Positions 1-64,000 of a stretch of 64,000 nucleotides of DNA are shown piece by piece (position 1 is the stretch's first letter; the number at the start of each line of letters is the position of its first letter). This DNA is from Halopiger aswanensis. GTDB taxonomy: Archaea; Halobacteriota; Halobacteria; Halobacteriales; Natrialbaceae. The position numbers and the translations under genes were made by a program. The stretch covers positions 186,001 to 250,000 of the forward strand of contig NZ_RAPO01000003.1 in assembly GCF_003610195.1 (NCBI RefSeq), in the 5' to 3' direction. The notes under the pieces are model-generated. The model was not told the DNA's origin. It worked only from the letters and a program-made list of their open reading frames with translations, and searched no databases.

Positions 1-493
1 CGGTCAGCGTGCTGCGGTCGACGAAGACGAGGTTCTGCTCGGCGTGGTCCTGCTGGGACTGCAGCAGGCGCTGGACGTCGAGGTTCTCGCACTCGGCCTG
101 CAGTTCGCCGATGATCGCCTGCAACCCCTGCATGTCCGGCGCGTGGAATGTGAGATATAGCGCCGTCCCCTGCGTGCGGACGTCGACGACGGGGCAGTCG
201 AAGCCCTCGACGATCTCGCAGGGACACCCACAGCCGAGGTCGCGCTGGAACCGGTAGACCGAACTCGAGCCGTACGCGAAAACCGACTCGAGGTCGGCGT
301 CGACGTCGAACGCGTCGTCCTCGGGATACTCCTCGGCCTCGAGCATGAACTCCTCCGTCACGCGCTCGGGCGCGTCCGGATTGACGCTCTTGGAGACCGA
401 CTGAACCGACCCGCCGGTCTCGCCGGCCGCTTGCGCGACGACGCAGTGGGGCGGATCCTCGAGTTTCACTTCGGCGCGTATCCCCGACGGCAC
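1..493 (-). CDS. Bat-type helix-turn-helix regulator, C-terminus cut by window edge
   Basis: An open frame of 164 codons on the minus strand runs off the left edge without a stop. I take the GTG at 493 as start because the product then begins MPSGIRAEVKLEDPP, the usual opening of haloarchaeal proteins with an N-terminal sensor-like region and a C-terminal bacterio-opsin-activator HTH (HTH_10). What is visible is only the N-terminal region, with a CGCPCEIVEGFDCP cysteine stretch near residue 95 and a later acidic, glutamine-rich segment. The DNA-binding part lies outside the window, so the HTH is inferred from family resemblance and not seen. The target genes cannot be told. Confidence 0.75.
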   Translation of the reverse strand, partial: MPSGIRAEVKLEDPPHCVVAQAAGETGGSVQSVSKSVNPDAPERVTEEFMLEAEEYPEDDAFDVDADLESVFAYGSSSVYRFQRDLGCGCPCEIVEGFDCPVVDVRTQGTALYLTFHAPDMQGLQAIIGELQAECENLDVQRLLQSQQDHAEQNLVFVDRSTLT

Positions 494-677
494 GGCCGTG
501 TCTGGGGGGCGGGGCAACCTAAACCCTGCGGGACGGGTCGTTTGGTGGGACTGCACCATCACCGGTAAGTACAGTGCTCACCTGCGCCCGCTGAGATCGA
601 ATACGCGCCGCCAGCAACCACCTTCGGCCCCGTGAGAACAGCCGCCACACCGCTCGAGCGGCGGATTCTGCCACCCC

Positions 678-700
678 ATATAAAGCACCCTGTATTTATT
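678..700 (+). promoter_or_regulatory. AT-rich TATA-like promoter between divergent regulators
   Basis: Within the 251-nt gap between the divergent genes starting at 493 and 745 there are two AT-rich boxes in otherwise GC-rich DNA: ATATAAAG around 678-685 and TATTTATT at 693-700. The second would place a transcript start near 724, giving the plus-strand regulator a leader of about 20 nt. Assignment to one gene or the other is inference. Confidence 0.5.
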
Positions 701-744
701 GGGACTCGTTTGGAGGGGGTCCGGTGGATACTAGGAAGTGAACG

Positions 745-1149
745 ATGTCCGCTACGAACTCTGACGCGAAGCGAGGATGGCCCCGCGAGGAAGACACCGC
801 CGACCCCCAGCACGTGCTCGCCGCGCTCGACGACGACGCCTGCAGAGCCATTCTGGAGGCGACGAGCGACGAGTCGCTGACCGCGACCGAACTCTCCGAG
901 CAGTGCGACATCCCGACCTCGACCGCCTACCGCAAGGTCGAGAAACTCACCGAAGCGAACCTCGTCGAGGAACGCGTCCGGATCAACACCTCCGGCAAGC
1001 ACGCGACCGAGTACCGCCGATCGTTCGACGACGTCGTCGTCTCCGTCGCCGACGGCGGCGTCGAAATCGAGATGACGAGCCCGGACGCCGACGGCGATTC
1101 GAGCGCGAACACTAACGCGAGCTCCGCCCAGCCCGTCGCCGGTGACTGA
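745..1149 (+). CDS. small winged helix-turn-helix transcriptional regulator
   Basis: A 134-residue acidic protein. Residues about 22-75 form a winged HTH of the ArsR-like haloarchaeal type: a helical start (HVLAALDDDACRAILEA), then ELSEQCDIPTSTAYRKVEKL as the recognition-helix region, then a wing rich in charged residues. The C-terminal 35 residues are low-complexity Asp/Ser/Asn/Ala and probably unstructured. No sensor domain or metal-binding cysteine cluster is seen, so the signal is unknown; single-domain proteins of this kind often regulate a neighbouring membrane-protein gene, but none is adjacent here. The ATG at 745 gives the family's usual length. Confidence 0.85.
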   Translation: MSATNSDAKRGWPREEDTADPQHVLAALDDDACRAILEATSDESLTATELSEQCDIPTSTAYRKVEKLTEANLVEERVRINTSGKHATEYRRSFDDVVVSVADGGVEIEMTSPDADGDSSANTNASSAQPVAGD

Positions 1150-1312
1150 CGACGGCCGACTGATCGACGCGACCGCGACCGGACGCACGTACACACCACT
1201 GCTCGGGTGACGTCGTAGCGGACGCCTCGAGCGGTTCCGGCCGGTGATTCGATTCTGCTTCTCGTCTCGAGCGTGAGATCGCGGAGCGACCGCAATTTGG
1301 ACAGATCCGGAG

Positions 1313-1975
1313 CTAGTTACGATTCCGAGACTGCTCGAGGTTACTCGGGTCGGTCTCCGCTCCGCCAGCGTCCTCGGCCGACGGCAGCGAGCCCGCCGCA
1401 GCGACGAGCGGCGCCGGCAGTCGATCGGCGACCCACTCGCCGGCGTCGGCCAGCGGCTTTCGAACGACGGTGTACCCGATCGAGATGACGAGCATGCCGA
1501 CGACGACCGTCCGAATCGTCCCGTCGAAGACGACCAGCGCGGGCAGCGCCAGCACGGCCGCGAGCGCGAGGTCGCCGGGCGAGCCGTCGTAGCCGATCCA
1601 CCGCCGCGGCGCGAGCCAGCGCCCGTGGTAGTGACTGTAGACGGCTCGGTCGGAGGTTCCCAGCCAGGGTCTCGGCTCGAGGCCGCCGCCGAACAGATCG
1701 GTGACGGGGTGGAGCGAGGCGGTGAGGAAAAAGACGGCAGCTGCGACGGTCCAATCCGTCGGGACCGCGATCGCGACGACGACCGCGGGAACCGCGAGCA
1801 GCCAGGCGTAGACCGGAAAGTGCAGCGTCTTCCGGTGGGTGCCGACGAGATCGAGATCGGGAAAGAGGCCGCCGGCGATCGCGGCGACGGCGACGACCGG
1901 AGCGACCCCCGGCGCGACGAGGGCGACGGCGGCGGCGAGAAGGAGCCCAACCAGAGCGTGCGTCGTGGCCATCAT
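1313..1975 (-). CDS. YdjM-like membrane-bound metal-dependent hydrolase
   Basis: About 220 residues, polytopic membrane protein. The start at 1975 gives MMATTHALVGLLLAAAV, the typical opening of the YdjM/DUF457 family, where the first helix carries the conserved His (TTHALVG); the longer frame upstream has an Arg-rich, non-family N-terminus. Further family marks are GLFPDLDLVGTHRKTLHFP (Asp/His metal ligands), SLHPVTDLFGGG and YSHYHGRWL. About five hydrophobic segments follow. The family is annotated as integral-membrane metal-dependent hydrolase, and some bacterial members respond to DNA damage; the substrate is unknown. It converges toward the regulator at 745-1149. Confidence 0.85.
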   Translation of the reverse strand: MMATTHALVGLLLAAAVALVAPGVAPVVAVAAIAGGLFPDLDLVGTHRKTLHFPVYAWLLAVPAVVVAIAVPTDWTVAAAVFFLTASLHPVTDLFGGGLEPRPWLGTSDRAVYSHYHGRWLAPRRWIGYDGSPGDLALAAVLALPALVVFDGTIRTVVVGMLVISIGYTVVRKPLADAGEWVADRLPAPLVAAAGSLPSAEDAGGAETDPSNLEQSRNRN

Positions 1976-2161
1976 AGGGTATACACGGATAGACGCGTCT
2001 CGAGCATATGTTCGTTGGTGTGGGCGGTCCGGTCGCCTGCACGCGGTTGGCGGTGCAGACACCGTCGGTTGAACGGAGCGTGGTCGAAAGAAATCGCGAT
2101 CGATGGAACCGCGTGATCGAGGGACGGAACGGGACAGACCCGGCGTCTCTCGTCGATCAGC

Positions 2162-4099
2162 TTAGTCGTCGCTCGGGGCCGCCGCGGCGCCGTCGCCGGC
2201 GCTGACGCCCGTTCCGGGGCCGACCTCGATGTCGAGTTCGTCGAGCTTCTCGTCGGGCACGACGCCGTCGACCCAGCCGCGGTAGTCGTAGTACTCCTCT
2301 TTCATCTGCTCGAGTTCGCAGTACTCGCCCTCGCTGGCGCCCTGACCGGGGATGCCGTCGGGCAGGAACCGGTCCGGCAGCGAGTCGTCCGCGCCGTCGA
2401 AGCCGGCGAGGTTGTTGTAGTAGCGCTCGAGGTTGTAGACGCGCTCGCCGGCCTCCATCAGCTCGTCCTCCGTGACGTCGCGGCCGGTCATGCCGTTGTA
2501 CTGGAGGACGTACTCCTCGATGCCCTCCGCGAAGGCGTTGAACTTGCAGATGTCGAAGGAGTCGCTGATGGCGTGGAGGTCCTGGAACTCCGCGGTCAGT
2601 TCGCCCTTGCCCTCCCACTCGTAGGGATCGACCTTCTCGGGGATCCCCAGGATTTCCGCGGCGGGCGTGTAGCCGCGCAGGTGGCAGGCGCCACGGTTCG
2701 AGGTGGCGTAGCCGATGCCCATCCCCTTCATGCAGCGCGGGTCGTAGGCGGGGATGGTCTGGCCCTTGACGGCCAGGGAGTTCTCGTGGGCGTCCATCTT
2801 CTCCGCGATGCGGTCGGCGCCCTCGGCCAGCAGGTCCGCGAGGTCGGTCTCGCGGTGGGCGATCCGCTCGATCATGTCGACCATCTCCTCGGAGTCGCCC
2901 CAGTCCATGTCGTGATCGAGGTCCTCGAGTTTGCCCTCCTCGGTCATCTCCATGGCCATGGCCATCATGTTGCCGACCTCGATGGTGTCGACGCCCATGT
3001 CGTTACAGCGGTCGATCATCAGGGCGATGTCGTCGCGCTCGGTGTGACCGGAGTTGGGGCCCAGCGCGAACGCGGACTCGTACTCGTAGGACTCCGTCCG
3101 GACGTTCATCTCCTCGCCCTTGTGCATCGTCTGGACTTCGACTTCCTTCTTGCAGGCGACGGGACAGGAGTGACAGGTCGGCTCGTCGACGAGGATGTTC
3201 TCGCGGACGTTCTCCCCCGACACCTGTTCGGAGTCGAACTCCTCGCCGCCGAAGCCGTCCTCGCGGGCGTCCCGCGTCGAGGTGTACTTCGCGTTGCGGG
3301 TCGGGAGCCCGGACATCTCCTCGGTGAGGTTCATGAGGACGTTCGTGCCGAACTTCGAGAGCCCGCCCTCGTTGGGCGCGGTGACGTCGGACTCCTGGAT
3401 GACCTGCATGGCCTGCTGGTGGCCCTCCATGAACGTCTCCTTGTCCGCGGGTTTGGGCATCTTCGTCCCCGATTTGACGACGACCGCCTTGAGGTTCTTC
3501 GAGCCGGCGACGCAGCCGACACCGCCGCGACCCGAGGCGCGGTCGTCCTCGTTCATGATCGTGGCGTAGCGAACCTCGTTCTCGCCGCCGGGGCCGATCC
3601 CCATGATGCTCAGGTTCTTGCCGTAGGACCCCTCGACTTCCTCCTCGATGGCGTCGCGGGCGTCGTGGAAGCCCATCCCCCACAGGTGGGAGGCGTCGCG
3701 CAGTTCGACCTCGCCGTCCTCGACGAACGCGTAGACCGGTTCGTCGGCCTGGCCCTCGAAGAGCAGCCCGTCGAAGCCGGCCCACTTGAGTCGCGCGCCG
3801 GACCAACCGCCCTGGTGACTGTCGGTGACGGTGCCGGTCAGCGGCGACTTGGTACAGACGGCGATCCGGCCGCTCATCGTTACCTGCGTGCCCGACAGCG
3901 GCCCGTTCATAAAGGCGAGCAGGTTGTCGGGTCCGAGCGGATCGACGTCCGGTCCCTGTTCGAATACGTACTTCACCCCGAGGCCGCGCGCACCGATATA
4001 CTTCTTCGCGTCCTCGTCGTCGATCGACTCGTACGCGACGTCCCCGTCCGAGAGGTCGATGCGAGCGACCCTATCTTGGAAACCGCCGAATTCTGTCAT
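2162..4099 (-). CDS. aor: aldehyde:ferredoxin oxidoreductase (tungsten/molybdopterin family)
   Basis: 645 residues, full length for the family. It catalyses oxidation of aldehydes to carboxylic acids with ferredoxin as electron acceptor, using a bis-pterin W (or Mo) cofactor and one [4Fe-4S] cluster. Visible marks: the N-terminal AOR domain with GARGLGVKY and NGPLSGT, the cofactor-binding TSNRGACHLRG near 466-476, and cluster cysteines C309-x2-C312-x3-C316 plus C518 in FDICKFNAF. The C-terminal 20 residues are a low-complexity Gly/Ala/Asp tail. It stands alone, with 185 nt upstream of the next gene and no ferredoxin gene beside it. Which aldehyde it uses cannot be read from sequence. Confidence 0.95.
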   Translation of the reverse strand: MTEFGGFQDRVARIDLSDGDVAYESIDDEDAKKYIGARGLGVKYVFEQGPDVDPLGPDNLLAFMNGPLSGTQVTMSGRIAVCTKSPLTGTVTDSHQGGWSGARLKWAGFDGLLFEGQADEPVYAFVEDGEVELRDASHLWGMGFHDARDAIEEEVEGSYGKNLSIMGIGPGGENEVRYATIMNEDDRASGRGGVGCVAGSKNLKAVVVKSGTKMPKPADKETFMEGHQQAMQVIQESDVTAPNEGGLSKFGTNVLMNLTEEMSGLPTRNAKYTSTRDAREDGFGGEEFDSEQVSGENVRENILVDEPTCHSCPVACKKEVEVQTMHKGEEMNVRTESYEYESAFALGPNSGHTERDDIALMIDRCNDMGVDTIEVGNMMAMAMEMTEEGKLEDLDHDMDWGDSEEMVDMIERIAHRETDLADLLAEGADRIAEKMDAHENSLAVKGQTIPAYDPRCMKGMGIGYATSNRGACHLRGYTPAAEILGIPEKVDPYEWEGKGELTAEFQDLHAISDSFDICKFNAFAEGIEEYVLQYNGMTGRDVTEDELMEAGERVYNLERYYNNLAGFDGADDSLPDRFLPDGIPGQGASEGEYCELEQMKEEYYDYRGWVDGVVPDEKLDELDIEVGPGTGVSAGDGAAAAPSDD

Positions 4100-4348
4100 G
4101 ATAAACCCCTCTTGTTACAGTACGCCCTCTACGCTGTTAGTAGTTCCCAACCATCAGTAACCACATGTAGTTAACACGCCGTCCGGTCGATCGCCCCGTC
4201 TCACTGAATTGTCAGTGGCGGGGCGGTGATCCCGCTCGAGCGCCGAGGTGGTAAGAACTGCGTACTCGTAACGACCCGTCCTTACTGCGACCGTGCCGGG
4301 AGCGGCCAGGAGCGGCCGAGAGCGACACGGAACGGGCGCCCCTCGTGG

Positions 4349-4561
4349 CTATAACAGTAGTGCCACGATCGCGAGGATGATGAAGATCAACACGAAGATC
4401 CGCGCGATCTCCATCGAGACCCCTGCGACGCCTCGCGCCCCGACGGCCGCGGCGATGATCGCGAGGACGAAGAACACGATCGCCCAGTACAGGAATCCGC
4501 CGCCGCCCTGCAACGGTATTGCGTGCTCGAGCATGCCGTCGGCTATCACGACCGGGTACAT
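4349..4561 (-). CDS. DUF1328 small membrane protein
   Basis: 70 residues with two transmembrane helices (about 22-42 and 50-68). The motif [27 protein letters not shown] matches DUF1328, a widespread family of two-helix membrane proteins of unknown role, in parts linked to stress in bacteria. A TATA-like TTCTTAG about 25-32 nt before 4561 supports the first ATG and a leaderless message; an internal ATG at 4534 would give the shorter length more typical of the family. Confidence 0.85.
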
Positions 4562-4638
4562 AAACGCCGGCGACCGTCCGCGGGGCTAAGAACGGACTAC
4601 AGGACGGTAACCGCAGATTCAGACGCTGTGGGCGGGGA

Positions 4639-6621
4639 CTACGCGGACTCGTTCGCGTCGGCAGCGTCGTCGAAGAACGCGCGACAGAGTTTCGCCTCGG
4701 CGGTCCGCAGGTGCTCGTGGAACGTCGGCCGCGAGACGTCCATCGACTGGGCGAGTTCCTCGCCGGTCGTCGGTCGGGGCCACTCGAAGTAGCCGCCGAG
4801 ATAGGCGCGCCGTAACGCGTCCAGTTGGCGCTCGGTGAGGTCGTCCTCGAGGCGCCCCGCGAACTCTTGGCGCGTGTCGCCGCCGCGGTCGCGCTGCTGG
4901 AACGAGCGCACGTCCGTTCCCTCGTAGCGGTCCTCGAGGGATTCGACGATCGACCGGACGTTCGCCGACCGGGGAATCTCGAGTGTGACCGTCGCGCTGC
5001 CGTCCTCGCTCTCGATGGCGTGGGTGCGGACGCCGCGCTCGGAGAGCCAGCCGACGAGGTCGTCGTCCCGCTCGAGTTCGATCAGACACTCCTCGTCGCG
5101 CTCGACGACGATTCGACAGTCGACGTTGGGCAACGCTGCGGCGGCGTCGGTGAGTTCCGCGGCGCTGGCGCCGGTGGCGGTAAACAGCGAGGTTGTTCGT
5201 TCCTGCCCGTCCCCGTTGCGAGTACCGCCGGTCCGGTGAACCGACCGGCGGTACTCGAGCCGGCAGTCCGCGTCGGCCGAGAGTGCGACCGGCGCGACCC
5301 GGCGATCGCGGACCTCGAATTCGACCGCGACGACCGCGTCGGTCGCGAGCATGCGGCTGGTTTCGCGAGCGTTGATCCCGCTGGCGATCGCGCGGGCGAG
5401 CGCCGAGAGGATCGCGGATTCGCGCTCGTCGACGTCGGTGCCGTCGGCGAGGCGAACCGTCAGAACGCCGTACTCGATCTCGTTGTACTGAAGCGGAAAC
5501 GCGGCCAGAGTGGCTCCGTCGACGGTTCCGACGGACACGCCGTCGCTCGAGAGCGCCGCGGCGGCGGGGTGGTCGCCGTCGGCCGAGATCGAGTCGTCGA
5601 CGACGCTCGTCCCGGCGTTCGTGCGAACGTCGATCGTCCCCGTCGCGGGGTTGCGCTCGCCGATCCAGACGCCCTCGTAGGCCGGTTCGTCGGCGATCCG
5701 CTCGCAAACTGCAGCCTCGAGTTCCCCGCGATCGGTCGAGCCTGCCACGGACGCGGTGACGTCCCGAACGAGCCCCTCGACGCGATCGAGGACGTACTCG
5801 AGTTCCTCGGTGCGGCGCTCGAGGGCGCGTTCGGCTTCCTTGCGCGCGGTGATGTCGTTCTGGAAGCCGACGTAGTTGGTGACCTCGCCGGCGTCGTTGC
5901 GGACGGGCGCGATCGTCACCTCGTTCCAGAACTCGGTGCCGTCCTTGCGGTAGTTCTTGAGTTCGACGGTGACCGGTCGGTCCTCGTCGATCGCGGCCGC
6001 CATCTCCGCGATCGCCGCCGGATCCGAGTCCTCGCCCTGCAGAAACCGGCAGTTGCGCCCGACAACGTCGTCATAACTGTAGCCCGTCATCTCCTGGTAG
6101 GCGTCGTTGACGTACACAAGCGGGTTGTCCTCGCGGTCGGGGTCCGAGATCGTGATGCCGACCGGCGCCTCCTCGAGGGCGCGTTCCTTGACGGTGCGGT
6201 CGGTCGCCGGCGGAGACGCGGGCGCGGAGTCGTCGGCGTCGGCCGATTGCTCGGCGCCGGCGTCGAACGCGGCCGCTGCGTCCGGTTCGGCGTCCGTGCG
6301 GGCAGTCGACTCGAAGACGATCGTCACACCGTCCTCGTCGCGGTGGACGCGAGCGTCGTACCGGTCGTCCTCGAGGGGGACCGTTCGAACGGTCCCGACG
6401 ACCGTCTCCTCGATCGCCGCCTCGAGCGACGGCCACGACGCGAGCGTCGCGGGATCGCGAGGGCCGCTCTCGGTGTCGATTCCGAACGCGTCACGGGCCG
6501 CCCGGTTGGCGTACGCGATCGTCCCGTCGGCGACCGAAATGACGGGCGCGACGACGCGCTCGAGCGCGGCTGCCGCCGGCGAGGTACTCTCGGCACCCGC
6601 TGCGGGATCGGCGTTAGTCAT
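4639..6621 (-). CDS. LOV/PAS-GAF sensor with Bat-type HTH output
   Basis: 660 residues, soluble one-component regulator. Residues 20-105 look like a divergent PAS domain. Residues 149-262 form a PAS domain of the LOV class: GRNCRFLQG at 188-196 places C191 where the flavin adduct forms, and NYRKDGTEFWNE follows as usual. A GAF-like region covers about 285-420, then the bacterio-opsin-activator domain and a C-terminal HTH_10 (LTERQLDALRRAYLGGYF, then VSRPTFHEHLRTAEAKL). Proteins of this layout sense light or redox and bind DNA directly. No opsin gene lies nearby, so the regulon is unknown. The next gene (DUF1328) is 77 nt downstream on the same strand. Confidence 0.92.
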   Translation of the reverse strand: MTNADPAAGAESTSPAAAALERVVAPVISVADGTIAYANRAARDAFGIDTESGPRDPATLASWPSLEAAIEETVVGTVRTVPLEDDRYDARVHRDEDGVTIVFESTARTDAEPDAAAAFDAGAEQSADADDSAPASPPATDRTVKERALEEAPVGITISDPDREDNPLVYVNDAYQEMTGYSYDDVVGRNCRFLQGEDSDPAAIAEMAAAIDEDRPVTVELKNYRKDGTEFWNEVTIAPVRNDAGEVTNYVGFQNDITARKEAERALERRTEELEYVLDRVEGLVRDVTASVAGSTDRGELEAAVCERIADEPAYEGVWIGERNPATGTIDVRTNAGTSVVDDSISADGDHPAAAALSSDGVSVGTVDGATLAAFPLQYNEIEYGVLTVRLADGTDVDERESAILSALARAIASGINARETSRMLATDAVVAVEFEVRDRRVAPVALSADADCRLEYRRSVHRTGGTRNGDGQERTTSLFTATGASAAELTDAAAALPNVDCRIVVERDEECLIELERDDDLVGWLSERGVRTHAIESEDGSATVTLEIPRSANVRSIVESLEDRYEGTDVRSFQQRDRGGDTRQEFAGRLEDDLTERQLDALRRAYLGGYFEWPRPTTGEELAQSMDVSRPTFHEHLRTAEAKLCRAFFDDAADANESA

Positions 6622-6728
6622 AGGTCCTCGTACGGAACTCGTCCCTAAGAACCGTGTGGCTCGGCGAACGGGTCACGATTCGAACCATAGGCGTGAGAGT
6701 TAATAACATGCACGGTAGATAATGATGT

Positions 6729-6917
6729 ATGAGCACCTACCGTTCACCGTTCGAGCGACTCCGCGAGAAGTTCGACAAATCGGAACTACAGTGCCGACAA
6801 TGTGGCTACCTCGACGAGGACGGCGGCTGGCAGGTGACCACGTCCGGGAATCGGGTCAACTACCGGTTCGTCTGTCCGACCTGCGGCGCGATCGAGACCA
6901 AGGAGATGCGACTGTAG
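6729..6917 (+). CDS. HVO_0649-like small zinc-finger protein
   Basis: 62 residues. Two CxxC pairs (CRQC at 22-25 and CPTC at 49-52) form a one-zinc ribbon; the opening MSTYRSPFERLREKFDKSELQC and the ending KEMRL match the haloarchaeal small zinc-finger group named after HVO_0649. Function is unknown; related small zinc proteins of Haloferax influence stress responses and biofilm or motility. A TTAATAA box at about 6698-6704, 25-31 nt before the ATG, indicates a leaderless transcript. It is divergent from the LOV regulator at 4639-6621 with 107 nt between. Confidence 0.82.
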   Translation: MSTYRSPFERLREKFDKSELQCRQCGYLDEDGGWQVTTSGNRVNYRFVCPTCGAIETKEMRL

Positions 6918-7255
6918 TCGCGCGTGGAATCGAGACGCGACTAACGAGTATCGCCGCCCGAGCGGCGCCGGAAGCGCCCGCAGTCGACGGGCGGAGCGAA
7001 CGTCTACGAACGGTGGACGGAGCGGCGCGTGCTCTCGTTGCTCTTCGATTCAGTCTCATCGACTCTCGAAAGGACCCACGCCGACCCGCTCTCGGAACGT
7101 GATCGCCGATCTCGAGTCGGGACTGGCAATATCGAGACGCGATCGCCGACCCTGAGACGCGACCGACGATCTCGAGTCACCGCCTGTTCGAATCGTCGCT
7201 CGCTCGAGCGATCCCAACGAAGGCGCTTTAGGCGCTGGCCCGCTTTCCCCTGCTA
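6918..7255 (+). other. gene-free stretch with short imperfect direct repeats and a TATA box
   Basis: 338 nt without a convincing gene; the open frames here lack family resemblance and have Arg-rich shadow composition. It holds imperfect copies of a 23-nt sequence beginning GATCGCCGA at 7101-7123 and 7141-7163, and a more diverged version at 7161-7183. The last 30 nt carry CTTTAGG at about 7227-7233, a TATA-like box 23-29 nt before the RaSEA start. Confidence 0.6.
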
Positions 7256-8353
7256 ATGAGTCAACCGACGCCCGACGTCTACGAGCAGGGCAAGGGCATG
7301 GACGCCCACAACCAAGTGATGCGCGAGATCCGCTCGCGCAAGGAGGCCAGCTACGATCCCCACGAGCCCACCCGCGTCTGGCTCGACGAGGACAACACGC
7401 CCGACGGCGTCAAACGGAGCCTGACGATCATCCTCAACACGGGCGGCTGTCGCTGGGCCCGCGCCGGCGGCTGCACCATGTGCGGCTACGTCGCCGAGAG
7501 CGTCGACGGCGGCTCCGTCTCCCACGAGGCCCTGATGGACCAGATCGAGGTCTGCCTCGAGCACGAGCGCGAGAACGCCGACGAACCCGCCGGCCTCATC
7601 AAGATCTACACCTCCGGCTCCTTCCTCGACGAGCGCGAGGTCGGCGCCGAGACCCGCAAAGCGATCGCCGACACCTTCGGCGATCGCGACCGCATGGTCG
7701 TCGAGTCCCTGCCCGACTTCGTCGACCGCGAGAAGATCGCCGACTTCACCCAGTACGGACTCGACACCGACGTCGCGATCGGCCTCGAGACGGCGACGGA
7801 CCGCGTGCGCCACGACTGCGTGAACAAGTACTTCGACTTCGCCGATTTCGAAGACGCCTGCGCCGAGGCCGCAGCGGCCGACGAGGAAGCCGACGACGCC
7901 GAGGCCGGCATCAAGGCCTACCTGCTGATGAAGCCGCCCTTCCTCACCGAATCGGAAGCCGTCGAGGACATGATTTCCTCGATCGAGCGCTGCGCCGACG
8001 TCGAGGGCTGTCACACCGTCTCGATGAACCCCTGCAACGTCCAGCGCTACACCATGGTCGACGAACTCTACTTCAACGACGGCTACCGGCCGCCGTGGCT
8101 CTGGTCGGTCGCCCACGTCCTCGAGGAGACCGCCGACGTCGACGCCATCGTCGTCTCGGACCCCGTCGGCCACGGCTCCGACCGCGGGCCGCACAACTGC
8201 ACGGAGTGTGACGACCTCGTCCAGAAGGCGATCAAGGACTTCGACCTCCGGCAGGATCCTTCCGTATTCGACCAGGTCTCCTGCGAGTGCGAACTGACCT
8301 GGGAGACCGTCATGGAGCGCGAGCGGAGTTTCAACCAGCCGCTGACGCGGTAA
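7256..8353 (+). CDS. raSEA: archaeosine synthase radical SAM subunit RaSEA
   Basis: 365 residues. In Euryarchaeota RaSEA works with ArcS to convert preQ0-lysine at position 15 of tRNA into archaeosine, a radical SAM reaction. The cluster cysteines are C65, C73 and C76 in GGCRWARAGGCTMCGY. Other family marks are IYTSGSFLDEREV, VESLPDF, GLETATDRVR and LLMKPPFLTESEAVEDM. The C-terminal part carries further cysteines (CTECDD and CECELTW), typical of archaeal members. The start at 7256 is supported by the TATA box about 26 nt upstream, which suggests a leaderless message. ArcS itself is not in the window. Confidence 0.93.
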   Translation: MSQPTPDVYEQGKGMDAHNQVMREIRSRKEASYDPHEPTRVWLDEDNTPDGVKRSLTIILNTGGCRWARAGGCTMCGYVAESVDGGSVSHEALMDQIEVCLEHERENADEPAGLIKIYTSGSFLDEREVGAETRKAIADTFGDRDRMVVESLPDFVDREKIADFTQYGLDTDVAIGLETATDRVRHDCVNKYFDFADFEDACAEAAAADEEADDAEAGIKAYLLMKPPFLTESEAVEDMISSIERCADVEGCHTVSMNPCNVQRYTMVDELYFNDGYRPPWLWSVAHVLEETADVDAIVVSDPVGHGSDRGPHNCTECDDLVQKAIKDFDLRQDPSVFDQVSCECELTWETVMERERSFNQPLTR

Positions 8354-8391
8354 CGGTAACGGTAACCGACGACGTCGCCAGCCACCGATCG

Positions 8392-11300
8392 TCAGTCATC
8401 CCTCGGCGGTTCGTCGTCACCGCGCTGTACCGTCTCCGCGTCGACCCGCGGCAGCCGAACGTCGACGACCGTTCCTCGGGGCTGATTCGTGCGGAACGCG
8501 AGCTGGCCGCCCGACTGCGAGACGACCCAGTTGACAAGCCAGAGGCCGAGGCCGCTCGCGTGGCGTAACTGCGTAATCTCGCGATCTTCCTGCAGGAGCG
8601 CACGCTCTTCTTCGGGGATGCCGGGGCCGTCGTCCGCGATCGAGAGCACGACCATGTCGCCGGCGCTCTCGTGACGGCCACCCGGCTGGTCGTTCTTCGA
8701 CGCGTCCAGCCGTATTTCGATCGTCGGCGACGCGCTGTCGTTGTGTTCGACCGCGTTCTCGAGCACCTGGAAGATCGCCGTCTCGAGGTAGTCGGTCCCG
8801 CGGACGAAACACTGCTCGGGGACCGAGTCGGCCAGTTCGACGGTGAGGTCGACGGAATCGGGTGCTTCGCTATCGGTGTCGGGATCTGCATCGGCGGTGG
8901 GTTCGCCTTCCACCACGGCGTACGCACACTCGAGCCGGTCGATCACCTGCTGCAATACTGCGACGAGATCGATCGGTTTGTGTATCGCCCCGTCGCGCTC
9001 GAGGGTGCGCTCGACCGCCCGGGTCTTCTCGGCGAGGCCGATGAGGTCGTCGGCTCGCTCCCGGATGATCGTCGCGTACTCGGCCGCGTCGGTCCCGTCA
9101 TCCGCGAGGCGGTCGGCGAGTTCCTCGGCGCAGCCGTCGATGATGTTCATGCCGTTGCGCAGGTCGTGGCGTAACACGCGGTTGAGGATCTCGAGTTGCT
9201 GCTGTTGCCGTTTGCGATCGGTGATGTCGGTGTAGAGTCCGACGGTCCGTTCGACCGACGCCTCCCCGCCGGCTCCGTCCGCCGACGCGTCGGTCGTCAC
9301 CGGCACGACGCGGATCATGAAATCCCGCAGGCCGTCCGCAGTCCGGCGTTTGCCTTCGGTTTCGACGACCGAGCCTCGGTTGCTCCGCCTGTTGATCGTC
9401 ATCGCCGCGGCGCTTCGGTCGGGCGGGACGATGCGTTCGTCGAGCGGTTCGCCGACCAGTTCGTCCGCCTCGTAGCCGAAAAGGCACTCGAACGCGGGAT
9501 TGACGGCCTCGACGATCGGTTCCTCGGACTCGGTGTGGCGTGCGATGACGGCCGCGTCGGGGACGTTCTCGAAGAGCGCGGCGAACCGGTCCCGCTCCGC
9601 GCGAATCTCTGCCTCGAAGTCGAATCGATCGAGCGCGTCGGCGACGTGGGAGAGCAGCAGCTCCGCGAGTTCTTCGTCGTCGGCGTCGAACGCGTCCGGC
9701 TCCGTCGAGACTGCCTGAAAGACCCCTTTCTCCCCGATCGGGACGGAAAGTGCCGACCGGAATTCGGCGCTTTCGGGCGCCGCATCCTCGTCGGCGGCGA
9801 CGTCCGCGATCCGATAAGTTTGGCCCGTTTGATACGTCTTTCCGGCGATCCCCTCGTCGATCGACATCGGCCGGGCGAACGCCTCGTCGATCTCCGACGA
9901 GATCGCCTTCTTGACGAGGGATTCGCCCTCCGCGATGTCGACGACGCAGGCGTCGAAGTGCAGCACCTCCTCGGCCGCCTCGAGGGTGAGGTCGTAGATT
10001 TCCGCACGCGTCTCGCAGTCGTCCAGCCGGGACGCGACCTCGTGGAGGTTCTCGATCTTCGCCTCGTGGGCGACGAGTTCGTGTTGCATCCGCTTGCGGT
10101 CGCTGATATCTCGGACGATTCCGACGGTCCCCTCGAGATCGCCGTCCGGACCGGTCAACGCCGCGTTGATCTCGCAGGGAACGTGGCGGCCGTCGCGCGT
10201 CTCGAGGGTGACCTCGTAGGCGGCGATCGCGTCTCCGCCGCGTTCTCTGTCAGCGACTCGACCCGCGGAAGAGAGCGCGCGGAGTCGCTTGCGGCGGCGG
10301 TCGGCGCTCTCGTCGGTGAGGATGGTCGAGATGTGTGCGCCGACGAGGTCGTCGCGCTCGTAGCCCGTCACGTCGGTCATCGCGTCGTTGACCGTGACGA
10401 ACCGGCCCGACCGGTCCAGCGAGTAGACGCCGTCGCCGACCGTTTCGACGACGGTCTCGGTGCGCTCGAGGTCGCGCTCGCGGACGGCCCGATCGAGCGC
10501 CGCTTCCGCCGTCGCAGCCAGCACGCCGAGGAGGTGAACGGCGACGGCGTCGAGGTCGCTCTCCGGCCCGGAGCCAACTGCCAACAGGCCGTGGTCCCCG
10601 AGCGGCTGCAGCGCGACGGTGCCGGTCGCGTTCGCGATCGGGTGGGCCGTGTGATCCGACGTAATGTCGGCGACGACCGTCGGCTCCGTGGCCGTGTACG
10701 CCCGCCAGAGGAGTCCGTCGTCGGGACCGATGCACTGAACGTCGCCAGCAGCCGCCTCGAGGCGGGTGGTCGTTCCGACGGGCTCGAGCGCGTCCGACGC
10801 GGTGCGGTCGCCGGTCGCGATCCCGCCGTCGCCGTCGGTCCGAAGATAGAGCGCTGCGAGCGGCTCGTCGACGACGTGTTCGGTTGCGGCCGTGACGATC
10901 GCCGCGATTTCGGCGGCAGACTCGGCGCGAAGCAGTTCGTGCGTCGTTTCCTGCAGGGCCTCGAGGGCGACGGCCCGGTTCCGATCGGCATCGGTGGCGG
11001 TCAGTTCGCGCCGCTCGGCGGCAGCGTCCGGGCTCGGCGACTCGGACGAGGTATCATCGTTATCGTCATCGTCATCATCGTCCGTCGCTCGTGACTGCGC
11101 CTGCAGCAGATCGTGCAGCCGCGTGGCGAGCATCGCGACGCCCTGCGACCGAGGGACGTAACCGTCCGCACCCGCGGCGATCACGTTGCCCGCGAGTTCC
11201 TCGCTGCCGTCGGCCGCCGTCGGCGTCACGACGATCGGAATGTCTCCGCGTTGCGCTCTGATTCGCGTACAGAGCGCGGTGGGCGAGCCGTCGGGGAGCG

Positions 11301-11457
11301 GCCCGCCGAGCACGACGCAGTCGGCACTCGAGAGCGTCGCCAGACAGTCGGCGGCCGTCCCGACGACGTCGGGTTCGATCCCGGCGTCTCGCAGGACGGC
11401 GACGACCTCGTCCGACGGGTTAGCGTCGGCGTAGACGGCACAGGTCGTGGGAGTCAT
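8392..11457 (-). CDS. PAS/GAF histidine kinase with degenerate N-terminal receiver
   Basis: 1021 residues from the ATG at 11457 (MTPTTCAVYADAN), predicted soluble. Domains in order: receiver-like fold 1-120, Asp-run linker near 126-135, GAF 165-320, PAS 330-455, GAF 470-615, PAS 622-750, HisKA with H764 in LRHDLRNGM, and a HATPase with VLENAVEHND, ADDGPGIPEEE and GLGLWLVNWVVSQSGG. In the receiver the expected phospho-acceptor Asp falls on Gly (DCVVLGGPLPDG, about residue 51) and the Lys of the switch region is replaced by GYVPRSQG, so it is probably a pseudo-receiver. No partner response regulator lies beside it. The signal is unknown; such kinases in haloarchaea commonly sense redox, light or small molecules. 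Convergent with RaSEA, 38 nt apart. Confidence 0.92.
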   Translation of the reverse strand: MTPTTCAVYADANPSDEVVAVLRDAGIEPDVVGTAADCLATLSSADCVVLGGPLPDGSPTALCTRIRAQRGDIPIVVTPTAADGSEELAGNVIAAGADGYVPRSQGVAMLATRLHDLLQAQSRATDDDDDDDNDDTSSESPSPDAAAERRELTATDADRNRAVALEALQETTHELLRAESAAEIAAIVTAATEHVVDEPLAALYLRTDGDGGIATGDRTASDALEPVGTTTRLEAAAGDVQCIGPDDGLLWRAYTATEPTVVADITSDHTAHPIANATGTVALQPLGDHGLLAVGSGPESDLDAVAVHLLGVLAATAEAALDRAVRERDLERTETVVETVGDGVYSLDRSGRFVTVNDAMTDVTGYERDDLVGAHISTILTDESADRRRKRLRALSSAGRVADRERGGDAIAAYEVTLETRDGRHVPCEINAALTGPDGDLEGTVGIVRDISDRKRMQHELVAHEAKIENLHEVASRLDDCETRAEIYDLTLEAAEEVLHFDACVVDIAEGESLVKKAISSEIDEAFARPMSIDEGIAGKTYQTGQTYRIADVAADEDAAPESAEFRSALSVPIGEKGVFQAVSTEPDAFDADDEELAELLLSHVADALDRFDFEAEIRAERDRFAALFENVPDAAVIARHTESEEPIVEAVNPAFECLFGYEADELVGEPLDERIVPPDRSAAAMTINRRSNRGSVVETEGKRRTADGLRDFMIRVVPVTTDASADGAGGEASVERTVGLYTDITDRKRQQQQLEILNRVLRHDLRNGMNIIDGCAEELADRLADDGTDAAEYATIIRERADDLIGLAEKTRAVERTLERDGAIHKPIDLVAVLQQVIDRLECAYAVVEGEPTADADPDTDSEAPDSVDLTVELADSVPEQCFVRGTDYLETAIFQVLENAVEHNDSASPTIEIRLDASKNDQPGGRHESAGDMVVLSIADDGPGIPEEERALLQEDREITQLRHASGLGLWLVNWVVSQSGGQLAFRTNQPRGTVVDVRLPRVDAETVQRGDDEPPRDD

Positions 11458-11575
11458 CGTGCGTTGAAGCCGCGGACCGCTTTTGCTCGTCGCAACGCAG
11501 CGCCGCAACCGACGTCCCGCCGAACGGGACGTAATTGTTGCCTCTGTGACGTACGAGGAAAATAAGTGTGACGGC

Positions 11576-12265
11576 CTACGCGTCGATGCTGGTCTCGAAG
11601 CCCCGAAGAACCCCCTGGCCGTCGGTCGGGCCGACGTCGGGCAGCGTCGCGCGTTCGGGGTGGGGCATCAACACCGCGACGGTGTCGCGGTCGCCGAGGA
11701 CGCCGGCGACGTTGTGTTTCGAGCCGTTCGGGTTGACCTCGGGGCCGGTCTCGCCGTTCGCGTCGCAGTACCGGAAGAGGATCCGGTCCTCGGCCTCGAG
11801 TTCCGCGAGTCGCTCGTCGCGGATCTCGTAGCGGCCCTCGCCGTGTGCGATGGGAACCTCGATGACCTCGCCCTCCTCGTAGGCGGCGGTCCAAGGCGTG
11901 TCGTCGCGCTCGACGCGCAGGTAGACGTGCTCGCACTGGAAGCGCGCGCTCTCGTTGGTCGTAAAGGCGCCCTCCGTCAGTCCGGACTCGCAGCCGATCT
12001 GGGCGCCGTTGCAGACGCCGAGGACGGGCACGCCGTCGCTTGCAGCCTCCCGCACTTCGGCCATGATCGGCGAGCGGGCGGCCATCGCGCCGGCCCGGAG
12101 GTAGTCCCCGTAGGAGAACCCGCCCGGTAGGACGATGCCGGTGGTATCCTCGGGGAGGCCGTCCTCGTGCCAGACGATTTCGGCGTCGATGCCGAGGTGC
12201 TTGAGGGCGCGTTCGGCGTCGCGGTCGCAGTTCGAGCCGCCGAATCGAATGATGGCGACGGTCAT
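11576..12265 (-). CDS. purQ: phosphoribosylformylglycinamidine synthase, glutaminase subunit PurQ
   Basis: 229 residues. PurQ releases ammonia from glutamine for the PurL-catalysed conversion of FGAR to FGAM, step four of de novo purine synthesis. It is a class I glutamine amidotransferase: nucleophile C85 in GVCNGAQIG and the His/Glu pair in MPHPER (H202, E204) are all present, so it should be active. The opening MTVAIIRFGGSNCDRD is typical. Its ATG follows the purS stop codon without any gap, indicating translational coupling and equal amounts of both subunits. PurL is not in the window. Confidence 0.96.
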   Translation of the reverse strand: MTVAIIRFGGSNCDRDAERALKHLGIDAEIVWHEDGLPEDTTGIVLPGGFSYGDYLRAGAMAARSPIMAEVREAASDGVPVLGVCNGAQIGCESGLTEGAFTTNESARFQCEHVYLRVERDDTPWTAAYEEGEVIEVPIAHGEGRYEIRDERLAELEAEDRILFRYCDANGETGPEVNPNGSKHNVAGVLGDRDTVAVLMPHPERATLPDVGPTDGQGVLRGFETSIDA

Positions 12266-12517
12266 CTATCGTTCGTCGACCTCCACATCGTAATCGTGGA
12301 TGGTCGGGTTCGCCAGCAGCCGCTCGGCCATCTCGTCGGCGCGTTCGCGGGCGTCGTCGGCCGATTCGGCCTCGAGGTCGACCTCGAAGCGGTCGGCCGA
12401 GCGCAGGTCCTCGAGTTCGAAGCCCAGCCGCTCGAGGGCCTGTTTCGTCGTCTCGGCCTCCGGATCTAACACGCCGCGTTTGAGTCGGACGGTCACCGTC
12501 GCGGTGTAGGCGGTCAT
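12266..12517 (-). CDS. purS: phosphoribosylformylglycinamidine synthase subunit PurS
   Basis: 83 residues from the ATG at 12517 (MTAYTATVTVRLKRGVLDPEAETTKQAL would be the usual PurS beginning; a longer frame adds nine non-family residues). PurS is the small scaffold that holds PurQ and PurL together and lets ammonia pass between them. The sequence keeps the family pattern of two beta-alpha repeats, with GVLDPEA and the closing NPTIHDYDVEV. It is the first gene of the purS-purQ pair, whose stop and start codons are directly adjacent. Confidence 0.95.
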   Translation of the reverse strand: MTAYTATVTVRLKRGVLDPEAETTKQALERLGFELEDLRSADRFEVDLEAESADDARERADEMAERLLANPTIHDYDVEVDER

Positions 12518-12751
12518 CACCTGATATCCCGTAACCGTGCTCAAAAACGCTTTCGCCTTGGCGCTGTGTTACACGTTCGTGGATAAGGGAGCAGTCGCAG
12601 CGCACTGTCGCCGGCAACGAGCCGTCGACGGGTGCTCGACGGGACGAAACAGCCAGCGGAAACGGCCCGTCGATGACTACGGCGACGAACGGCGCTGATC
12701 ACCCGCTCGAGCGGGGCGGAGCTTTTTGTGTTCGATCACGAACACTACCGC

Positions 12752-13177
12752 ATGGTCACCGATCGGTCGAGGCTACAACTTACGATGCCCGCGGCCGCCG
12801 TCATCATCGCGCTCATCGCTGCGTTCGTCGCGCTCGCGGTGCTCGAGTCCTCGGTCGCGATTCTGCTCGTAATCTTCGGGTTCATCTTCGGCGGCGAGTT
12901 GCTCGACAGACTCATGTCGCTCCTCGAGCAGTCGGATGCGGAACCGCCGGACGAGACGGATGCGGCCCCCGAGGACGCGCTCGAGCGACTGCGAACGCGG
13001 TACGCGGACGGCGACCTCTCCGACGCGGAGTTCGAACGGCGACTCGAGACGCTGGTGGAGACGGAAACGGTCGCCGACGTCGAACGGTATCTCGCACAGC
13101 GTCGCGAAACCGAGCGGCCAGCCGACCGTGACGTCGCCGACGCTGGCGAGCGCGAACTCGAGCGATCGTCGGGATGA
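12752..13177 (+). CDS. SHOCT-domain membrane protein
   Basis: 141 residues. After a short polar start come one or two closely spaced hydrophobic helices (about 12-50), an acidic linker, and a SHOCT motif at about 75-105 (DALERLRTRYADGDLSDAEFERRLETLVE), a short helical module often found at the end of membrane-anchored oligomeric proteins. A TATA-like TTTTTGTG at 12723-12730, 22-29 nt before the ATG at 12752, supports that start over the in-frame GTG at 12728, which lies inside the TATA box. Function is unknown. Confidence 0.85.
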   Translation: MVTDRSRLQLTMPAAAVIIALIAAFVALAVLESSVAILLVIFGFIFGGELLDRLMSLLEQSDAEPPDETDAAPEDALERLRTRYADGDLSDAEFERRLETLVETETVADVERYLAQRRETERPADRDVADAGERELERSSG

Positions 13178-13222
13178 CCCCGTCGAAAACGATGTGACCG
13201 CGCCGGCGTCTCCCGGTCGCCC

Positions 13223-13537
13223 CTACGTCGACCGGGCGACGACGACGGCGCCGGACGCGTGGACCGTGATCTCGTACGCGTCCAACCGGAAGGATACCTG
13301 CCCGCTGTCTCGGGTGACGGAGCCGTTGGCCGGCGCGAAGATCGTCTCGAGGCTGTCGGGATCGATGCGGTCGTAGAGTCGGTCGAGATCCGCCGGATCC
13401 GACCCCGAGAGATCCGCGATCGTCTCGATGATCGTTTCGGCGAGCGAGTCGTCGCCGGTCCAGTCGTGAGAGACGACCGCCGTCTCCGTTTCGTAGTCGA
13501 TCCGGGTTCCGCCGTGCGTCGGTCGAGTTGCTGTCAT
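13223..13537 (-). CDS. HalOD1 output-domain protein
   Basis: 104 residues, all of it one HalOD1 domain: SLAETIIETIADLSGSDPADLDRLYDRIDPDSLETIF followed by a beta-rich end (GQVSFRLDAYEITVHASGAVVV). HalOD1 is a haloarchaeal family predicted to be an output domain of signalling systems; no biochemical role is known to me. The start at 13537 is preceded by GGTGA about 8 nt upstream, a plausible ribosome binding site, and the promoter region holds a 7-bp dyad near the expected transcript start. This is one of three such single-domain genes in the window (also at 33408 and 39148). Confidence 0.88.
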   Translation of the reverse strand: MTATRPTHGGTRIDYETETAVVSHDWTGDDSLAETIIETIADLSGSDPADLDRLYDRIDPDSLETIFAPANGSVTRDSGQVSFRLDAYEITVHASGAVVVARST

Positions 13538-13561
13538 CGTTTCACCTTGAGTTCGGTGACT

Positions 13562-13576
13562 GTCACGCCGCGTGAC
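13562..13576 (-). promoter_or_regulatory. dyad GTCACGC-C-GCGTGAC upstream of a HalOD1 gene
   Basis: A perfect 7-bp inverted repeat with a one-base spacer, 25-39 nt before the HalOD1 start at 13537. A TATA-like TTTATGC on the minus strand (about 13601-13607) would put the transcript start near 13576, right at the dyad. A related GTCACG/CGTGAC dyad sits in the same place before the HalOD1 gene at 33408-33707. An operator role is inference. Confidence 0.5.
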
Positions 13577-13618
13577 TGAAAACGCGTACCACAAACGGTG
13601 GCATAAAACCCCGTCAGA

Positions 13619-13635
13619 CAATTTACACGAAATTG
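13619..13635. promoter_or_regulatory. AT-rich inverted repeat CAATTT-ACACG-AAATTG
   Basis: A perfect 6-bp inverted repeat with a 5-nt spacer in an unusually AT-rich patch between the divergent HalOD1 gene (start 13537) and purU (start 13856). It could bind a regulator acting on either gene; the sequence shows only the symmetry. The rest of this 318-nt gap holds promoter-like elements, and I see no gene in it. Confidence 0.4.
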
Positions 13636-13855
13636 TACGACAAAACAAAGGAAACCCCGGGACGGGGGCCAGATCCGACGGCAGCGCCCGTCATACGCAC
13701 ACGCCCGCGAATCGGACTCGAGACGCGACACCGGGCGGCCGCGGCGCCGAATGCGGGTCCGTCGCACGTCGAGGGACGGAAAGCAGGACTTTTAGCCGCC
13801 CGCGGACTGAGACCGACGTGATGGATCGACGTACGCTCGAGCGGAGGTGGTCTCG

Positions 13856-14806
13856 ATGACGACTGACCTGACCGAAATCACGGTGATCGGAGAGGACGAC
13901 ACCGGACTGATCGCCAACGTGACGAGCCTCCTGTTCGAGCGCGGAATCAACATCGAGGACCTCGACCAGGCGGTTCGCGACGGCGTCTTCCGGATGTACC
14001 TCGCCGTCGACACCTCGGAGATGGTCTGTACCGAGGAGACGCTGCGAGCGGATCTGCACGACCTCGGAGACGACCTCGGCCTCGACGTCAAGGTGCGGTT
14101 CCCCGCCGACCGCGAGCACCAGCAGATCGCCGTCCTCGTCACCAAGGAGAGCCACTGCCTCGAGGCGCTGTTCGAGGCGTGGGCCAACGACGAACTCGGC
14201 GCCGACATCGGCGTGGTGATCGGCAACCACGACAATCTCCAGCCGCTGGCCGAACAGTACGACGTCCCCTTCCACGACATCGGCGACGAGAAGGGCCGCC
14301 AGAACGAGGACGAACTGCTCGACCTCTTAGAGGAGTACGACGCCGACCTCATCGTGCTGGCCCGCTACATGCGGATCCTCAGCCCGAACGTCGTCTTCCG
14401 CTACGAAGACCGGATCATCAACGTTCACCCCTCGCTACTGCCGGCGTTCCCCGGCGCCGAGGCCTACCGACAGGCCTTAGACGAGGGCGTCCGCGTCGCC
14501 GGCGTCACCGCCCACTACGTGACGACCGACCTCGACCAGGGGCCGATCATCACGCAGCGCGCGTTCGACGTCCCCGACGACGCCGACATCGAGGAGATGA
14601 AACGGCGCGGCCAACCCCTCGAGGCCGACGCCCTGCTCGAGGCGGTGCGACTGCACCTGAACGGCGACGTCTCGGTCCACCGCGGCCGGACGTCCGTCCG
14701 GGAGAACGGCACGCAGTACCAGCTCGGCCTCCCCGAGGAGGTCGACGACGTGACGCCGGATCGGCCGGTCGACGGTATCGGCAGCGCCATCGCCGAGGAT
14801 CAGTAG
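13856..14806 (+). CDS. purU: formyltetrahydrofolate deformylase PurU
   Basis: 316 residues. PurU hydrolyses 10-formyl-tetrahydrofolate to formate and tetrahydrofolate, balancing one-carbon pools and supplying formate for purine synthesis. Residues 5-80 form an ACT regulatory domain (ITVIGEDDTGLIANVTSLLFERGINIEDL), and 88-275 the formyltransferase domain with catalytic N189, H191 (IINVHPSLLPAFPG) and D227 (DLDQGPII). The C-terminus is about 35 residues longer than bacterial PurU. I chose the ATG at 13856 over the in-frame GTG at 13847 because GGAGGTGG lies about 7 nt before it; a CTTTTAG box lies about 60 nt upstream, so this message probably has a leader. Confidence 0.92.
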   Translation: MTTDLTEITVIGEDDTGLIANVTSLLFERGINIEDLDQAVRDGVFRMYLAVDTSEMVCTEETLRADLHDLGDDLGLDVKVRFPADREHQQIAVLVTKESHCLEALFEAWANDELGADIGVVIGNHDNLQPLAEQYDVPFHDIGDEKGRQNEDELLDLLEEYDADLIVLARYMRILSPNVVFRYEDRIINVHPSLLPAFPGAEAYRQALDEGVRVAGVTAHYVTTDLDQGPIITQRAFDVPDDADIEEMKRRGQPLEADALLEAVRLHLNGDVSVHRGRTSVRENGTQYQLGLPEEVDDVTPDRPVDGIGSAIAEDQ

Positions 14807-14944
14807 GCGTTCGAGTCGACGCGGAGATCGATTCCGGCTCGATTCGTTCGTTTTCCGCTCCCGTTTACGATTCAGTTCGTGACCGTTGTCCGAATAACGG
14901 ACACGCTCGCGTACCCGTGCGATCGAACCGATCCTCAGACCCGT

Positions 14945-14968
14945 CTCGAGGGGCATTCTCCCCTCGAG
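14945..14968. terminator. stem-loop downstream of purU
   Basis: Arms CTCGAGGGG and CCCCTCGAG pair perfectly around a 6-nt loop, 139 nt after the purU stop. It lacks a T-run, so it is not a classic archaeal terminator; it may be an RNA-processing or transcription-attenuating structure. Arms are GC-rich and could also arise from the common CTCGAG motif of this genome. Confidence 0.35.
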
Positions 14969-15094
14969 CGTGCGCCGAGATGGCCTCGAGAGCGGACCGA
15001 ACTGCCGTGATCCTCTCGGTTCGATCCGATCTCGATCAACAGTTAGATGTTTACTCAAATCCGGATATAGACTGATTTGTCCAGTAATATATCC

Positions 15095-15111
15095 GAATAT
15101 AGGCCATATTC
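15095..15111. promoter_or_regulatory. GAATAT-AGGCC-ATATTC inverted repeat, candidate operator
   Basis: Perfect 6-bp inverted repeat with a 5-nt spacer inside the AT-rich segment upstream of 15170. Its right half GCCATATTC is the exact reverse complement of GAATATGGC at 15166-15174, which overlaps the start codon of the small gene. Repeated half-sites over about 110 nt look like a multi-site operator. Confidence 0.45.
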
Positions 15112-15169
15112 AACCACATATTGCACCACTTTCAGAACATTCATAGTGGATGGATGCTTACCTCCGAAT

Positions 15170-15343
15170 ATGGCACCCGACGCACGGTCGGTCGAGGCGG
15201 AATCGGCCGACAGCCACGAGGTAGTCGCGGCGATCGACGAGAGCGACGACGAGTCGCGTCTCGTTATCGCCGATATCACGCGCGACGGCGTCTGGCTCTC
15301 GATGGCCGAGACCGACGCCGCCTCGCTCGAGGCGTGGCGGTAA
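15170..15343 (+). CDS. small conserved protein, probably DUF7556
   Basis: 57 residues from the ATG at 15170 (MAPDARSVEAESAD). The core VVAAIDESDDESRLVIADITRDGVWLSM resembles haloarchaeal proteins grouped as DUF7556, of unknown function. The frame extends upstream to 15077 but that part is AT-rich and unlike the family. The TATA-like TTCATAGT at about 15140-15147 fits a leaderless start at 15170. The unusually AT-rich, repeat-containing promoter suggests tight regulation. Confidence 0.72.
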   Translation: MAPDARSVEAESADSHEVVAAIDESDDESRLVIADITRDGVWLSMAETDAASLEAWR

Positions 15344-15512
15344 GGCGACTCCAGCGTTGCGTCCGCCGACCCACAGGCCCGCTCGATCGACGGCGACCGG
15401 GCTTCGTACCGCTGATTCTCCGCTAGAAGGCCGCTCGGACGGTATTTCTCGAGGGCGGCCGTTTCCGCCGGAACGAATCCGTTGAAGTAGGTCTCGGCCC
15501 ATCGACCACGTA

Positions 15513-15677
15513 ATGGCTGATTCGACGGACGAGGATTCACCCGAGTGCCGAGTATGTGACACGGCAGTAGCACAGTCGACCGACCAGCGAGTCGTTACGA
15601 CCGTCGAGGACGGCACCGCCGTCTACCACTACTTCTGTAGCGACGACTGCCTCGAGACGTGGGAGGCCGACGCGTAA
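15513..15677 (+). CDS. small zinc-ribbon protein, DUF7576-like
   Basis: 54 residues: MADSTDEDSPECRVCDTAVA, then HYFCSDDCLETWEADA. Two cysteine pairs (C12-x2-C15 and C43-x3-C47) could bind one zinc, and the pattern of RVVTTVEDG between them, followed by FC-x3-CLxxW, resembles the haloarchaeal DUF7576 group of mini zinc fingers. It is too short to appear in long-ORF predictions, but composition and cysteine spacing support it. No function is known; it sits alone between two unrelated genes. Confidence 0.78.
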   Translation: MADSTDEDSPECRVCDTAVAQSTDQRVVTTVEDGTAVYHYFCSDDCLETWEADA

Positions 15678-15787
15678 TCGGCCGGTATACGCTCGGTCGC
15701 GCGTCACCTGGCAGAACTGACAGTGGCGCCGCTCGAGCGCATTCGACTCGATCGGAAGAAGGATGCTGACCGGTCTGAAAAGCCCTC

Positions 15788-16195
15788 CTAGACGTCCTCC
15801 TGATCGATCGTCACGCCCTCGAACAGGGGATGAAGGCCGCTGTCGAGTTGCGATTTCAGGTCCTCGAGTTCGCCGCCCGTGAGTGTGACTGCGAGCGCGT
15901 CGGTGACTGCATCGGCGTACTGTGCGGCGTCGTCGGACTCGAGATCCGTCTCGCGGAGGTGTTCCCCGACGCGCTCGACGAAGGCGTCGCGATCGTAGCC
16001 GGCGCCGTCGGGGTCGGCGTCCGCGACGATTCCCGCCAGTTCGGCGGGGAGTTGACCGGCGACGTCCTCGGCTTCGCCACCCGTCAACGTCTCGCCGAGC
16101 GTCGCGAGGACCGCCTCAGTCGCCGTCTGCGTTCGATCCATCGACTCGAGGTGCCCTGCCTGCTGGACGAGGCCGTAGAATTCGTTTTCCTGCAT
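15788..16195 (-). CDS. DUF2267 family protein
   Basis: 135 residues from the ATG at 16195 (MQENEFYGLVQQAGHL). Two similar halves are seen: ATEAVLATLGETLTGGEAEDVAGQLPAEL and ADAVTDALAVTLTGGELEDLKSQLDSGL, the tandem-repeat helical pattern of DUF2267. The LTGGE(A/L)EDL repeat is the family hallmark. Function is unknown; members are frequent in haloarchaea and actinobacteria. The upstream frame to 16324 is not family-like. Confidence 0.88.
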   Translation of the reverse strand: MQENEFYGLVQQAGHLESMDRTQTATEAVLATLGETLTGGEAEDVAGQLPAELAGIVADADPDGAGYDRDAFVERVGEHLRETDLESDDAAQYADAVTDALAVTLTGGELEDLKSQLDSGLHPLFEGVTIDQEDV

Positions 16196-16322
16196 ACGTC
16201 GATCATCGACGGACAGCGGTAACGGTATCGGGCTCTCAATTGCGAGCGCGGCGTCCGGCGCGAAACGCGACGAGACTGCCGCCAGGCCAACGGTCATGTG
16301 ACTGCCGACTGGCAACTCCGAC

Positions 16323-17276
16323 ATGCGCTTTGGCTACCACAACGCGTCGTTCTATCCCGACGACCCGCAGCCGATCGAGGCGACCGTCGACCGGGCGAAA
16401 CGCCTCGAGGACGCCGGCTTCGAGTGGTTCTCCTGTATGGATCACCTCTGGCAGCTGCCCTTCGTCGGCGAGCGCGAGGAGCCCTTCTTCGACTGCTACA
16501 CGGTGCTGCCAGCCATCGCCCGCGAGACGGACTCGATGGAACTGAGCGCGCTGGTGACCAGTCCCCACTACCGAAATCCGGCGATGCTCGGGCGCATTCT
16601 CACGACGCTGGATCACGTCAGCGGCGGCCGGGCGGTGCTGGGTATCGGCGCCGGCTGGTTCGAGGAGGAGTATGCGGCCTACGGCTACGACTTCCCGGAC
16701 GTCAGTACGCGCGTCTCGCAACTCGCCGAGACGGTCGAGTTGATCGAGGCCATCTGGACCGAGGAGTCGCCGGTCACCTACCGGGGCGACCACTACGAGA
16801 TCGAGGACCTGATCCTCGAGCCCAAACCCGTTCAGGAGCCGCGTCCGGACGTGCTCGTCGGCGGGGGCGGCGAGCAACTGACGCTGAAGGCCGTCGCCGA
16901 CCTCGCGGACCGCTGGAACGTCCCCGGCGTCTCCCCCGACGAGTTCGAGCGCAAGTGCGACGTCCTGGCCGACCACTGCGAGACGTTCGGTACCGACTAC
17001 GACGCGATCGAGAAGACGGTGTTCCAGGGCGCAGTCATCCGCGAGACGACTGAGGAAGCTCACGAGGCCTACGAGGCGTTCCAGCGCGAAACCGACGCGG
17101 GCCAGCCGACCCCGCGCGAGGAGTACCGGGGCCTCGTCGGCACGCCCGGGGAGGTCAGCGCGGAGATCGAAGCCTTCGAAGAACGCGGCGCCGAGATGGT
17201 CATGCTCCGCGCCGAACGCGACGACCCCGAGACGCTCGAGTACCTGCTCGAGGAGATCGTGCCGGACCTGCGGTGA
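16323..17276 (+). CDS. LLM-class flavin (F420)-dependent oxidoreductase
   Basis: 317 residues with the luciferase-like TIM-barrel pattern: MRFGYHNASFYPDDPQPIE, FSCMDHLWQLP, LVTSPHYRNPAMLGRILTTLDHVSGGRAVLGIGAGWFEEEY and VLVGGGGEQLTLK. In Archaea this class usually uses coenzyme F420 rather than FMN, transferring hydride to or from small organic substrates. The window also encodes CofH for F420 synthesis, which fits. The substrate cannot be deduced. The ATG at 16323 is the only start that gives the conserved N-terminus. Confidence 0.9.
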   Translation: MRFGYHNASFYPDDPQPIEATVDRAKRLEDAGFEWFSCMDHLWQLPFVGEREEPFFDCYTVLPAIARETDSMELSALVTSPHYRNPAMLGRILTTLDHVSGGRAVLGIGAGWFEEEYAAYGYDFPDVSTRVSQLAETVELIEAIWTEESPVTYRGDHYEIEDLILEPKPVQEPRPDVLVGGGGEQLTLKAVADLADRWNVPGVSPDEFERKCDVLADHCETFGTDYDAIEKTVFQGAVIRETTEEAHEAYEAFQRETDAGQPTPREEYRGLVGTPGEVSAEIEAFEERGAEMVMLRAERDDPETLEYLLEEIVPDLR

Positions 17277-17377
17277 CGGCTCGGCTCGAGTCGCCTCACC
17301 GCCACTCCTCGGGCCCCTCGAGTGTCAATTCCGCGAGCAGTAGGCTTATCGCCGGGAACGTCGAACATCGGCATGGT

Positions 17378-18685
17378 ATGGCACAGCAAGAAGTCCAACA
17401 GGAGCTGTTCGTCGATCGGTACACGCTCGGCCTCGTCGGGCCGGACCAGGAGTGGGCGGGCACCGTCGCGGACGGCGGCACCGTCGAGACGTACACGCCG
17501 CCGGGCTGCTGGGGGCCGATGGTGACGCCGGAGTTCCGCGGCGGCCACGAGGTCACGCGACCGATCCGCGTCGAGGGCGCCGAGGTCGGCGACGCCGTCG
17601 CCTTGCACATCCGGGACGTCGAGGTGACGAGCATGGCCACGAGCACGGGGTCGATGGCCGAACGGGAGGGCGCGTTCGGCGACGATCCGTTCGTCGACCA
17701 CCGCTGTCCGGAGTGTGGCACCGAGTGGCCCGAGACGGTCGTCGAGGGCACCGGCGAGGAGGCGATCAAGTGCGCCGAGTGCGGCGCCAACGCTTCCTCC
17801 TTCGGCTTCGAGTACGGCTATACCGTCGCCTTCGACGACGATAACACGGTCGGGATCACCCTCGACGAGGACGCCGCCCACGAACTCGCCGAGAACGCCG
17901 ACGAAGTAATGGACATCCCCGAGAACTCCCGGCAACACCCCATCCTGCTGTACGAGCCCGGCGAGATGCCCGGCACCCTCGGCCGGCTCCGGCCGTTCAT
18001 CGGGAATATCGGGACGACGCCGCCGATCACGATGCCCGACTCGCACAACGCCGGCGACTTCGGCCAGTACCTCATCGGCGCCGAGCACGACTACGGCGTC
18101 GACAGCGAGGACGACCTCGAGGCTCGCACGGACGGCCACATGGACATCCCGCAGGTGCGGCCGGGTGCGACGCTGCTCTGTCCCGTCAAGGTCGACGGGG
18201 CCGGCGTCTACGTCGGCGACCTCCACGCCAACCAGGGCGACGGCGAACTCTCCCTGCACACGACCGACGTGAGCGGCACCGTCCGGATGGACGTCGAGGT
18301 CGTCACGGATCTCGAGCTGGACGGCCCCGTCCTGCTGCCGCCCGCGGAGGACCTGCCGTTCATCAGCAAGCCCTACAGCGACGAAGAGCGCGAAGCGGGG
18401 CACGCGCTTGCAGCCGAACACGGCGTCGACCTCGAGGACGACATGGGGCCGATCCAGGTGATCGGCTCCGGCGCGACGGTCAACGACGCCACGCAGAACG
18501 CATTCGACCGCGCGACGAAGCTGCTCGACATGAGCGAGGGCGAGGTCCGCTCGCGGTGTACGTTCACCGGCGGGGTCCAGATCGGCCGCCTCCCGGGCGT
18601 CGTCCAACTCGATATGCTCGCGCCGCTCGACGTGCTCGAGGACCGCGGCATCGCCGGCATGGTGCGCGACCAGTACGACCTGTAG
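17378..18685 (+). CDS. acetamidase/formamidase family protein with zinc-ribbon insert
   Basis: 435 residues from the ATG at 17378, with a CTTATC TATA-like box about 28-33 nt upstream. The family hydrolyses short amides such as formamide or acetamide to ammonia and the acid. Conserved parts include the N-terminal beta-rich domain (GGTVETYTPPG), MPDSHNAGDFG, and DLHANQGDGELSLH, which carries the metal or catalytic Asp/His/Gln residues. Unusually, residues 110-135 hold two CPEC/CAEC pairs, a zinc-ribbon insertion not found in the classical bacterial enzyme. Start-proximal neighbours give no metabolic context. Confidence 0.9.
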   Translation: MAQQEVQQELFVDRYTLGLVGPDQEWAGTVADGGTVETYTPPGCWGPMVTPEFRGGHEVTRPIRVEGAEVGDAVALHIRDVEVTSMATSTGSMAEREGAFGDDPFVDHRCPECGTEWPETVVEGTGEEAIKCAECGANASSFGFEYGYTVAFDDDNTVGITLDEDAAHELAENADEVMDIPENSRQHPILLYEPGEMPGTLGRLRPFIGNIGTTPPITMPDSHNAGDFGQYLIGAEHDYGVDSEDDLEARTDGHMDIPQVRPGATLLCPVKVDGAGVYVGDLHANQGDGELSLHTTDVSGTVRMDVEVVTDLELDGPVLLPPAEDLPFISKPYSDEEREAGHALAAEHGVDLEDDMGPIQVIGSGATVNDATQNAFDRATKLLDMSEGEVRSRCTFTGGVQIGRLPGVVQLDMLAPLDVLEDRGIAGMVRDQYDL

Positions 18686-18728
18686 GTGCGGGCGCGGGTC
18701 GGCCCGCCACGGCGGCGGCGACCGACGA

Positions 18729-19004
18729 CTACCGCGACCCGTCCCCGCCCTGCACCGCGGGAAAAACGGTTAGCGAGGCGTTTTCGCGGACCGGAGCCTC
18801 GAGCGCCGCGCGTTCGCCGTTGATCGAGACCCTGACGCTGGGTCGTATCACGTCGCCGTCGTAAAGGTGGGGTCCCGAACGCGGGTACGCGTCGACGAGA
18901 GCGGCGACGGCGTCGGCGACCGTGCCGCCTGCCCACTCGAGCGTGATCGTCTTGGCTCCGGTCGCGCTTCGAAGCGGACCGTAGACGGTGACCTCGGTTT
19001 CCAT
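18729..19004 (-). CDS. MoaD/ThiS-like ubiquitin-fold protein with internal Gly-Gly
   Basis: 91 residues (METEVTVYGPLRSATGAKTI at the start). The fold resembles MoaD, ThiS and the archaeal SAMPs, which end in Gly-Gly and are activated by an E1-like enzyme for sulfur transfer or protein conjugation. Here the diglycine is in AVQGGDGSR: four residues follow it, so the tail would have to be trimmed before activation, or the protein is not activated. The in-window SAMP1 at 45001 keeps a free Gly-Gly end. Start at 19004 chosen for the family N-terminus. Confidence 0.8.
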   Translation of the reverse strand: METEVTVYGPLRSATGAKTITLEWAGGTVADAVAALVDAYPRSGPHLYDGDVIRPSVRVSINGERAALEAPVRENASLTVFPAVQGGDGSR

Positions 19005-19123
19005 ACGCGGTAGTCGTCGGCCGGACGGATAGCTGTCACCGTCGTCCGGTTCTAGCTCACAGGAGCTGCTACTGAATCGACGCAGCAAATAGGACGGCGG
19101 CAACCGAGAACGAACAGACGGGA

Positions 19124-19330
19124 TCAGTCGTCGCTCGGCTCGGCACCGGCGGACGGCGAGGACTGCGCGGGCTGTGCGTCGGCCCAGTCGCCGTCGGTCT
19201 GCGAGAGGGCGGTGAACCCGACGATGACGAGGACGAACAGCGTCAGCATCCCGCTCGCGACGGCCGCGATCCCGCTGGTGAGGCTGAACGCGACGATACT
19301 CGCTGCGATTGCGGTGGCGGTGAGGCTCAT
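19124..19330 (-). CDS. small membrane protein of unknown function
   Basis: 68 residues with two hydrophobic helices (about 5-22 and 25-43) and an acidic Ser/Ala/Asp tail. Membrane character and haloarchaeal composition support a real gene, but I recognise no family. It lies between the MoaD-like gene and purC, all on the minus strand, separated by more than 100 nt on each side, so an operon is not evident. Confidence 0.65.
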   Translation of the reverse strand: MSLTATAIAASIVAFSLTSGIAAVASGMLTLFVLVIVGFTALSQTDGDWADAQPAQSSPSAGAEPSDD

Positions 19331-19492
19331 TGACGTTCGTTCGAATGTGGCTCGTCCCCCAATATGAGGGTTACTTATCGGTCGGTGGCACGAGACACGA
19401 TAGCGTTCGTCGTAGACGGCGATTCGCGTCGAAGCGGCAGTATCACCGCTAGAAGATCGGTGAAAACAGGAGAGGCGGGCGTTCGTGCCGGT

Positions 19493-20533
19493 CTATAGCC
19501 GTCGAACCGCACCGATCGCGCTCGAGAGCGGCGGCGCGTCGAACAACTCTCGGCCGGTGTAGGCGTTCGCGCCGGCGCAGTACATGTCGCGGGCGGTCTC
19601 GACGACCTCGTCCGCGAGCGGCTCCGGCTCGACGTCACACAGCGACTTCCAGTCGGCGATGTCCTCCCGCTTGGCTTCGGCCTTCGCCTGCTCGACCGCC
19701 TGCACCCACTCGGGCTGGGTGCGCTTGTGGTACTGGCGCAGCACCTCCTTCGAGAGCTGGGTGCCCTCGTAGCTGAAGCGGTTCTCGTCGAAGGTGCCGA
19801 CGACGTCCGCAACGCGGATCTCGCCCCGGTGATAGAGACACTCGATCTTGCCGTCCTGGTGGTCGAGGCCCGCGGCGTCGGCCTGGTCGGTGACGATCCG
19901 GTTGACCTCGAGCGCCAGGTCGGCGAGGGCGTCGACGTCGGCTTTCCCCGCGATGAAGTCGGCCTCCTCGCGGTCGAGGTAGCGGTCGCCCTCCTCGTAC
20001 TTCGTCGAGAACTCGACGATCGGCTCGTCGAGGTCGACGGGCTCGTCGGGCCACGAGTCCAGGTCGAGCCCGTGATCGGCGGGGTCGGTGCGGCGACGCA
20101 GACTCGAGCCGACCGGCACACGATTTCGGAAGACGATCTCGAGGGGGATCAGGTAGTTCTCCCCGGCCGCCTCGTGGTAGCTGTCGTAGTCGTACTCTCG
20201 CCCCTCGTTGGGCAGGTCCGGCACCTGCGTCAGGTCGATCGCCATCTCCCAGGGCGGACTCGAGGCCTCCTCGAGCGGGACGACCTCGCCGTTCTCACCG
20301 TTCTCGGCGCCGTGTTCGACGACGCCGCGGTAGTGGGTCGGCACGCCCTCGGACTCGAGCAGTTCGAAGTTGAAGGCGCCCATCGTACAGAGGCTGGCGC
20401 CCTTTTCGGGAATCTGGTCGGGCATCTTGCCCCAGTCGAACACCGAGTAGTCGTCGGTGAACACGAACGAGCCGCGGCCGAGCGAGTCGGCCGTCGCATC
20501 CTCCTCGATGCGGAATTCTTTGACGCTGGTCAC
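19493..20533 (-). CDS. purC: SAICAR synthetase PurC
   Basis: 346 residues from the GTG at 20533, which would give [16 protein letters not shown], the typical haloarchaeal opening; an in-frame GTG at 20542 adds three residues. PurC joins CAIR and aspartate with ATP to form SAICAR in purine synthesis. Family marks are [48 protein letters not shown] and [27 protein letters not shown]. It is longer than bacterial PurC (about 240), as is normal for this group. It is not next to the purSQ pair; purine genes are scattered in haloarchaea. Confidence 0.94.
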
Positions 20534-20710
20534 GCGTGCCACCTCGACGGACAGTCGCCGTGTCGCATACTCGAGTTGCCGAGGCCGTGGGCCAAGAAGG
20601 TTTCAGTATCGGCCGATCGGATCCATCATAATTATGGGTTGAAGACGGGGCGCCACGAGACGGCAAAAACAAGCGGACAGAGCCGCGAAGCGGGCCGACG
20701 GCCACAACAG

Positions 20711-20718
20711 ATTTTACA
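20711..20718 (+). promoter_or_regulatory. TATA box of the transducer gene
   Basis: ATTTTACA lies 22-29 nt before the ATG at 20740, the spacing of a leaderless haloarchaeal promoter; the surrounding 60 nt are AT-enriched. Confidence 0.65.
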
Positions 20719-20739
20719 CGATAGTGAAACATCTGCCAC

Positions 20740-23385
20740 ATGTTGGATTTCATCGAGCGGGTCGTTCCCGATCGGATTCGGGAAAGCTACCTCTTGAAGT
20801 TTGGCGTCAGTATTGCCGTTATTCTGGTCCTGACCAGCGCGGTCGCGCTGTTTTTCTACGTCGATATTACGGGCGACGTCACGACGAACGTCCAGGAGGA
20901 GATGGAACTGAACGCCGTCGGGGAGGCGAACGACTTCGCGGACTGGATCGACAGCCAGGAGCAGTCAGCGCGAATGCTCTCCTCGTACGGCGTGTTGACC
21001 GACGGCTCCGACGCGGAGATCGAGGCGACGTTAACCGAGGAACAGGAGTCGATGTCATCGGAGGTGTACGCGGTGCACTACGTCGATCTGTGGACCGAGG
21101 AGATCACGCACAGTAGCGAGCAAGGGGCGGTCGGCACCGACATCCGGGACCTGAATCTCACGCTCCACGTCAGGACGGAGGACAGGGTCTCTGAGTTCGA
21201 CTACCGCGGCGCGATGAACGACGACGTCGTCTACTCCGACGTCTACGAGCGCGACGGCGAGCAACTCGTCGCGTTCTTCGGAAAAGTGGCCGAGACGAAC
21301 GGCGACACCGCGGTGATGATCGAGATCTCCGCCAGCGAGATGGCGGACGGATTCGCCGATCCGATCGACGGCCAGTACACCGAGGTCGTCGACACCGGGA
21401 AGGGCGTCGTCGAGTTCAGCGGGAACGAAACCGCGATCCAGACGTCCTATCGCGAGGGGGACGAGAGCCACGTCGTCGACGCCATCGCGAATCGAGAACA
21501 CGCAAGCGGCATCGTCGAGTACGACGACACGGACGAGGTCGTCGCGTACGCCGACATCGGGAGAACCGACTGGGCGCTCGTCTCCCACGCGCCGCAGTCG
21601 AACGCCTACGCGCTCACCAGTTCCGTCGCCAGATCGCTCGGCGGCCTGATCGTCCTCTCGCTGGCCGGCTTCCTCGTGATCGGCGCGACGCTCGGCCGCA
21701 CGACCGCCCGCGCGATGGACGACCTCGCGACGAACGCGACCGCCCTCTCCCGCGGCGACACCGACATCGAAATCGACGACGACGGCCGACTCGACGAGGT
21801 CGGGCAGGTCCGAACCGCCTTCGAGGGCATCCGCCAGTACCTCGGGACGGCCGCAGCCCAGGCCGACGCCATCGCCCGCCAGGAGTTCGACGATCCCGCC
21901 CTCGAGCGGGACGTCCCCGGCCAACTCGGCGACTCCCTCGCGACGATGCGGCGCGAACTCGAGAGCTACATCGACGATCTCGAGGCCTCCAAAGCGGACG
22001 CCGAGGCGTCCAAGGAGGAGGCGGCCCAGGCTCGCCGCGAGGCCGAACAACTCGCCGAGCGCCTCGAGCGGAAAGCCGCCGAGTTCGGCGACGTGATGAA
22101 CGACGCCGCCGAGGGTGACTTCACCCGGCGGCTCGACGAGGACGTCGACAACGAGGCGTTAGCCGAAATCGCGACCGCGTTCAACGGGATGCTCGAGGAC
22201 CTCGAGGCGACGATCGTCGACATTCAGGAGCTGGCCGAGGACGTCGATCGGGTCAGCGCCGACGTGACGGGGCAGGTCGAGGAGATCGAACGGGCCAGCG
22301 GCGAAGTGAGCGAGTCCGCCGAGGAGATCGCCACCGCGACGGCGGACCAGAGCGACCGCTTCCAGGACGTCTACGGCGAGATGAACGACCTCTCCGCGAC
22401 CGTCGAGGAGATCGCCTCGACCGCCGACGACGTCGCGACCGTCTCCGAAACCGCCGCCGACCGCGCCGAGGACGCCAGCGAGGCGACCGGCGAGATCCGG
22501 ACGGAGATGAATCGGCTCGAGAACCGGGCGGAGGCGATCACCGACCAGGTCGCGCAACTGGACGAGGAGATGGACCAGATCCGCGAGATCGTCGATCTGA
22601 TCGACGACATCGCCGAGCAGACGAACCTGCTGGCACTCAACGCGTCGATCGAAGCGGCCGGCGCCGGCGAGGAGGGCGACGGGTTCGCCGTCGTCGCGAA
22701 CGAGGTCAAATCGCTCGCCGAGGAGACCGGCGAAGCGACCCAGGAGGTCGACGAGTTGATCAGCAGCGTCGAATCCTCGGTCGACGAGACGGTCGACGAG
22801 ATCGACCGCATGCGCGAGCAGGTCGACGAGGGGACCGCGGTCGTCGACGACGGCATCGAAGCGATCGACGCGATCGCCGAGCAGGTCGAGGAGGCCAACG
22901 CCGGCGTCCAGTCGATCAACGACGCGACCGACGAGCAGGCCCGCGCCAGCGAACGCGTCGTCACCATGGTCGACGAGGCGACCGAGATCAGCGAGGAGAC
23001 GAAAGACGAGACGGAAAACGTTGCCGCCGCCGCCGAAGAACAGACCGCGACTATCTCCGACGTCTCGGCCGGCACACAGTCGCTGACCGAGATGGCCGAC
23101 GACCTCCGGACTTCGCTCGACGCATTCACCGTCGGGGACGAGACTCGCGGGGTCGACGGGGCGGAAGCCCTCGAGAACGCGGCTCGAGACGACGCCGGAC
23201 TCGAAGCCGACTCCGACGACGACCACGCTCTCCCTGCGGACGGCACGGACGAGGACCCCCGCGCGCTCGAGGCCGCCGAAACGGACGCCGTGCCCGCGAC
23301 CGACGAAACCGACGAGGTGCCTCCCGCTGACGAAACCGACGTCGTCCTCGAGTACGACGAACGCGACGACTCGAGCGGGGAGTAA
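20740..23385 (+). CDS. methyl-accepting chemotaxis protein (haloarchaeal transducer)
   Basis: 881 residues. A membrane helix at about 14-38, an extracellular Cache-like sensor domain of about 245 residues, a second helix at 292-314, HAMP domains to about 370 and again after a coiled coil (near 450-500), then the methyl-accepting signalling domain. The conserved tip is at about 628-660 (NLLALNASIEAAGAGEEGDGFAVVANEVKSL). It would pass ligand signals through CheW/CheA to the archaellum motor. The last 90 residues are an acidic, low-complexity tail beyond the usual end. The ligand cannot be told. A similar transducer begins at 61905. Confidence 0.95.
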   Translation: MLDFIERVVPDRIRESYLLKFGVSIAVILVLTSAVALFFYVDITGDVTTNVQEEMELNAVGEANDFADWIDSQEQSARMLSSYGVLTDGSDAEIEATLTEEQESMSSEVYAVHYVDLWTEEITHSSEQGAVGTDIRDLNLTLHVRTEDRVSEFDYRGAMNDDVVYSDVYERDGEQLVAFFGKVAETNGDTAVMIEISASEMADGFADPIDGQYTEVVDTGKGVVEFSGNETAIQTSYREGDESHVVDAIANREHASGIVEYDDTDEVVAYADIGRTDWALVSHAPQSNAYALTSSVARSLGGLIVLSLAGFLVIGATLGRTTARAMDDLATNATALSRGDTDIEIDDDGRLDEVGQVRTAFEGIRQYLGTAAAQADAIARQEFDDPALERDVPGQLGDSLATMRRELESYIDDLEASKADAEASKEEAAQARREAEQLAERLERKAAEFGDVMNDAAEGDFTRRLDEDVDNEALAEIATAFNGMLEDLEATIVDIQELAEDVDRVSADVTGQVEEIERASGEVSESAEEIATATADQSDRFQDVYGEMNDLSATVEEIASTADDVATVSETAADRAEDASEATGEIRTEMNRLENRAEAITDQVAQLDEEMDQIREIVDLIDDIAEQTNLLALNASIEAAGAGEEGDGFAVVANEVKSLAEETGEATQEVDELISSVESSVDETVDEIDRMREQVDEGTAVVDDGIEAIDAIAEQVEEANAGVQSINDATDEQARASERVVTMVDEATEISEETKDETENVAAAAEEQTATISDVSAGTQSLTEMADDLRTSLDAFTVGDETRGVDGAEALENAARDDAGLEADSDDDHALPADGTDEDPRALEAAETDAVPATDETDEVPPADETDVVLEYDERDDSSGE

Positions 23386-23468
23386 GACGCCGGGCCGCGA
23401 TCCCAGACGAGCGCATCGGGTCGCCGTTATCACTACGCTTTTCTCACTGTATCCTCAGTGTAGTGACG

Positions 23469-24839
23469 ATGGAGCAACCGGTGACCGAGGCCGACCTGGC
23501 CTTTGACCACGTTCCCGAGACCGACCAATCGTTCGAGAACGCACTCGCGAAGGCGCGCGACGGCGACCGACTCACGGTCGACGACGCGATCGAGTTGCTC
23601 ACCACGGGAACCGACAGCGACGGCATCGACCGCCGTCGCAAGGAACGGGTCTTAGAGGCCGCCGATCGGCGGCGCGCCGAGGTCGTCGGCGAGGAGGTCA
23701 CCTTCACCGCGAACCTGAACAACAACGTGACGACGGCCTGTAACGTCGGCTGTCTGTTCTGTAACTTCAAGGACGCCGCCCACACCTTCGAGCGCGAGAC
23801 CGAGATGGAGACGGCCGGCTTCACGAAGACGCCCGAGGAGTCCCGCGAGATCGTCACGGACGCCGTCGAACGGGGCATCTACGAGGTCTGTTCGGTCTCC
23901 GGGCTCCACCCCGCGTTCGCGCTGGACGAGGAACACCGGGAGATCCTCGATGCCCACCCGAACCCGAAGGAAGTCAACTACAAGCCGCCCGAAGTCTACG
24001 AAACCAGCCCCGGGACCTACGTCGATCAGATTGCGGCGATGAGCGTCGACGGCGTCCACGTCCACTCGATGACGCCGGAGGAGGCCTACCACGCCCGCCG
24101 CGGGACCGACTGGTCCTACGAGGAGGTCTATCGCCGACTGAAGGAGGCCGGTCTCGACACGGTGCCCGGCACTGCCGCCGAGATCCTCGTCGAGGAGGTC
24201 CGAGACGTGATCTGCCCCGGCAAGATCGGCACCGACGACTGGCTCGAGGCGATGGAAGCCGCGGCCAACGTCGGCCTCGGGATGACCGCGACGATCATGT
24301 ACGGCCACGTCGAGAACGAGGCCCACCGCGCGCTCCACCTGAAACGGGTCCGGGACCTGCAGGACCGGACCGGGAACATCACGGAGTTCGTGCCCCTCTC
24401 CTTCGTCCACCAGAACACCCCGCTGTTCGAACACGACGTCGTCTCGAGCGGCCCGAGCACCGACGAGGACGAACTCATGATCGCCGTCTCGCGGCTCTTC
24501 CTCGATAACGTCGATCACGTCCAGTCCTCGTGGGTCAAGTACGGTGACGAGCAGGGGCTGAAGATGTTAAACTGCGGCGCGGACGACTTCATGGGGACGA
24601 TCCTCTCGGAGGAGATCACCAAGCGCGCGGGCGGGGGTTACGGCGAGTTCCGCTCGTTCGACGACTACGTCGAGATGATCGCCTCGATCGGACGGATTCC
24701 GGTCGAGCGGTCGACCGACTACGAGAAACGGCGCGTCATCGATCCCGACGATCCGCCGTTCGGCCCCGAACTCGGGCCGAAGGCGGACGGAACGCCGCTG
24801 CTCGAGGGTGACGAACGAGCGGTGCCTGCGGACGACTGA
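23469..24839 (+). CDS. cofH: F420 precursor synthase subunit CofH
   Basis: 456 residues from the ATG at 23469; a GTG six bases upstream is also in frame. CofH, a radical SAM protein, condenses tyrosine with 5-amino-6-ribitylaminouracil; CofG then completes 7,8-didemethyl-8-hydroxy-5-deazariboflavin, the F420 chromophore. Cluster cysteines C91-x3-C95-x2-C98 are in TTACNVGCLFCNF. Others include VCSVSGLHP, KPPEVYETSPGTYVDQI, GLGMTATIMYGHVE and FVPLSFVHQNTPLF. A CTTTTC box lies about 25-33 nt upstream and CACTG/CAGTG half-sites at 23445-23460 are close to the expected transcript start. CofG is not in the window. Confidence 0.95.
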   Translation: MEQPVTEADLAFDHVPETDQSFENALAKARDGDRLTVDDAIELLTTGTDSDGIDRRRKERVLEAADRRRAEVVGEEVTFTANLNNNVTTACNVGCLFCNFKDAAHTFERETEMETAGFTKTPEESREIVTDAVERGIYEVCSVSGLHPAFALDEEHREILDAHPNPKEVNYKPPEVYETSPGTYVDQIAAMSVDGVHVHSMTPEEAYHARRGTDWSYEEVYRRLKEAGLDTVPGTAAEILVEEVRDVICPGKIGTDDWLEAMEAAANVGLGMTATIMYGHVENEAHRALHLKRVRDLQDRTGNITEFVPLSFVHQNTPLFEHDVVSSGPSTDEDELMIAVSRLFLDNVDHVQSSWVKYGDEQGLKMLNCGADDFMGTILSEEITKRAGGGYGEFRSFDDYVEMIASIGRIPVERSTDYEKRRVIDPDDPPFGPELGPKADGTPLLEGDERAVPADD

Positions 24840-25086
24840 AACGGGAGCGGGCGACGGAACCGCGGTTTCACGGCCGGAAAACGGTCACGTCTCTCTTTTA
24901 TATGGTGTTGCGTACGCCGTAGTAACGAGCGAACGCCGCGTGCAGTCTGTAGCGCGGGTGCAGTGGTGGGACGACGCCGTTTCCGTCGTAATTCGCCTTC
25001 GGTTAGCCGTTAGTGTAGTAAAATAAATGTAAATGAGATAGAATATTTTTTATGTTGGCGGTTTTGATTGTAATTCGCACTGAAAC

Positions 25087-26106
25087 ATGAGCGGTACAAC
25101 AGCTACAATCCGAGACACGCTCGGGACGATCGCACGGTCGTACGTGACGGTCGTCGTCGTCGCGCTGCTCGTCGGCGCGGCGGTCGCCCCGATGGCGTGG
25201 GGCGCGACGAGCAGTCCGGACGGGACAGTCGCAGTAATCGAGATGGACCGATCGATAACCGAGTCGGTCGCGGACGGCGTGACCGACGACCTACGAGAAG
25301 CGCGAGAAAACGAGTCGATCGACGCCGTCGTCCTCCAGGTCGATAGCCCGGGTGGCGGCGTGACCGCAAGCGAGAGCCTCTACCTGGCCGTCGATCGGAC
25401 GGCCCAGGAGATGCCCGTCATCGCGAACGTCCAGTCGACCGGCGCGTCGGGCGGCTACTACATGATCGCGCCGAGCGACGAGATCTACGTCAGCCCGAGT
25501 TCGACGGTCGGCAGCATCGGCGTCCGAGCGACGTACACCGACATGCCGATGAGCGAGGGGATGATCGCGACCGGCCCGGACAAGGTCGGCTCGAACGAGG
25601 CCGAGATCAAGCGGCAAGTCGAGAAGATGAAACAGACGTTCATCGGGTCGGTGATGGAACACCGCGGCGACGACCTCGAGCTTAGCGAGACGGAACTCTC
25701 CTACGCGAAGACCTACACCGGCATGGAGAGCGTCGAGAACGGCCTCGCAGACGATATCGGCGACCGAGACGTCGCGATCGGCGCGGCCGCCGACCAGGCC
25801 GGCCTCGAGGACTACGACGTCGTCGAGATGGAACGCGACTCCCTGTCGTCGGGCCTGATTCTGCTCGAGGACGGAACGACGGCGGAACAGCCCCAGAGTC
25901 ACGAACAGACCTTCGGCGAGTACGGCAACGTCAACACGCCCGCGTTCCTCGCGCTGTGGGGTACCGTCGAGGGCGAGACCGTCGTCGAGACGAGCCAGCC
26001 GGCGGACGCCGACGCGACGACGCCAACCGCGGCCCAGCCCGCGGACGCAGAGGCGAGTACGGCGACGGACAACACGGCCGCCCAGCACGGAGGTGAGGGA
26101 GCATGA
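25087..26106 (+). CDS. sppA: signal peptide peptidase SppA (peptidase S49)
   Basis: 339 residues. One membrane helix at about 19-38 anchors the protein with its protease domain outside. The S49 fold is visible: VVLQVDSPGGGV, catalytic Ser S121 in QSTGASGGYYM, STVGSIGV, and a probable catalytic Lys K166 in GPDKVGSN. It digests signal peptides left in the membrane after secretion. The C-terminal 60 residues are low-complexity Thr/Ala/Glu. The last 4 bases overlap the next gene (ATGA), so the two are translated together. The 247-nt upstream gap ends in an AT-rich promoter (TATTTTTTATG at 25044-25054). Confidence 0.92.
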   Translation: MSGTTATIRDTLGTIARSYVTVVVVALLVGAAVAPMAWGATSSPDGTVAVIEMDRSITESVADGVTDDLREARENESIDAVVLQVDSPGGGVTASESLYLAVDRTAQEMPVIANVQSTGASGGYYMIAPSDEIYVSPSSTVGSIGVRATYTDMPMSEGMIATGPDKVGSNEAEIKRQVEKMKQTFIGSVMEHRGDDLELSETELSYAKTYTGMESVENGLADDIGDRDVAIGAAADQAGLEDYDVVEMERDSLSSGLILLEDGTTAEQPQSHEQTFGEYGNVNTPAFLALWGTVEGETVVETSQPADADATTPTAAQPADAEASTATDNTAAQHGGEGA

Positions 26107-27143
26107 GCAGCCTTCGCGGTCGACTCGCGGTCTTCGTCCTCGTCGTCGCGCTCTCGGTGAGCGCCGTCGCCGGCGCCGGGATGATTACCAACCAGGGATC
26201 GACCGAGCGCCCGACGGTCGAGCAGAGACACCTCCAGCCCGGCGCGACCGACGTCCCCGCTCTCGAGCGAGGCGGCGAGATCAGCTTCGACGACGGTACC
26301 GACAAGACCGTCGTAATCGATGTCGCGCACTCGAACGACGTGTCCAGAAGCGACCTCCAGCCGGTCGTCTCGGCGCTGACGGCCGAGGGTCACACCGTCG
26401 AGTACCACGCACAGGAGCAGTCCGGCTTCAGCGACGGGCCCGAAGTCGCGCTCGCGGAGACGCTCCAGGACGCCGACGCGCTGATCGTCGTCGACCCCGG
26501 CACGCGGTACAGCGGCGCCGAAGCCGACGTCGTCTCCGAGTTCGCCGACGCCGGCGGCCGGGTGATGGTCGCGGCCGGACCGGAAACGGGCGGCACGGCG
26601 ACGGCCCTCCTCGGGTCGCTCACCGGCATCACGGCAGCCGGTGGCGGCGAGGTCGAATCGGTCTCCTCGCCGCTCGGCATCGCCTACGACACCGGCTACC
26701 TCTACGACATGGAGAACTACGAGACCAACTACCGGACGATCACCGCGACGCCCGCGGTCAACTCGACGCTCACCGAGGGCGTCGACGAGATCGTCCTCGA
26801 CGCGCCGACGCCGGTCGCCACGGAAGAGACTACTCTCCTCACGACGACGGCGACGACCGAACACTCCGAAAACCGTGTGGCCGACGAGTACGGCGTCGTC
26901 GCTCGCAGCGGCAACACCGTCGCGGTCGGCGATACCGGATTCATGGCCACCGAAACCCACAACATCGCCGACAACGAGGTGCTTATCGGCAACATCCTCG
27001 AGTTCCTCGTGACCGGCGATAAGGCGTCGGGAGCCCCGTCCGTGCCGGGTGAGGAGCCCCAGCCCGGAGCGGGTGCTGGCGCAGGTGCTGGCGCCGGTGC
27101 CGGTGCTGGTGCAGGGACCGGGACCGGTGGCGCCGGTACCTGA
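26103..27143 (+). CDS. DUF4350-like exported protein with Gly-Ala tail
   Basis: 346 residues beginning with a signal sequence or anchor (RLAVFVLVVALSVSAVAGAG). The middle, KTVVIDVAHSNDVSRSDLQPVVSALTAEGHTVEY and VVDPGTRYSGAEADVVSEFADAGGRVMVAAGP, resembles the DUF4350 class I amidotransferase-like fold used as a periplasmic module. After residue 310 there is an alternating Gly-Ala repeat of about 30 residues ending in GTGTGGAGT, encoded by near-identical codons, probably a flexible extracellular linker. The 4-nt overlap with sppA suggests a shared membrane-proteostasis role; the actual function is unknown. Confidence 0.78.
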   Translation: MSSLRGRLAVFVLVVALSVSAVAGAGMITNQGSTERPTVEQRHLQPGATDVPALERGGEISFDDGTDKTVVIDVAHSNDVSRSDLQPVVSALTAEGHTVEYHAQEQSGFSDGPEVALAETLQDADALIVVDPGTRYSGAEADVVSEFADAGGRVMVAAGPETGGTATALLGSLTGITAAGGGEVESVSSPLGIAYDTGYLYDMENYETNYRTITATPAVNSTLTEGVDEIVLDAPTPVATEETTLLTTTATTEHSENRVADEYGVVARSGNTVAVGDTGFMATETHNIADNEVLIGNILEFLVTGDKASGAPSVPGEEPQPGAGAGAGAGAGAGAGAGTGTGGAGT

Positions 27144-27181
27144 CGACGCACTGCCGAACCGCTTTTGACAGCCCGCGGCCG

Positions 27182-28207
27182 TTAGGTCGCGTCACTCGTT
27201 CCGTCTCCGCCAAGTCGGTCGTAGTGTTCGTCGACGACCGAGAGGGTCGCAAGCAGCGCGCCGAGCAGGACGGGACCGAAGAACAGTCCCATGACGCCGA
27301 ACGCGTAGATACCGCCGAGGACCCCGAGAATGATGATCGCGGGGTTGAGTTTGGCGTAGCGATCGACGACGATCGGCCGGAGGTAGTCGTCCGAGGCGCC
27401 GACGATGACGGTACTGTACGCGAACAACGCAACGGCCAGAATCGGCTCGCCCGTCAGCAGGAGGTAGCCGACGGCGGGTCCCCACACCAGAAACGAGCCG
27501 ATCAGCGGAATCAACGCGAGAACGATCATGATGAACGTCCAGAACGCCGCGTTGGGAATCCCCGTCGCGAACAGGCCGATGCCGGCGATGAACCCTTGGA
27601 TGAGCGCGATCAGGACGTGACCCGCCAGAACCGCCCACATGACCTCCGCGAGTTCGTCGTAGAGGTCGTGCTGGACGTCGTCCGGCAGCGGCGTCGTCGT
27701 CCGGAGCCACGCCAGCAGGTCGTCGCCGTCCTTGAGCAGGTAGTACAGCAGGAACAGCGCGAGGCCGAAGCCGATCAGCGCGTGCGTGAAGACGCCGAAC
27801 CACTCGGTCGTCCGCTCGAGCGCGACGGTACCGATCTGTTCCGCCGAGCCGGCGATAGTTTCGCTGATGTTGACGCTCATCCCAGTCTCCGCCTGGATTT
27901 GCTCCTCGATGTCGGCCAGCTGGAAGGTCGACGGATCGAGCGACTCGAGCATCATCGCGGCGTCTTCGGCGACCAGCGCGATGATGAGGACGAAGGGAAG
28001 GATAAACGCGAGCACTGCGAACACGACGAGGATGAACGCGGCAATCGACGAGGAAATGTGGTTCTCGAGGCGCCGCTGGCCGGGGTAGAGGACGAACGCG
28101 AGCAGGATTGCGGCGAGGACGTACTGGACGAACGGCGTGACGAGTTGCCACGACAGGTACGCAAAGAGGAGGACGAGCGCCAGCAGGTAGCCGCGACTGA
28201 GGTTCAC
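27182..28207 (-). CDS. AI-2E family transporter (PerM-like)
   Basis: 341 residues, about eight membrane helices: three N-terminal (ALVLLFAYLSWQL and following), a soluble stretch (about 95-145) rich in Glu/Gln, then helices up to VMGLFFGPVLLGALLATL. The GFGLALFLLYYLLKDGDDL and FGPVLLGAL segments are family marks. Members export small molecules or act as ion antiporters; autoinducer-2 itself is unlikely here. I start at the GTG at 28207 (MNLSRGYLLALVL) because the TATA-like TTTTATTC at 28232-28239 lies about 28 nt before it, whereas it would lie only about 10 nt before the ATG at 28222. Confidence 0.9.
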   Translation of the reverse strand: MNLSRGYLLALVLLFAYLSWQLVTPFVQYVLAAILLAFVLYPGQRRLENHISSSIAAFILVVFAVLAFILPFVLIIALVAEDAAMMLESLDPSTFQLADIEEQIQAETGMSVNISETIAGSAEQIGTVALERTTEWFGVFTHALIGFGLALFLLYYLLKDGDDLLAWLRTTTPLPDDVQHDLYDELAEVMWAVLAGHVLIALIQGFIAGIGLFATGIPNAAFWTFIMIVLALIPLIGSFLVWGPAVGYLLLTGEPILAVALFAYSTVIVGASDDYLRPIVVDRYAKLNPAIIILGVLGGIYAFGVMGLFFGPVLLGALLATLSVVDEHYDRLGGDGTSDAT

Positions 28208-28328
28208 GCCGAATCCGTCCACGTACGGCCGAATAAAACTGGGCCTTGGATAGACCTATCCGTCCGCGAGACTGTCGGTGCCACCCGCCACACGGCTTGA
28301 AGGGTGTGGTAGCCGAACCCACGAACGA

Positions 28329-29069
28329 ATGTCGACTCAGCTCGATCCCCTCTCCCTCTCGGGCGATCTCCTCTACGCGGTCAAGACCGAAGGCGAGATC
28401 GACCCGCTCCGCGATCGGCTGGCGACGCTCGACCCCGACCGACTCGAGCGGGCAGTGGCGACTCGCGAGGGGAAACTCGCCTTCTGGCTCAACTGCTATA
28501 ACGCCTACGCCCAGTTGCGCCTGGAGGAAGAACCGGGGCTGCTCGAGGGCGGACGACTCGATCGCTGGAAGTTCGTCGCCCGCGATCGGATCCCCGTCGC
28601 CGGGACGTGGCTGAGTCTCAACGACATCGAACACGGCCTGTTGCGCAGTTCGAAGCACCCGTGGGGACTGGGCTACCTGCCGCGCCCGTTGCCGTCGTCG
28701 TTCGAGCAGCGGTTCCGACTCGAGGAGTGTGATCCGCGGGTCCACTTCGCGCTGACCCGCGGGATCGAGAGCCGGCCGCCGATCACGGTCTACTCGCCGG
28801 CCGACGTCGACGACGATCTCGATATCGACGTCGAGTGGTTTCTCGAGGAGACCGTCGAGTACGATGCCGACGAGAACGTCGCCTCGGTTCCGAAGCTCTT
28901 CCGATGGTACCGCGGCGATTTCGGCGGGAAGCGCGGCATCGTTTCGTTTCTCCGGGAGTACAACGCGATTCCGGGGGACGCGCGGCCGGCGTTCGAGTAC
29001 GAGGCGGCGAACCAAACGCTCGACGTGGATCTCGACGGCGACGTGGAAGTCGACGATCTGCGGCCGTAG
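28329..29069 (+). CDS. DUF547 family protein
   Basis: 246 residues from the ATG at 28329. Core motifs LAFWLNCYNAYAQL, SLNDIEHGLLR and DPRVHFALTRGIESRPP mark DUF547, whose conserved Cys, His and Asn suggest a papain-like or related fold; the function is not known. Acidic N- and C-termini are typical of haloarchaeal proteins. It is flanked by a convergent gene 21 nt downstream and divergent from the AI-2E transporter with about 120 nt between the starts. Confidence 0.88.
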   Translation: MSTQLDPLSLSGDLLYAVKTEGEIDPLRDRLATLDPDRLERAVATREGKLAFWLNCYNAYAQLRLEEEPGLLEGGRLDRWKFVARDRIPVAGTWLSLNDIEHGLLRSSKHPWGLGYLPRPLPSSFEQRFRLEECDPRVHFALTRGIESRPPITVYSPADVDDDLDIDVEWFLEETVEYDADENVASVPKLFRWYRGDFGGKRGIVSFLREYNAIPGDARPAFEYEAANQTLDVDLDGDVEVDDLRP

Positions 29070-29090
29070 CCGTCGGCACCGTCCAGCCCG

Positions 29091-29855
29091 TCAGTTTTCG
29101 TTCGCGTCGCGGTCCGTGACCCGCGCGGTCGGTGCCGTCCGCATGACGCTTCGTGCGGCGCGCTTGGCGTTGCTCCGCGTCGTGTACCCTTCGCCGCTGT
29201 CGGCGACGATGTTGCCGTTCCAGTGGACCAGCCGCCAGCGCCACTCGTCGGCCCGGTCCTGATACACCTCGAATCGGCTGGTGCGGCCGCTCGAGGACGT
29301 TTGCTCGCCCGCGTCCTGCTCGGGAGGTGCCGCCTGCTCGTCCGTTGATACACCGTCAGCGGTCGACTCGGGGGCGGCATCGTCGGAATCGGTATCCGTT
29401 CCGGCGACGCCCTCCGGCGGCATCGTCGCCATCGCCGAATCGGTCGTCGACTCCTCGCCGGTCCGCTCCGCACCGGCGAGCACGACGGCATCCTCGCGGT
29501 CGGCTTCCGCGTCCGAGGCGAGTCGGACGCTCGAGCCGTCGGGATCGTCCCACTCGAGATCGACCCCCAGTTCGGCGACCGGCGGCTCGTCCTCGGGGTC
29601 GCGCTCGGCCTCGAACTCGGCGACGACGCGCGACGGGACTGCGACGATGGCGCTCTCCTCGTCGCCGTCGAGGCGGACGGGAGAGCCGTCCTCGAGCGCG
29701 GCTGCGAACGATCGGAAGACGGTCGCGAGGTCCGCGCGGTCGTAGGCGCGCTCGAACTCGAGGTCGACCGTCGCCGGTGGGGTCGAATCGTCGTCAGCAT
29801 CCCGGTCCGCTCGGTCCGAATCTCGGTCTGGATCTGGGTCTGGATCGTCGGCCAT
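29091..29855 (-). CDS. amphi-Trp domain plus DUF1508 protein
   Basis: 254 residues. The first 30 are Asp-rich. Residues 30-105 (VDLEFERAYDRADLATVFRSFAAAL and VEFEAERDPE-type segments) resemble the amphi-Trp domain, a beta-alpha module common in haloarchaea. A long acidic linker follows, then at 195-245 a DUF1508/YegP-like repeat (RFEVYQDRADEWRWRLVHWNGNIVA, then SGEGYTTRSNAKRAA), a small beta domain often linked to stress. The function is unknown. It converges with the DUF547 gene. Confidence 0.82.
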   Translation of the reverse strand: MADDPDPDPDRDSDRADRDADDDSTPPATVDLEFERAYDRADLATVFRSFAAALEDGSPVRLDGDEESAIVAVPSRVVAEFEAERDPEDEPPVAELGVDLEWDDPDGSSVRLASDAEADREDAVVLAGAERTGEESTTDSAMATMPPEGVAGTDTDSDDAAPESTADGVSTDEQAAPPEQDAGEQTSSSGRTSRFEVYQDRADEWRWRLVHWNGNIVADSGEGYTTRSNAKRAARSVMRTAPTARVTDRDANEN

Positions 29856-29974
29856 ACCGGTCCTACGACGACCTCGGTTATGTTTCCGGGGGAAACCGGG
29901 TCCTGTAATGGGACTCCGGCGTCCGGACGCCGGGAGCCGGAGCGTTTTTGCCGCCGCGCTGTCTTCGCTCGCCC

Positions 29975-30877
29975 GTGACTTCCCGCGAACGCGACCGCGA
30001 ATCCGAGTGGCGCGGCGACCGCGCCGCCGTGCTCGAGCGAGACGACCGCACCTGTCGCCGCTGCGGCGCCGACGGCGACGGCGACGCCGACGATCCGTCG
30101 TCGCTTCGATGCTACCCCGTCGGCGACGTCCCGCTCGAAGGAGCGGTCCACGAGAGCGCCCTCGTCACCGTCTGTTCGTCGTGTTTCACCGCCCTGCGGA
30201 ACCCGGTCCCGGCCGAACCGATCCGTCCGAACGGCGAGGAACTCTTCGATCTCGCCCGCGAGACGACCCAGCGCCAGGGCGTGACCGTCTCGGCGGTCGC
30301 CTCCTTCGCCTCGCTGGCGACCTCGCTCCCCGGTGAACTCGCGGCTGCAGGGGCGGATGCGGATGGCGGTGCAGCTACGGACGACGAGTCAGCAACCGAC
30401 CCCGACGGGGGAGACGACGACGGCGCAGCGAGCGCGAGCGACCCCGTCAGCGAATACGTCACCGCCCGACGCGAGGTACTGCTCGCGATCGATTCCGTCC
30501 CCTCCCGCCTCGAGCGCCTCTCAGCCGTCGAGCAGGGGGCGATTCGGGGCGACCTCGTCGACCCGCTCGAGGAACTCGTCGACGCCGCGACGCGACTGCA
30601 GACCGAACTCGGCGAAATCGTCGCGCGGTCCGAAACCGTCGCCGCGAGTCTCGATCGGTGTCACGGCTGTCTCGAGCCGCTGGACGAGAACGCCGAGCGC
30701 TGTTCGGTCTGCGACCTCGAGCGCCGAGACGCGACGGAGTGGACGCGCGACGACGGAACGGTCGCGTTCGAACCCCTTTTCACGGCGATCAACGAGACGC
30801 TACAGGACGCCGCCGGGACGACCGAGGCGCTCACCGAGTCCGCTGCGACGCTGGCCGAGGGACTGCGCGGCACGTGA
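29975..30877 (+). CDS. HNH-endonuclease-like zinc protein
   Basis: 300 residues. Residues 10-70 resemble an HNH nuclease N-terminus with CRRCGADGDGDADDPSS and a second pair CSSC (VTVCSSCFTALRNP), as in the Cys-rich HNH family of haloarchaea, but I do not see a clear His-Asn-His catalytic set, so activity is doubtful. Residues 210-245 carry another two-pair cysteine ribbon (CHGCLEPLDENAERCSVC). The middle is acidic low complexity and helical. I chose the GTG at 29975 because GTTTTTGC lies 24-31 nt before it; the longer frame begins at a TTG with no promoter. Confidence 0.75.
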   Translation: MTSRERDRESEWRGDRAAVLERDDRTCRRCGADGDGDADDPSSLRCYPVGDVPLEGAVHESALVTVCSSCFTALRNPVPAEPIRPNGEELFDLARETTQRQGVTVSAVASFASLATSLPGELAAAGADADGGAATDDESATDPDGGDDDGAASASDPVSEYVTARREVLLAIDSVPSRLERLSAVEQGAIRGDLVDPLEELVDAATRLQTELGEIVARSETVAASLDRCHGCLEPLDENAERCSVCDLERRDATEWTRDDGTVAFEPLFTAINETLQDAAGTTEALTESAATLAEGLRGT

Positions 30878-30979
30878 GGAGTCGCGTCGCCGATACTGTT
30901 TGGTATCTCACATCTCCGTTGCAGCAGGCGATGGCCACCTCAAACGCCTATACGACTGCACGTCGTACTGAAGGGCTAC

Positions 30980-32146
30980 GTGTCGAACCCGAACGACGAC
31001 CCATCAGACGAGACTCCCGACGACGCGACGGACGGGATGGGGCGCCGCCGGCTGTTGCGTGCCGGAGTGAACACCGGCGCCGCAGCGACACTCGTCTGGG
31101 GCCTCGGCACGGCGAACTACGCCACTTCGAGCGACCTCGGAACGATCACCTACGCGATAGCGCGACCGCACCCGGACGCGGACGGCGACGCGACCGAGCC
31201 GCGGCGGAAAGACGTCCCCGTCGCCTGGCACGAGAGCCTTCGGTTGGCGTTCGAGGCACAAGATGCCATTCACGAGATGGGGCTGGCGCCGCTGGTCTCC
31301 TCGTTCGTCGTGCCGGGCAGCTACGATCAACCGGAGGCGTCGATTTCCGTCGAAGCGACCGATGAGAACATCAGCGACCAGATCGAGGAGGTCGCGGCGA
31401 ACGTCCCGATCGACGTCAACATCGTCGACGAGCTGCCGCCGGCACCCGAACGGGACCCCGAACACGAGCAGGCGTACCAGCTTCCGAAGTTAGAGCGCGA
31501 CCGCGTCCCCGGCGGCGTGGTTTGCGAGAGCGACTACGGCGCCGGGACGCTCACGCCGGCCCTGTTCGATTCCCAAAGCGGCTCGCGGTTCTTCGCGACC
31601 TCGAATCACGTGTACGGCGAGGAGGGGACGAAGGAGACCGAACACCGCGGCGAAGCGCTGTGGCTTCGCCACGACGACGAGCCGCACCGGGTCGGCGAGG
31701 TCGTCCGCGGCTATCCGAGCGCCGATATCGTACAGATCGATCCCGTCGACGGCTACCGGCCGGGATCGGTGATCGAACGCGCCTCGCCGCCCGCGGTCAT
31801 CGGTCAGTACACGCAACTGGGGCTGGCCGACCTGATGGCTCAAAACGAGACCCTCGAGAAGATCGGCGCGATCTCCGACCACACCGCGGGGGAGATCAAG
31901 GGCGTCAACGCCATGACCTGCTACACCGGCGAGGTCTGCAAACCCGGCCAGCTCGTGTGGGGCGACGAGGAGACCCTGACCGACGGCGACAGCGGCTCCG
32001 TCAATTTCCATCCCGACCCCGAGAATCCGGACGAGTACGTCCTCGTCGGCGGGATCAACAACGCCCGGACGTGGTGGCCGGGGTCGGACTTCACCTGGGG
32101 CACGGCGGCCCACGAGTTGCTGGACGAGCACGGCCTGCACTTCTGA
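30980..32146 (+). CDS. Tat-exported trypsin-like serine protease homologue
   Basis: 388 residues. GRRRLLRAGVNTGAAATLVWGLG at 21-43 is a twin-arginine-type signal without a clear cleavage motif. The second half looks like a trypsin-fold protease: H210 in ATSNHVYG, D249 in PSADIVQID, and S338 in LTDGDSGS, the Gly-Asp-Ser-Gly signature. The residues between are weakly conserved and the family is a haloarchaeal chymotrypsin-like group, so extracellular protease activity is plausible but not shown. Residues 85-150 have a separate alpha-beta segment. The start is a GTG at 30980, which leaves a 102-nt gap to the HNH-like gene upstream. Confidence 0.8.
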   Translation: MSNPNDDPSDETPDDATDGMGRRRLLRAGVNTGAAATLVWGLGTANYATSSDLGTITYAIARPHPDADGDATEPRRKDVPVAWHESLRLAFEAQDAIHEMGLAPLVSSFVVPGSYDQPEASISVEATDENISDQIEEVAANVPIDVNIVDELPPAPERDPEHEQAYQLPKLERDRVPGGVVCESDYGAGTLTPALFDSQSGSRFFATSNHVYGEEGTKETEHRGEALWLRHDDEPHRVGEVVRGYPSADIVQIDPVDGYRPGSVIERASPPAVIGQYTQLGLADLMAQNETLEKIGAISDHTAGEIKGVNAMTCYTGEVCKPGQLVWGDEETLTDGDSGSVNFHPDPENPDEYVLVGGINNARTWWPGSDFTWGTAAHELLDEHGLHF

Positions 32147-32235
32147 TGGGGGCGATCGTGTCGGGTCCGCATCGCTGGGCCGCGATGAATCCGCCTGGGC
32201 GAACCTTTACCCGAGCGCTCGTTGAGGCTGCGTGC

Positions 32236-32472
32236 ATGGGTGCGACCGATCGGTTACAGGCGTTAGAACGAATGGTCGGCGACACCGCCGCTCGATATCT
32301 CGTCGATCTCGCGATCGTCGTCGTCTGGGTCGTCGCGGCGACGGTCGTCTTCCGGACGGCCGGCTGGCCGGTCACGGCGTACTACGTCGTCGTCTTCGGC
32401 GGCGTCCTCGGCTACTCGCTGCTGGTCGATCCGTGGGCTCGAGTGCAGTCCCGGTCCCGTGAACGGGAGTAA
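32236..32472 (+). CDS. small two-helix membrane protein
   Basis: 78 residues: MGATDRLQALERMVGDTAARYLVDL, then two hydrophobic helices (about 25-46 and 50-67, ending in GYSLLVDPWARVQ). The ATG at 32236 is supported by a TATA-like CTTTACC at 32205-32211, 25-31 nt upstream. The frame continues upstream as an Arg-rich shadow of the protease gene, which is not real. Related short proteins occur in haloarchaea; the role is unknown. It ends 12 nt before the convergent phosphorylase gene. Confidence 0.72.
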   Translation: MGATDRLQALERMVGDTAARYLVDLAIVVVWVVAATVVFRTAGWPVTAYYVVVFGGVLGYSLLVDPWARVQSRSRERE

Positions 32473-32484
32473 CAGTATCGGGTC

Positions 32485-33213
32485 TTACAGCTCCGTCGCG
32501 GCCTCGAGCGCGATGTCGATCGCGCGGCCGACGTTGTTCTTGGCCTTGTCGGGCAGTTCGTCGTCCTCGGTGTCGGTCCCCTTCTGCGTGCCTTCGACGA
32601 GGTTGCCGTCGACGGTACAGATCGCGCCGGCGCGCAGTCCCTTGCGTCGGGCGAGCGTGAAGACGGCGGCGGCCTCCATCTCGACGCAGAGCAGGCCCGC
32701 GTCCTCCCAGTCGGCGACGTACTCGTCGGTCTCGGCGTAGAAGGCGTCGTCGGAGGCGATCGGGCCGACGTGGACGTCCTCGTCGTTGGCCTCTGCGGAG
32801 TCGACCAGGGCCGAGAGGACGTCGTAGTCCGGCACGGCGGGGTACTCGGCGTCCTCGTAGCGCTTCGAGGTCCCCTCGTTCTTGGCGGCGCCGGTCGCGA
32901 CGATCATGTCGCCGATCTCGATGTCCGACTGGAGGGCACCGGTCGTCCCGACGCGGACGAACGTCTCGACGCCGACGTTGGCCATCTCCTCGATCGCGAT
33001 CGCCGCGGACGGACAGCCGATCCCGGTCGAGCAGATCGTCAGGTCCCGACCCTCGTAGGTCGCGTTGACGAGCTTGTACTCGCGGTTCTGTGCGACCGTC
33101 TCGGCCTCGTCGCAGTGGTCGGCGATGCGGTCGACCCGTCCCGGATCGCCGGGAATGAGCGCGATATCGTTCAGGTCTCCCTCTTCGACGAGCAAGTGCG
33201 GTTGCGTTCCCAT
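32485..33213 (-). CDS. udp: nucleoside phosphorylase (uridine/purine type)
   Basis: 242 residues from the ATG at 33213 (MGTQPHLLVEEGDLND). It splits a nucleoside with phosphate into a base and ribose-1-phosphate. Family marks: ALIPGDPGRVDRIADHCD for phosphate binding, STGIGCPSAAIAIEEM, VRVGTTGALQ and VEMEAAAVFTLARRKGLR. With the PfkB kinase and ribose-1,5-bisphosphate isomerase nearby, its product would enter the pentose-bisphosphate route described for halophilic archaea, where the phosphorylase is guanosine-active; substrate preference here is inferred, not seen. A TTTTTT box lies about 25-32 nt upstream. Confidence 0.9.
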   Translation of the reverse strand: MGTQPHLLVEEGDLNDIALIPGDPGRVDRIADHCDEAETVAQNREYKLVNATYEGRDLTICSTGIGCPSAAIAIEEMANVGVETFVRVGTTGALQSDIEIGDMIVATGAAKNEGTSKRYEDAEYPAVPDYDVLSALVDSAEANDEDVHVGPIASDDAFYAETDEYVADWEDAGLLCVEMEAAAVFTLARRKGLRAGAICTVDGNLVEGTQKGTDTEDDELPDKAKNNVGRAIDIALEAATEL

Positions 33214-33407
33214 ACCTGCGCGTTCCCGCGGTGACGAGAAAAAAGGTTCGAGAATAGCGCCACCGGACGGAAACCGACAGCACTGACGGCGACGCGCACC
33301 CTCGAGCACTCACCGCGAAAAGAAGTCCCGCCTTCGGAGCCGTCGCTGTGCGCTGCCCGCCGCGTTCGTAGCCGATACCCCCGGTCACCCCCGCCCGCCA
33401 CGTGCAG

Positions 33408-33707
33408 TCAGTTCGGGGCGACCTCGACGCGATCGGGGCGAACGGTCACTCGTGCCCCGTCGACGTCGAACTCGACGACTGCGACCGAGCGGCTACCGCG
33501 ACTGCACGTATCGTCGAACAAGGCGTCGAGCGCTTCCGGATCGACGTAATCGTACAGTTGCGTGCTGGCCGCAGTGACGTCTTCGTCGTTGTATTGTGCC
33601 AGTGCCGTCGCGGCGGCGATGCTCGGCGGCTCCCCTGCAGGTCGTTCGTATCGAACCCGCCGACCGCACTGGCGTTCGTCGGACTCGCGTATCCTTCCAT
33701 CCGTCAT
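33408..33707 (-). CDS. HalOD1 output-domain protein
   Basis: 99 residues. The family core is seen in PSIAAATALAQYNDEDVTAASTQLYDYVDPEALDALF, followed by a beta strand pair (SVAVVEFDVDGARVTVRPDRVEV). The N-terminal 25 residues are Arg-rich and disordered-looking. The ATG at 33707 is preceded by a 6-bp dyad (33716-33731) similar to that before the HalOD1 gene at 13223, and CTATATG on the minus strand near 33761-33768 gives a transcript start around 33738. The function is not known. Related genes: 13223 and 39148. Confidence 0.87.
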   Translation of the reverse strand: MTDGRIRESDERQCGRRVRYERPAGEPPSIAAATALAQYNDEDVTAASTQLYDYVDPEALDALFDDTCSRGSRSVAVVEFDVDGARVTVRPDRVEVAPN

Positions 33708-33715
33708 GTCTCTCC

Positions 33716-33731
33716 GTCACGTCTCCGTGAC
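33716..33731 (-). promoter_or_regulatory. dyad GTCACG-TCTC-CGTGAC upstream of a HalOD1 gene
   Basis: Perfect 6-bp inverted repeat with a 4-nt spacer, 9-24 nt before the HalOD1 start. The predicted transcript start lies just upstream of it, as in the dyad at 13562-13576. The shared half-site GTCACG in two of three HalOD1 promoters suggests common control. Confidence 0.5.
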
Positions 33732-33840
33732 TGTTCATTCGAGTGACCAACGTCCCCATTCATATAGTTACCGTCAGACAGCACCCGCTGAGAACCGCCC
33801 GACGGCGCCGGATTTGACCGAAAACTGATTATAAATCGTT

Positions 33841-34731
33841 TTAATCAAACCGCTCGTCGAGAAACGCCGCGACCGTCTCCGCCGTCGGCGCACTGCGTGC
33901 TCCCTCTCGACCGGCCGTCAGCGCGCCGCAGGCGTTTGCGTACTCGAGGGCGCGTTCGACGTCGCCGTCGGTGAGCCACGTCGCGATGAAGCCGGCCGCG
34001 AAGGCGTCCCCGGCACCGGCCGTATCGACGGCGTCGACGTCGAATCCCGGGTGGACGTACGAGCCGGTCGGCGTGTGCACCTCCGCGCCGTCGGAGCCGT
34101 GCTTGACGGCGACGATCCGATCGTCGAAGTCGGAGCCGACGTACTCGTACTCGTCCTCGAGCAAGGCGGCGAGTTCGCGGTCGTTCGCGAAGAGGACGTC
34201 CGCGGCCGCGAGCGCCTCGCCGTAGTCGCGGTCGCCGAGCCGACGACCGGGATCGAAGCTGACGGTGACGCCGGCCTCGGTGGCCGTTTCGGCGATTGCA
34301 GCGGCGGTGTCGGGACGCTGGCTCGTGAGGTGAACGTGGTCGGCGGCTCGAATCCGACGCTCGTCGATCTCTTCCGGTCCGACGGCCTCGTTGACGCCGT
34401 CGTTGCCCAGTACCGCGACCTCGCCGTCGTCGTCGACGAGCAGATACTTGACGGCCGTCTGCCCCGCCTCGACGATGCGGACGCCCTCGAGGTCGACGCC
34501 AGCGGACTCGAGTTCGCGGCGCGCGAGGACGCCGTTGTCGTCGTCGCCGACGCTGCCGATCAGGCCGGTGTCGATCTCGAGGCCGGCGAGGGCGGCGGCG
34601 ACGTTGGCCGCGCTGCCGCCGCCGGACTGACGTTGCGAGCGGATCGACGCCTCGCCGTCGGCTTCCGGGAGCCGATCGACGCGGAGGGTCACGTCCCAGT
34701 TAACGTGACCGGCGGAGAGTACCCGTACCAT
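33841..34731 (-). CDS. PfkB-family kinase, candidate ribose-1-phosphate kinase
   Basis: 296 residues of the ribokinase fold. Marks: AGHVNWDVTLRVDRLP, SGGGSAANVAAALAGL, GLIGSVGDDDNG, and the anion-hole/base motif DTAGAGDAFAAGF near 246-258, which holds the catalytic Asp. It phosphorylates a sugar or nucleoside. Its position beside a nucleoside phosphorylase and ribose-1,5-bisphosphate isomerase suggests it makes ribose-1,5-bisphosphate from ribose-1-phosphate, as the halophilic R1P kinases do. A simple ribokinase or nucleoside kinase remains possible. It is followed by the membrane gene DUF63 on the same strand, 39 nt away. Confidence 0.85.
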   Translation of the reverse strand: MVRVLSAGHVNWDVTLRVDRLPEADGEASIRSQRQSGGGSAANVAAALAGLEIDTGLIGSVGDDDNGVLARRELESAGVDLEGVRIVEAGQTAVKYLLVDDDGEVAVLGNDGVNEAVGPEEIDERRIRAADHVHLTSQRPDTAAAIAETATEAGVTVSFDPGRRLGDRDYGEALAAADVLFANDRELAALLEDEYEYVGSDFDDRIVAVKHGSDGAEVHTPTGSYVHPGFDVDAVDTAGAGDAFAAGFIATWLTDGDVERALEYANACGALTAGREGARSAPTAETVAAFLDERFD

Positions 34732-34770
34732 TCGTCGGCAAAACGGTCGCCGATGAGAAAAATCTAGAGA

Positions 34771-35592
34771 TTACGTGACCATGAACAGCAGCGTGTTGTG
34801 AATCCCCGGACCGAGGCCGATCGCGGCCAGCAGGCCGAGGATCGTCCGCGCCTGTCGGGGTTCCTCCTCGACGTACTCCTTGAACAGGCCGAGGACGACC
34901 AGCGCGAGGACGACCTTCACGAGGACGAACAGCCAGCCGGCGCCGATGTACTCGGCGGTCGGCAGCGACTCGCCGAGCTCGAGGATGGCCCGGGAGAGCG
35001 GGACCTCCTCGCTGGACCCCAGTACGGCGTAACCGACCGCGGTCGAGACGCCGTCGATCGTTTGCCCGAAGACGACTAAGGCGCCGGTCGCACCCGTCGT
35101 CGCGGCGACGTCCGTAAACCAGAGGCCGAGCGCAACCCACGCGACGGCGGTCACGACGCCGGCGATGACGACGGCGATGACGGGCCAGAACGGATCGAAC
35201 GACCCCGAGTTCCAGCTACTGATAACCGTAAACATCGCGAAGACGACGAAGAAGCCGGTGCCCGCGGTGCCGACGACTCGCTCGATCGTCGGCTGGAGGC
35301 CGCCCGCCTGCAGGAAGATGCCGACGACCCAGACTAGTCCGGCGATGATCGCGGTCACGAGGTAGACGCTCGGCGACGTAAACAGCACCGCGATATTGTC
35401 GGGATAGGCCTCGAGTCGGTAGAGGACGTGCAGCGTCGATCCGAACATCATCCACGGCGCGAACGCGACGACCGTCCGATCGGTGACCGGCGGCTCGAGC
35501 GCCCACAGCAGGGCGAGCGTGCCGCCGAGCACCACGAGCAGCGGAACGAGAAGGTACCACGGCGGGAGGGTAAACCCCTCTGGTAATACCAT
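34771..35592 (-). CDS. DUF63 polytopic membrane protein
   Basis: 273 residues with seven or eight membrane helices, starting at the ATG at 35592 (MVLPEGFTLPPWYLLVPLLVVLGG). Conserved segments FAPWMMFGSTLHVLYRL and ALVVFGQTIDGVSTAVGY, with a buried Asp and Arg, identify DUF63, a family confined mainly to Archaea with no known role. It lies between the PfkB kinase and ribose-1,5-bisphosphate isomerase genes on the same strand, so it could be a transporter or membrane partner for nucleosides or pentoses; that is only inference. Confidence 0.88.
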   Translation of the reverse strand: MVLPEGFTLPPWYLLVPLLVVLGGTLALLWALEPPVTDRTVVAFAPWMMFGSTLHVLYRLEAYPDNIAVLFTSPSVYLVTAIIAGLVWVVGIFLQAGGLQPTIERVVGTAGTGFFVVFAMFTVISSWNSGSFDPFWPVIAVVIAGVVTAVAWVALGLWFTDVAATTGATGALVVFGQTIDGVSTAVGYAVLGSSEEVPLSRAILELGESLPTAEYIGAGWLFVLVKVVLALVVLGLFKEYVEEEPRQARTILGLLAAIGLGPGIHNTLLFMVT

Positions 35593-35680
35593 ACAGGTAG
35601 TGGTACACACCAGCGACTAACACTTTCCGATTACCGACTGTTCGACACGGCGAACGGTAATCGATGTCGACGCGTTCCGG

Positions 35681-36736
35681 TCAGCGGTCCCGGCTTCGGC
35701 CCTGTTCCCAGGGCTCGTCGGTCGTCTCGCCGAACAGCTCGCGCATCAGGGTCACGATGCTCTCGGGCGGGAACTGACCGCGCTCGGTGACGATCGCGTC
35801 GACGTGTCGCGGCGGGGTAACGTCGAAGGCGGGGTTCTCGACGGTGAGCCCGTCGTCCGCGGCGGATTCGGTGCTCGAGTCCACGGCGTCTCCGGCGACC
35901 GACTCGGTGGCGTCGCCGACGATCTCCGCTCGCTCGTCCGCCGGCAGCACCTCGTGCTCGTCGCGCATCTCGATCGCGACGGTGTGGCCCGTCATCGTGT
36001 CGGGGTGGAGTTTGATCGTCTGGGCCGCGACCATCACCGGGACGCCGCGCTCGCGGGCGTTGACCGCCAGGCCGCTGGTACCGATCTTGTTGATGACGCT
36101 GCCGTCGGCGGCGATGCTGTCCGCGCCGACCAGTACGTGGTCCGCGTCGTCCAGATACCGGCGGGCTGCGTTGTCGACGATCAGCGTGACCGGCACGCCG
36201 AGCTCGCGCAGCTGCCGGGCCGTGATGTGGCCCTGCTTTCTGGGCCGGGTTTCCTTGACGATCGCCTCGATGTGTTTGCCGTCCTCGAGGGCGGCCTTGA
36301 TACACGAGAGGGCGTCCGTCGAGTGGCAGTGGGTCATCACGACGTCGCCGTCGCGCAGGCGGTTGGCGCCGATCTCGCCGAGGGTCGCCTGGGCCTGCTC
36401 CAAGTCCTCCCGGAACTCCGCAGCGCGCGCGGTCGTGGCCCGCCGCAGTTCGGCGACGGTCTCGCCCTCCATGCCCCGAAGGACGTACCGCAGGGCGTTC
36501 GGGAGGCTGACCGCGGTCGGACGCGTCTCGTAGAGGGTTCGGGCGGCGGCCCGCAACTGCTCGCGGAAGGCGGCCGGCGTCTCCGCCTCGGAGCGCTCGG
36601 CCTGCGTGGCCAGCGCCTCGGCGGCCGCGTCGGCGATGGTCGCCGCGCCGCGGATCCGCATCTCCGCGATGTCGTCTGCAGTTTCGGCGACGGCCGGGGC
36701 GACGGTGACGTCGGTGTCGGGCTGATCCGAGTCCAT
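35681..36736 (-). CDS. ribose-1,5-bisphosphate isomerase (e2b2-type)
   Basis: 351 residues from the ATG at 36736. It converts ribose-1,5-bisphosphate to ribulose-1,5-bisphosphate. The IF2B-like fold is seen in [18 protein letters not shown]137 in [13 protein letters not shown] and D206 in [11 protein letters not shown] correspond, with the same spacing of 69 residues, to Cys133 and Asp202, which I recall as catalytic in the Thermococcus enzyme. Residues 285-310 form an acidic insert not in hyperthermophile enzymes. In haloarchaea without RuBisCO the product is dephosphorylated and cleaved by an aldolase. It is divergent from deoC with 71 nt between starts, each with its own TATA-like box. Confidence 0.92.
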
Positions 36737-36759
36737 ACCCTCGAGTTGCGCCTGCCGAA

Positions 36760-36785
36760 CCAAAAGGGAACGGGCGGGTTTTTGA
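36760..36785. promoter_or_regulatory. divergent TATA boxes between R15P isomerase and deoC
   Basis: CCTTTTGG-type sequence at about 36760-36766 lies 24-30 nt before the isomerase ATG at 36736 (minus strand), and TTTTTGA at 36779-36785 lies 23-29 nt before the deoC ATG at 36808 (plus strand). Both point to leaderless transcripts from a shared 71-nt promoter region, so the two genes may be co-regulated. Confidence 0.6.
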
Positions 36786-36807
36786 CGATCCAGCGAGTCG
36801 GTCCGCT

Positions 36808-37461
36808 ATGGAACGGAGCGAACTCGCCCCGCTGATCGATCACACCGTCCTCGGCCCGGAGACGACGACCGCCGACGTCCGGACGGTGCTCGACGAGGCC
36901 GACGAGTACGGGATGAACGCCTGCATCCCGCCCTACGCCGTCGAGGAGGCAGCCGACTACGCGCCCGACGTCACGCTCGCGACGGTGATCGGCTTTCCCC
37001 AGGGCCAGAACGAACCCGAACTCAAGCGCCGCGAGGGCGTCCGCGCCTGGCAGGCCGGCGCGGACGAACTCGACGTCGTCATCAACGTCGGACGGCTCAA
37101 GGCCGGCGAAGACGACGTCGTCCGCGCCGAACTCGCCGAGATCGTCGCCGCGGTACCGATCCCCGTCAAGGTCATCATCGAGACGGCGCTGCTCTCCGAC
37201 GCGGAGAAACGCCGGGCCTGCGAGGCCGCCGTCGCGGCCGACGCGGCGATGGTCAAGACGTCGACCGGCTTCGCCGACGGCGGCGCCGAACTCGAGGACG
37301 TCGAACTCATGAGCGAGTACCTCCCCGTCAAGGCCAGCGGCGGCGTCGGCAGCTACGAGGAGGCGATGGCCATGCTCGAGGCCAGCGCCGAACGGATCGG
37401 GGCCTCGAGCGGCGTGGAAATTCTCGAGGGCGCACCGGAATCGGCGACCGAGAATCGGTAG
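36808..37461 (+). CDS. deoC: deoxyribose-phosphate aldolase
   Basis: 217 residues. DeoC cleaves 2-deoxyribose-5-phosphate into glyceraldehyde-3-phosphate and acetaldehyde. The Schiff-base Lys K150 is in AMVKTSTGF, a second catalytic Lys K175 in [10 protein letters not shown], and Asp in [11 protein letters not shown]. Residues [17 protein letters not shown] open the TIM barrel as usual. It allows DNA-derived deoxynucleosides to feed central metabolism, complementing the ribonucleoside route of the neighbouring phosphorylase, kinase and isomerase. The bidirectional promoter shared with the isomerase supports this link. Confidence 0.94.
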
Positions 37462-37570
37462 GGCGGTCGATTCCCGGCCGACTCGATTCGGTTGTCACTC
37501 GGTTCATCAAAACAACTCCGCCGAGTGAAAATGGTGGAGGATTAACCGACTATACGTACGAGAGGGTAGC

Positions 37571-37888
37571 ATGGCCGGGGAGAAGACGACGGACGAGGTA
37601 TTCGACGCACTGGCTGCCGCACAACGACGCCGACTGTTGTTCGCGTTACTGGACGATGCGCCGCAACACGTCACGGAACTGTCCGGCGTTCCGTGGTCGA
37701 TTCCCAAATCCGAAGCGGACACGATCGCCGAGCACCACCGTCATCTTCCGAAACTGGACGAGTCCGGATTCATCGACTGGGACCGGGAGGAACAGGTCAT
37801 CACGAAGGGACCGCGGTTCGACGAGATCGAACCGGTCCTCGAGTGTCTCAACGATCGACGCGACGAACTCCCGATCGAACTGTTGTAA
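37571..37888 (+). CDS. DUF7344-type winged-helix regulator
   Basis: 105 residues. Residues 5-90 form a short winged HTH: VFDALAAAQRRRLLFALLDDAPQHVTEL, then HHRHLPKLDESGFIDWDREEQVI, the DUF7344 pattern of haloarchaeal ArsR-like regulators that read internal signals. Lacking a sensor domain, it may regulate adjoining genes such as deoC just upstream. The ATG at 37571 is preceded by GGATTAACC about 25-32 nt upstream, TATA-like. Confidence 0.85.
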   Translation: MAGEKTTDEVFDALAAAQRRRLLFALLDDAPQHVTELSGVPWSIPKSEADTIAEHHRHLPKLDESGFIDWDREEQVITKGPRFDEIEPVLECLNDRRDELPIELL

Positions 37889-38284
37889 CCGGGTCTCGCG
37901 GGCCGCTATCGTGTGAAAATCGATCGACGAGCGTTACCGCGGGTTCGGAGAGACTCAGTTACTTGCGCCAAAACAGGCGGACGGCGGCTCCTCGCGTTCG
38001 AAACTGCCACTGAAGAGTGGCAGTCGGCGCGTCCGCGTGGTTGGGCAGTACGGACGCACCACCATCACGTAGCGAATGTAGCACCAAGAAGTTTGTGTGA
38101 TTATCTGAGTGAATTAGCTCCCGGACGCGGCGATCGGTGCTGCTGGCGCCGCAGCGATCGAACGCCGCGGGAGTCACCGAAAGCCACACGCCGTGAGCGG
38201 AAGCAGGGGTTCGAAAGACACGAATCCTTTTCCACCCCGACTTCGTATTCCGCCTGTTCGGTTATCCGGACGCGTGGTTGGGCC
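37889..38284 (+). other. intergenic region before the TrmB regulator
   Basis: 396 nt with no recognised gene. An Arg-rich open frame runs through it but shows no family or codon signal. It holds a perfect 8-bp hairpin (38004-38023), and a somewhat AT-rich patch around 38075-38115 that may be a promoter for the next gene. A CGGTTATCC box at 38260-38268 lies 17-25 nt before the TrmB start. Confidence 0.6.
38004..38023. repeat. perfect hairpin CTGCCACT-GAAG-AGTGGCAG
   Basis: Arms of 8 bp with a 4-nt loop, 116 nt downstream of the DUF7344 gene and 261 nt upstream of the TrmB gene. There is no T-run after it, so it may be a processing site or an operator. It resembles other short perfect hairpins at 46399-46448 and 60615-60633. 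Confidence 0.45.
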
Positions 38285-39103
38285 ATGACAAAGGACGATA
38301 CAATAGCAGAAGCGGTTAGTTTACTCCAGGATCTCGGTCTGCAAGAGTACGAAGCACGCTGTTTTATGGCGTTAACGCAGCTCTCTTCGGGAACGGCAAA
38401 GGAGATTCACGAGATTTCCGAGGTGCCGCGGACGCGCGTCTACGACGCCGTCCGCGTGCTCGAGTCGCAGGGGCTGGTCGAAGTACAACACACCAATCCC
38501 CAGCAGTATCGCTCCGTCGGGATCGACGAGGCGACCCGAACCCTCCGGCAGAAGTACGAGGATCGGATCGATACGCTCGAGTCGTACCTCGAGCGCGTCG
38601 AGTACCGGGAGGCGGAATCGAACGAGGACGAGGTGCAGGAGGTGTGGTCGCTAACCGGGCACGAAGCGATCGAGTCGCGGATGCTCGATCTCATCGAGGA
38701 CGCCGATTCCGAAATCGCGCTGCTGGTCGTCGACGAGGACCTCCTCTCGGAGCAGCTCTTTTCCGAACTCGCGGCGGCCGAGGATCGGGACGTCTCGATC
38801 CTGCTCGGCGGGCATACGGCGGCGATCACCGAGCGAATGGGCGATCAGTTCCCCAACACGCAGGTGTTCGAGACGAATCTCAACTGGCTGTACGGCGAGT
38901 CGGCAACCGACGAGATCGCGATCAGTCGAATCCTGCTCGTCGATCAGACCCGACTGCTGATCGGATCCTACTATCCGGACGCGGGCAGCGAGGACGTCGC
39001 GGAACAGGCGATCTTCGCCACCGGACTGGGCAACGGAATCGTCGTCCTGCTTCGGCGGTTGGTATCGTCGGGGCTGGCTTCCATCGACGACCCCGACAAG
39101 TGA
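38285..39103 (+). CDS. TrmB-family transcriptional regulator
   Basis: 272 residues. Residues 10-80 are the TrmB winged helix (AEAVSLLQDLGLQEYEARCFMALTQLSSGTAKEIHEISEVPRTRVYDAVRVLESQGLVEV), followed by a coiled coil (95-120) and a C-terminal domain of about 140 residues with an LLVVDEDLLSEQLFSELAAAEDRDVSILLG core, the effector part of the TrmB fold. Relatives respond to sugars or other metabolites. Nothing near it tells the effector. The ATG at 38285 fits the domain start. Confidence 0.87.
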   Translation: MTKDDTIAEAVSLLQDLGLQEYEARCFMALTQLSSGTAKEIHEISEVPRTRVYDAVRVLESQGLVEVQHTNPQQYRSVGIDEATRTLRQKYEDRIDTLESYLERVEYREAESNEDEVQEVWSLTGHEAIESRMLDLIEDADSEIALLVVDEDLLSEQLFSELAAAEDRDVSILLGGHTAAITERMGDQFPNTQVFETNLNWLYGESATDEIAISRILLVDQTRLLIGSYYPDAGSEDVAEQAIFATGLGNGIVVLLRRLVSSGLASIDDPDK

Positions 39104-39147
39104 TCAATCACGGCGTTGCCGTCAGTACGGACGCGTCGGACTCGCGC

Positions 39148-39396
39148 TCATTCACGGCGGACCGTTAGCTCGTTGCCGTCGATCCTGATGTTGTACCGTT
39201 CGATCCGAAACGAAAGCGCGACTGCAGCGTCGTTGCTCACCAGCGAATCGAGCGCCCCGGGATCGACGTAGTTGTAGAGGACGAACTCGAGATCCATCGG
39301 ATCGACGTTTTCGATGATCGCGATGACGGCGACGATGGCGGCGCTCGGCGTGGTCTGCGCCCAATCGAATCGATGGTGAATACGAACAGGGCTCAC
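39148..39396 (-). CDS. HalOD1 output-domain protein
   Basis: 82 residues. The HalOD1 pattern: APSAAIVAVIAIIENVDPMDLEFVLYNYVDPGALDSLV-like helix, then ALSFRIERYNIRIDGNELTVRRE. The GTG at 39396 is preceded by CTTATG at 39423-39428, about 27 nt upstream, giving a leaderless start. Its promoter lacks the GTCACG dyad found at the two other HalOD1 genes, though GC-poor DNA extends to about 39480. No function is known. Confidence 0.85.
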   Translation of the reverse strand: MSPVRIHHRFDWAQTTPSAAIVAVIAIIENVDPMDLEFVLYNYVDPGALDSLVSNDAAVALSFRIERYNIRIDGNELTVRRE

Positions 39397-39565
39397 AGGA
39401 CGTCCCGATGAGTGGTGCTAGCATAAGGAGTCGTTTATACTTGTTGTGAGTATTTTCGTTACAGTTCTCGTCAGAAACAAGACGGCGCAGTTCTGACCGT
39501 CATCGCCGCACCCGCCGAAGCATCAACAGTTTTCGTCGCGCACCGTGAGGCCGGAAACGAGACCG

Positions 39566-41011
39566 ATGCTCGAGCAGTTGCGAGCACGCCTTGACGCGCT
39601 CGGACGGCGGCTGCGCCGCCTCGAGCGGCGCGAACTCGACGCCGTGTTGCGCTGGATCGAACGGACGGGGAACCTGTTGCACCTCTCGGTGCTCGTCTTC
39701 GTGCCGCTGCTCATCGGGGCCGTCACGTGGCTCTCGAACGCGACGGCGATCGTCTCCTTCCTGCTCTTTCCACCGCTAGCGTCGGGCACGTACACCCTCT
39801 TTGCCGATCCGGAAGGTCGGTACTCGGACCCGTGGACGTTCGTCGGCGGGATGACCGTCGGCGCGTGCTGTGGCTGGGTCGCGATCGCGGTCGTCAGCGG
39901 GTTAGGGCTCCACAGCGGCACCGTCAGCGCCGCCGGCGCGGCCCTGGGAATCTTCTTTACCGGTGCACTCACCTGGGCGCTGGACTTAGAGGAGCCGACG
40001 GCGTTCTCGACCGCCCTGCTCGTGCTCGTGACCGGGAACGCGCAACCGATCTACGTGCTCGGGATCGTCGTCTCGAGTTCGTTCGTCGCGGCGGCCTTCG
40101 TCGTCTGGCGCGATCGGTTCTACGAGCAGCGGGCCCGCTACCTCTACCAGACGACCAGCGGCGACGATCACGTGCTCGTGCCGATGAGCGAGCGGTGTGG
40201 GGCCGCGGGCGTGGATCCGGCGACCGTCGCCCGGTTCGCCGCCGAACTGGCGGGCGCCCACGAGGCGGGAAAGGTCGTGCTCTTCGAGACGGTCTACGAG
40301 GAGCGTGACGGCGGGGAAGCGACCGAATCCGCCGCCGACAACGACGACCTGGACGACTCCGACGAGCGCGCAGCCGATACCGTCGACGCGATCGAACGGC
40401 TCGCGGCCGACCTCGAGTCGCAGTACGACGTCCCTTGCGAGGTCATCGTCGCCAGCGACGACCGCCCCGACCCGTCGGCGCGGCTCGTCCTCCAGACCGC
40501 CAGAGCCCAGAACTGCGATCTCATCGTCACGCCCTACGCGGAAGACGACAGAGGCGGCCTCTCGTCGTTCATCCGCGGGCTGTTCGACAGCGAGATCGAC
40601 GTCATCGCCTTCCGCACGAGCGACGGTCGCACCGAGTGGCGACAGGTGCTGGTGCCGGTCCGCGGGGCCGGCGACACCGCCCGCGCGATGACCGATTTCG
40701 CGCTGCGACTGGCCGGCCGCTACCGCCCAGTCAGCGTCTGTACGTGCATCAAACGCGAATCCCGACGCCGAAAAGCCGAAAACACGCTGGCGAACCTCAT
40801 CGACGCCTTCGACGGCCGCTTCGAGACGCACGTGGTCACCGAACCCGTCGCGCAGTACCTCTCGCGGGTCGACTCGCAGTACGACGTGGTCTTCCTCGGC
40901 TCGAGCACCGACCGGTCGGCCGCCTCGCGGTTCGTCTCGCCGCCGACGTTCGAGAAGGTCAGCGACCTCGACGCCGACGTGGCGATCGTCCACCGGGGTC
41001 GCCACCGCTGA
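39566..41011 (+). CDS. HPP-family membrane protein with two UspA-like domains
   Basis: 481 residues. Residues 35-185 are an HPP membrane domain with four to five helices (GNLLHLSVLVFVPLLIGAVTW, FPPLASGTYTLFADPEG, GGMTVGACCGWVAIAVVSG, PTAFSTALLVLVTGNAQP, VLGIVVSSSFVAAAFVVW). Two soluble UspA-like alpha-beta domains follow at about 200-345 and 355-480. The HPP domain is proposed to be a transporter or anion channel, and UspA domains may bind nucleotide to gate it. The stop codon abuts the convergent K+ channel gene directly. The start at 39566 is chosen since the GTG at 39545 has no better promoter. Confidence 0.82.
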   Translation: MLEQLRARLDALGRRLRRLERRELDAVLRWIERTGNLLHLSVLVFVPLLIGAVTWLSNATAIVSFLLFPPLASGTYTLFADPEGRYSDPWTFVGGMTVGACCGWVAIAVVSGLGLHSGTVSAAGAALGIFFTGALTWALDLEEPTAFSTALLVLVTGNAQPIYVLGIVVSSSFVAAAFVVWRDRFYEQRARYLYQTTSGDDHVLVPMSERCGAAGVDPATVARFAAELAGAHEAGKVVLFETVYEERDGGEATESAADNDDLDDSDERAADTVDAIERLAADLESQYDVPCEVIVASDDRPDPSARLVLQTARAQNCDLIVTPYAEDDRGGLSSFIRGLFDSEIDVIAFRTSDGRTEWRQVLVPVRGAGDTARAMTDFALRLAGRYRPVSVCTCIKRESRRRKAENTLANLIDAFDGRFETHVVTEPVAQYLSRVDSQYDVVFLGSSTDRSAASRFVSPPTFEKVSDLDADVAIVHRGRHR

Positions 41012-42199
41012 CTACTCGTCCTCGAGAATGCGGTCGATCAACTCGGTGTCGTCGCCGCCGAGCGCCGAGCGCACCAGCAGGTGCCCGCCCAGCAGCGACG
41101 GACTGATCACCGTATCCGCGCCGGCGTGCTCGAGTTTCTTCGTGTTCTCCCGGTCCGTCGCCGCGGCGACGATGCGGGTCTCCGGCGCGAGTTGCCGCGC
41201 GGTGAGGATCGCCAGCGCGTCCTGGGCGTCCTCGTTGGTGGCGACGAGGATGCCCGCTGCGCGCTCGATCTTCGCGCGTTCGAGGGGCGCCTCGTCGCTG
41301 GGATCGCCGGCGATGACCGGCACGTCCCGCTCCGAGAGTTCGTCCGCCGCGGTGCGGTCGGTCGTTACGACGACGAACTCCCGATTGTTAGCCGCGAGTT
41401 CGTCGACGATCGGTTCCGTCAGTTCGCCGTAGCCGAGCACGAGGAGGTGGTCCTCGAGCAGCTCGAGTTGTGAGTCGGTCATGCGTCCGAGCGTCTTCGT
41501 GATGCGGGTCTGGATCGCCGGGCCGACCAGCGCCCCGATAGCGATACCGAAGCTGGCCACGCCGAGCACCAGCACGGACATCGTAAACAGCATCGCCTCG
41601 GTCGAGCCCTGGTCGGGCGTGATGTCGCCGTAGCCGACCGTGCTCGAGGTGATCAGCGTAAAGTAGAAGGCGTCGAGGATGGTCGCGACGCCCTCGAAGT
41701 CCTCCCGGAGCGCGTAGGCGCCGATGGTGCCGTAGGCCTGAACGCCCAGCAGCGCGAAGCCGGCGGCGATCTGGGTCGTCGTCAGCGACAGGGAGCCGGT
41801 AAAGCGCCTGCGGCTGAGCAGCAACACGGGGATCGCCACCAGCGAGAGCACGACCAGCGGGAACGAGTACCGGCTCGATTGGAGCAGTCCCTGCGCGGCG
41901 GTCAGCGGCAACAACAGCAGCGTCGCCCACCAGCCCGTACGCAGCCCGCGCCGGAGCGCGAGCGCGCTCCCGAGCATCAAAAAACCGGTCAGCGCACCGG
42001 TGAAGGCGGCGGCGCTTTGAATCGCCTCGGGAACGTACTCCGCGAGCGGTCCGCCGACGGCGTTCGTCTGAATGTTGACGAGGGCCGTCGCGACCGAGAG
42101 CACGGCGACGGACAGCGCGAGGACGATCGCCGCGCGAATCGAGAGGAGCCGCCGCCAGTCCTCGGGCAGACGATCACGTACCGACCCGTCGTCGACCAT
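41012..42199 (-). CDS. K+ channel with C-terminal TrkA-N/RCK domain
   Basis: 395 residues. Six hydrophobic segments in the N-terminal 235 residues, with the potassium selectivity filter TVGYGD at 187-192. A cytoplasmic RCK domain begins near 250 (DHLLVLGYGELTEPIVDEL, the Rossmann glycines, then VVTTDRTAADELSER), which would bind NAD or Ca. Thus a ligand-gated potassium channel, important for a cell that holds molar K+. A TrkA-C module is not in this protein but is supplied by two membrane proteins just downstream on the other strand. It converges exactly with the HPP/UspA gene. Confidence 0.92.
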   Translation of the reverse strand: MVDDGSVRDRLPEDWRRLLSIRAAIVLALSVAVLSVATALVNIQTNAVGGPLAEYVPEAIQSAAAFTGALTGFLMLGSALALRRGLRTGWWATLLLLPLTAAQGLLQSSRYSFPLVVLSLVAIPVLLLSRRRFTGSLSLTTTQIAAGFALLGVQAYGTIGAYALREDFEGVATILDAFYFTLITSSTVGYGDITPDQGSTEAMLFTMSVLVLGVASFGIAIGALVGPAIQTRITKTLGRMTDSQLELLEDHLLVLGYGELTEPIVDELAANNREFVVVTTDRTAADELSERDVPVIAGDPSDEAPLERAKIERAAGILVATNEDAQDALAILTARQLAPETRIVAAATDRENTKKLEHAGADTVISPSLLGGHLLVRSALGGDDTELIDRILEDE

Positions 42200-42327
42200 A
42201 CCAAGCGATGAGCGTCCGCGTTAGTTAAACGTCTCCGTTCGCCGTCTCGAGCGGACGGGATTCGCGAGCGGCGCCGGTCCGAACCGACGTCGGTACTGGT
42301 TTAACCGATCCGGTTCAGATGCCACCA

Positions 42328-43593
42328 ATGGCGCTTCCGGTCGAAATCTTACTCGGCATCTATCTCGGCCTCCTGACCGGTATCGTTCCCGCACTCGCCG
42401 CCGGTTCGCTGGGCTTTCTCGTCCGGTATTTCACCGGCGTGACGCTGCCCGGGTTCGGTGTCGTCGTGCTCTCGCTGTCGATCGCCAGCGTGCAGGGCGG
42501 GCTCATGGGACTGATCGAACCGACGATCGCCCAGTCACCCCGGTTGCTGGTCGCCGTCCTCGTCGTCCTCATGCTCTCGCTGTACGCCCACAGCCAGGGC
42601 GACAAGCTCGGCGCGAACCTCCCGCATCACCTCTCCTTTCGGTCGCTTCGCCAGCGGACGCTGTCGGCCGACGTCGTCGAACTGGTCGGCACCATGGGCC
42701 AGGTCACGATCCGGCCGACCGGCGAGATCCGCGACATGGAGGGCTACCCGCCGCTGTCGCCCGACCTCCGGGCGGCGATCAAGGACGGCTCGTGGAAACT
42801 TCCCGCCGACCTCCCGCTGTCGGAACTCGAGACCCGCCTCGAGGAGCGGCTCCGGACGGATCACGAACTCGGTGACGTCGACGTGACCCTCGACGAAAAG
42901 GCGCGAGCGACGATCGCGGCGGCGCCGCCCTCCGGCGGGCTCTCGCGGCGCGTGCCGGCGGGCCAGCGCGCGATCTCGCTGACGACGCTGGTGCCGACGG
43001 GGCTGGCGCGCGGCGACGAGGTAACCATCCGCGCGGCCGATCGGTCGACGACCGGCACGGTACTCAGCGTTCGCAGCGAGATCGACGACGAGCGAGCCGC
43101 GGCCGCTGCGGCCGCCGAGGCGGCGGACGCGGACGACCCAGCCCTCCCCGACGGCGGCGAACCGAAAAACGAGACGGTCGCGCCCGCGGCACCGAAACCG
43201 AACCGATCGACCGCCGGCGGTCCGGGCCGGGTTACCGTCGCCGTGCCGCGTCGGGACGTGAAACCGCTGCTCGAGGGCGACCGGTCGCGACTGATCGTCC
43301 GCTCGCGCGGCACGAGCCACGAGTTCGAGGCGTTCGCGCTGGTCAAGCGGGCCGGCTACGCGATTCAGCGGCTTACCGTCGACGCGGCGGAACTCGCCGA
43401 GGAGATCCACGCCAACCCCGAAGTGACGATCCTCGCAGCCCGGCGACGGGAGAGCGACACCGACGGCCGGCGCCGCGGCTGGGTGTTCGCGCCCGGCCTC
43501 GAGCGCCGCCTCGAGGTCGGCGACGAGGCGTTCGTCGTTAGCCCGGAGGGAACTATCGATGCGGTGCTCGAAAGCGGAGGTGGCGCGCGATGA
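42328..43593 (+). CDS. membrane protein with TrkA-C domain, paralogue A
   Basis: 421 residues. The first 90 contain three to four membrane helices (ILLGIYLGLLTGIVPALAAGSLGFLVRYF; FGVVVLSLSIASVQGGL; LLVAVLVVLMLSLYAHS), the rest is cytoplasmic. The middle, PTGEIRDMEGYPPLSPDLRAAI and PADLPLSELETRLEERLRTDHELGD, is matched by the same pattern in the next protein. The end resembles the TrkA C-terminal domain (RLIVRSRGTSHEFEAFALV, RLTVDAAELAEEI, DEAFVVSPEG). The ATG at 42328 is preferred over 42319 because GTTTAACC at 42299-42306 lies about 25 nt before it. Divergent from the K+ channel. Confidence 0.85.
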   Translation: MALPVEILLGIYLGLLTGIVPALAAGSLGFLVRYFTGVTLPGFGVVVLSLSIASVQGGLMGLIEPTIAQSPRLLVAVLVVLMLSLYAHSQGDKLGANLPHHLSFRSLRQRTLSADVVELVGTMGQVTIRPTGEIRDMEGYPPLSPDLRAAIKDGSWKLPADLPLSELETRLEERLRTDHELGDVDVTLDEKARATIAAAPPSGGLSRRVPAGQRAISLTTLVPTGLARGDEVTIRAADRSTTGTVLSVRSEIDDERAAAAAAAEAADADDPALPDGGEPKNETVAPAAPKPNRSTAGGPGRVTVAVPRRDVKPLLEGDRSRLIVRSRGTSHEFEAFALVKRAGYAIQRLTVDAAELAEEIHANPEVTILAARRRESDTDGRRRGWVFAPGLERRLEVGDEAFVVSPEGTIDAVLESGGGAR

Positions 43594-44942
43594 TCGGCTT
43601 CGCAGTCGACCTGCTCGGGGTGCAACTGCAACTGCAGTTGGTGGTGGAGTTGCAGTCCCAACTCGAGTCGCTGCTCTCCGAAGCGGTACTTGACGTTCTC
43701 GTCCGGATCCTCAGATTTAGCCTGTTAGCAGCCGGAACGGCCGCAGTGGCGGCGATCGTCTTTCGCTGGTACAGCGCCGAGGAGATCCCCGACGGGGTTG
43801 CGATCCTGCTCGCCGTCTCCCCCGTTGCGCTCCTGTTGAATACGCAATCGGCGCTGCAGGACGAGATCCTCGGTCGATCGGTGCTCGAGATCGAAACGGC
43901 GGCCGTCACGATCGGCGCCTTCGTCGCCAGCGCGATCGCCGCAGACGCCGGCCGGCGGACGGGCGATTACCTGGCCCGCGAGGTCTTTTCGACCACTGCG
44001 CCGCAGACGATCGACGACGTCGGCCAACTCCTCCGGTCGGCCGGCCGAGTCGTCAGCATCGAACTCCCCGAGGAAATCGAGGACGTCGACGGCTACGATC
44101 CGGTCGACGAGACGACGAAGGCCGAACTGGCCGGCGAAACCTTCCGCTTCCCGCGACGGCTTCCCGCCGACCAACTCCGCGATCGGCTGATCGACCGCCT
44201 CGAGCGCGATCACGGGATCGGCTACGCGGAGGTCGAACTGGGGCCTGACAAGACGGTCGAGTACCTCGCGGTCGGTAGCCGGCCGGCGGGGATCGGGCCG
44301 ACGCTCGCGCCGGGAACCGTCGCCGTCGCCATCCGCAGTGATCCCGCACCGGACGCCAGTCCGGGCGATACCGTCCGCATTTGGGGCCGCGACGGCAGGA
44401 CTGATGGAGACGACGGTGACGATGCCACCACCGGCGGCCCGATGAAACGGCTCGCCGAGGGCGAACTCCGCGCGACCGCCGGCGACGTGGCGACCGTCGC
44501 CGTCGACGCCGATGACGCCGCCGCCCTCGAGCCCGACGCCGACTACCGGCTCGTCACCCGGCCGGACACCCCCGGGACGGAGCGGGAACTCGTCTCCCTG
44601 CTCCGGGCGGCCAACGACACCGTGACGACGCTCGCCGTCGACGCCGACAGCGGACTCGCGGGGCGGACGGTCGGCTCGCTGCCGGTGCTGGTGGTCGCGC
44701 TCGAGCGCGTCGACGGCAACCCGGTTGCGTTGCCGGCTGCGGACGTTCGACTCGAGGCCGGCGACACCGCCTACGTACTGGGTCGGCCGGACGCGCTGCG
44801 ACGCATCGCGGAGACCGAGCGGACCGACGGCGGCGATAGCGAGGGCGACGGTGACGACGACCGCGACGGGCAGGGCCGCGCTCGAGACCGATATCGCGAT
44901 CAAACGACCGAGCGGCCCCGAGATTCGACCCAGTCGGACTAG
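43590..44942 (+). CDS. membrane protein with TrkA-C domain, paralogue B
   Basis: 450 residues overlapping the previous gene by 4 nt (ATGA), so translated with it. Three membrane segments (about 25-60 and 75-110) follow a short leader. The cytoplasmic part repeats the pattern of paralogue A: EDVDGYDPVDETTKAELAGETFRFPRRLPADQLRDRLIDRLERDHGIGYAEVEL. A TrkA C-terminal domain is found near 345-430 (GTERELVSLLRAANDTVTTLAVDADSGLAGRTVGS). A charged tail closes it. The pair may form a heteromeric complex that regulates the adjacent K+ channel or another cation path. Confidence 0.85.
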   Translation: MIGFAVDLLGVQLQLQLVVELQSQLESLLSEAVLDVLVRILRFSLLAAGTAAVAAIVFRWYSAEEIPDGVAILLAVSPVALLLNTQSALQDEILGRSVLEIETAAVTIGAFVASAIAADAGRRTGDYLAREVFSTTAPQTIDDVGQLLRSAGRVVSIELPEEIEDVDGYDPVDETTKAELAGETFRFPRRLPADQLRDRLIDRLERDHGIGYAEVELGPDKTVEYLAVGSRPAGIGPTLAPGTVAVAIRSDPAPDASPGDTVRIWGRDGRTDGDDGDDATTGGPMKRLAEGELRATAGDVATVAVDADDAAALEPDADYRLVTRPDTPGTERELVSLLRAANDTVTTLAVDADSGLAGRTVGSLPVLVVALERVDGNPVALPAADVRLEAGDTAYVLGRPDALRRIAETERTDGGDSEGDGDDDRDGQGRARDRYRDQTTERPRDSTQSD

Positions 44943-45000
44943 CTACTCTCGCCTCGCGCGGAGCGGTAGCTACTTGCCGCCGGCACCGATACCGCCACGT

Positions 45001-45285
45001 ATGGCCACCGAGTGGAAACTCTTCGCCGACCTCGCCGAACGGGCGGGCGACAAACACGTAACCGTCGACGCGGCGCCCGGCGACACCGTCAGGGACGCGC
45101 TCGACGCCCTCCTCACTGACCGGCCCGAACTCGAGGGCCGCGTGCTCGACGAGGAAGGGGACGGGCTCCGATCCCAGATCAACGTCCTGCGCAACGGCAC
45201 GAACGTCCGCGAGGAAGAAGGCCTCGAGACGGAGCTCGAGGAGGGCGACGAACTGGCGCTGTTCCCGCCGGTCAGCGGCGGATAG
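45001..45285 (+). CDS. samp1: small archaeal modifier protein SAMP1
   Basis: 94 residues ending in free Gly-Gly (ALFPPVSGG). SAMP1 is a ubiquitin-like protein activated by UbaA, then attached to lysines of target proteins or used to donate sulfur for molybdopterin. The opening MATEWKLFADLAERAGDKHVTV and INVLRNGTNVREE are close to Haloferax SAMP1. The ATG at 45001 gives the correct length. Neighbours give no further clue. A second MoaD-like protein at 18729 lacks a free diglycine end. Confidence 0.93.
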   Translation: MATEWKLFADLAERAGDKHVTVDAAPGDTVRDALDALLTDRPELEGRVLDEEGDGLRSQINVLRNGTNVREEEGLETELEEGDELALFPPVSGG

Positions 45286-45298
45286 CTGACCTCGTTCG

Positions 45299-46264
45299 TC
45301 AGGGAGTAAGATCGATGCCGAGCACGAAGTCCGGCTCTTCGGAGATGCCGACGCCGGCGTAGGGCGCGTCGGTGACGTACCGGGGCGTTTCGGGGATCAG
45401 CACGCGCGTCTTGTCCGCGCCGCAGTCGGCCGCGTCGCGAGCGATCGCGGCGAACAGCGCCCGCGCGGCGTCGACGCTGTCCCACGCGCCGACGCCGTAC
45501 TCGGCCCAGGTCTCCGTTTCGGGGTCGGTGTCGGCGTCAGCGCTCGAGTCACCGTTATTCTCATCGTCGGCAGCCGAGTGGACCTCGCGGTCGTACGTTC
45601 TGGACCGGTACGCGGCGCCCGCCAGTCCGTCCTCATCCTCGACCGCGAAGACGACGCTCTCGTCTGCAAGTCGGTCGAAATCCTCGCGCGTCAGTTCGCG
45701 GACGGCCCACGATTCCTCGGGGGCGAGTCCGAGGCCGTCGAGGTGCTCGCGCGCGTCGCTGTGGGTCCAGTAGCGCCACGCGGCCGTCGGATCGCTCGAG
45801 ACGCGATAGCCGTCGAGCGCCGCATCGAGGTCCGCGTCGGTTGCGGGGTCGGGCTGTGCGAACCGGAACTCGGTGAGCGGCTCGTACCCGTTGGCCCGCG
45901 TCGCGCCGAAGGAAGCCGCGTTCCACGAGAAGATCATCACCCGCGCGACGGTCGCGCCGTGTTCGCGGGCCCATTCGAAACACGCCTCGTTGAGCCGGGT
46001 GCTCACGCCCTCGCGGCGGTGCTCGGCGGCGACGCGCATCCCCTGGAACCAGGCCTCGTCCTCGGAGAGCATCACCGCCTGTACGATCCCGGCGGCCTCG
46101 CCGTCGATTTCCGCGAGGAAGGTCTTCTTGCCCTGACCGGGTTCGTCCTCGAGCCAGTCGTGGTAGATCCGCGGGATGTAGTCGCCGCCGCGGTCGGTCC
46201 AGATGTCGCCGGTGAAGTCGACGACGGCCTCGTAATCGTCGTGTGTCGCTCTGCGGATGTTCAT
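45299..46264 (-). CDS. GNAT-family N-acetyltransferase
   Basis: 321 residues from the ATG at 46264. The N-terminal 145 residues are a GNAT domain (MNIRRATHDDYEAVVDFTGDIW, AEIDGEAAGIVQAVMLSEDEAWFQGMRVAAEHRREGVSTRLNEACFEWA with the acetyl-CoA loop RREGVST), moving an acetyl group to an amine. The second half, with EDEDGLAGAAYRSRTYD and acidic insert, resembles a degenerate second GNAT fold. Substrate unknown. It converges with SAMP1, whose stop lies 13 nt away. Confidence 0.88.
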   Translation of the reverse strand: MNIRRATHDDYEAVVDFTGDIWTDRGGDYIPRIYHDWLEDEPGQGKKTFLAEIDGEAAGIVQAVMLSEDEAWFQGMRVAAEHRREGVSTRLNEACFEWAREHGATVARVMIFSWNAASFGATRANGYEPLTEFRFAQPDPATDADLDAALDGYRVSSDPTAAWRYWTHSDAREHLDGLGLAPEESWAVRELTREDFDRLADESVVFAVEDEDGLAGAAYRSRTYDREVHSAADDENNGDSSADADTDPETETWAEYGVGAWDSVDAARALFAAIARDAADCGADKTRVLIPETPRYVTDAPYAGVGISEEPDFVLGIDLTP

Positions 46265-46398
46265 GATTCGTCTTCGATTACGTTCGTCGGTCGCGGGAGA
46301 GCACCCACCCGAGTCGGCTGGCCGGGCGGGAACGAAAGGGGCTGGCGCGCTCGTTGTGTGAGACGACGCGAGCACCGAACGGAGCGAGGTGCGTGGTT

Positions 46399-46421
46399 CG
46401 AAAGGCGCTTTGCGCCTTTCG
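46399..46421. repeat. perfect 10-bp palindrome, 3-nt loop
   Basis: Arms CGAAAGGCGC and GCGCCTTTCG around TTT. On either DNA strand this can extrude a stable cruciform or, if transcribed, a hairpin. Confidence 0.75.
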
Positions 46422-46427
46422 TCATCA

Positions 46428-46448
46428 CGAGAGAGCAAAGCTCTCTCG
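46428..46448. repeat. perfect 9-bp palindrome, 3-nt loop
   Basis: Arms CGAGAGAGC and GCTCTCTCG around AAA, six bases after the previous palindrome. The loop sequence AAA complements the TTT loop of the first one. Confidence 0.75.
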
Positions 46449-46575
46449 AACGACAGCGAGTCGCAACCAGCGAGCGCGTCAGGGGCTTTCGCCGTGTTTG
46501 CTGTCGATCCGTGATTCGTCATTCGTCACTCGAGCGAGAGCGTCTCCTCGAGAGAACGATCTGGACGACGAGGCG

Positions 46576-47838
46576 TTACTCCCAGGGAACGGAGCGCTCC
46601 TGCAGTTCGCCGGCCAGCGACGTGCTCATCGCCTCCTCGACGTTCTCGCTGTTCGCGAGCGCCCACATCAGTTTGACCTTCGCGGTGCCCGGCAGCGTGT
46701 CGCCGGCCTCGATGACGCCGGCGTCCAGCAGGTCGCGTCCGGTGTCGTAGACGCGGTCGCAGACCCGGCCCTCGAGACACTGGCTGGTCATGACGACGGT
46801 CGTCCCGTCGTCGATCAGTTCCTCGATGCGCGGGATGAGGTCCGTGTGGACGTGCCCGAGACCGGTTCCCTCGATGATCAGGCCCGCCGATCCCTCGACG
46901 ACGTCTAAGAACTGGGGATCCATGCCGGGGGTGAATTTGAGGAGTTCGACGCCTTCCTCGAGTTCGGGCTCGATCTCGAGGTCGGTTGCGCCGCGCTGCT
47001 GGTAGTCGCGGTGGAACTCGATCTCCTCGGTTTCGTAGTCGACGGTGCCCAGCGGCTCCGCGCCGACCGTCTCGAAAGCGTCGCGCCGGGAGGTGTGGTT
47101 CTTCCGGACGCGGGTTCCCCGGTGGAGCGCGCAGACGTCGTCGCTCTCGGAGCCGTGCATGCAGACCAGCACCTCGGCGCAGTCGCTCTTGGCTGCTTCG
47201 ACGGCCGAAACGGCGTTCATCACGTTATCGGAGGACGGGCGGTCCGCCGAGCGCTGGGAGCCCGTGAAGACGATCGGGACCGGCGTCTCGAGCATGAAGG
47301 CGAGCGCGGCGGCGGAGTACTGCATCGTGTCGGTGCCGTGCATGACGACGACGCCGTCGGCGCCGGCCTCGATCTCCTCGTGAACCGCCTCGGCGAGTTC
47401 CTGCCAGATCGGCGGCTCCATGTTCTCCGAGAGGATGTTCGCGACGACGCGGCCGCGGTAGTTCGCGCGGCCCGCCAGATCGGGGACCGCACGCAGCACG
47501 TCCTCGGCGTCGAACTGCGCGGTGACGGCGCCGGTGCGGTAGTCGACCGTCGAGGCGATCGTCCCGCCGGTCGAGATCAGCGAGATCGTCGGTAGCTCCT
47601 CGTCGAACTCGATCTCGGAGGTTGCTTCGTCGTCCTCGTCGGCGCCCATGGAGTCGGTGCCGTCGATCTCGTAGACGTCCTCGGCGAGCACCTCGACTGC
47701 GGCCTCGTCGCGGTCGACCCCGACGTTGTAGCCGCCCTCGAGTTTCACCACGAGGTGGTCGTCCGTACTCGAGGGGAGCACGACGCCTTCGTACGTGCGA
47801 TCTTCGCGGTCGACCCGAACGCGATCGCCTGGATTCAT
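46576..47838 (-). CDS. gatD: Glu-tRNA(Gln) amidotransferase subunit D
   Basis: 420 residues, full length. GatDE is the archaeal route to Gln-tRNA(Gln): GatD, an asparaginase-like amidase, frees ammonia from Gln or Asn that GatE uses. The first 60 residues are the GatD-specific N-terminal domain (MNPGDRVRVDREDRTYEGVVLPS). Amidase residues: T93 in STGGTIAST, and T169/D170 in MHGTDTMQY, plus NVMNAVSAVEAAKS. The C-terminus (TSQCLEGRVCDRVYDTGRDLLDAGV) closes the asparaginase fold. GatE is not in the window. GatD starts 87 nt upstream of a small membrane gene. Confidence 0.96.
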   Translation of the reverse strand: MNPGDRVRVDREDRTYEGVVLPSSTDDHLVVKLEGGYNVGVDRDEAAVEVLAEDVYEIDGTDSMGADEDDEATSEIEFDEELPTISLISTGGTIASTVDYRTGAVTAQFDAEDVLRAVPDLAGRANYRGRVVANILSENMEPPIWQELAEAVHEEIEAGADGVVVMHGTDTMQYSAAALAFMLETPVPIVFTGSQRSADRPSSDNVMNAVSAVEAAKSDCAEVLVCMHGSESDDVCALHRGTRVRKNHTSRRDAFETVGAEPLGTVDYETEEIEFHRDYQQRGATDLEIEPELEEGVELLKFTPGMDPQFLDVVEGSAGLIIEGTGLGHVHTDLIPRIEELIDDGTTVVMTSQCLEGRVCDRVYDTGRDLLDAGVIEAGDTLPGTAKVKLMWALANSENVEEAMSTSLAGELQERSVPWE

Positions 47839-47925
47839 GCGCCAGTGTTGCGCGCCGTCGGACTTGAAGGCACGCTTTCCGTTCCGTTCTGTTCCGTTTC
47901 CGTCGCGGCTGGCCCGCCGAAACCG

Positions 47926-48165
47926 TCAGCGCGGTCGGAGCGACGCCGACGCGTGCGCCGCTGCCGACGGTACGACGATCCCGACCGCGATCAGTCCGAG
48001 GCCGGTCAGGACGAGGAGACCGACGATCAGGGCCGTCAGGAGCCGGATCGTCTCCATCGTCTCCGTCCCGAACTCGAGTCGCGGATAGAACCGCCGCGCG
48101 AGCGAGAGCACCCCCACCCCGAGCGCGATCACGAGGACGCCCAACGCGATCAGTTCGACGTTCAC
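47926..48165 (-). CDS. small two-helix membrane protein
   Basis: 79 residues: helix 1 about 3-23 (ELIALGVLVIALGVGVLSLA), a charged loop with ARRFYPRLEFGTETME, helix 2 about 42-66 (LLTALIVGLLVLTGLGLIAVGIVV), and a short basic tail. I see no family name. Composition and start (ATG at 48165, MNVEL) support a real gene; it lies 87 nt upstream of gatD on the same strand. Confidence 0.68.
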   Translation of the reverse strand: MNVELIALGVLVIALGVGVLSLARRFYPRLEFGTETMETIRLLTALIVGLLVLTGLGLIAVGIVVPSAAAHASASLRPR

Positions 48166-48319
48166 CCGTTTCGCTACCAGCGCAGTCGTGATAAAGTGTC
48201 ATCACGTCAGCTGGGTCCGCTACTGTCGGACTGTACCGCTTTAATCGCCGGCTTCGGGGCAGTTACGCGATCGGACACGCGGGGAAAGGTCCATGACCTC
48301 GGCGGCCGTGGACTGTCGT

Positions 48320-49072
48320 ATGAGCGACCGTTCGGACGAGGTCACCGAGAGCCGGCGGGACGAGGACGCCCGCTCGCCCGAAGACGTCCTCGCGGAGACG
48401 GAGCGACTGCTCGAGGAGACCGGAAGCGGCAGCGAGGGCGAGAGTGGAACCGGCGCGGCCGCAGACACCGGTTCCCCCTCGTCCGGACGGTCACCGTCCG
48501 AGTCACTCGAGGACTCGTTGGACGGAGGGCTCGAGTCCGATCCGCTTGCGAGCGAGTCAGCAGATGCGAGCGCAGCTGCAGGGACGGACACCGGGGCACC
48601 GACCGCCGACGCGGACTCGGGGTCGAGGCTGCCGTCGTGGATGCCGTTCGGCGGGTCGTCGAGTGCAACTGCACCCGCCGGCCGGCGCTCGTCGCTTCGC
48701 GACCGCCTCACGCCCTCCCTCTCGCCGAGTCAGTACTTCTCGCCGAAGGGGTTCCTGGCGATGCTGGCGCTCGTCGGCGCCGGTCTGCTGGTCGGCTGGA
48801 CGGTGCTCCCCGTCGCCGGCCGGATGATCGGCATGTTCGCGACGGCCTTCCTCGTCGGCCTGCTGGCGTCGAAACGGCGCTACCTCGAGATGACCGCCGC
48901 CGGCGTCTCGGTCGGCGCAGTCTCGTCGCTGGTAACCCACGCCTTTTTCGCGGTTGCGGGGTCGGCCCAGGCCGTCCTCGCGGTCGGCGCGACGGTCGGG
49001 CTGGTCGCCTCGCTCGTCGGGTACTACTTCGGCCGCGACCTGCGCGACGGGCTGGCTCGCGATATCGAGTGA
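48320..49072 (+). CDS. DUF456-like membrane protein with acidic N-terminus
   Basis: 250 residues. The first 130 are low-complexity Ser/Glu/Asp/Gly, likely disordered and cytoplasmic. Residues 145-240 form a four-helix membrane part (FLAMLALVGAGLLVGWTVLPVAG, MFATAFLVGLLASKRRY, GAVSSLVTHAFFAVAG, VLAVGATVGLVASLVGYYFGRDLRDGLARDIE) that matches haloarchaeal DUF456 members. Unknown function. I start at 48320 (MSDRSDEVTE) rather than 48293, as the longer N-terminus is not acidic. Confidence 0.8.
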   Translation: MSDRSDEVTESRRDEDARSPEDVLAETERLLEETGSGSEGESGTGAAADTGSPSSGRSPSESLEDSLDGGLESDPLASESADASAAAGTDTGAPTADADSGSRLPSWMPFGGSSSATAPAGRRSSLRDRLTPSLSPSQYFSPKGFLAMLALVGAGLLVGWTVLPVAGRMIGMFATAFLVGLLASKRRYLEMTAAGVSVGAVSSLVTHAFFAVAGSAQAVLAVGATVGLVASLVGYYFGRDLRDGLARDIE

Positions 49073-49175
49073 AAGCGTCCACCCCGTCCGGTTCTATCTG
49101 CGATTTCGCACTGCCCGCCGTCGTGAGATCCGGACCGTAGCATCGCTCCGCTACCACCGAAACCAACCCCAGACC

Positions 49176-49841
49176 TCACGCGTCCGTCTCGGTCGTCAAC
49201 TCCCAGCCGCGTTCGGTCCGCCGGACGATCCCCTCGTCGGCCATCGACTCGAGGAGTTCCGCGACGACCTCGCGGGGAGCGTCGATCTCCTCGCTCAGGT
49301 CCCCGACCGACTTCGGTTCCGATCGAATACTCGCCAGCAGATCCGCGTAGATGCGACTCTCGGGGCCGGCGCCGACGTTTTCGGAAATCTGATCGAGCAC
49401 GTCGCAGAGCCGCCCCTGCACCCACCGCTGGGCGAGCGAGAGTTCGTTCTCCAGTTGCTCGAGGTCCTCGAGCGCGCGCAGTAACTCGTCTAAGTCGTCG
49501 GTGTCGCTCCAGGAAACGTCCAGCGTGAGGTGTCGACAGGTCGTGATGTCGAAGCTACTGTTCGCGGGATAGGCGCTCTTGCTCGCGAACCCGTAGGGTG
49601 AGACGTTCACCTCGAGCCGGACGTTCCGGGCGATGTGGAAGTACTTGCGGCGCTGCTCGTCGACGTGGCTCTCGATCAGGCCCGCGTCCTCGAGCTTGCG
49701 CAGGTGTTCGATGACCGCTTTCGGACTCACTCCCAGATATTCGGATATCTCGGTTACGTAGCACGGTTTGCGAGCGAGTAACCGGAGAATTCGCCGCCGG
49801 TTTTCGTTCCCCAGTAAATCCAACAGCGCGGCGGAGTCCAT
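49176..49841 (-). CDS. ArsR-like transcriptional regulator with C-terminal wing domain
   Basis: 221 residues. Residues 1-75 are a winged HTH (LLDLLGNENRRRILRLLARKPCYVTEISEYLGVSPKAVIEHLRKLEDAGLIES), then HVDEQRRKYFHIA as the wing. The middle, LEVNVSPYGF to about 145, has helices with conserved Leu/Gln (LEDLEQLENELSLAQRWVQGRLCDVLDQIS), and a second small winged motif may close it (ADLLASIRSEPKSVGDLSEEIDAPREVVAELLESMADEGIVRRTERGW). No metal site is seen. It is 142 nt from the upstream secreted-protein gene. Confidence 0.87.
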   Translation of the reverse strand: MDSAALLDLLGNENRRRILRLLARKPCYVTEISEYLGVSPKAVIEHLRKLEDAGLIESHVDEQRRKYFHIARNVRLEVNVSPYGFASKSAYPANSSFDITTCRHLTLDVSWSDTDDLDELLRALEDLEQLENELSLAQRWVQGRLCDVLDQISENVGAGPESRIYADLLASIRSEPKSVGDLSEEIDAPREVVAELLESMADEGIVRRTERGWELTTETDA

Positions 49842-49983
49842 CGCCGGAGCGTATGATGTCGGCGCTGAAAAGGGTGTCTGCTCGTTCCGGGGGTTACTTC
49901 AAACCGTTCGTCCGCGAGAGCCGATATCGCCGGAGAGAGTACAGCGAACGGTGCTACTAGTTCCCGCGGTTGCCGGTGGGATC

Positions 49984-51120
49984 TTAGCTGTCGTTGTTTC
50001 CGTTGTCGGCGCTGTTCCCGCCGTTTGCATTGTTCCCGCCATTTGCACTGTTCCCACCGTTCCCGTTGGGACTGCTCTCACCGCCGGTACCGTTGTCGCT
50101 ACCGTTTCCGTTCTCCCCGCTCGTGGAGTCCGGGGTTCCAGTCCCGCCATCCGACGGTCCCGAGGAGTCGGCCGGTCCGTCGTTGTCGCTATTTTCCACC
50201 CCATTGCCGGCGTTCGACCGATCGCGCTCGTGATCGGGACCGCTCCCGTTCGCGGAGTCAGCGCCGGAGCCGTTTCCCTCGTCGTCGCTCGAGTCGCTGT
50301 TGGCCGGATCGCCACTGTTCGCATTGCCGTTGCCGGTGTTCGAGTTACCGGTGTTGGACGGCCCCCGGTCTGCATCGGGTGCCGCTCCGTTGTCAGCATC
50401 TGGCGGCCCCTGACTCCCGGCGGACGGATTACCAGCCTGTCCTGGCGTCTGATCCCCGAGTTGACCGGGCGGCGTCTGATTGCCAGCCTGCCCCGGCGGC
50501 TGGTTTCCTGTCGCCTGCTCCGACGGGCCACCGGTTCCCCCGCCCGGAGTAGCCGCGTTCGGGCCGCGGTCGGCAGGCGGTCCGCCGGGCTGGCGCTCCA
50601 GTCCGGGGATCCCCTGTGCCGTCGCCGTAACGTCATCGTCGGCGAGTGCAGACGCGTTCGACCGGAGCGTTTCGAGACGCTCGTCGTCGACGCCAGCCTC
50701 GGCAGCCCGCGACTCGGTTTGCTCGATCGATCGCTCGAGCGCCGAAATCTCGACCGCGAGCTTCGTCATCTGCGCCTGATACGCGCCGGTTCGGTTGTCG
50801 GCGGACCGGAGCCGTTCGCGTTCGGCCTCGAGCGTTTCGAGTCGCTCCTCGAGGTCGTCGACGCGGTCGGCGACGATCTCGTCGCGTTGCTCGGCGGCCG
50901 CGTTCTCGTACGTGGCTTCGAACATGCCGGACTCGATCGAATGCTCGGCGTCCGCGGCGGTCGATTGCATGAACGTCGTAACGGTCGCGTTCGGTTCGCC
51001 ACCCCCTGAATCGGCGTCACCGTCGGCGACGTTCGCGAGCGCGCCGCTGGCGGCCGGCGCAACCGCGAGACCGAGGACGACGGTGACGGCGAGAAGACCG
51101 ACTACCCGAGTGGAGGTCAT
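49984..51120 (-). CDS. secreted protein with Gly/Asn/Ser-rich low-complexity tail
   Basis: 378 residues. A signal sequence (TSTRVVGLLAVTVVLGLAVAPAASGALA) precedes a coiled-coil at about 65-145 (EERLETLEAERERLRS, then QAQMTKLAVEISALERSIEQTESRA). From about residue 175 the rest is a long repeat-like tail of Gly, Asn, Pro, Ser and Asp, with GQAGNQTPPGQ-type repeats and, near the end, (N)GGNNANGGNS-type repeats. It looks like a surface-exposed, extended protein; some haloarchaeal relatives are DUF7096-like. Function unknown. AT-rich TATA-like CTTTTTA lies about 26 nt before the ATG. Confidence 0.8.
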   Translation of the reverse strand: MTSTRVVGLLAVTVVLGLAVAPAASGALANVADGDADSGGGEPNATVTTFMQSTAADAEHSIESGMFEATYENAAAEQRDEIVADRVDDLEERLETLEAERERLRSADNRTGAYQAQMTKLAVEISALERSIEQTESRAAEAGVDDERLETLRSNASALADDDVTATAQGIPGLERQPGGPPADRGPNAATPGGGTGGPSEQATGNQPPGQAGNQTPPGQLGDQTPGQAGNPSAGSQGPPDADNGAAPDADRGPSNTGNSNTGNGNANSGDPANSDSSDDEGNGSGADSANGSGPDHERDRSNAGNGVENSDNDGPADSSGPSDGGTGTPDSTSGENGNGSDNGTGGESSPNGNGGNSANGGNNANGGNSADNGNNDS

Positions 51121-51467
51121 CGACCGATCCTTACGCCGAATCCACTAAAAAGTCGAAGCTTTGTTCGGACAGTTTACGAATCGAATTGGCGGACCGAGAA
51201 CCGTTTTGAGTGTTTAATCGGCGCGCAGACGCGCTCGATTGCGCTCCAGATCGATCGGTGAGTACAATCGAGAGCGGAGAAAGTCGAGGCGATTAGTCGG
51301 CCACCACGGCGCAGGTAACGCTCAGTTTTCGTTCGTCCGTAGCCAGTCAAACCGACCATTCGGTCACCGTTCTGACGGATCAGAGAGTCGGAAAGACCGT
51401 TGATAGCGATACGGTTTAAATCTGTTCGCAAATAGTTATATCTCGCCAGTCCGTGTGCCTAGTTAGC
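51121..51467 (+). promoter_or_regulatory. divergent promoter region between secreted protein and DUF5802 genes
   Basis: 347 nt without a convincing gene, with lower GC than neighbours. Both ends have TATA-like boxes: CACTAAAAAG at about 51144-51153 for the leftward gene and AGTTATAT at 51434-51441 for the rightward gene, 27-34 nt before its ATG. An 85-codon open frame at 51174-51431 has a non-acidic composition and overlaps both promoters, so I treat it as spurious. Confidence 0.7.
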
Positions 51468-51863
51468 ATGTTCGAAGTGTTCTCACGGAGCTACTATCTC
51501 GGTCGTCTCTACGTGACCCCGACCGATCGGGATCGCGCACTCATGCAGCGTGAGCAACACGAGCGGATCAACGAGGAGGTCTACACGAGCGGCGAGGGCC
51601 TCGAGCCGCTGGATTCGCCGCTGGTGATGAAACTCGAGTCCCAGCACTTCCCGGTCCACGGCGACGAGGGCGTGCCGGCGAACACGCTCGCGCTCCCGGA
51701 ATCGCTGCTCGAGGGCACGGAGATCCGAAACCCGCCCACCCTACGGGAGGTGTTCCTGGCGCGGCGCGAGCGAGCGCGACAGTTGCTCGAGTACGCCGGC
51801 GGCTGGGAGCCGGGACCGTCGGCGGTGCCGGATACTGACGATTATCCGAGTGCTGGGACCTGA
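51468..51863 (+). CDS. DUF5802 family protein
   Basis: 131 residues from the ATG at 51468 (MFEVFSRSYYLGRLYVTPTDRDRALMQREQHERIN). It contains the DUF5802 run of conserved segments, among them VMKLESQHFPVHGDEGVPANTLALPES and PPTLREVFLARRERARQLL, a haloarchaea-wide family of unknown role. The TATA box AGTTATAT about 30 nt upstream predicts a leaderless message. The last 25 residues are a Pro/Asp-rich tail not seen in the core family. Confidence 0.88.
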   Translation: MFEVFSRSYYLGRLYVTPTDRDRALMQREQHERINEEVYTSGEGLEPLDSPLVMKLESQHFPVHGDEGVPANTLALPESLLEGTEIRNPPTLREVFLARRERARQLLEYAGGWEPGPSAVPDTDDYPSAGT

Positions 51864-51935
51864 GTACCCGACCGAAGTCGGAGCTGAGCGCGGAACCGGG
51901 ACCTAGAAGTACGCTCGCCTCACGCTTTCGGTCGG

Positions 51936-52892
51936 ATGTTCGACCTCGACGCGTTGCTCGGCCGCGCCGAACTCAAGGAGCGCATCGACGAACTCGAGGA
52001 CGAGACCGAACGACTGCGCGAGCGCTACGAAGCCGAGTCCGAACGCCGAGCCGATGCCGCACGAGCAAGACAGGAAGCCGAGGAGGAACTCAACCGACTC
52101 GAAGATCGGATCGCCCAACTCGAGGGCGAACTTGAACAGGTCGACGACGACGGTCCCAGCGGCGTCACGGTCCGGCGACGCGAGCGCCTCCGCGGACGGC
52201 GACTCGAGGACGTGCTGGATCGGCTCGAGACGCTCCGCACTGACGCCGAGGGCGCGCTGACGACCGTCATCGACGAGGACGCCGACCGGGACGATCTCGA
52301 CGGCGACCTCACCGACCTGCTGGGCGAGCGAACCACCCTGCTCGCGGACGCCGCCCCCTGCGTCTGCTGCGTCGACGACGCCGGCCTCGTCTCGGTCGCA
52401 CTCGAGCCGCCGGTCCTTCCCGACGACCGCGAACTGGGCTGGAACGACCGGTTCAGCCTCGAGCGCGAGTGGTTCCTGCCGACCGGCCGCTACGCGCTCG
52501 CGCTGGTTCGGACCGACCTCTTCGCGCTCGGGATCTACGAGGACGGCGAGCGAGTCGACTACCGCGGCTTCGAGAGCGACGTGAAGGGCAGCCACTCGAA
52601 GGGCGGCTTCTCGCAGGCCCGCTTCGAACGACTCCGCAACGAGCAGATCGACGAGCACTTAGACGAGTGTCGGGAGACGCTCGAGGCGTCCGTCGGCGCG
52701 CAAGCAGGCGACGCAGCCGTCGACCGACTCTTCCTCGTCGGCCAGCGCGGCGTCGTGGACACGCTGGTCGAGGAATCCGGGCCCGCCCTCGAGCCCGACG
52801 CCACCGCCGCAGTCGACGCGACCGGCGATCCGAAGCCAGCGCTCGAGGACGCCCATCACTCGTTCTGGACGACGGACCTGCACGTACTGTGA
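51936..52892 (+). CDS. Vms1/ANKZF1-family peptidyl-tRNA hydrolase
   Basis: 318 residues. Residues 10-70 form a coiled coil. From about 170 comes the Vms1-like release-factor (eRF1-fold) domain, with FALGIYEDGERVDYRGFESDVKG and GSHSKGGFSQARFERLR at 218-234; Q227 matches the catalytic Gln of the GxxQ loop that cleaves peptidyl-tRNA on stalled large subunits. In eukaryotes Vms1 frees chains tagged by Rqc2. The archaeal members have a shorter layout without the zinc finger or VIM. C142, C144 and C145 in PCVCCVDD are also present. Target complex in haloarchaea is not known. Confidence 0.87.
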   Translation: MFDLDALLGRAELKERIDELEDETERLRERYEAESERRADAARARQEAEEELNRLEDRIAQLEGELEQVDDDGPSGVTVRRRERLRGRRLEDVLDRLETLRTDAEGALTTVIDEDADRDDLDGDLTDLLGERTTLLADAAPCVCCVDDAGLVSVALEPPVLPDDRELGWNDRFSLEREWFLPTGRYALALVRTDLFALGIYEDGERVDYRGFESDVKGSHSKGGFSQARFERLRNEQIDEHLDECRETLEASVGAQAGDAAVDRLFLVGQRGVVDTLVEESGPALEPDATAAVDATGDPKPALEDAHHSFWTTDLHVL

Positions 52893-52973
52893 GCGGCCGG
52901 AAACTCCGCCGGCGGTCGTCACGCCTCGGCGCCATTGAGTCGCTTTAAGTGCCGGCTCGTCCATCTCGTCGAT

Positions 52974-53999
52974 ATGGCAATCGCGATTCTCGCCCACGAG
53001 AAGTTTCCCCACCGGGCAAAGACCGCACTCGGCGTGCTCCGATACGGCGACTACGACGTCGCCGCCGTGTTAGACCGCGACAACGCCGGCAAGCGCGTCG
53101 CCGACTTCGTTCCCGACGTGCAGGACGCGCCGATCGTGGCGGGCACCGACGACCTCGAGCGCGACGAGATCGATACCCTGCTGATCGGCATCTCCCCGAT
53201 CGGCGGCGAGTTCGACGAAAGCTGGCGCGAGGACGTGGAGACGGCTCTCGAGTACGGCTGCGACATCGTTTCGGGGCTGCACTACTTCCTCGCCGAGGAC
53301 GAGGAGTTCGCCCGCCTGGCCGAGGAACACGGCTGCGAACTGCGAGACGTGCGCAAGCCGCCCGAGGACCTGACGGTCAGCGAGGGCGTCGCCGGCGAGG
53401 TCGACGCCGAGGTGATCCTCACCGTCGGCACCGACTGCTCGACCGGCAAGATGACGACGACGATGGAACTGGCCCGCAACGCCCGCGACGCGGGCTACGA
53501 CGCCGCCGTGATTCCGACGGGGCAGACCGGCATCATGATCGAAGGCTGGGGGAACCCGATCGACCGTGTCGTCTCGGACTTTACGGCCGGCGCCGTCGAG
53601 GAGATGATCCTCGAGAAGGGCGACGAGCACGACTACCTCTTCGTCGAGGGGCAGGGCAGCATCGTCCACCCCGCCTACTCGGCGGTCACCTGCGGCATCC
53701 TCCACGGCGCGATGCCCGACAAACTCGTCCTCTGCCATAACGCCGGCCAGGAAGCCATCCACGGCTACGAGTCGTTCGAACTGCCCGCGGTCTCGACCTA
53801 CGTCGATCTCTACGAGAGCCTCTCGGCCCCCGTCAGCGACGCTGAAATCGCCGCGGGCGCGATCAACACCTCGAGTCTCGAGGACGACGACGCGGCCGCG
53901 GACGCGGTCGCCGAATACGCCGACGAACTCGACGCACCGGCGACGGACGTCATCCGCTTCGACACCGACGACGTGCTCGAGGCGCTGCTCGAGGGCTGA
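52974..53999 (+). CDS. dgcN: D-glutamate N-acetyltransferase DgcN (DUF1611)
   Basis: 341 residues. DUF1611 proteins paired with an enolase-superfamily racemase are the DgcN-DgcA D-glutamate pathway reported from marine Proteobacteria and Halobacteria: DgcN acetylates D-Glu to N-acetyl-D-Glu. Visible features are the N-terminal Rossmann-like part (MAIAILAHEKFPHRAKTALGVL), a P-loop-like VGTDCSTGKMTTTMELA at 151-167, IPTGQTGIMIEGWGNPIDRVVSDFTAG, and VEGQGSIVHPAYSAVTCGILHG. The gap to dgcA is 6 nt, so they are one operon. A CTTTAAG box lies 25-31 nt before the ATG. A bacterial DUF1611 of other function cannot be excluded. Confidence 0.88.
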   Translation: MAIAILAHEKFPHRAKTALGVLRYGDYDVAAVLDRDNAGKRVADFVPDVQDAPIVAGTDDLERDEIDTLLIGISPIGGEFDESWREDVETALEYGCDIVSGLHYFLAEDEEFARLAEEHGCELRDVRKPPEDLTVSEGVAGEVDAEVILTVGTDCSTGKMTTTMELARNARDAGYDAAVIPTGQTGIMIEGWGNPIDRVVSDFTAGAVEEMILEKGDEHDYLFVEGQGSIVHPAYSAVTCGILHGAMPDKLVLCHNAGQEAIHGYESFELPAVSTYVDLYESLSAPVSDAEIAAGAINTSSLEDDDAAADAVAEYADELDAPATDVIRFDTDDVLEALLEG

Positions 54000-54005
54000 T
54001 CCGCG

Positions 54006-55061
54006 ATGGCAGACTCGGACCCCGCCCTCGAGACGAGCTTCGAACGGCACGCGCTCCCCCTCGAGCACCCGTTCGGCATCTCGCGCGGGACGCGATCCGA
54101 AACCGAGGCCGTGACGGTCCGCGTCGAAGACGGGGACGGGAACGTGGGAATCGGCGCCGCCGGCCCCTCCGCGCACTACGGGGAGACCGCGGCGACCGTC
54201 GAGGCGGTGCTGCCCGACCTGCTGGCGGTCGTCGAGGAGGTCGGCGACCCCCACCAGCTCGCGCGGATCGAACGCCGGATGCGCGAGACGGTCGAGCGCA
54301 ATCCGGCCGCGCGGACCGCCGTGAGCATCGCCTGCCACGACCTCGTCGCGAAGCGACTCGAGGTACCGCTCTACCGGTACTGGGGCCTCGACCCCGCCGA
54401 GACGCTCGAGACTTCCTACACGATCGGCCTCGACGACCTCGAGACGATGCGCGAGAAGACCGAAACGGCGCTCGAACGCGGCTACGGCCGGCTCAAGGTC
54501 AAGCTCGGCACCGACCGCGATATCGAGATCGTCGAGACGATCCGCTCGGTCGCGCCCGAGGTCGACCTGTTCGTCGACGCCAACGAGGCCTGGACGCCCC
54601 GCGAGGCGGTCTCGCGGATCGAACGGCTCGCCGAGTACGACCTCGAGTTCGTCGAACAGCCCGTCCCCGCGGAGAACCCCGAAGGGCTGCGGTTCGTCTC
54701 CGAGCGCTCGCCGCTCCCGATCGCGGCCGACGAGTCCTGCGTCACGCTCGAGGACGTGCCGCGGATTGCGGACCGCTGTGACATCGCGAACCTGAAGCTG
54801 ATGAAGTGCGGCGGGCTGCGGGAGGCCCGGCGGATGATTCACACTGCACGCGCGCACGGCCTCGAGGTCATGTTGGGCTGTATGACCGAATCGAACGCCT
54901 CGATCGCGGCGGCCTGCCACCTCGCGCCGTGTTTGGACTACGCCGACCTCGACGGCGCGCTGTTGCTCGCCGAAGACCCCTACGACGGCGTGCCGATGCC
55001 CGACGGCCGGATCGATCTCGAGGGGCTCGATCGGTCGGGAACCGGCGCGCGGCTCGAGTAG
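54006..55061 (+). CDS. dgcA: N-acetyl-D-glutamate racemase DgcA (enolase superfamily)
   Basis: 351 residues. Enolase superfamily, muconate-lactonising/dipeptide-epimerase subgroup. Catalytic set: K164/K166 (KVK in GRLKVKLG), metal ligands D191, E217 and D242 (VDANEAW, FVEQP, AADES), and K264/K267 in LKLMKCGG. Family members epimerise dipeptides; beside dgcN the product expected is N-acetyl-L-Glu, which is then deacetylated to L-Glu. The substrate is inferred from gene pairing, as the sequence alone would also allow an L-Ala-D/L-Glu epimerase. No deacetylase gene follows. Confidence 0.9.
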   Translation: MADSDPALETSFERHALPLEHPFGISRGTRSETEAVTVRVEDGDGNVGIGAAGPSAHYGETAATVEAVLPDLLAVVEEVGDPHQLARIERRMRETVERNPAARTAVSIACHDLVAKRLEVPLYRYWGLDPAETLETSYTIGLDDLETMREKTETALERGYGRLKVKLGTDRDIEIVETIRSVAPEVDLFVDANEAWTPREAVSRIERLAEYDLEFVEQPVPAENPEGLRFVSERSPLPIAADESCVTLEDVPRIADRCDIANLKLMKCGGLREARRMIHTARAHGLEVMLGCMTESNASIAAACHLAPCLDYADLDGALLLAEDPYDGVPMPDGRIDLEGLDRSGTGARLE

Positions 55062-55162
55062 CTGCGAGTTCGACTCTACCCGCGCTTTCGGTCAACTGAC
55101 CGTACTGTCGCTCCGACCGGCAACACGGTTTTACGGCGATCGGAGGTGTGCGACACGCTGCT

Positions 55163-56167
55163 ATGGCAGACGAGAGCGACAGGTCGGCGGACGCGGACGA
55201 ATCGGACGGGTCGGTACCCACGCGACGTGCCGTACTGAAAGCCTCGAGCGGTGCGCTCGCGCTTCCGGTAGTGGGGGCCGGGAACGTACAGGCTGACGAC
55301 GGCGACGGCAGCGGTGGGCTGCTCGACGCCCTGCCGATCGACGGCGCCTGTCCCGACGCCACCATCGAGCCGAGCATGGGCCACTGCGAGGGCGCGACGA
55401 CGGCGGGCTGCGCCGACGACCACCCGGCGACGGTCGAGCTTCGGGAGGCCGTTCGCGAGTCGCTCGAGACGCGGTATCCGACCGCGGGGACGCTCATCGA
55501 CGCGGGGTACAAACCCTACTTCGACACGCTCGAGCGCGGCGACGATAGCTGGTCCCACTGGATCAATCCGGCGTTCATCGGCGACGCGACGGTACTGGAT
55601 CCCGACCGGCCGGAGTCGGTGCTCGTCGACAACCAGTCCTGGCGCTCGATCGGCGTCATGTTCATCGCGACCGGAAGCGGCGAGGCGATCGAGCCCCCGC
55701 CGCCGGTCTACGACGGCGACGAGGCCGTCTGGCAGGAGCAACAGGTCGACGAATACGTCGTCGACGAACAGCAATCGGCGGGAGACACCGGGACGAGTGA
55801 CGGTAGCGACGACAGCCACGACCAGCAGCCCGACCGCTGTTCTCCCTGGCACTACCACGCCGGCCTCCCCGGCCGCGCCGCGTGGTGGTACTACCAGCAG
55901 GTCTACGGGCAGGAGTACGAAGACGGGACCCTCTCGGTCCCGTGTCGAACTCCCTGCATGCTGCACGTCTGGTCGGTCGACCACCCCGAGAGCGTCTACG
56001 CCCACGACGCGCCGCCCGAGGAGTATCGAACGCAGGAGCCGGCCGACGAACCGGGGTTCGAGACCGACGCCGAACCCGGCACCGACGAACTCGGCTGGGA
56101 CGTGGTTCCCGACAGTCTCGTTCCCGAACGCCCCGAAGAGCGCTCGTTCCTCGAGTTCCGTCGATAA
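55163..56167 (+). CDS. Tat-signal secreted protein of unknown function
   Basis: 334 residues from the ATG at 55163. PTRRAVLKASSGALALPVVGAG at 22-43 is a twin-arginine-type leader. The mature part has six or more Cys, DGACPDATIEPSMGHCEGATTAGC and VPCRTPCMLHVWSV, and a central HYHAGLPGRAAWWYYQQVYGQ segment with His/Trp/Tyr, resembling metal- or sugar-binding proteins, but no family was recognised. The disulfide-rich content fits export. A TTTTACGG box at about 55128-55135 lies 28-35 nt upstream of the ATG. Confidence 0.7.
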   Translation: MADESDRSADADESDGSVPTRRAVLKASSGALALPVVGAGNVQADDGDGSGGLLDALPIDGACPDATIEPSMGHCEGATTAGCADDHPATVELREAVRESLETRYPTAGTLIDAGYKPYFDTLERGDDSWSHWINPAFIGDATVLDPDRPESVLVDNQSWRSIGVMFIATGSGEAIEPPPPVYDGDEAVWQEQQVDEYVVDEQQSAGDTGTSDGSDDSHDQQPDRCSPWHYHAGLPGRAAWWYYQQVYGQEYEDGTLSVPCRTPCMLHVWSVDHPESVYAHDAPPEEYRTQEPADEPGFETDAEPGTDELGWDVVPDSLVPERPEERSFLEFRR

Positions 56168-56181
56168 GCGCCGTCCATTCC

Positions 56182-56658
56182 TTACCTCGAGACGTCGGGT
56201 TTGCTCTCGAGCCAGCCCCATTCCTCGAGTGCGATCAGAATCCGATCGACAGCTTCGGGGACGGACTGCCGGTCGGTGTCGATCGTCACCTCGGCGTCCG
56301 GCTCGTCGAACTCCCGGTAGACGACGTGGACGCCCTGCTCCGCGATCGGATCCGCCCGGGTTCGGTTGCGCTCGAGGCAGGTCTCGAGGCTCGCGGTGAC
56401 GTGGACGACTCGGACCTCGGGAAGCGTTCGAAACTGCGTCTGCCACTCGCGGCGGTAGAAGGTGCCGTCGACGAGCGTGATCTCGGCGGTTGCGTCTCGG
56501 GCCCGTTCGTACAACTGGTCGTAGGTTCGACTCGAGAAGTCGTCGGAGTGGAGGGTTTCGACGGCAACGGGGACGTCGCGGGTCTCGAGTCGCTCCCGGA
56601 CGCGGTTCGTCAGCGTCGTTTTACCCGCGCCCGGCGGCCCGCAGATGACGACGATCAC
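56182..56658 (-). CDS. P-loop kinase of the AAA_33/PSTK-like group
   Basis: 158 residues. Walker A is GPPGAGKTT at 7-15, and a DGTF-type acidic residue follows in VDGTFYRREW. The layout is that of small kinases such as L-seryl-tRNA(Sec) kinase or adenylylsulfate kinase-like proteins, with lid region CLERNRTR. Haloarchaea lack selenocysteine systems as a rule, so the PSTK role is unlikely; it may act on a nucleoside, lipid or RNA end. It converges with the secreted-protein gene, 14 nt apart. Confidence 0.82.
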   Translation of the reverse strand: MIVVICGPPGAGKTTLTNRVRERLETRDVPVAVETLHSDDFSSRTYDQLYERARDATAEITLVDGTFYRREWQTQFRTLPEVRVVHVTASLETCLERNRTRADPIAEQGVHVVYREFDEPDAEVTIDTDRQSVPEAVDRILIALEEWGWLESKPDVSR

Positions 56659-56741
56659 GGTAGGCCGGTCGTAGCGCTCGCACGCACTAACAGTATGTGA
56701 TCCGCGACTCGAGTTCGATCGCGACGCAGTTGCCGGCCGCG

Positions 56742-57710
56742 TTAGCGCCAGGTCGGCTCGCCAGCCCCCGGCGCGTCGCCCTCGCCGTCAGCGCCGGAAT
56801 CCGGCCACGAATGCGTCGGCTCCCAGCCGAGCACCGCGGCCGCCTTCGCGTTCGAGAGCGCCGCCTCCTTCCCCTCGAGGGTGCAGTCGGCCGGCAAGTC
56901 GCCGCAGATCGCCTCGACGAGTTCGGCGGTCGGCCGGCCCAGGTAGTTCTCGTCCGCGACGCAGTGGAAGGCCTCGTGGCCGTCGCGGTCGGCCGCCAGC
57001 GCCGCTTCGACCAGCCGGGCCATATCGCGAACGTCGACGTAGGATCCGAAGTCGCCGCCCGACTCGACGGTCGTCAGATCGGAGTCGTCCTCCGCCGGCC
57101 GCGCCCGCGCCTTCTCGGGCGTGAAGATCGTCGCCGGTCGGATCGTCGTGATCGAGACGTCGTACCGGCGGGCCGTCGCTCGAGCGATCGCCTCCCCGCA
57201 GCGTTTCGACAGCCCGTAGGAGTCTCCGGGTCGCTGCTCGTGGGCCTCGTCGATCGGCAGGGCGTCGGGTTGCCACTCGCCGCTCGCGAACAGCGCGCCG
57301 TAGGCCGCCTGCGAGGAGCTCCAGACGACGTCGATCCCCTCGCGGCCGGCCGCCTGCAGGACGTTGTACGTGCTCGTCACGTTGTTCTCGAAAACCCGCG
57401 TCGCGGGGTTGTCCAGTGGATCCGAGATCGCAGCCAGGTGGACGACCGCGTCGGGCTCGACCTCGCAGATCGTCTCCCACGTCGGCGCCTGTTCGGTCAG
57501 GTCCACGGCCCGAAAGTCGGCGTTGGCCCGGACGCCGTCGGGCTGCTCGAGGTCGACGCCGACGACGTGCGTGCCGCGGTCGGCGAGCCGGTCGATCACC
57601 CAGGATCCCACGTCCCCCGTTGCACCCGTTACGAGGGCCGTTTCGACGTCGTGGTCGAACTCCGGCTCGAGGTCCGGTGTCGATGCCGAAACCGATGATT
57701 CGTCGGCCAT
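56742..57710 (-). CDS. NAD-dependent epimerase/dehydratase (SDR family)
   Basis: 322 residues from the ATG at 57710. An extended short-chain dehydrogenase: ALVTGATGDVGSWVIDRLADRG (NAD-binding Gly motif), DAVVHLAAISDPL, and the active-site Tyr/Lys in DSYGLSKRCGEAIA (Y-x3-K). TSTYNVLQAAG and VVWSSSQAAYG are also typical. Substrates are NDP-sugars or related. No sugar-nucleotide cluster is adjacent. The tRNA-Thr gene starts 88 nt away on the same strand. Confidence 0.9.
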   Translation of the reverse strand: MADESSVSASTPDLEPEFDHDVETALVTGATGDVGSWVIDRLADRGTHVVGVDLEQPDGVRANADFRAVDLTEQAPTWETICEVEPDAVVHLAAISDPLDNPATRVFENNVTSTYNVLQAAGREGIDVVWSSSQAAYGALFASGEWQPDALPIDEAHEQRPGDSYGLSKRCGEAIARATARRYDVSITTIRPATIFTPEKARARPAEDDSDLTTVESGGDFGSYVDVRDMARLVEAALAADRDGHEAFHCVADENYLGRPTAELVEAICGDLPADCTLEGKEAALSNAKAAAVLGWEPTHSWPDSGADGEGDAPGAGEPTWR

Positions 57711-57798
57711 ACCGCCCGTCCAACGCTCGGCCACTAAACCGTGTGTCTACCTCTCGCTGGCCGTGAACGAATTCTACCGACGATAGTTCGATGAGAAA

Positions 57799-57870
57799 AG
57801 CCTAGGCCGGGATTTGAACCCGGGCTCTCGTCCTTACCAAGGACGCGCTTTACCGCTAAGCTACCCAGGC
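57799..57870 (-). tRNA. tRNA-Thr (anticodon GGT)
   Basis: Cloverleaf on the minus strand: acceptor arms GCCTGGG and CCTAGGC (one G-T pair), anticodon loop TTGGTAA flanked by CGTCC/GGACG, and T-arm CCGGG-TTCAAAT-CCCGG. The gene does not encode CCA. A TTTT run follows the 3' end directly (ending TTTTC), as in normal archaeal termination, unlike the two tRNA-Asp genes. Confidence 0.95.
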
Positions 57871-58018
57871 GCGCATTCCTTCGTTGTCCGGAGTCGACTT
57901 TATGGGTTTCGATTGCCACCGGGCGTGGGGCTCAGTACCGGGGCACGGATCACCACTCGAGAGCGAGCGCTACCGAAGCACGTACCACCAGAAAATCAAA
58001 GCACGCTCAACCGGGCGA

Positions 58019-58882
58019 CTACGGATCCGTCGCCGACGTCGCACGGTCCGTCGGCCCGTCCTCGAGCGACCGATCGTCGAACTCGAGCGGCCGGTCGTCG
58101 AACGGCTCCTCGCTGACTGCCGGCTCGAGCGCAGTCAGACACTCCGCGGCCGGCGGGAAGGCGGTGCCGGCGCTGGCGGCGAGATCGTCCGCGAGCGCGA
58201 GCAGTCGAGTGGGGGGCGAGCGGCCGGCGGCGGCCGCGCCGGTCTCGACGGCGAGTTCGAGGATGTCCCGCTCGAGGTTGGCGTCGATCGCCGCGGGGTC
58301 GCCGCTGCCGTCCGCGGCGACCTCGTCGCGGCTGGTCTGGTCGCGGCCGAACGCCTGGACCGTTCGGACCGCCTTGTCCGCGGCGTCGGTTCGCGCGAGC
58401 AGGTAGAACCCCCGCGAGACGAGGATGTCCGCGGCCAGAATCTCGAGGTCGCTCTCGATGGCGTCCTGGTCAGGGTGAGACTGCGCGTCGTCCTCGTCGC
58501 CCTCGATCCTTCGCCAGGGCTCTTCGTGGGCCAGCGTGCGCGTGAGCCGCAGGCCTTCGTAGATGAGTTGGACGCCGGCCGCGTGCGTGACGAGGGCGTC
58601 CGCTGCGGTTTCGGCGGGGTCGCTCTCGAGGGCGGCGGCGTAGCGCTCGGCTGCGGACGAGCGGGGGCCGTCGGCGTCGGCTCCAGTTCCCGTCCCGGCT
58701 CCGGAGGCGCCGGCGGCCCCGGCACTGCTGGACGCTGCGATGGCGGCGCTCGCGACGGTGAGTGCGCCTGGAACCATCGATGCACCGTCGAGAACGGATT
58801 CGACGAGATCGTGCAACTGCGGTGGTTCGACGTCCGCAACGGCTTCGCGGGCGGCACGCCGACAGTTGTCGGCCGTTTCCAT
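58019..58882 (-). CDS. DUF7114-like isoprenoid-synthase-fold protein
   Basis: 287 residues, nearly all helical, from the ATG at 58882. The central part (ILAADILVSRGFYLLARTDAADKAVRTVQAFGRDQT) resembles the DILxxR-type segment of polyprenyl diphosphate synthases, but the two DDxxD metal motifs are absent, so catalytic function is unlikely. It fits the haloarchaeal family DUF7114. N-terminal 65 residues have a helical pair; there is a disordered Ala/Gly insert (SAGAAGASGAGTGTG) and an Asp-rich C-terminus. Function unknown. Confidence 0.72.
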   Translation of the reverse strand: METADNCRRAAREAVADVEPPQLHDLVESVLDGASMVPGALTVASAAIAASSSAGAAGASGAGTGTGADADGPRSSAAERYAAALESDPAETAADALVTHAAGVQLIYEGLRLTRTLAHEEPWRRIEGDEDDAQSHPDQDAIESDLEILAADILVSRGFYLLARTDAADKAVRTVQAFGRDQTSRDEVAADGSGDPAAIDANLERDILELAVETGAAAAGRSPPTRLLALADDLAASAGTAFPPAAECLTALEPAVSEEPFDDRPLEFDDRSLEDGPTDRATSATDP

Positions 58883-59077
58883 TAGCGGGGGGTTACGACG
58901 GAGGAGGCAAAGACCTTTGGAAACGCCCGGTCGTTATTCGCCCGACCGGACCGCCGTCATTTGCGGACCGACCGCACACTTGCCACCCAAATCGACGATA
59001 CCACCCCTGAGTAACAGCATGTTGTGAGATACCAACCCTCGAGCACTCTCTTGTGGGGACCGAGAGAACACGAGAGT

Positions 59078-59620
59078 ATGCCCGAGACTGTGTTTCTACC
59101 GGGAGAGCGCGTCGATCTGCGACCGATCGAGGAGGACGACCTCGAGTTCTTGCAGACGACGATCAACGATCCGCGGGTCTGGCGCGGGATCGGCCGCGCG
59201 AGACCCGTCAACGGCGCACAGGAACGCGACTTCTTCGAGAACGTCGTCTGCGACGACGACAGCATCAACCTGTTAATCGTCGCCGACGCCGAGCCGGTCG
59301 GCACGATCGGCTTCCACACGATCGAGTGGGAGGCCCGCCGGGCCGAGATCGGCTACTGGGTCGCCCCCGAGCACCACGAACAGGGGTACGGCTCGGAAGC
59401 GACGGCGTTGCTCGTCGAGTACGGGTTCGACCAGCTCGGCCTCCATCGCATCGCCGCCCGCGTCTTCGAGTTCAACGAGGCTTCGCAGGCGCTGCTCGAG
59501 TCGGTCGGGTTCACGCCGGAAGGTGTGCACCGCGACGCCGAGTTCATCGACGGGGAGTTCCAGGATACCCACTGGTACGGCCTGCTGGCGGACGAGTGGC
59601 GGGCGCAAAAACACGAGTAA
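59078..59620 (+). CDS. RimJ/RimL-type GNAT acetyltransferase
   Basis: 180 residues from the ATG at 59078. A GNAT fold of the ribosomal-protein/antibiotic class: VDLRPIEEDDLEFLQTTINDP, IGFHTIEWEARRAEIGYWVAPEHHEQGYGSEATALLVEYGF with the acetyl-CoA loop EQGYGSE, and HRIAARVFEFNEASQALLESVGFTPEGVHR. It acetylates an N-terminal amine or small molecule. No substrate clue in context. It ends 55 nt before convergent nadE. Confidence 0.9.
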   Translation: MPETVFLPGERVDLRPIEEDDLEFLQTTINDPRVWRGIGRARPVNGAQERDFFENVVCDDDSINLLIVADAEPVGTIGFHTIEWEARRAEIGYWVAPEHHEQGYGSEATALLVEYGFDQLGLHRIAARVFEFNEASQALLESVGFTPEGVHRDAEFIDGEFQDTHWYGLLADEWRAQKHE

Positions 59621-59675
59621 CGACAGCGAGAACGGGGACGGCAAGTTCTCGAGTGGCTGTCCGACTGCCGGCGAC

Positions 59676-60470
59676 TCAGTCGAGCGGCTCCGGCGCCGGC
59701 GGTACATCGCGTTTGTGCTCGCTGCGCTCGTACATCGTCCGGACTCGCTCGACGGTCGCTTCGTCGACCTCGAGCAGGCGGGCGGTCGCGGCGACCGATA
59801 GCGGTCCGTCGACGTGGGTCGCGAGGATCGAATCGAGCGTCTCGTAGCTGATTCCCAGTTCGTCCTCGTCGGTCTGGTCGGCCCACAGCTCCGCCGTGGC
59901 CGTCTTAGCGGCCAGTTCCTCGGGGACGCCGACGTGGCGCGCGAGTTGGCGGACCTGTCCCTTGTAAAGGTTGCCGATCGGGTGGCAGTCGACGGCGCCG
60001 TCGCCGTACTTGGTGAAGTAGCCGACGGCGGCCTCGCTTCGGTTCCCGGTGCCGACGACGAGTCGGCTCTCGTGGTTGGCGACGAGGTAGTTCAGTACCG
60101 CCCGGACGCGCGCTCGCGCGTTGCCGACGGCCTCGCGATCGCCCTCGGCCTCGGGGTAAGCCGAGAGGAGTTGGTCGACGATCGGCTCGATTTCGATGAC
60201 GTCGTAGGCGATATCCAGCTCCTGTGCGACCCGCTCGGCGTCGCTCATATTGCCCTCGCTGCTGACGTGGGCCGGGAGGACGAGCCCGTGGACGGTTTCG
60301 GGACCGAGCGCTTCGACGGTGAGATAGCCCGTGAGCGTGCTGTCGATGCCGCCGGAAAGTCCCAGTACTGCGCCGTCGGCCCCCGCTGCGTCGACCTGTT
60401 CGCTGATGAACTCCGTAATGTGCTCGCGCCGCTGTGCTAGTTCTGCATCCGAGAACCGAAGGTCCAGCAT
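59676..60470 (-). CDS. nadE: NAD+ synthetase, ammonia-dependent
   Basis: 264 residues. NadE converts nicotinic-acid adenine dinucleotide to NAD+ with ATP and ammonia. The PP-loop SGGIDSTLTGYL starts at 39, and GTGNRSEAAVGYFTKYGDGAVDCHPIGNLYKGQVRQLARH covers the substrate and dimer parts. No glutaminase domain is present, so ammonia is the donor. The C-terminus LSVAATARLLEVDEATVERVRTMYERSEHKR completes the family. The start at 60470 gives MLDLRFSDAEL, typical. Confidence 0.95.
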   Translation of the reverse strand: MLDLRFSDAELAQRREHITEFISEQVDAAGADGAVLGLSGGIDSTLTGYLTVEALGPETVHGLVLPAHVSSEGNMSDAERVAQELDIAYDVIEIEPIVDQLLSAYPEAEGDREAVGNARARVRAVLNYLVANHESRLVVGTGNRSEAAVGYFTKYGDGAVDCHPIGNLYKGQVRQLARHVGVPEELAAKTATAELWADQTDEDELGISYETLDSILATHVDGPLSVAATARLLEVDEATVERVRTMYERSEHKRDVPPAPEPLD

Positions 60471-60601
60471 TTGTCAGCAATAGGGGCGGCAGCGCCAAAT
60501 AGCCTCCCCTCGAGCCGAAAAAGTGGACGGGCGGTCGGTTCGGCTCGGTAGTTGATCGAGAACGCTACGTTGAAGTGGAATCGGCAGTTAGACTGGAGTA
60601 A

Positions 60602-60646
60602 GCGCCGGTGGTGAGCAGTTCCGTCGGAACTGCGAACTACGGCGCA
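60602..60646 (+). repeat. tRNA-Gly-like remnant with perfect hairpin
   Basis: The first 11 nt, GCGCCGGTGGT, are identical to the 5' end of tRNA-Gly that begins 68 nt downstream (60670), and GGCGCA at its end matches the tRNA 3' end. The outer GCGCCG and CGGCGC pair with one another, and the inner GCAGTTCC/GGAACTGC (60615-60633) form an 8-bp hairpin. It therefore resembles a tRNA reduced to an acceptor stem and one arm. It lacks an anticodon arm, so is not a functional tRNA. Confidence 0.55.
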
Positions 60647-60669
60647 CAAGCGAACGAAGTGAGTGCCGT

Positions 60670-60740
60670 GCGCCGGTGGTCTAGTGGTAGGACATGAGCT
60701 TCCCAAGCTCATAGCCCGGGTTCAATTCCCGGTCGGCGCA
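60670..60740 (+). tRNA. tRNA-Gly (anticodon CCC)
   Basis: Acceptor arms GCGCCGG and TCGGCGC (one G-T pair), anticodon arm TGAGC-TTCCCAA-GCTCA, T-arm CCGGG-TTCAATT-CCCGG. A TTTT run follows the 3' end, as for normal termination. No CCA is encoded. Confidence 0.95.
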
Positions 60741-60935
60741 CTTTTCAGCTACCGAGGATCGATTCGGTGAGCGGTACGTTCGTCGATCGCTACCAGTTGA
60801 CTCGAGTGACGGAGGCCTCGAGCGACAGGTATCCTGTTCCCGAACGGAAATCCGCAGACGTGGGGCGATTCACCGTACCATACGGCGATCGATTGGAAAG
60901 TCATAAGACGCCCACCGGCCAAGAAAGCAGTGTAA

Positions 60936-61008
60936 GCCCGGGTGGTGTAGTGGCCCATCATACGACCCTGTCACGGTCGTGACGCGGGTTCAAATCCCGC
61001 CTCGGGCG
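60936..61008 (+). tRNA. tRNA-Asp (anticodon GTC), copy 1
   Basis: Acceptor GCCCGGG with CTCGGGC, anticodon loop containing GTC in the CGACC/GGTCG stem, T-arm GCGGG-TTCAAAT-CCCGC. It is identical in all 73 nt to copy 2 at 61407. A TATA-like CATAAG lies 30-35 nt upstream. No T-run follows it; the nearest is 135 nt downstream (61143-61146), after a structured segment. Confidence 0.96.
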
Positions 61009-61146
61009 TCTTCTTCCGAATTCACATCCGCCAGCGGGGCGTCTCGTCGCCGAGCGACGCGTGAATTCGGAGACCGGTGACAAAGGGATGTGAAGGCGGG
61101 AACAGCGTCGCTGCGACCGAGGTTCACATCCCGCCTCGAGCGTTTT
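61009..61146 (+). ncRNA. structured segment after tRNA-Asp copy 1, candidate co-transcribed RNA
   Basis: Stem 1: CCGAATTCAC (61016-61025) with GTGAATTCGG (61061-61070). Stem 2: GGGATGTGAA (61085-61094) with TTCACATCCC (61123-61132), inner CAGCG/CGCTG. Bases 61121-61142 copy the tRNA-Asp 3' end with two changes; TTTT follows at 61143-61146. The same arrangement follows copy 2. RNA identity is inferred from paired changes between copies. It could instead be the remnant of a small inserted element. Confidence 0.5.
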
Positions 61147-61406
61147 CTGCTCCGATCTACGTCGGATAGTCGCTCGTAACGCCCGGGTGAGAGGTCTTGG
61201 TGACGACAACGTCGACGTCACCGGCGCACAGCTTCCGCGACGAGAATGGAACGCGCTCCTCGAGTCGATCGGGTTGCTGATCGACGCCAACACCACCAAT
61301 CGGTCGATCAGCCGATGTCGATGCCGCAACCGTTCGGGGCGGATTCTACGTCCGTCGGTGCGGAACAGAACCCTTAAGTCTCTCACCGGGGAACGACGTA
61401 TTGCAA

Positions 61407-61479
61407 GCCCGGGTGGTGTAGTGGCCCATCATACGACCCTGTCACGGTCGTGACGCGGGTTCAAATCCCGCCTCGGGCG
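61407..61479 (+). tRNA. tRNA-Asp (anticodon GTC), copy 2
   Basis: Identical to copy 1. A TATA-like TTAAG at 61374-61378 lies 29-33 nt upstream, and CACCGG is conserved between the upstream regions of both copies. Like copy 1 it is not followed by a T-run until the end of the structured segment. Confidence 0.96.
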
Positions 61480-61618
61480 TCTTCTTCCGAATTCGTATCC
61501 GCCAGCGAGGCGTCTCGTCGCCGAGCGACGCGTGAATTCGGAGACCGGTGACGGGGGATTTGAAGGAGGGAACAGCGTTGCTGTGACTGCGGTTCAAATC
61601 CCGCCTCGGGCGCTTTTT
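61480..61618 (+). ncRNA. structured segment after tRNA-Asp copy 2, candidate co-transcribed RNA
   Basis: Stem 1: CCGAATTCGT (61487-61496) with GTGAATTCGG (61532-61541); its last two pairs become G-U and U-G. Stem 2: GGGATTTGAA (61555-61564) with TTCAAATCCC (61593-61602), one A-T replacing the G-C of copy 1. Bases 61591-61612 copy the tRNA-Asp 3' end exactly (22 nt), followed by TTTTT at 61614-61618. The first 73 nt differ from copy 1 at only three positions; the second part is more diverged. Confidence 0.5.
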
Positions 61619-61875
61619 CGAATCGATCTCACGGTGAGTCCCCACAGTGGTAGCAGCGAGATTGTACCGGCGAGTTGGGTCACGGACTGAAAGTCATCGG
61701 TACCACACCGCAGGTATTCGTCGGTTGGCGATTTCGCAGGCGAACGGCCTCGAGACGGAATTCACTGCCGAGAGCGAACCCCAGCATCGAGTCCGAGGCA
61801 TCGGGCGCGACGGCGAGAGTCCGCGTCGGACCGTCTCCGTTCGGCCCGAAATATCGCCGGAAACGGGCCATCAAG

Positions 61876-61886
61876 CTTAATTATCG
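61876..61886 (+). promoter_or_regulatory. TATA box of the right-edge transducer gene
   Basis: CTTAATTATCG lies about 19-29 nt before the ATG at 61905, in an AT-rich patch. The preceding 257 nt (61619-61875) have no recognised gene. Confidence 0.6.
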
Positions 61887-61904
61887 TATATGACATGGGT
61901 ACGT

Positions 61905-64000
61905 ATGCAAACTCCAGGAGACGGCTCGTCGGACGAGTCGTTACACCGACGGATATACGATCGGCTGCGGAGCCGCTACTTCTTCAAGGTCGGCGCGGCG
62001 ATTCTCGTGTTGACCGTCGTCCTGCTCGGTGCGGGCTATTTCTCGTTTACGCAAGCCCAGGCGAGCGTCGAGGGGGACGCGGAAGAAACCCTCCTCAACG
62101 CCGCGGAACGCGAAGCCGATGGGATCGACAAGTTCGTTCAGGATCGGAACGACAACACCGTGGAGATCTCCAATAGTGTCAATCTCGCTAACGCGGACAA
62201 AAGCCAACTTCGGGCGTCGTTACGGACGTACCGCGAGGCGCTCCCGGACAGCGTCCACGCGATCCACTACTACAGCATGGAAAACGACGAGATCGTGGTG
62301 AGCACGCAGTTCAACGAGGAAGGCGACACGGTCGATGAAGCGACGCGTCCCTGGGCGGTCGATATAGACGCGTTCGACTCGAGCGGCGACGTGCGCTCGT
62401 TCGAGCCGTACGACGTCGACGGCGAGAAGCGGATCGGGTTCATCAGCCCGGTCGCCGGACAGGACGACCACGCGATCGTCCTCGTGATCAATCTCGGGGA
62501 GCGCAGCGAACTCCTGACGTCGCCCATCGACGGCGGCGAAATCGAGGTCGTCGCGACGGACGGTCAGATTACGCTCGCCGAAACCACAGGGACGATCCTC
62601 AACGAATCGTTCCTGATGGGAGAACTGCCACACCTGGAGGAAGGCGCGCTGCACCCCCGCGTCGATCAGGTGACGGCCGAAAACGACGTCGTCGGGGACG
62701 ATCAGGTCGTCGTGGCGACGGTGCCACTCCAGGAGAAAGACTGGGCCGTGACCGTCATCGCACCCCACAACGAGGTGTTCGATACCGCCAGCGCGGTCAA
62801 CCGGAACATCCTGTTGCTGATCGGGATCTCGATCGTCGGCTTCGTCGGCGTCGGCGCGGTGATCTCCCGGGACGTCAACAACTCCCTCGAGGAGATGACC
62901 GGCTACGCGGAAGCGATCGAGGATGGGGACCTCGAGGTCGACATCGAACAGTCCCGGACCGACGAGTTCGGCCAACTCGCCGGCCTGTTCGCGCGGATTC
63001 GGGACACGCTGCAGGAGCGGCTGACCGAAGTCGAACAGCAGGCCCAGGAAGCAGAACAGGCCCGCGAAGCGGCCGAGGAATCGAAGGCGGAAGCCGAGCA
63101 AGCCAAGGCCGAGGCCCAGGAAGCCAAAGCGGAAGCCGAAGCCCTGAGCCAGCACTTAGAGGAGAAGGCCGACGAGTACCGGGAGTCGATCGAAGCCGCC
63201 GCGGACGGGGACCTCACGCGCCGACTCGAGACGGCCAGCGAGAGTCAGGCGATGGCCGAGATCGGCCAGGCGTTCAACGAGATGCTCACGGACATCGAGG
63301 CGATGGTCGTGCGCATTCAAACGGTCGCCGCCCAGGTCGACGAGAAGAGCTCCGAGGTCACCGCCTCCACCGAAGAGATTCGCGCCTCGAGCGGCGAAGT
63401 CGCCGAGAGCATCGAGGAGATTTCGGCCGGCGCGGAAACCCAAAACGAGAAGCTGACCACTGCGGCGGCGGAGATGAGCGACCTCTCGGCGACCGTCGAG
63501 GAGATCGCGTCCTCCTCGAACACCGTCGCCGAACAGGCCGATCAGGCCGCCGAACGCGGCGAAGAGGGGAAGACGGCCGCGAGCGACGCCGTCGAGCAGA
63601 TGGACCAGATCGAATCCAAGGCTGTCGACACCGCCGAGGAGATGGCCACCCTACAGGAGGAGGTCGAACGCATCGGCGAGGTCGTGGAACTCATCGACCA
63701 GATCGCCGAGGAGACCAACATGCTCGCGCTGAACGCCTCGATCGAGGCCGCGACCGCCGGCGAGGCCGGCGACGGATTCGCGGTCGTCGCCAACGAGGTC
63801 AAATCCCTCGCCGAGGAGACCGCCGAAGCCACGGAGGAAGTCGAAGACCTCGTCGAAACCGTCGAAGCGTCGACCGAGTCCGTCGCCGACGACATGTTCG
63901 AGATGCGCGACGGCATCGAGGACGGCCGGGAGACGATCGATCGGACCGTCGACACCCTCGAGTCGATCGTCGACTCGATCGACGACGCCAACGCGGGTAT
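61905..64000 (+). CDS. methyl-accepting chemotaxis protein, 3' end cut by window edge
   Basis: At least 698 codons, open to the right edge. Residues 28-50 are the first membrane helix (FFKVGAAILVLTVVLLGAGYF), an extracellular sensor of about 250 residues follows, and the second helix lies near 302-322. HAMP follows (about 322-375), then a Glu/Ala-rich coiled coil (375-420), a second HAMP-like segment, and the signalling domain with its tip at about 602-640 (MLALNASIEAATAGEAGDGFAVVANEVKSL). It resembles the transducer at 20740 but has a different sensor sequence and a shorter N-terminus; it would signal to CheA. The C-terminus is not visible. Confidence 0.95.
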   Translation, partial: MQTPGDGSSDESLHRRIYDRLRSRYFFKVGAAILVLTVVLLGAGYFSFTQAQASVEGDAEETLLNAAEREADGIDKFVQDRNDNTVEISNSVNLANADKSQLRASLRTYREALPDSVHAIHYYSMENDEIVVSTQFNEEGDTVDEATRPWAVDIDAFDSSGDVRSFEPYDVDGEKRIGFISPVAGQDDHAIVLVINLGERSELLTSPIDGGEIEVVATDGQITLAETTGTILNESFLMGELPHLEEGALHPRVDQVTAENDVVGDDQVVVATVPLQEKDWAVTVIAPHNEVFDTASAVNRNILLLIGISIVGFVGVGAVISRDVNNSLEEMTGYAEAIEDGDLEVDIEQSRTDEFGQLAGLFARIRDTLQERLTEVEQQAQEAEQAREAAEESKAEAEQAKAEAQEAKAEAEALSQHLEEKADEYRESIEAAADGDLTRRLETASESQAMAEIGQAFNEMLTDIEAMVVRIQTVAAQVDEKSSEVTASTEEIRASSGEVAESIEEISAGAETQNEKLTTAAAEMSDLSATVEEIASSSNTVAEQADQAAERGEEGKTAASDAVEQMDQIESKAVDTAEEMATLQEEVERIGEVVELIDQIAEETNMLALNASIEAATAGEAGDGFAVVANEVKSLAEETAEATEEVEDLVETVEASTESVADDMFEMRDGIEDGRETIDRTVDTLESIVDSIDDANAG

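Follow-up and report, generated by a model that had tools for sequence, protein, structure and literature searches.

Few genes are as well annotated as those for transfer RNA, yet across a major order of archaea about a third to a half of them seem to bear, at their 3' side, a structurally conserved attachment that has escaped annotation. These attachments, called units or cassettes below, appear to form a class of structured, tRNA-linked RNA that has not been described before and is spread through the whole order Halobacteriales, and no description of such tRNA-trailer cassettes was found in the open-access literature or in Rfam. On balance, comparison of the sequences leads us to favor a Halobacteriales-wide family of co-transcribed, structured trailer cassettes, the fold of which would be kept while the cassettes are shuffled by recombination at a duplicated tRNA tail. 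If transcribed, the units would constitute a large, hitherto unrecognized class of small RNAs or control tRNA 3' ends in a new way; if they are mobile, they would be a new cassette system with tRNA genes as its target.

Structured units behind the tRNA-Asp genes

The window, by which we mean the whole stretch of 64,000 nucleotides analysed from Halopiger aswanensis, contains two identical tRNA-Asp genes that an initial annotation had described as being followed by structured segments, each closed by a copy of the tRNA 3' end and a T-run. Both loci proved to be organized in this way:

60936..61008, + strand: tRNA-Asp (GTC), copy 1 (ARAGORN, Rfam)
60989-61008, + strand: tail that is later duplicated, positions 54-73 of tRNA-Asp copy 1 (ARAGORN, Rfam)
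61009..61084, + strand: unit 1, hairpin A region plus linker (sequence, fold)
61016-61025 / 61061-61070, + strand: unit 1, outer stem of hairpin A, CCGAATTCAC/GTGAATTCGG (sequence, fold)
61085..61094, + strand: unit 1, 5' arm of hairpin B, GGGATGTGAA, complement of the T-loop/T-stem (sequence)
61095..61122, + strand: unit 1, apical X module of hairpin B, a relative of the widespread CAGGGAGCAGC..GCTGCGACCG type
61123..61142, + strand: unit 1, copy of tRNA-Asp positions 54-73 with 2 mismatches
61143..61146, + strand: T-run (TTTT) behind unit 1
61407..61479, + strand: tRNA-Asp (GTC), copy 2, identical to copy 1 (sequence, ARAGORN)
61480..61554, + strand: unit 2, hairpin A region (sequence, fold)
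61487-61496 / 61532-61541, + strand: unit 2, outer stem of hairpin A, with two changes to G-U (sequence, fold)
61555..61564, + strand: unit 2, complement of the T-loop/T-stem, GGGATTTGAA (sequence)
61565..61592, + strand: unit 2, apical X module of hairpin B
61593..61612, + strand: unit 2, perfect copy of tRNA-Asp positions 54-73
61613..61618, + strand: CTTTTT behind unit 2 (sequence)

Both units follow one plan over ~134 nt, in which hairpin A is succeeded by hairpin B, the copy of positions 54-73 and a stretch of T's, and the basal stem of hairpin B consists of tRNA T-loop/T-stem sequence paired with a 10-nt complement. In this stem the units differ by the pairing-preserving swap that had been pointed out earlier (GGGATGTGAA/TTCACATCCC versus GGGATTTGAA/TTCAAATCCC), with unit 1 being the one that departs from the tRNA; its two tail-copy mismatches comprise this compensated change in the B stem and another in the unpaired acceptor strand. 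The earlier reading of the hairpin A stem likewise held, as CCGAATTCAC and CCGAATTCGT, set against GTGAATTCGG, differ by two changes at which pairing is retained only as G-U.

Folded alone, the two segments gained little in stability over dinucleotide-shuffled sequences (z = -1.1 and -1.8). Since their folding energy was unremarkable, we examined relatives instead, and the strong evidence for the Asp units is comparative rather than derived from single-sequence folding. Just beyond the window, a third tRNA-Asp is followed by a unit of this type in a decayed state (L031:5409-5618, equivalent to window positions 64408-64617), and the three Asp units of this genome are more alike mutually than to the units of the sister species, a likeness that suggests concerted evolution. 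The ORF between the second and third tRNA-Asp (61895-64000) resembles, by eye, a membrane-anchored chemotaxis transducer.

It had further been claimed that the neighbouring tRNA-Thr and tRNA-Gly genes have a T-run at once whereas the Asp genes have theirs only after the segment. This did not generalize: in three haloarchaeal genomes, the longest T-run directly 3' of the tRNA averaged 2.53 for occupied and 2.38 for empty tRNAs, so that occupied tRNAs are equally T-rich right at their 3' end, and a displaced terminator is not supported as a general rule. In the same genomes, the longest T-run 3' of the last tail copy had a mean of 2.44, over a background of 1.32.

Distribution across tRNA genes and genomes

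An initial search of 61 haloarchaeal genomes showed that tRNA-Asp genes of relatives are also followed by tail copies, from one to several per gene and roughly 100-173 nt apart, with differing hairpins between them. The segment is not peculiar to tRNA-Asp: at least 25 isoacceptors bear units among five genomes. Under a strict census, which demanded a tail copy plus its complement and covered, outside Halopiger aswanensis, the 30 best-scoring tRNA loci per genome, units were found behind 13/43 tRNA genes in Halopiger aswanensis, 8/30 in its sister species (genome G001), 14/25 in G017 (Natribaculum breve, as judged by a shared locus), 13/30 in G072 and 15/31 in Haloferax elongans; none was found behind the tRNA genes of an outgroup genome of the same phylum (0/29). 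Arg-CCT carried a unit in all five genomes and Ser-TGA in 4/4 of those sampled, and no units were detected by the strict test at Asn, Cys, Tyr, Thr-GGT or Ala-TGC in the five genomes. The plan is uniform over a length range of about 80-175 nt, and up to five units can follow one another in tandem. Haloferax is a genetic model and the genus carries units, which permits direct tests.

An annotation-free signature, GATTTGAA-N18..48-TTCAAATC, matched 238 of 293 Halobacteriales genomes, whereas the reversed pattern used as a control gave no matches; elsewhere in the phylum, rare single matches occurred at chance level, and the loops displayed for them lack the features of units. In a set enriched for matches, the tRNA's own tail was recopied 3' in 139/199 tRNA contexts, as compared with 0/597 for shuffled tails.

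The apical X module (GGGARCAGC..GCTGCGACCG) was found behind tRNA-Trp, Met, Pro, Val, Leu, Arg, Thr, Gln, Lys, Ser and Asp, and at most X-module loci of named haloarchaea the tail copy is that of the local tRNA, with Pro-GGG loci being those where none was found. For one X core, 10 of 53 matches had no tRNA within 1.5 kb, several of which still have the look of tail-bearing units from which the tRNA has been lost or at which it escaped detection. At four loci without a tRNA within 1.5 kb (L106, L125, L134, L137), an X core (GGGAGCAGC..GCTGCGACCG) forms part of other stems, and the apical module may thus be able to move or act beyond tRNA units. Separately, G017 contains two near-duplicate, dense arrays of unusual tRNAs (L217 and L221; C1:6995-11080 and C2:586079-587989), which probably derive from a mobile element; in these arrays weak tail matches were seen and convincing hairpin units were not found.

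Among known systems, the closest in layout are the 178-bp repeats of E. coli tyrT, the source of rtT RNA, which lie 3' of the tRNA, end in a copy of its 3' end and are co-transcribed with it. The haloarchaeal units are likewise repeated behind tRNA genes and each ends in a tRNA 3'-end copy, but whereas tyrT is a single locus, in a bacterium, at which the repeat is conserved, they occur at many isoacceptors across an archaeal order, are unrelated to one another in sequence, and share a fold and a T-loop complement. A search of the window and 12 unit loci with 4227 Rfam families at gathering threshold returned only tRNA and one unrelated leader, and the H/ACA and C/D guide RNA models gave sub-threshold, opposite-strand chance matches with none at gathering. 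A strong match to the L4-Archaeoglobi ribosomal protein leader (71.8 bits) lies at L062:2234-2333 of this haloarchaeal genome. By analogy with the 3'ETS, tRFs and trailer small RNAs of Haloferax, an RNA derived from the tRNA transcript would be expected, although those are tRNA fragments or plain trailers, and to our knowledge none has been described with a second tail copy held in a hairpin. A degenerate tandem tRNA duplicate was also considered and rejected, because a unit holds only positions 54-73, preceded by a hairpin and with no tRNA 5' half.

Conserved pairing and strand asymmetry

Covariation, which had been proposed as a check, was computed for both stems. For hairpin B, units were anchored only on positions 54, 55, 56, 58, 59 and 61 and the remaining positions were permuted; pairing at positions 57, 60, 62, 63 and 64 exceeded all 2000 permutations, position 65 fell inside the shuffled range, and 66 and 67 were at chance. 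The B pairing therefore spans the T-loop and the 3' strand of the T-stem and ends before the acceptor. Positions 2-6 of the hairpin A stem likewise covary beyond permutation.

The tail copy equals the tRNA sequence exactly in 97 of 164 units, and the mismatches cluster at positions 69-73. Where copies have diverged, pairing survives at 33 of 61 changes (18 Watson-Crick, 15 wobble); units whose acceptor part has decayed retain 94% of the pairing at 54-62. Pairing of the copy's acceptor strand with tRNA positions 1-7, on the other hand, is not constrained (35 kept, 30.5 expected). Since changes in the stem often stay paired and those in the acceptor are unconstrained, the stem is the part under maintenance; the acceptor part resembles a leftover from the duplication.

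Strand comparisons were made on 164 non-redundant units, as counts uncorrected for phylogeny. Hairpin B was predicted to be stabler on the sense strand in 139 of 163 comparisons and on the antisense strand in 24, and hairpin A in 120 and 42, respectively. The tandem G-A motif occurred 156 times on the sense and 21 times on the antisense strand, and GA/GA accounted for 220 of the sense-strand 2x2 loops. Single mismatches within helices were more often G-T (83) than A-C (36) when helices were defined without G-U, an asymmetry that G-T wobble in DNA would mimic, and the G-U counts from full minimum-free-energy folds (350 versus 384) were uninformative. These strand asymmetries cannot be explained by double-stranded DNA alone and favor RNA, with folded, strand-specific single-stranded DNA as another possible source. 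A genome-wide abundance of G-A hairpins was rejected as their cause, with 4 in the window versus 3.8 expected.

Such data also bear on whether the units could be function-free palindromes, made and maintained by template-switch mutation. Quasi-palindrome correction can yield compensated changes neutrally, and many units do have perfect stems; correction would, however, erase the tandem G-A mismatches, which are instead conserved, on one strand only, in hairpins that are not a general feature of the sequence. We consider this origin highly improbable.

The initial annotation had also proposed read-through into a structured RNA made together with the tRNA, and this gains indirect support from the hairpins, which are strand-specific, covary and keep their tandem G-A pairs. 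Under the co-transcribed cassette model that we favor, the polymerase would pass the weak T-rich site 3' of the tRNA, transcribe the cassette and stop at the second T-rich stretch. Two hairpins would form in the trailer: A, which tandem G-A pairs often close, and B, where the T-loop/T-stem complement is held by the second tail copy instead of by the tRNA. Usual 3' processing would then separate the mature tRNA from a structured trailer RNA, which might insulate or process the tRNA or serve as a source of small RNA. Folding predictions are consistent with such an arrangement: the probability that the complement invades the tRNA T-loop was 0.73 without the tail copy and 0.15 with it, so the copy is predicted to be needed to keep the complement out of the T-arm. 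In ViennaRNA folds of the full precursor, the partner of the tRNA 5' strand was often the distal tail copy (0.66) rather than the tRNA's own acceptor (0.13), a pairing that would harm the tRNA if it held in the cell. An acceptor swap, in which the distal copy and tRNA positions 1-7 form an alternative processing site, was predicted by the same program and dropped because the acceptor strand of the copy is unconstrained.

Gain, loss and reordering of units

Comparison of Halopiger aswanensis with its sister species revealed that units come and go at one precise point. The sites at tRNA-Asp copy 1 and tRNA-Tyr are occupied in one species and cleanly empty in the other, and the sequence past the final tail copy is that found directly 3' of the unit-free tRNA; at Asp, the trailer past the T-run of unit 1 matches the sequence behind the unit-free gene of G001. 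Lys-CTT, Gly-TCC and Met carry units in the sister species and none in Halopiger aswanensis. At Val-TAC, two shared units (95% and 88% identity) stand in opposite order in the two species, the sister species has an additional third unit, and the A and B modules recombine separately. Cassettes are thus gained, lost and reordered at a single junction, and no single unit is essential, as orthologous tRNAs carry different cassettes in sister species.

Insertion of a mini-element with duplication of its target, which had been put forward as the alternative to read-through, is likewise supported as a mode of unit gain and loss by the precise empty and occupied sites, and further by the permuted order; the two readings are compatible and not exclusive. 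Deletion within arrays between the 20-nt tails or insertion with target duplication would both fit these unpolarised differences. In the cassette model, recombination at the duplicated 20-nt tail would gain, lose, duplicate and reorder cassettes, with A and B modules being exchanged among them.

A rival account holds that the units are mobile, non-autonomous cassettes that insert at tRNA genes and duplicate positions 54-73, the hairpins serving their own mobility rather than the tRNA, either as a folded single strand, like integron attC, or as an RNA intermediate. The precise presence and absence with a 20-nt duplication, the permuted order and tandem arrays, the X modules common to many different tRNAs, the mirror units at tRNA 5' ends (below) and the relic-like decay of the copy's acceptor part all agree with it, and the copy begins at G53|T54, resembling the point, G|TT, at which integron cassettes are cleaved. 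As the tails always match the resident tRNA, movement between tRNAs would require target duplication. Old, diverged units, however, hold their stems by compensated changes, which is unexpected for dead insertions, and the separate recombination of A and B modules at Val-TAC also speaks against it. In addition, an exact scan of viral contigs for the B core found none, and a looser pattern gave chance-like matches there, nearly all of low GC and without strong hairpin loops. We regard this account as unlikely, though worth serious attention.

Integron attC arrays themselves share with the units the tandem cassettes, the reordering, a strand-specific imperfect hairpin beside the junction and the G|TT junction. 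The units differ in being gene-free and anchored to tRNA genes, in having the tail of the resident tRNA and in their extra hairpin A, and their junction, GTTCRAA, departs from the attC R-box GTTRRRY by a C at a purine position. Tentatively, tRNA genes in Halobacteria could be sites at which exchangeable non-coding RNA cassettes dock, each transcribed as a tRNA trailer and copying the resident tail, amounting to a new, order-wide genetic element arranged in integron-like arrays. The cassettes may act on behalf of the tRNA, give rise to small RNAs or be selfish.

Very little probability attaches to the remaining candidate, that the units are attR copies left by ordinary tRNA-targeting integrative elements after internal deletion. 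Archaeal integrases do act at tRNA 3' ends, where copies of the tail are left behind, and att sites of the SSV and SNJ2 type resemble the units in that the duplicate starts in the T-loop. The units are, by contrast, gene-free, without an integrase or other genes between the tRNA 3'-end copies, only about 80-175 nt long, and built on one plan with conserved paired hairpins and a tRNA-specific inverted complement; they occupy a third to half of sampled tRNAs, with the signature in most genomes of the order. The conserved plan already refutes such relics as a general account. Partial tRNA copies adjoining proviruses have been reported in Haloquadratum (PMC3119063).

Mirror-image units precede some tRNA genes, as in the window:

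60602..60669, + strand: mirror-image 5' unit before tRNA-Gly-CCC, the intact tRNA starting at 60670 (sequence)

This unit consists, in order, of a copy of the tRNA 5' end (GCGCCGGTGGT), a GTGAGC..GCGAAC tandem G-A hairpin, the complement of the 5' end and a second G-A hairpin, and it is also found in the sister species, other relatives and Haloferax. A 5' unit of the same plan, with the same G-A motif, precedes tRNA-Gln-TTG (L088), and two such units stand in tandem before Gly-TCC of Haloferax (L440).
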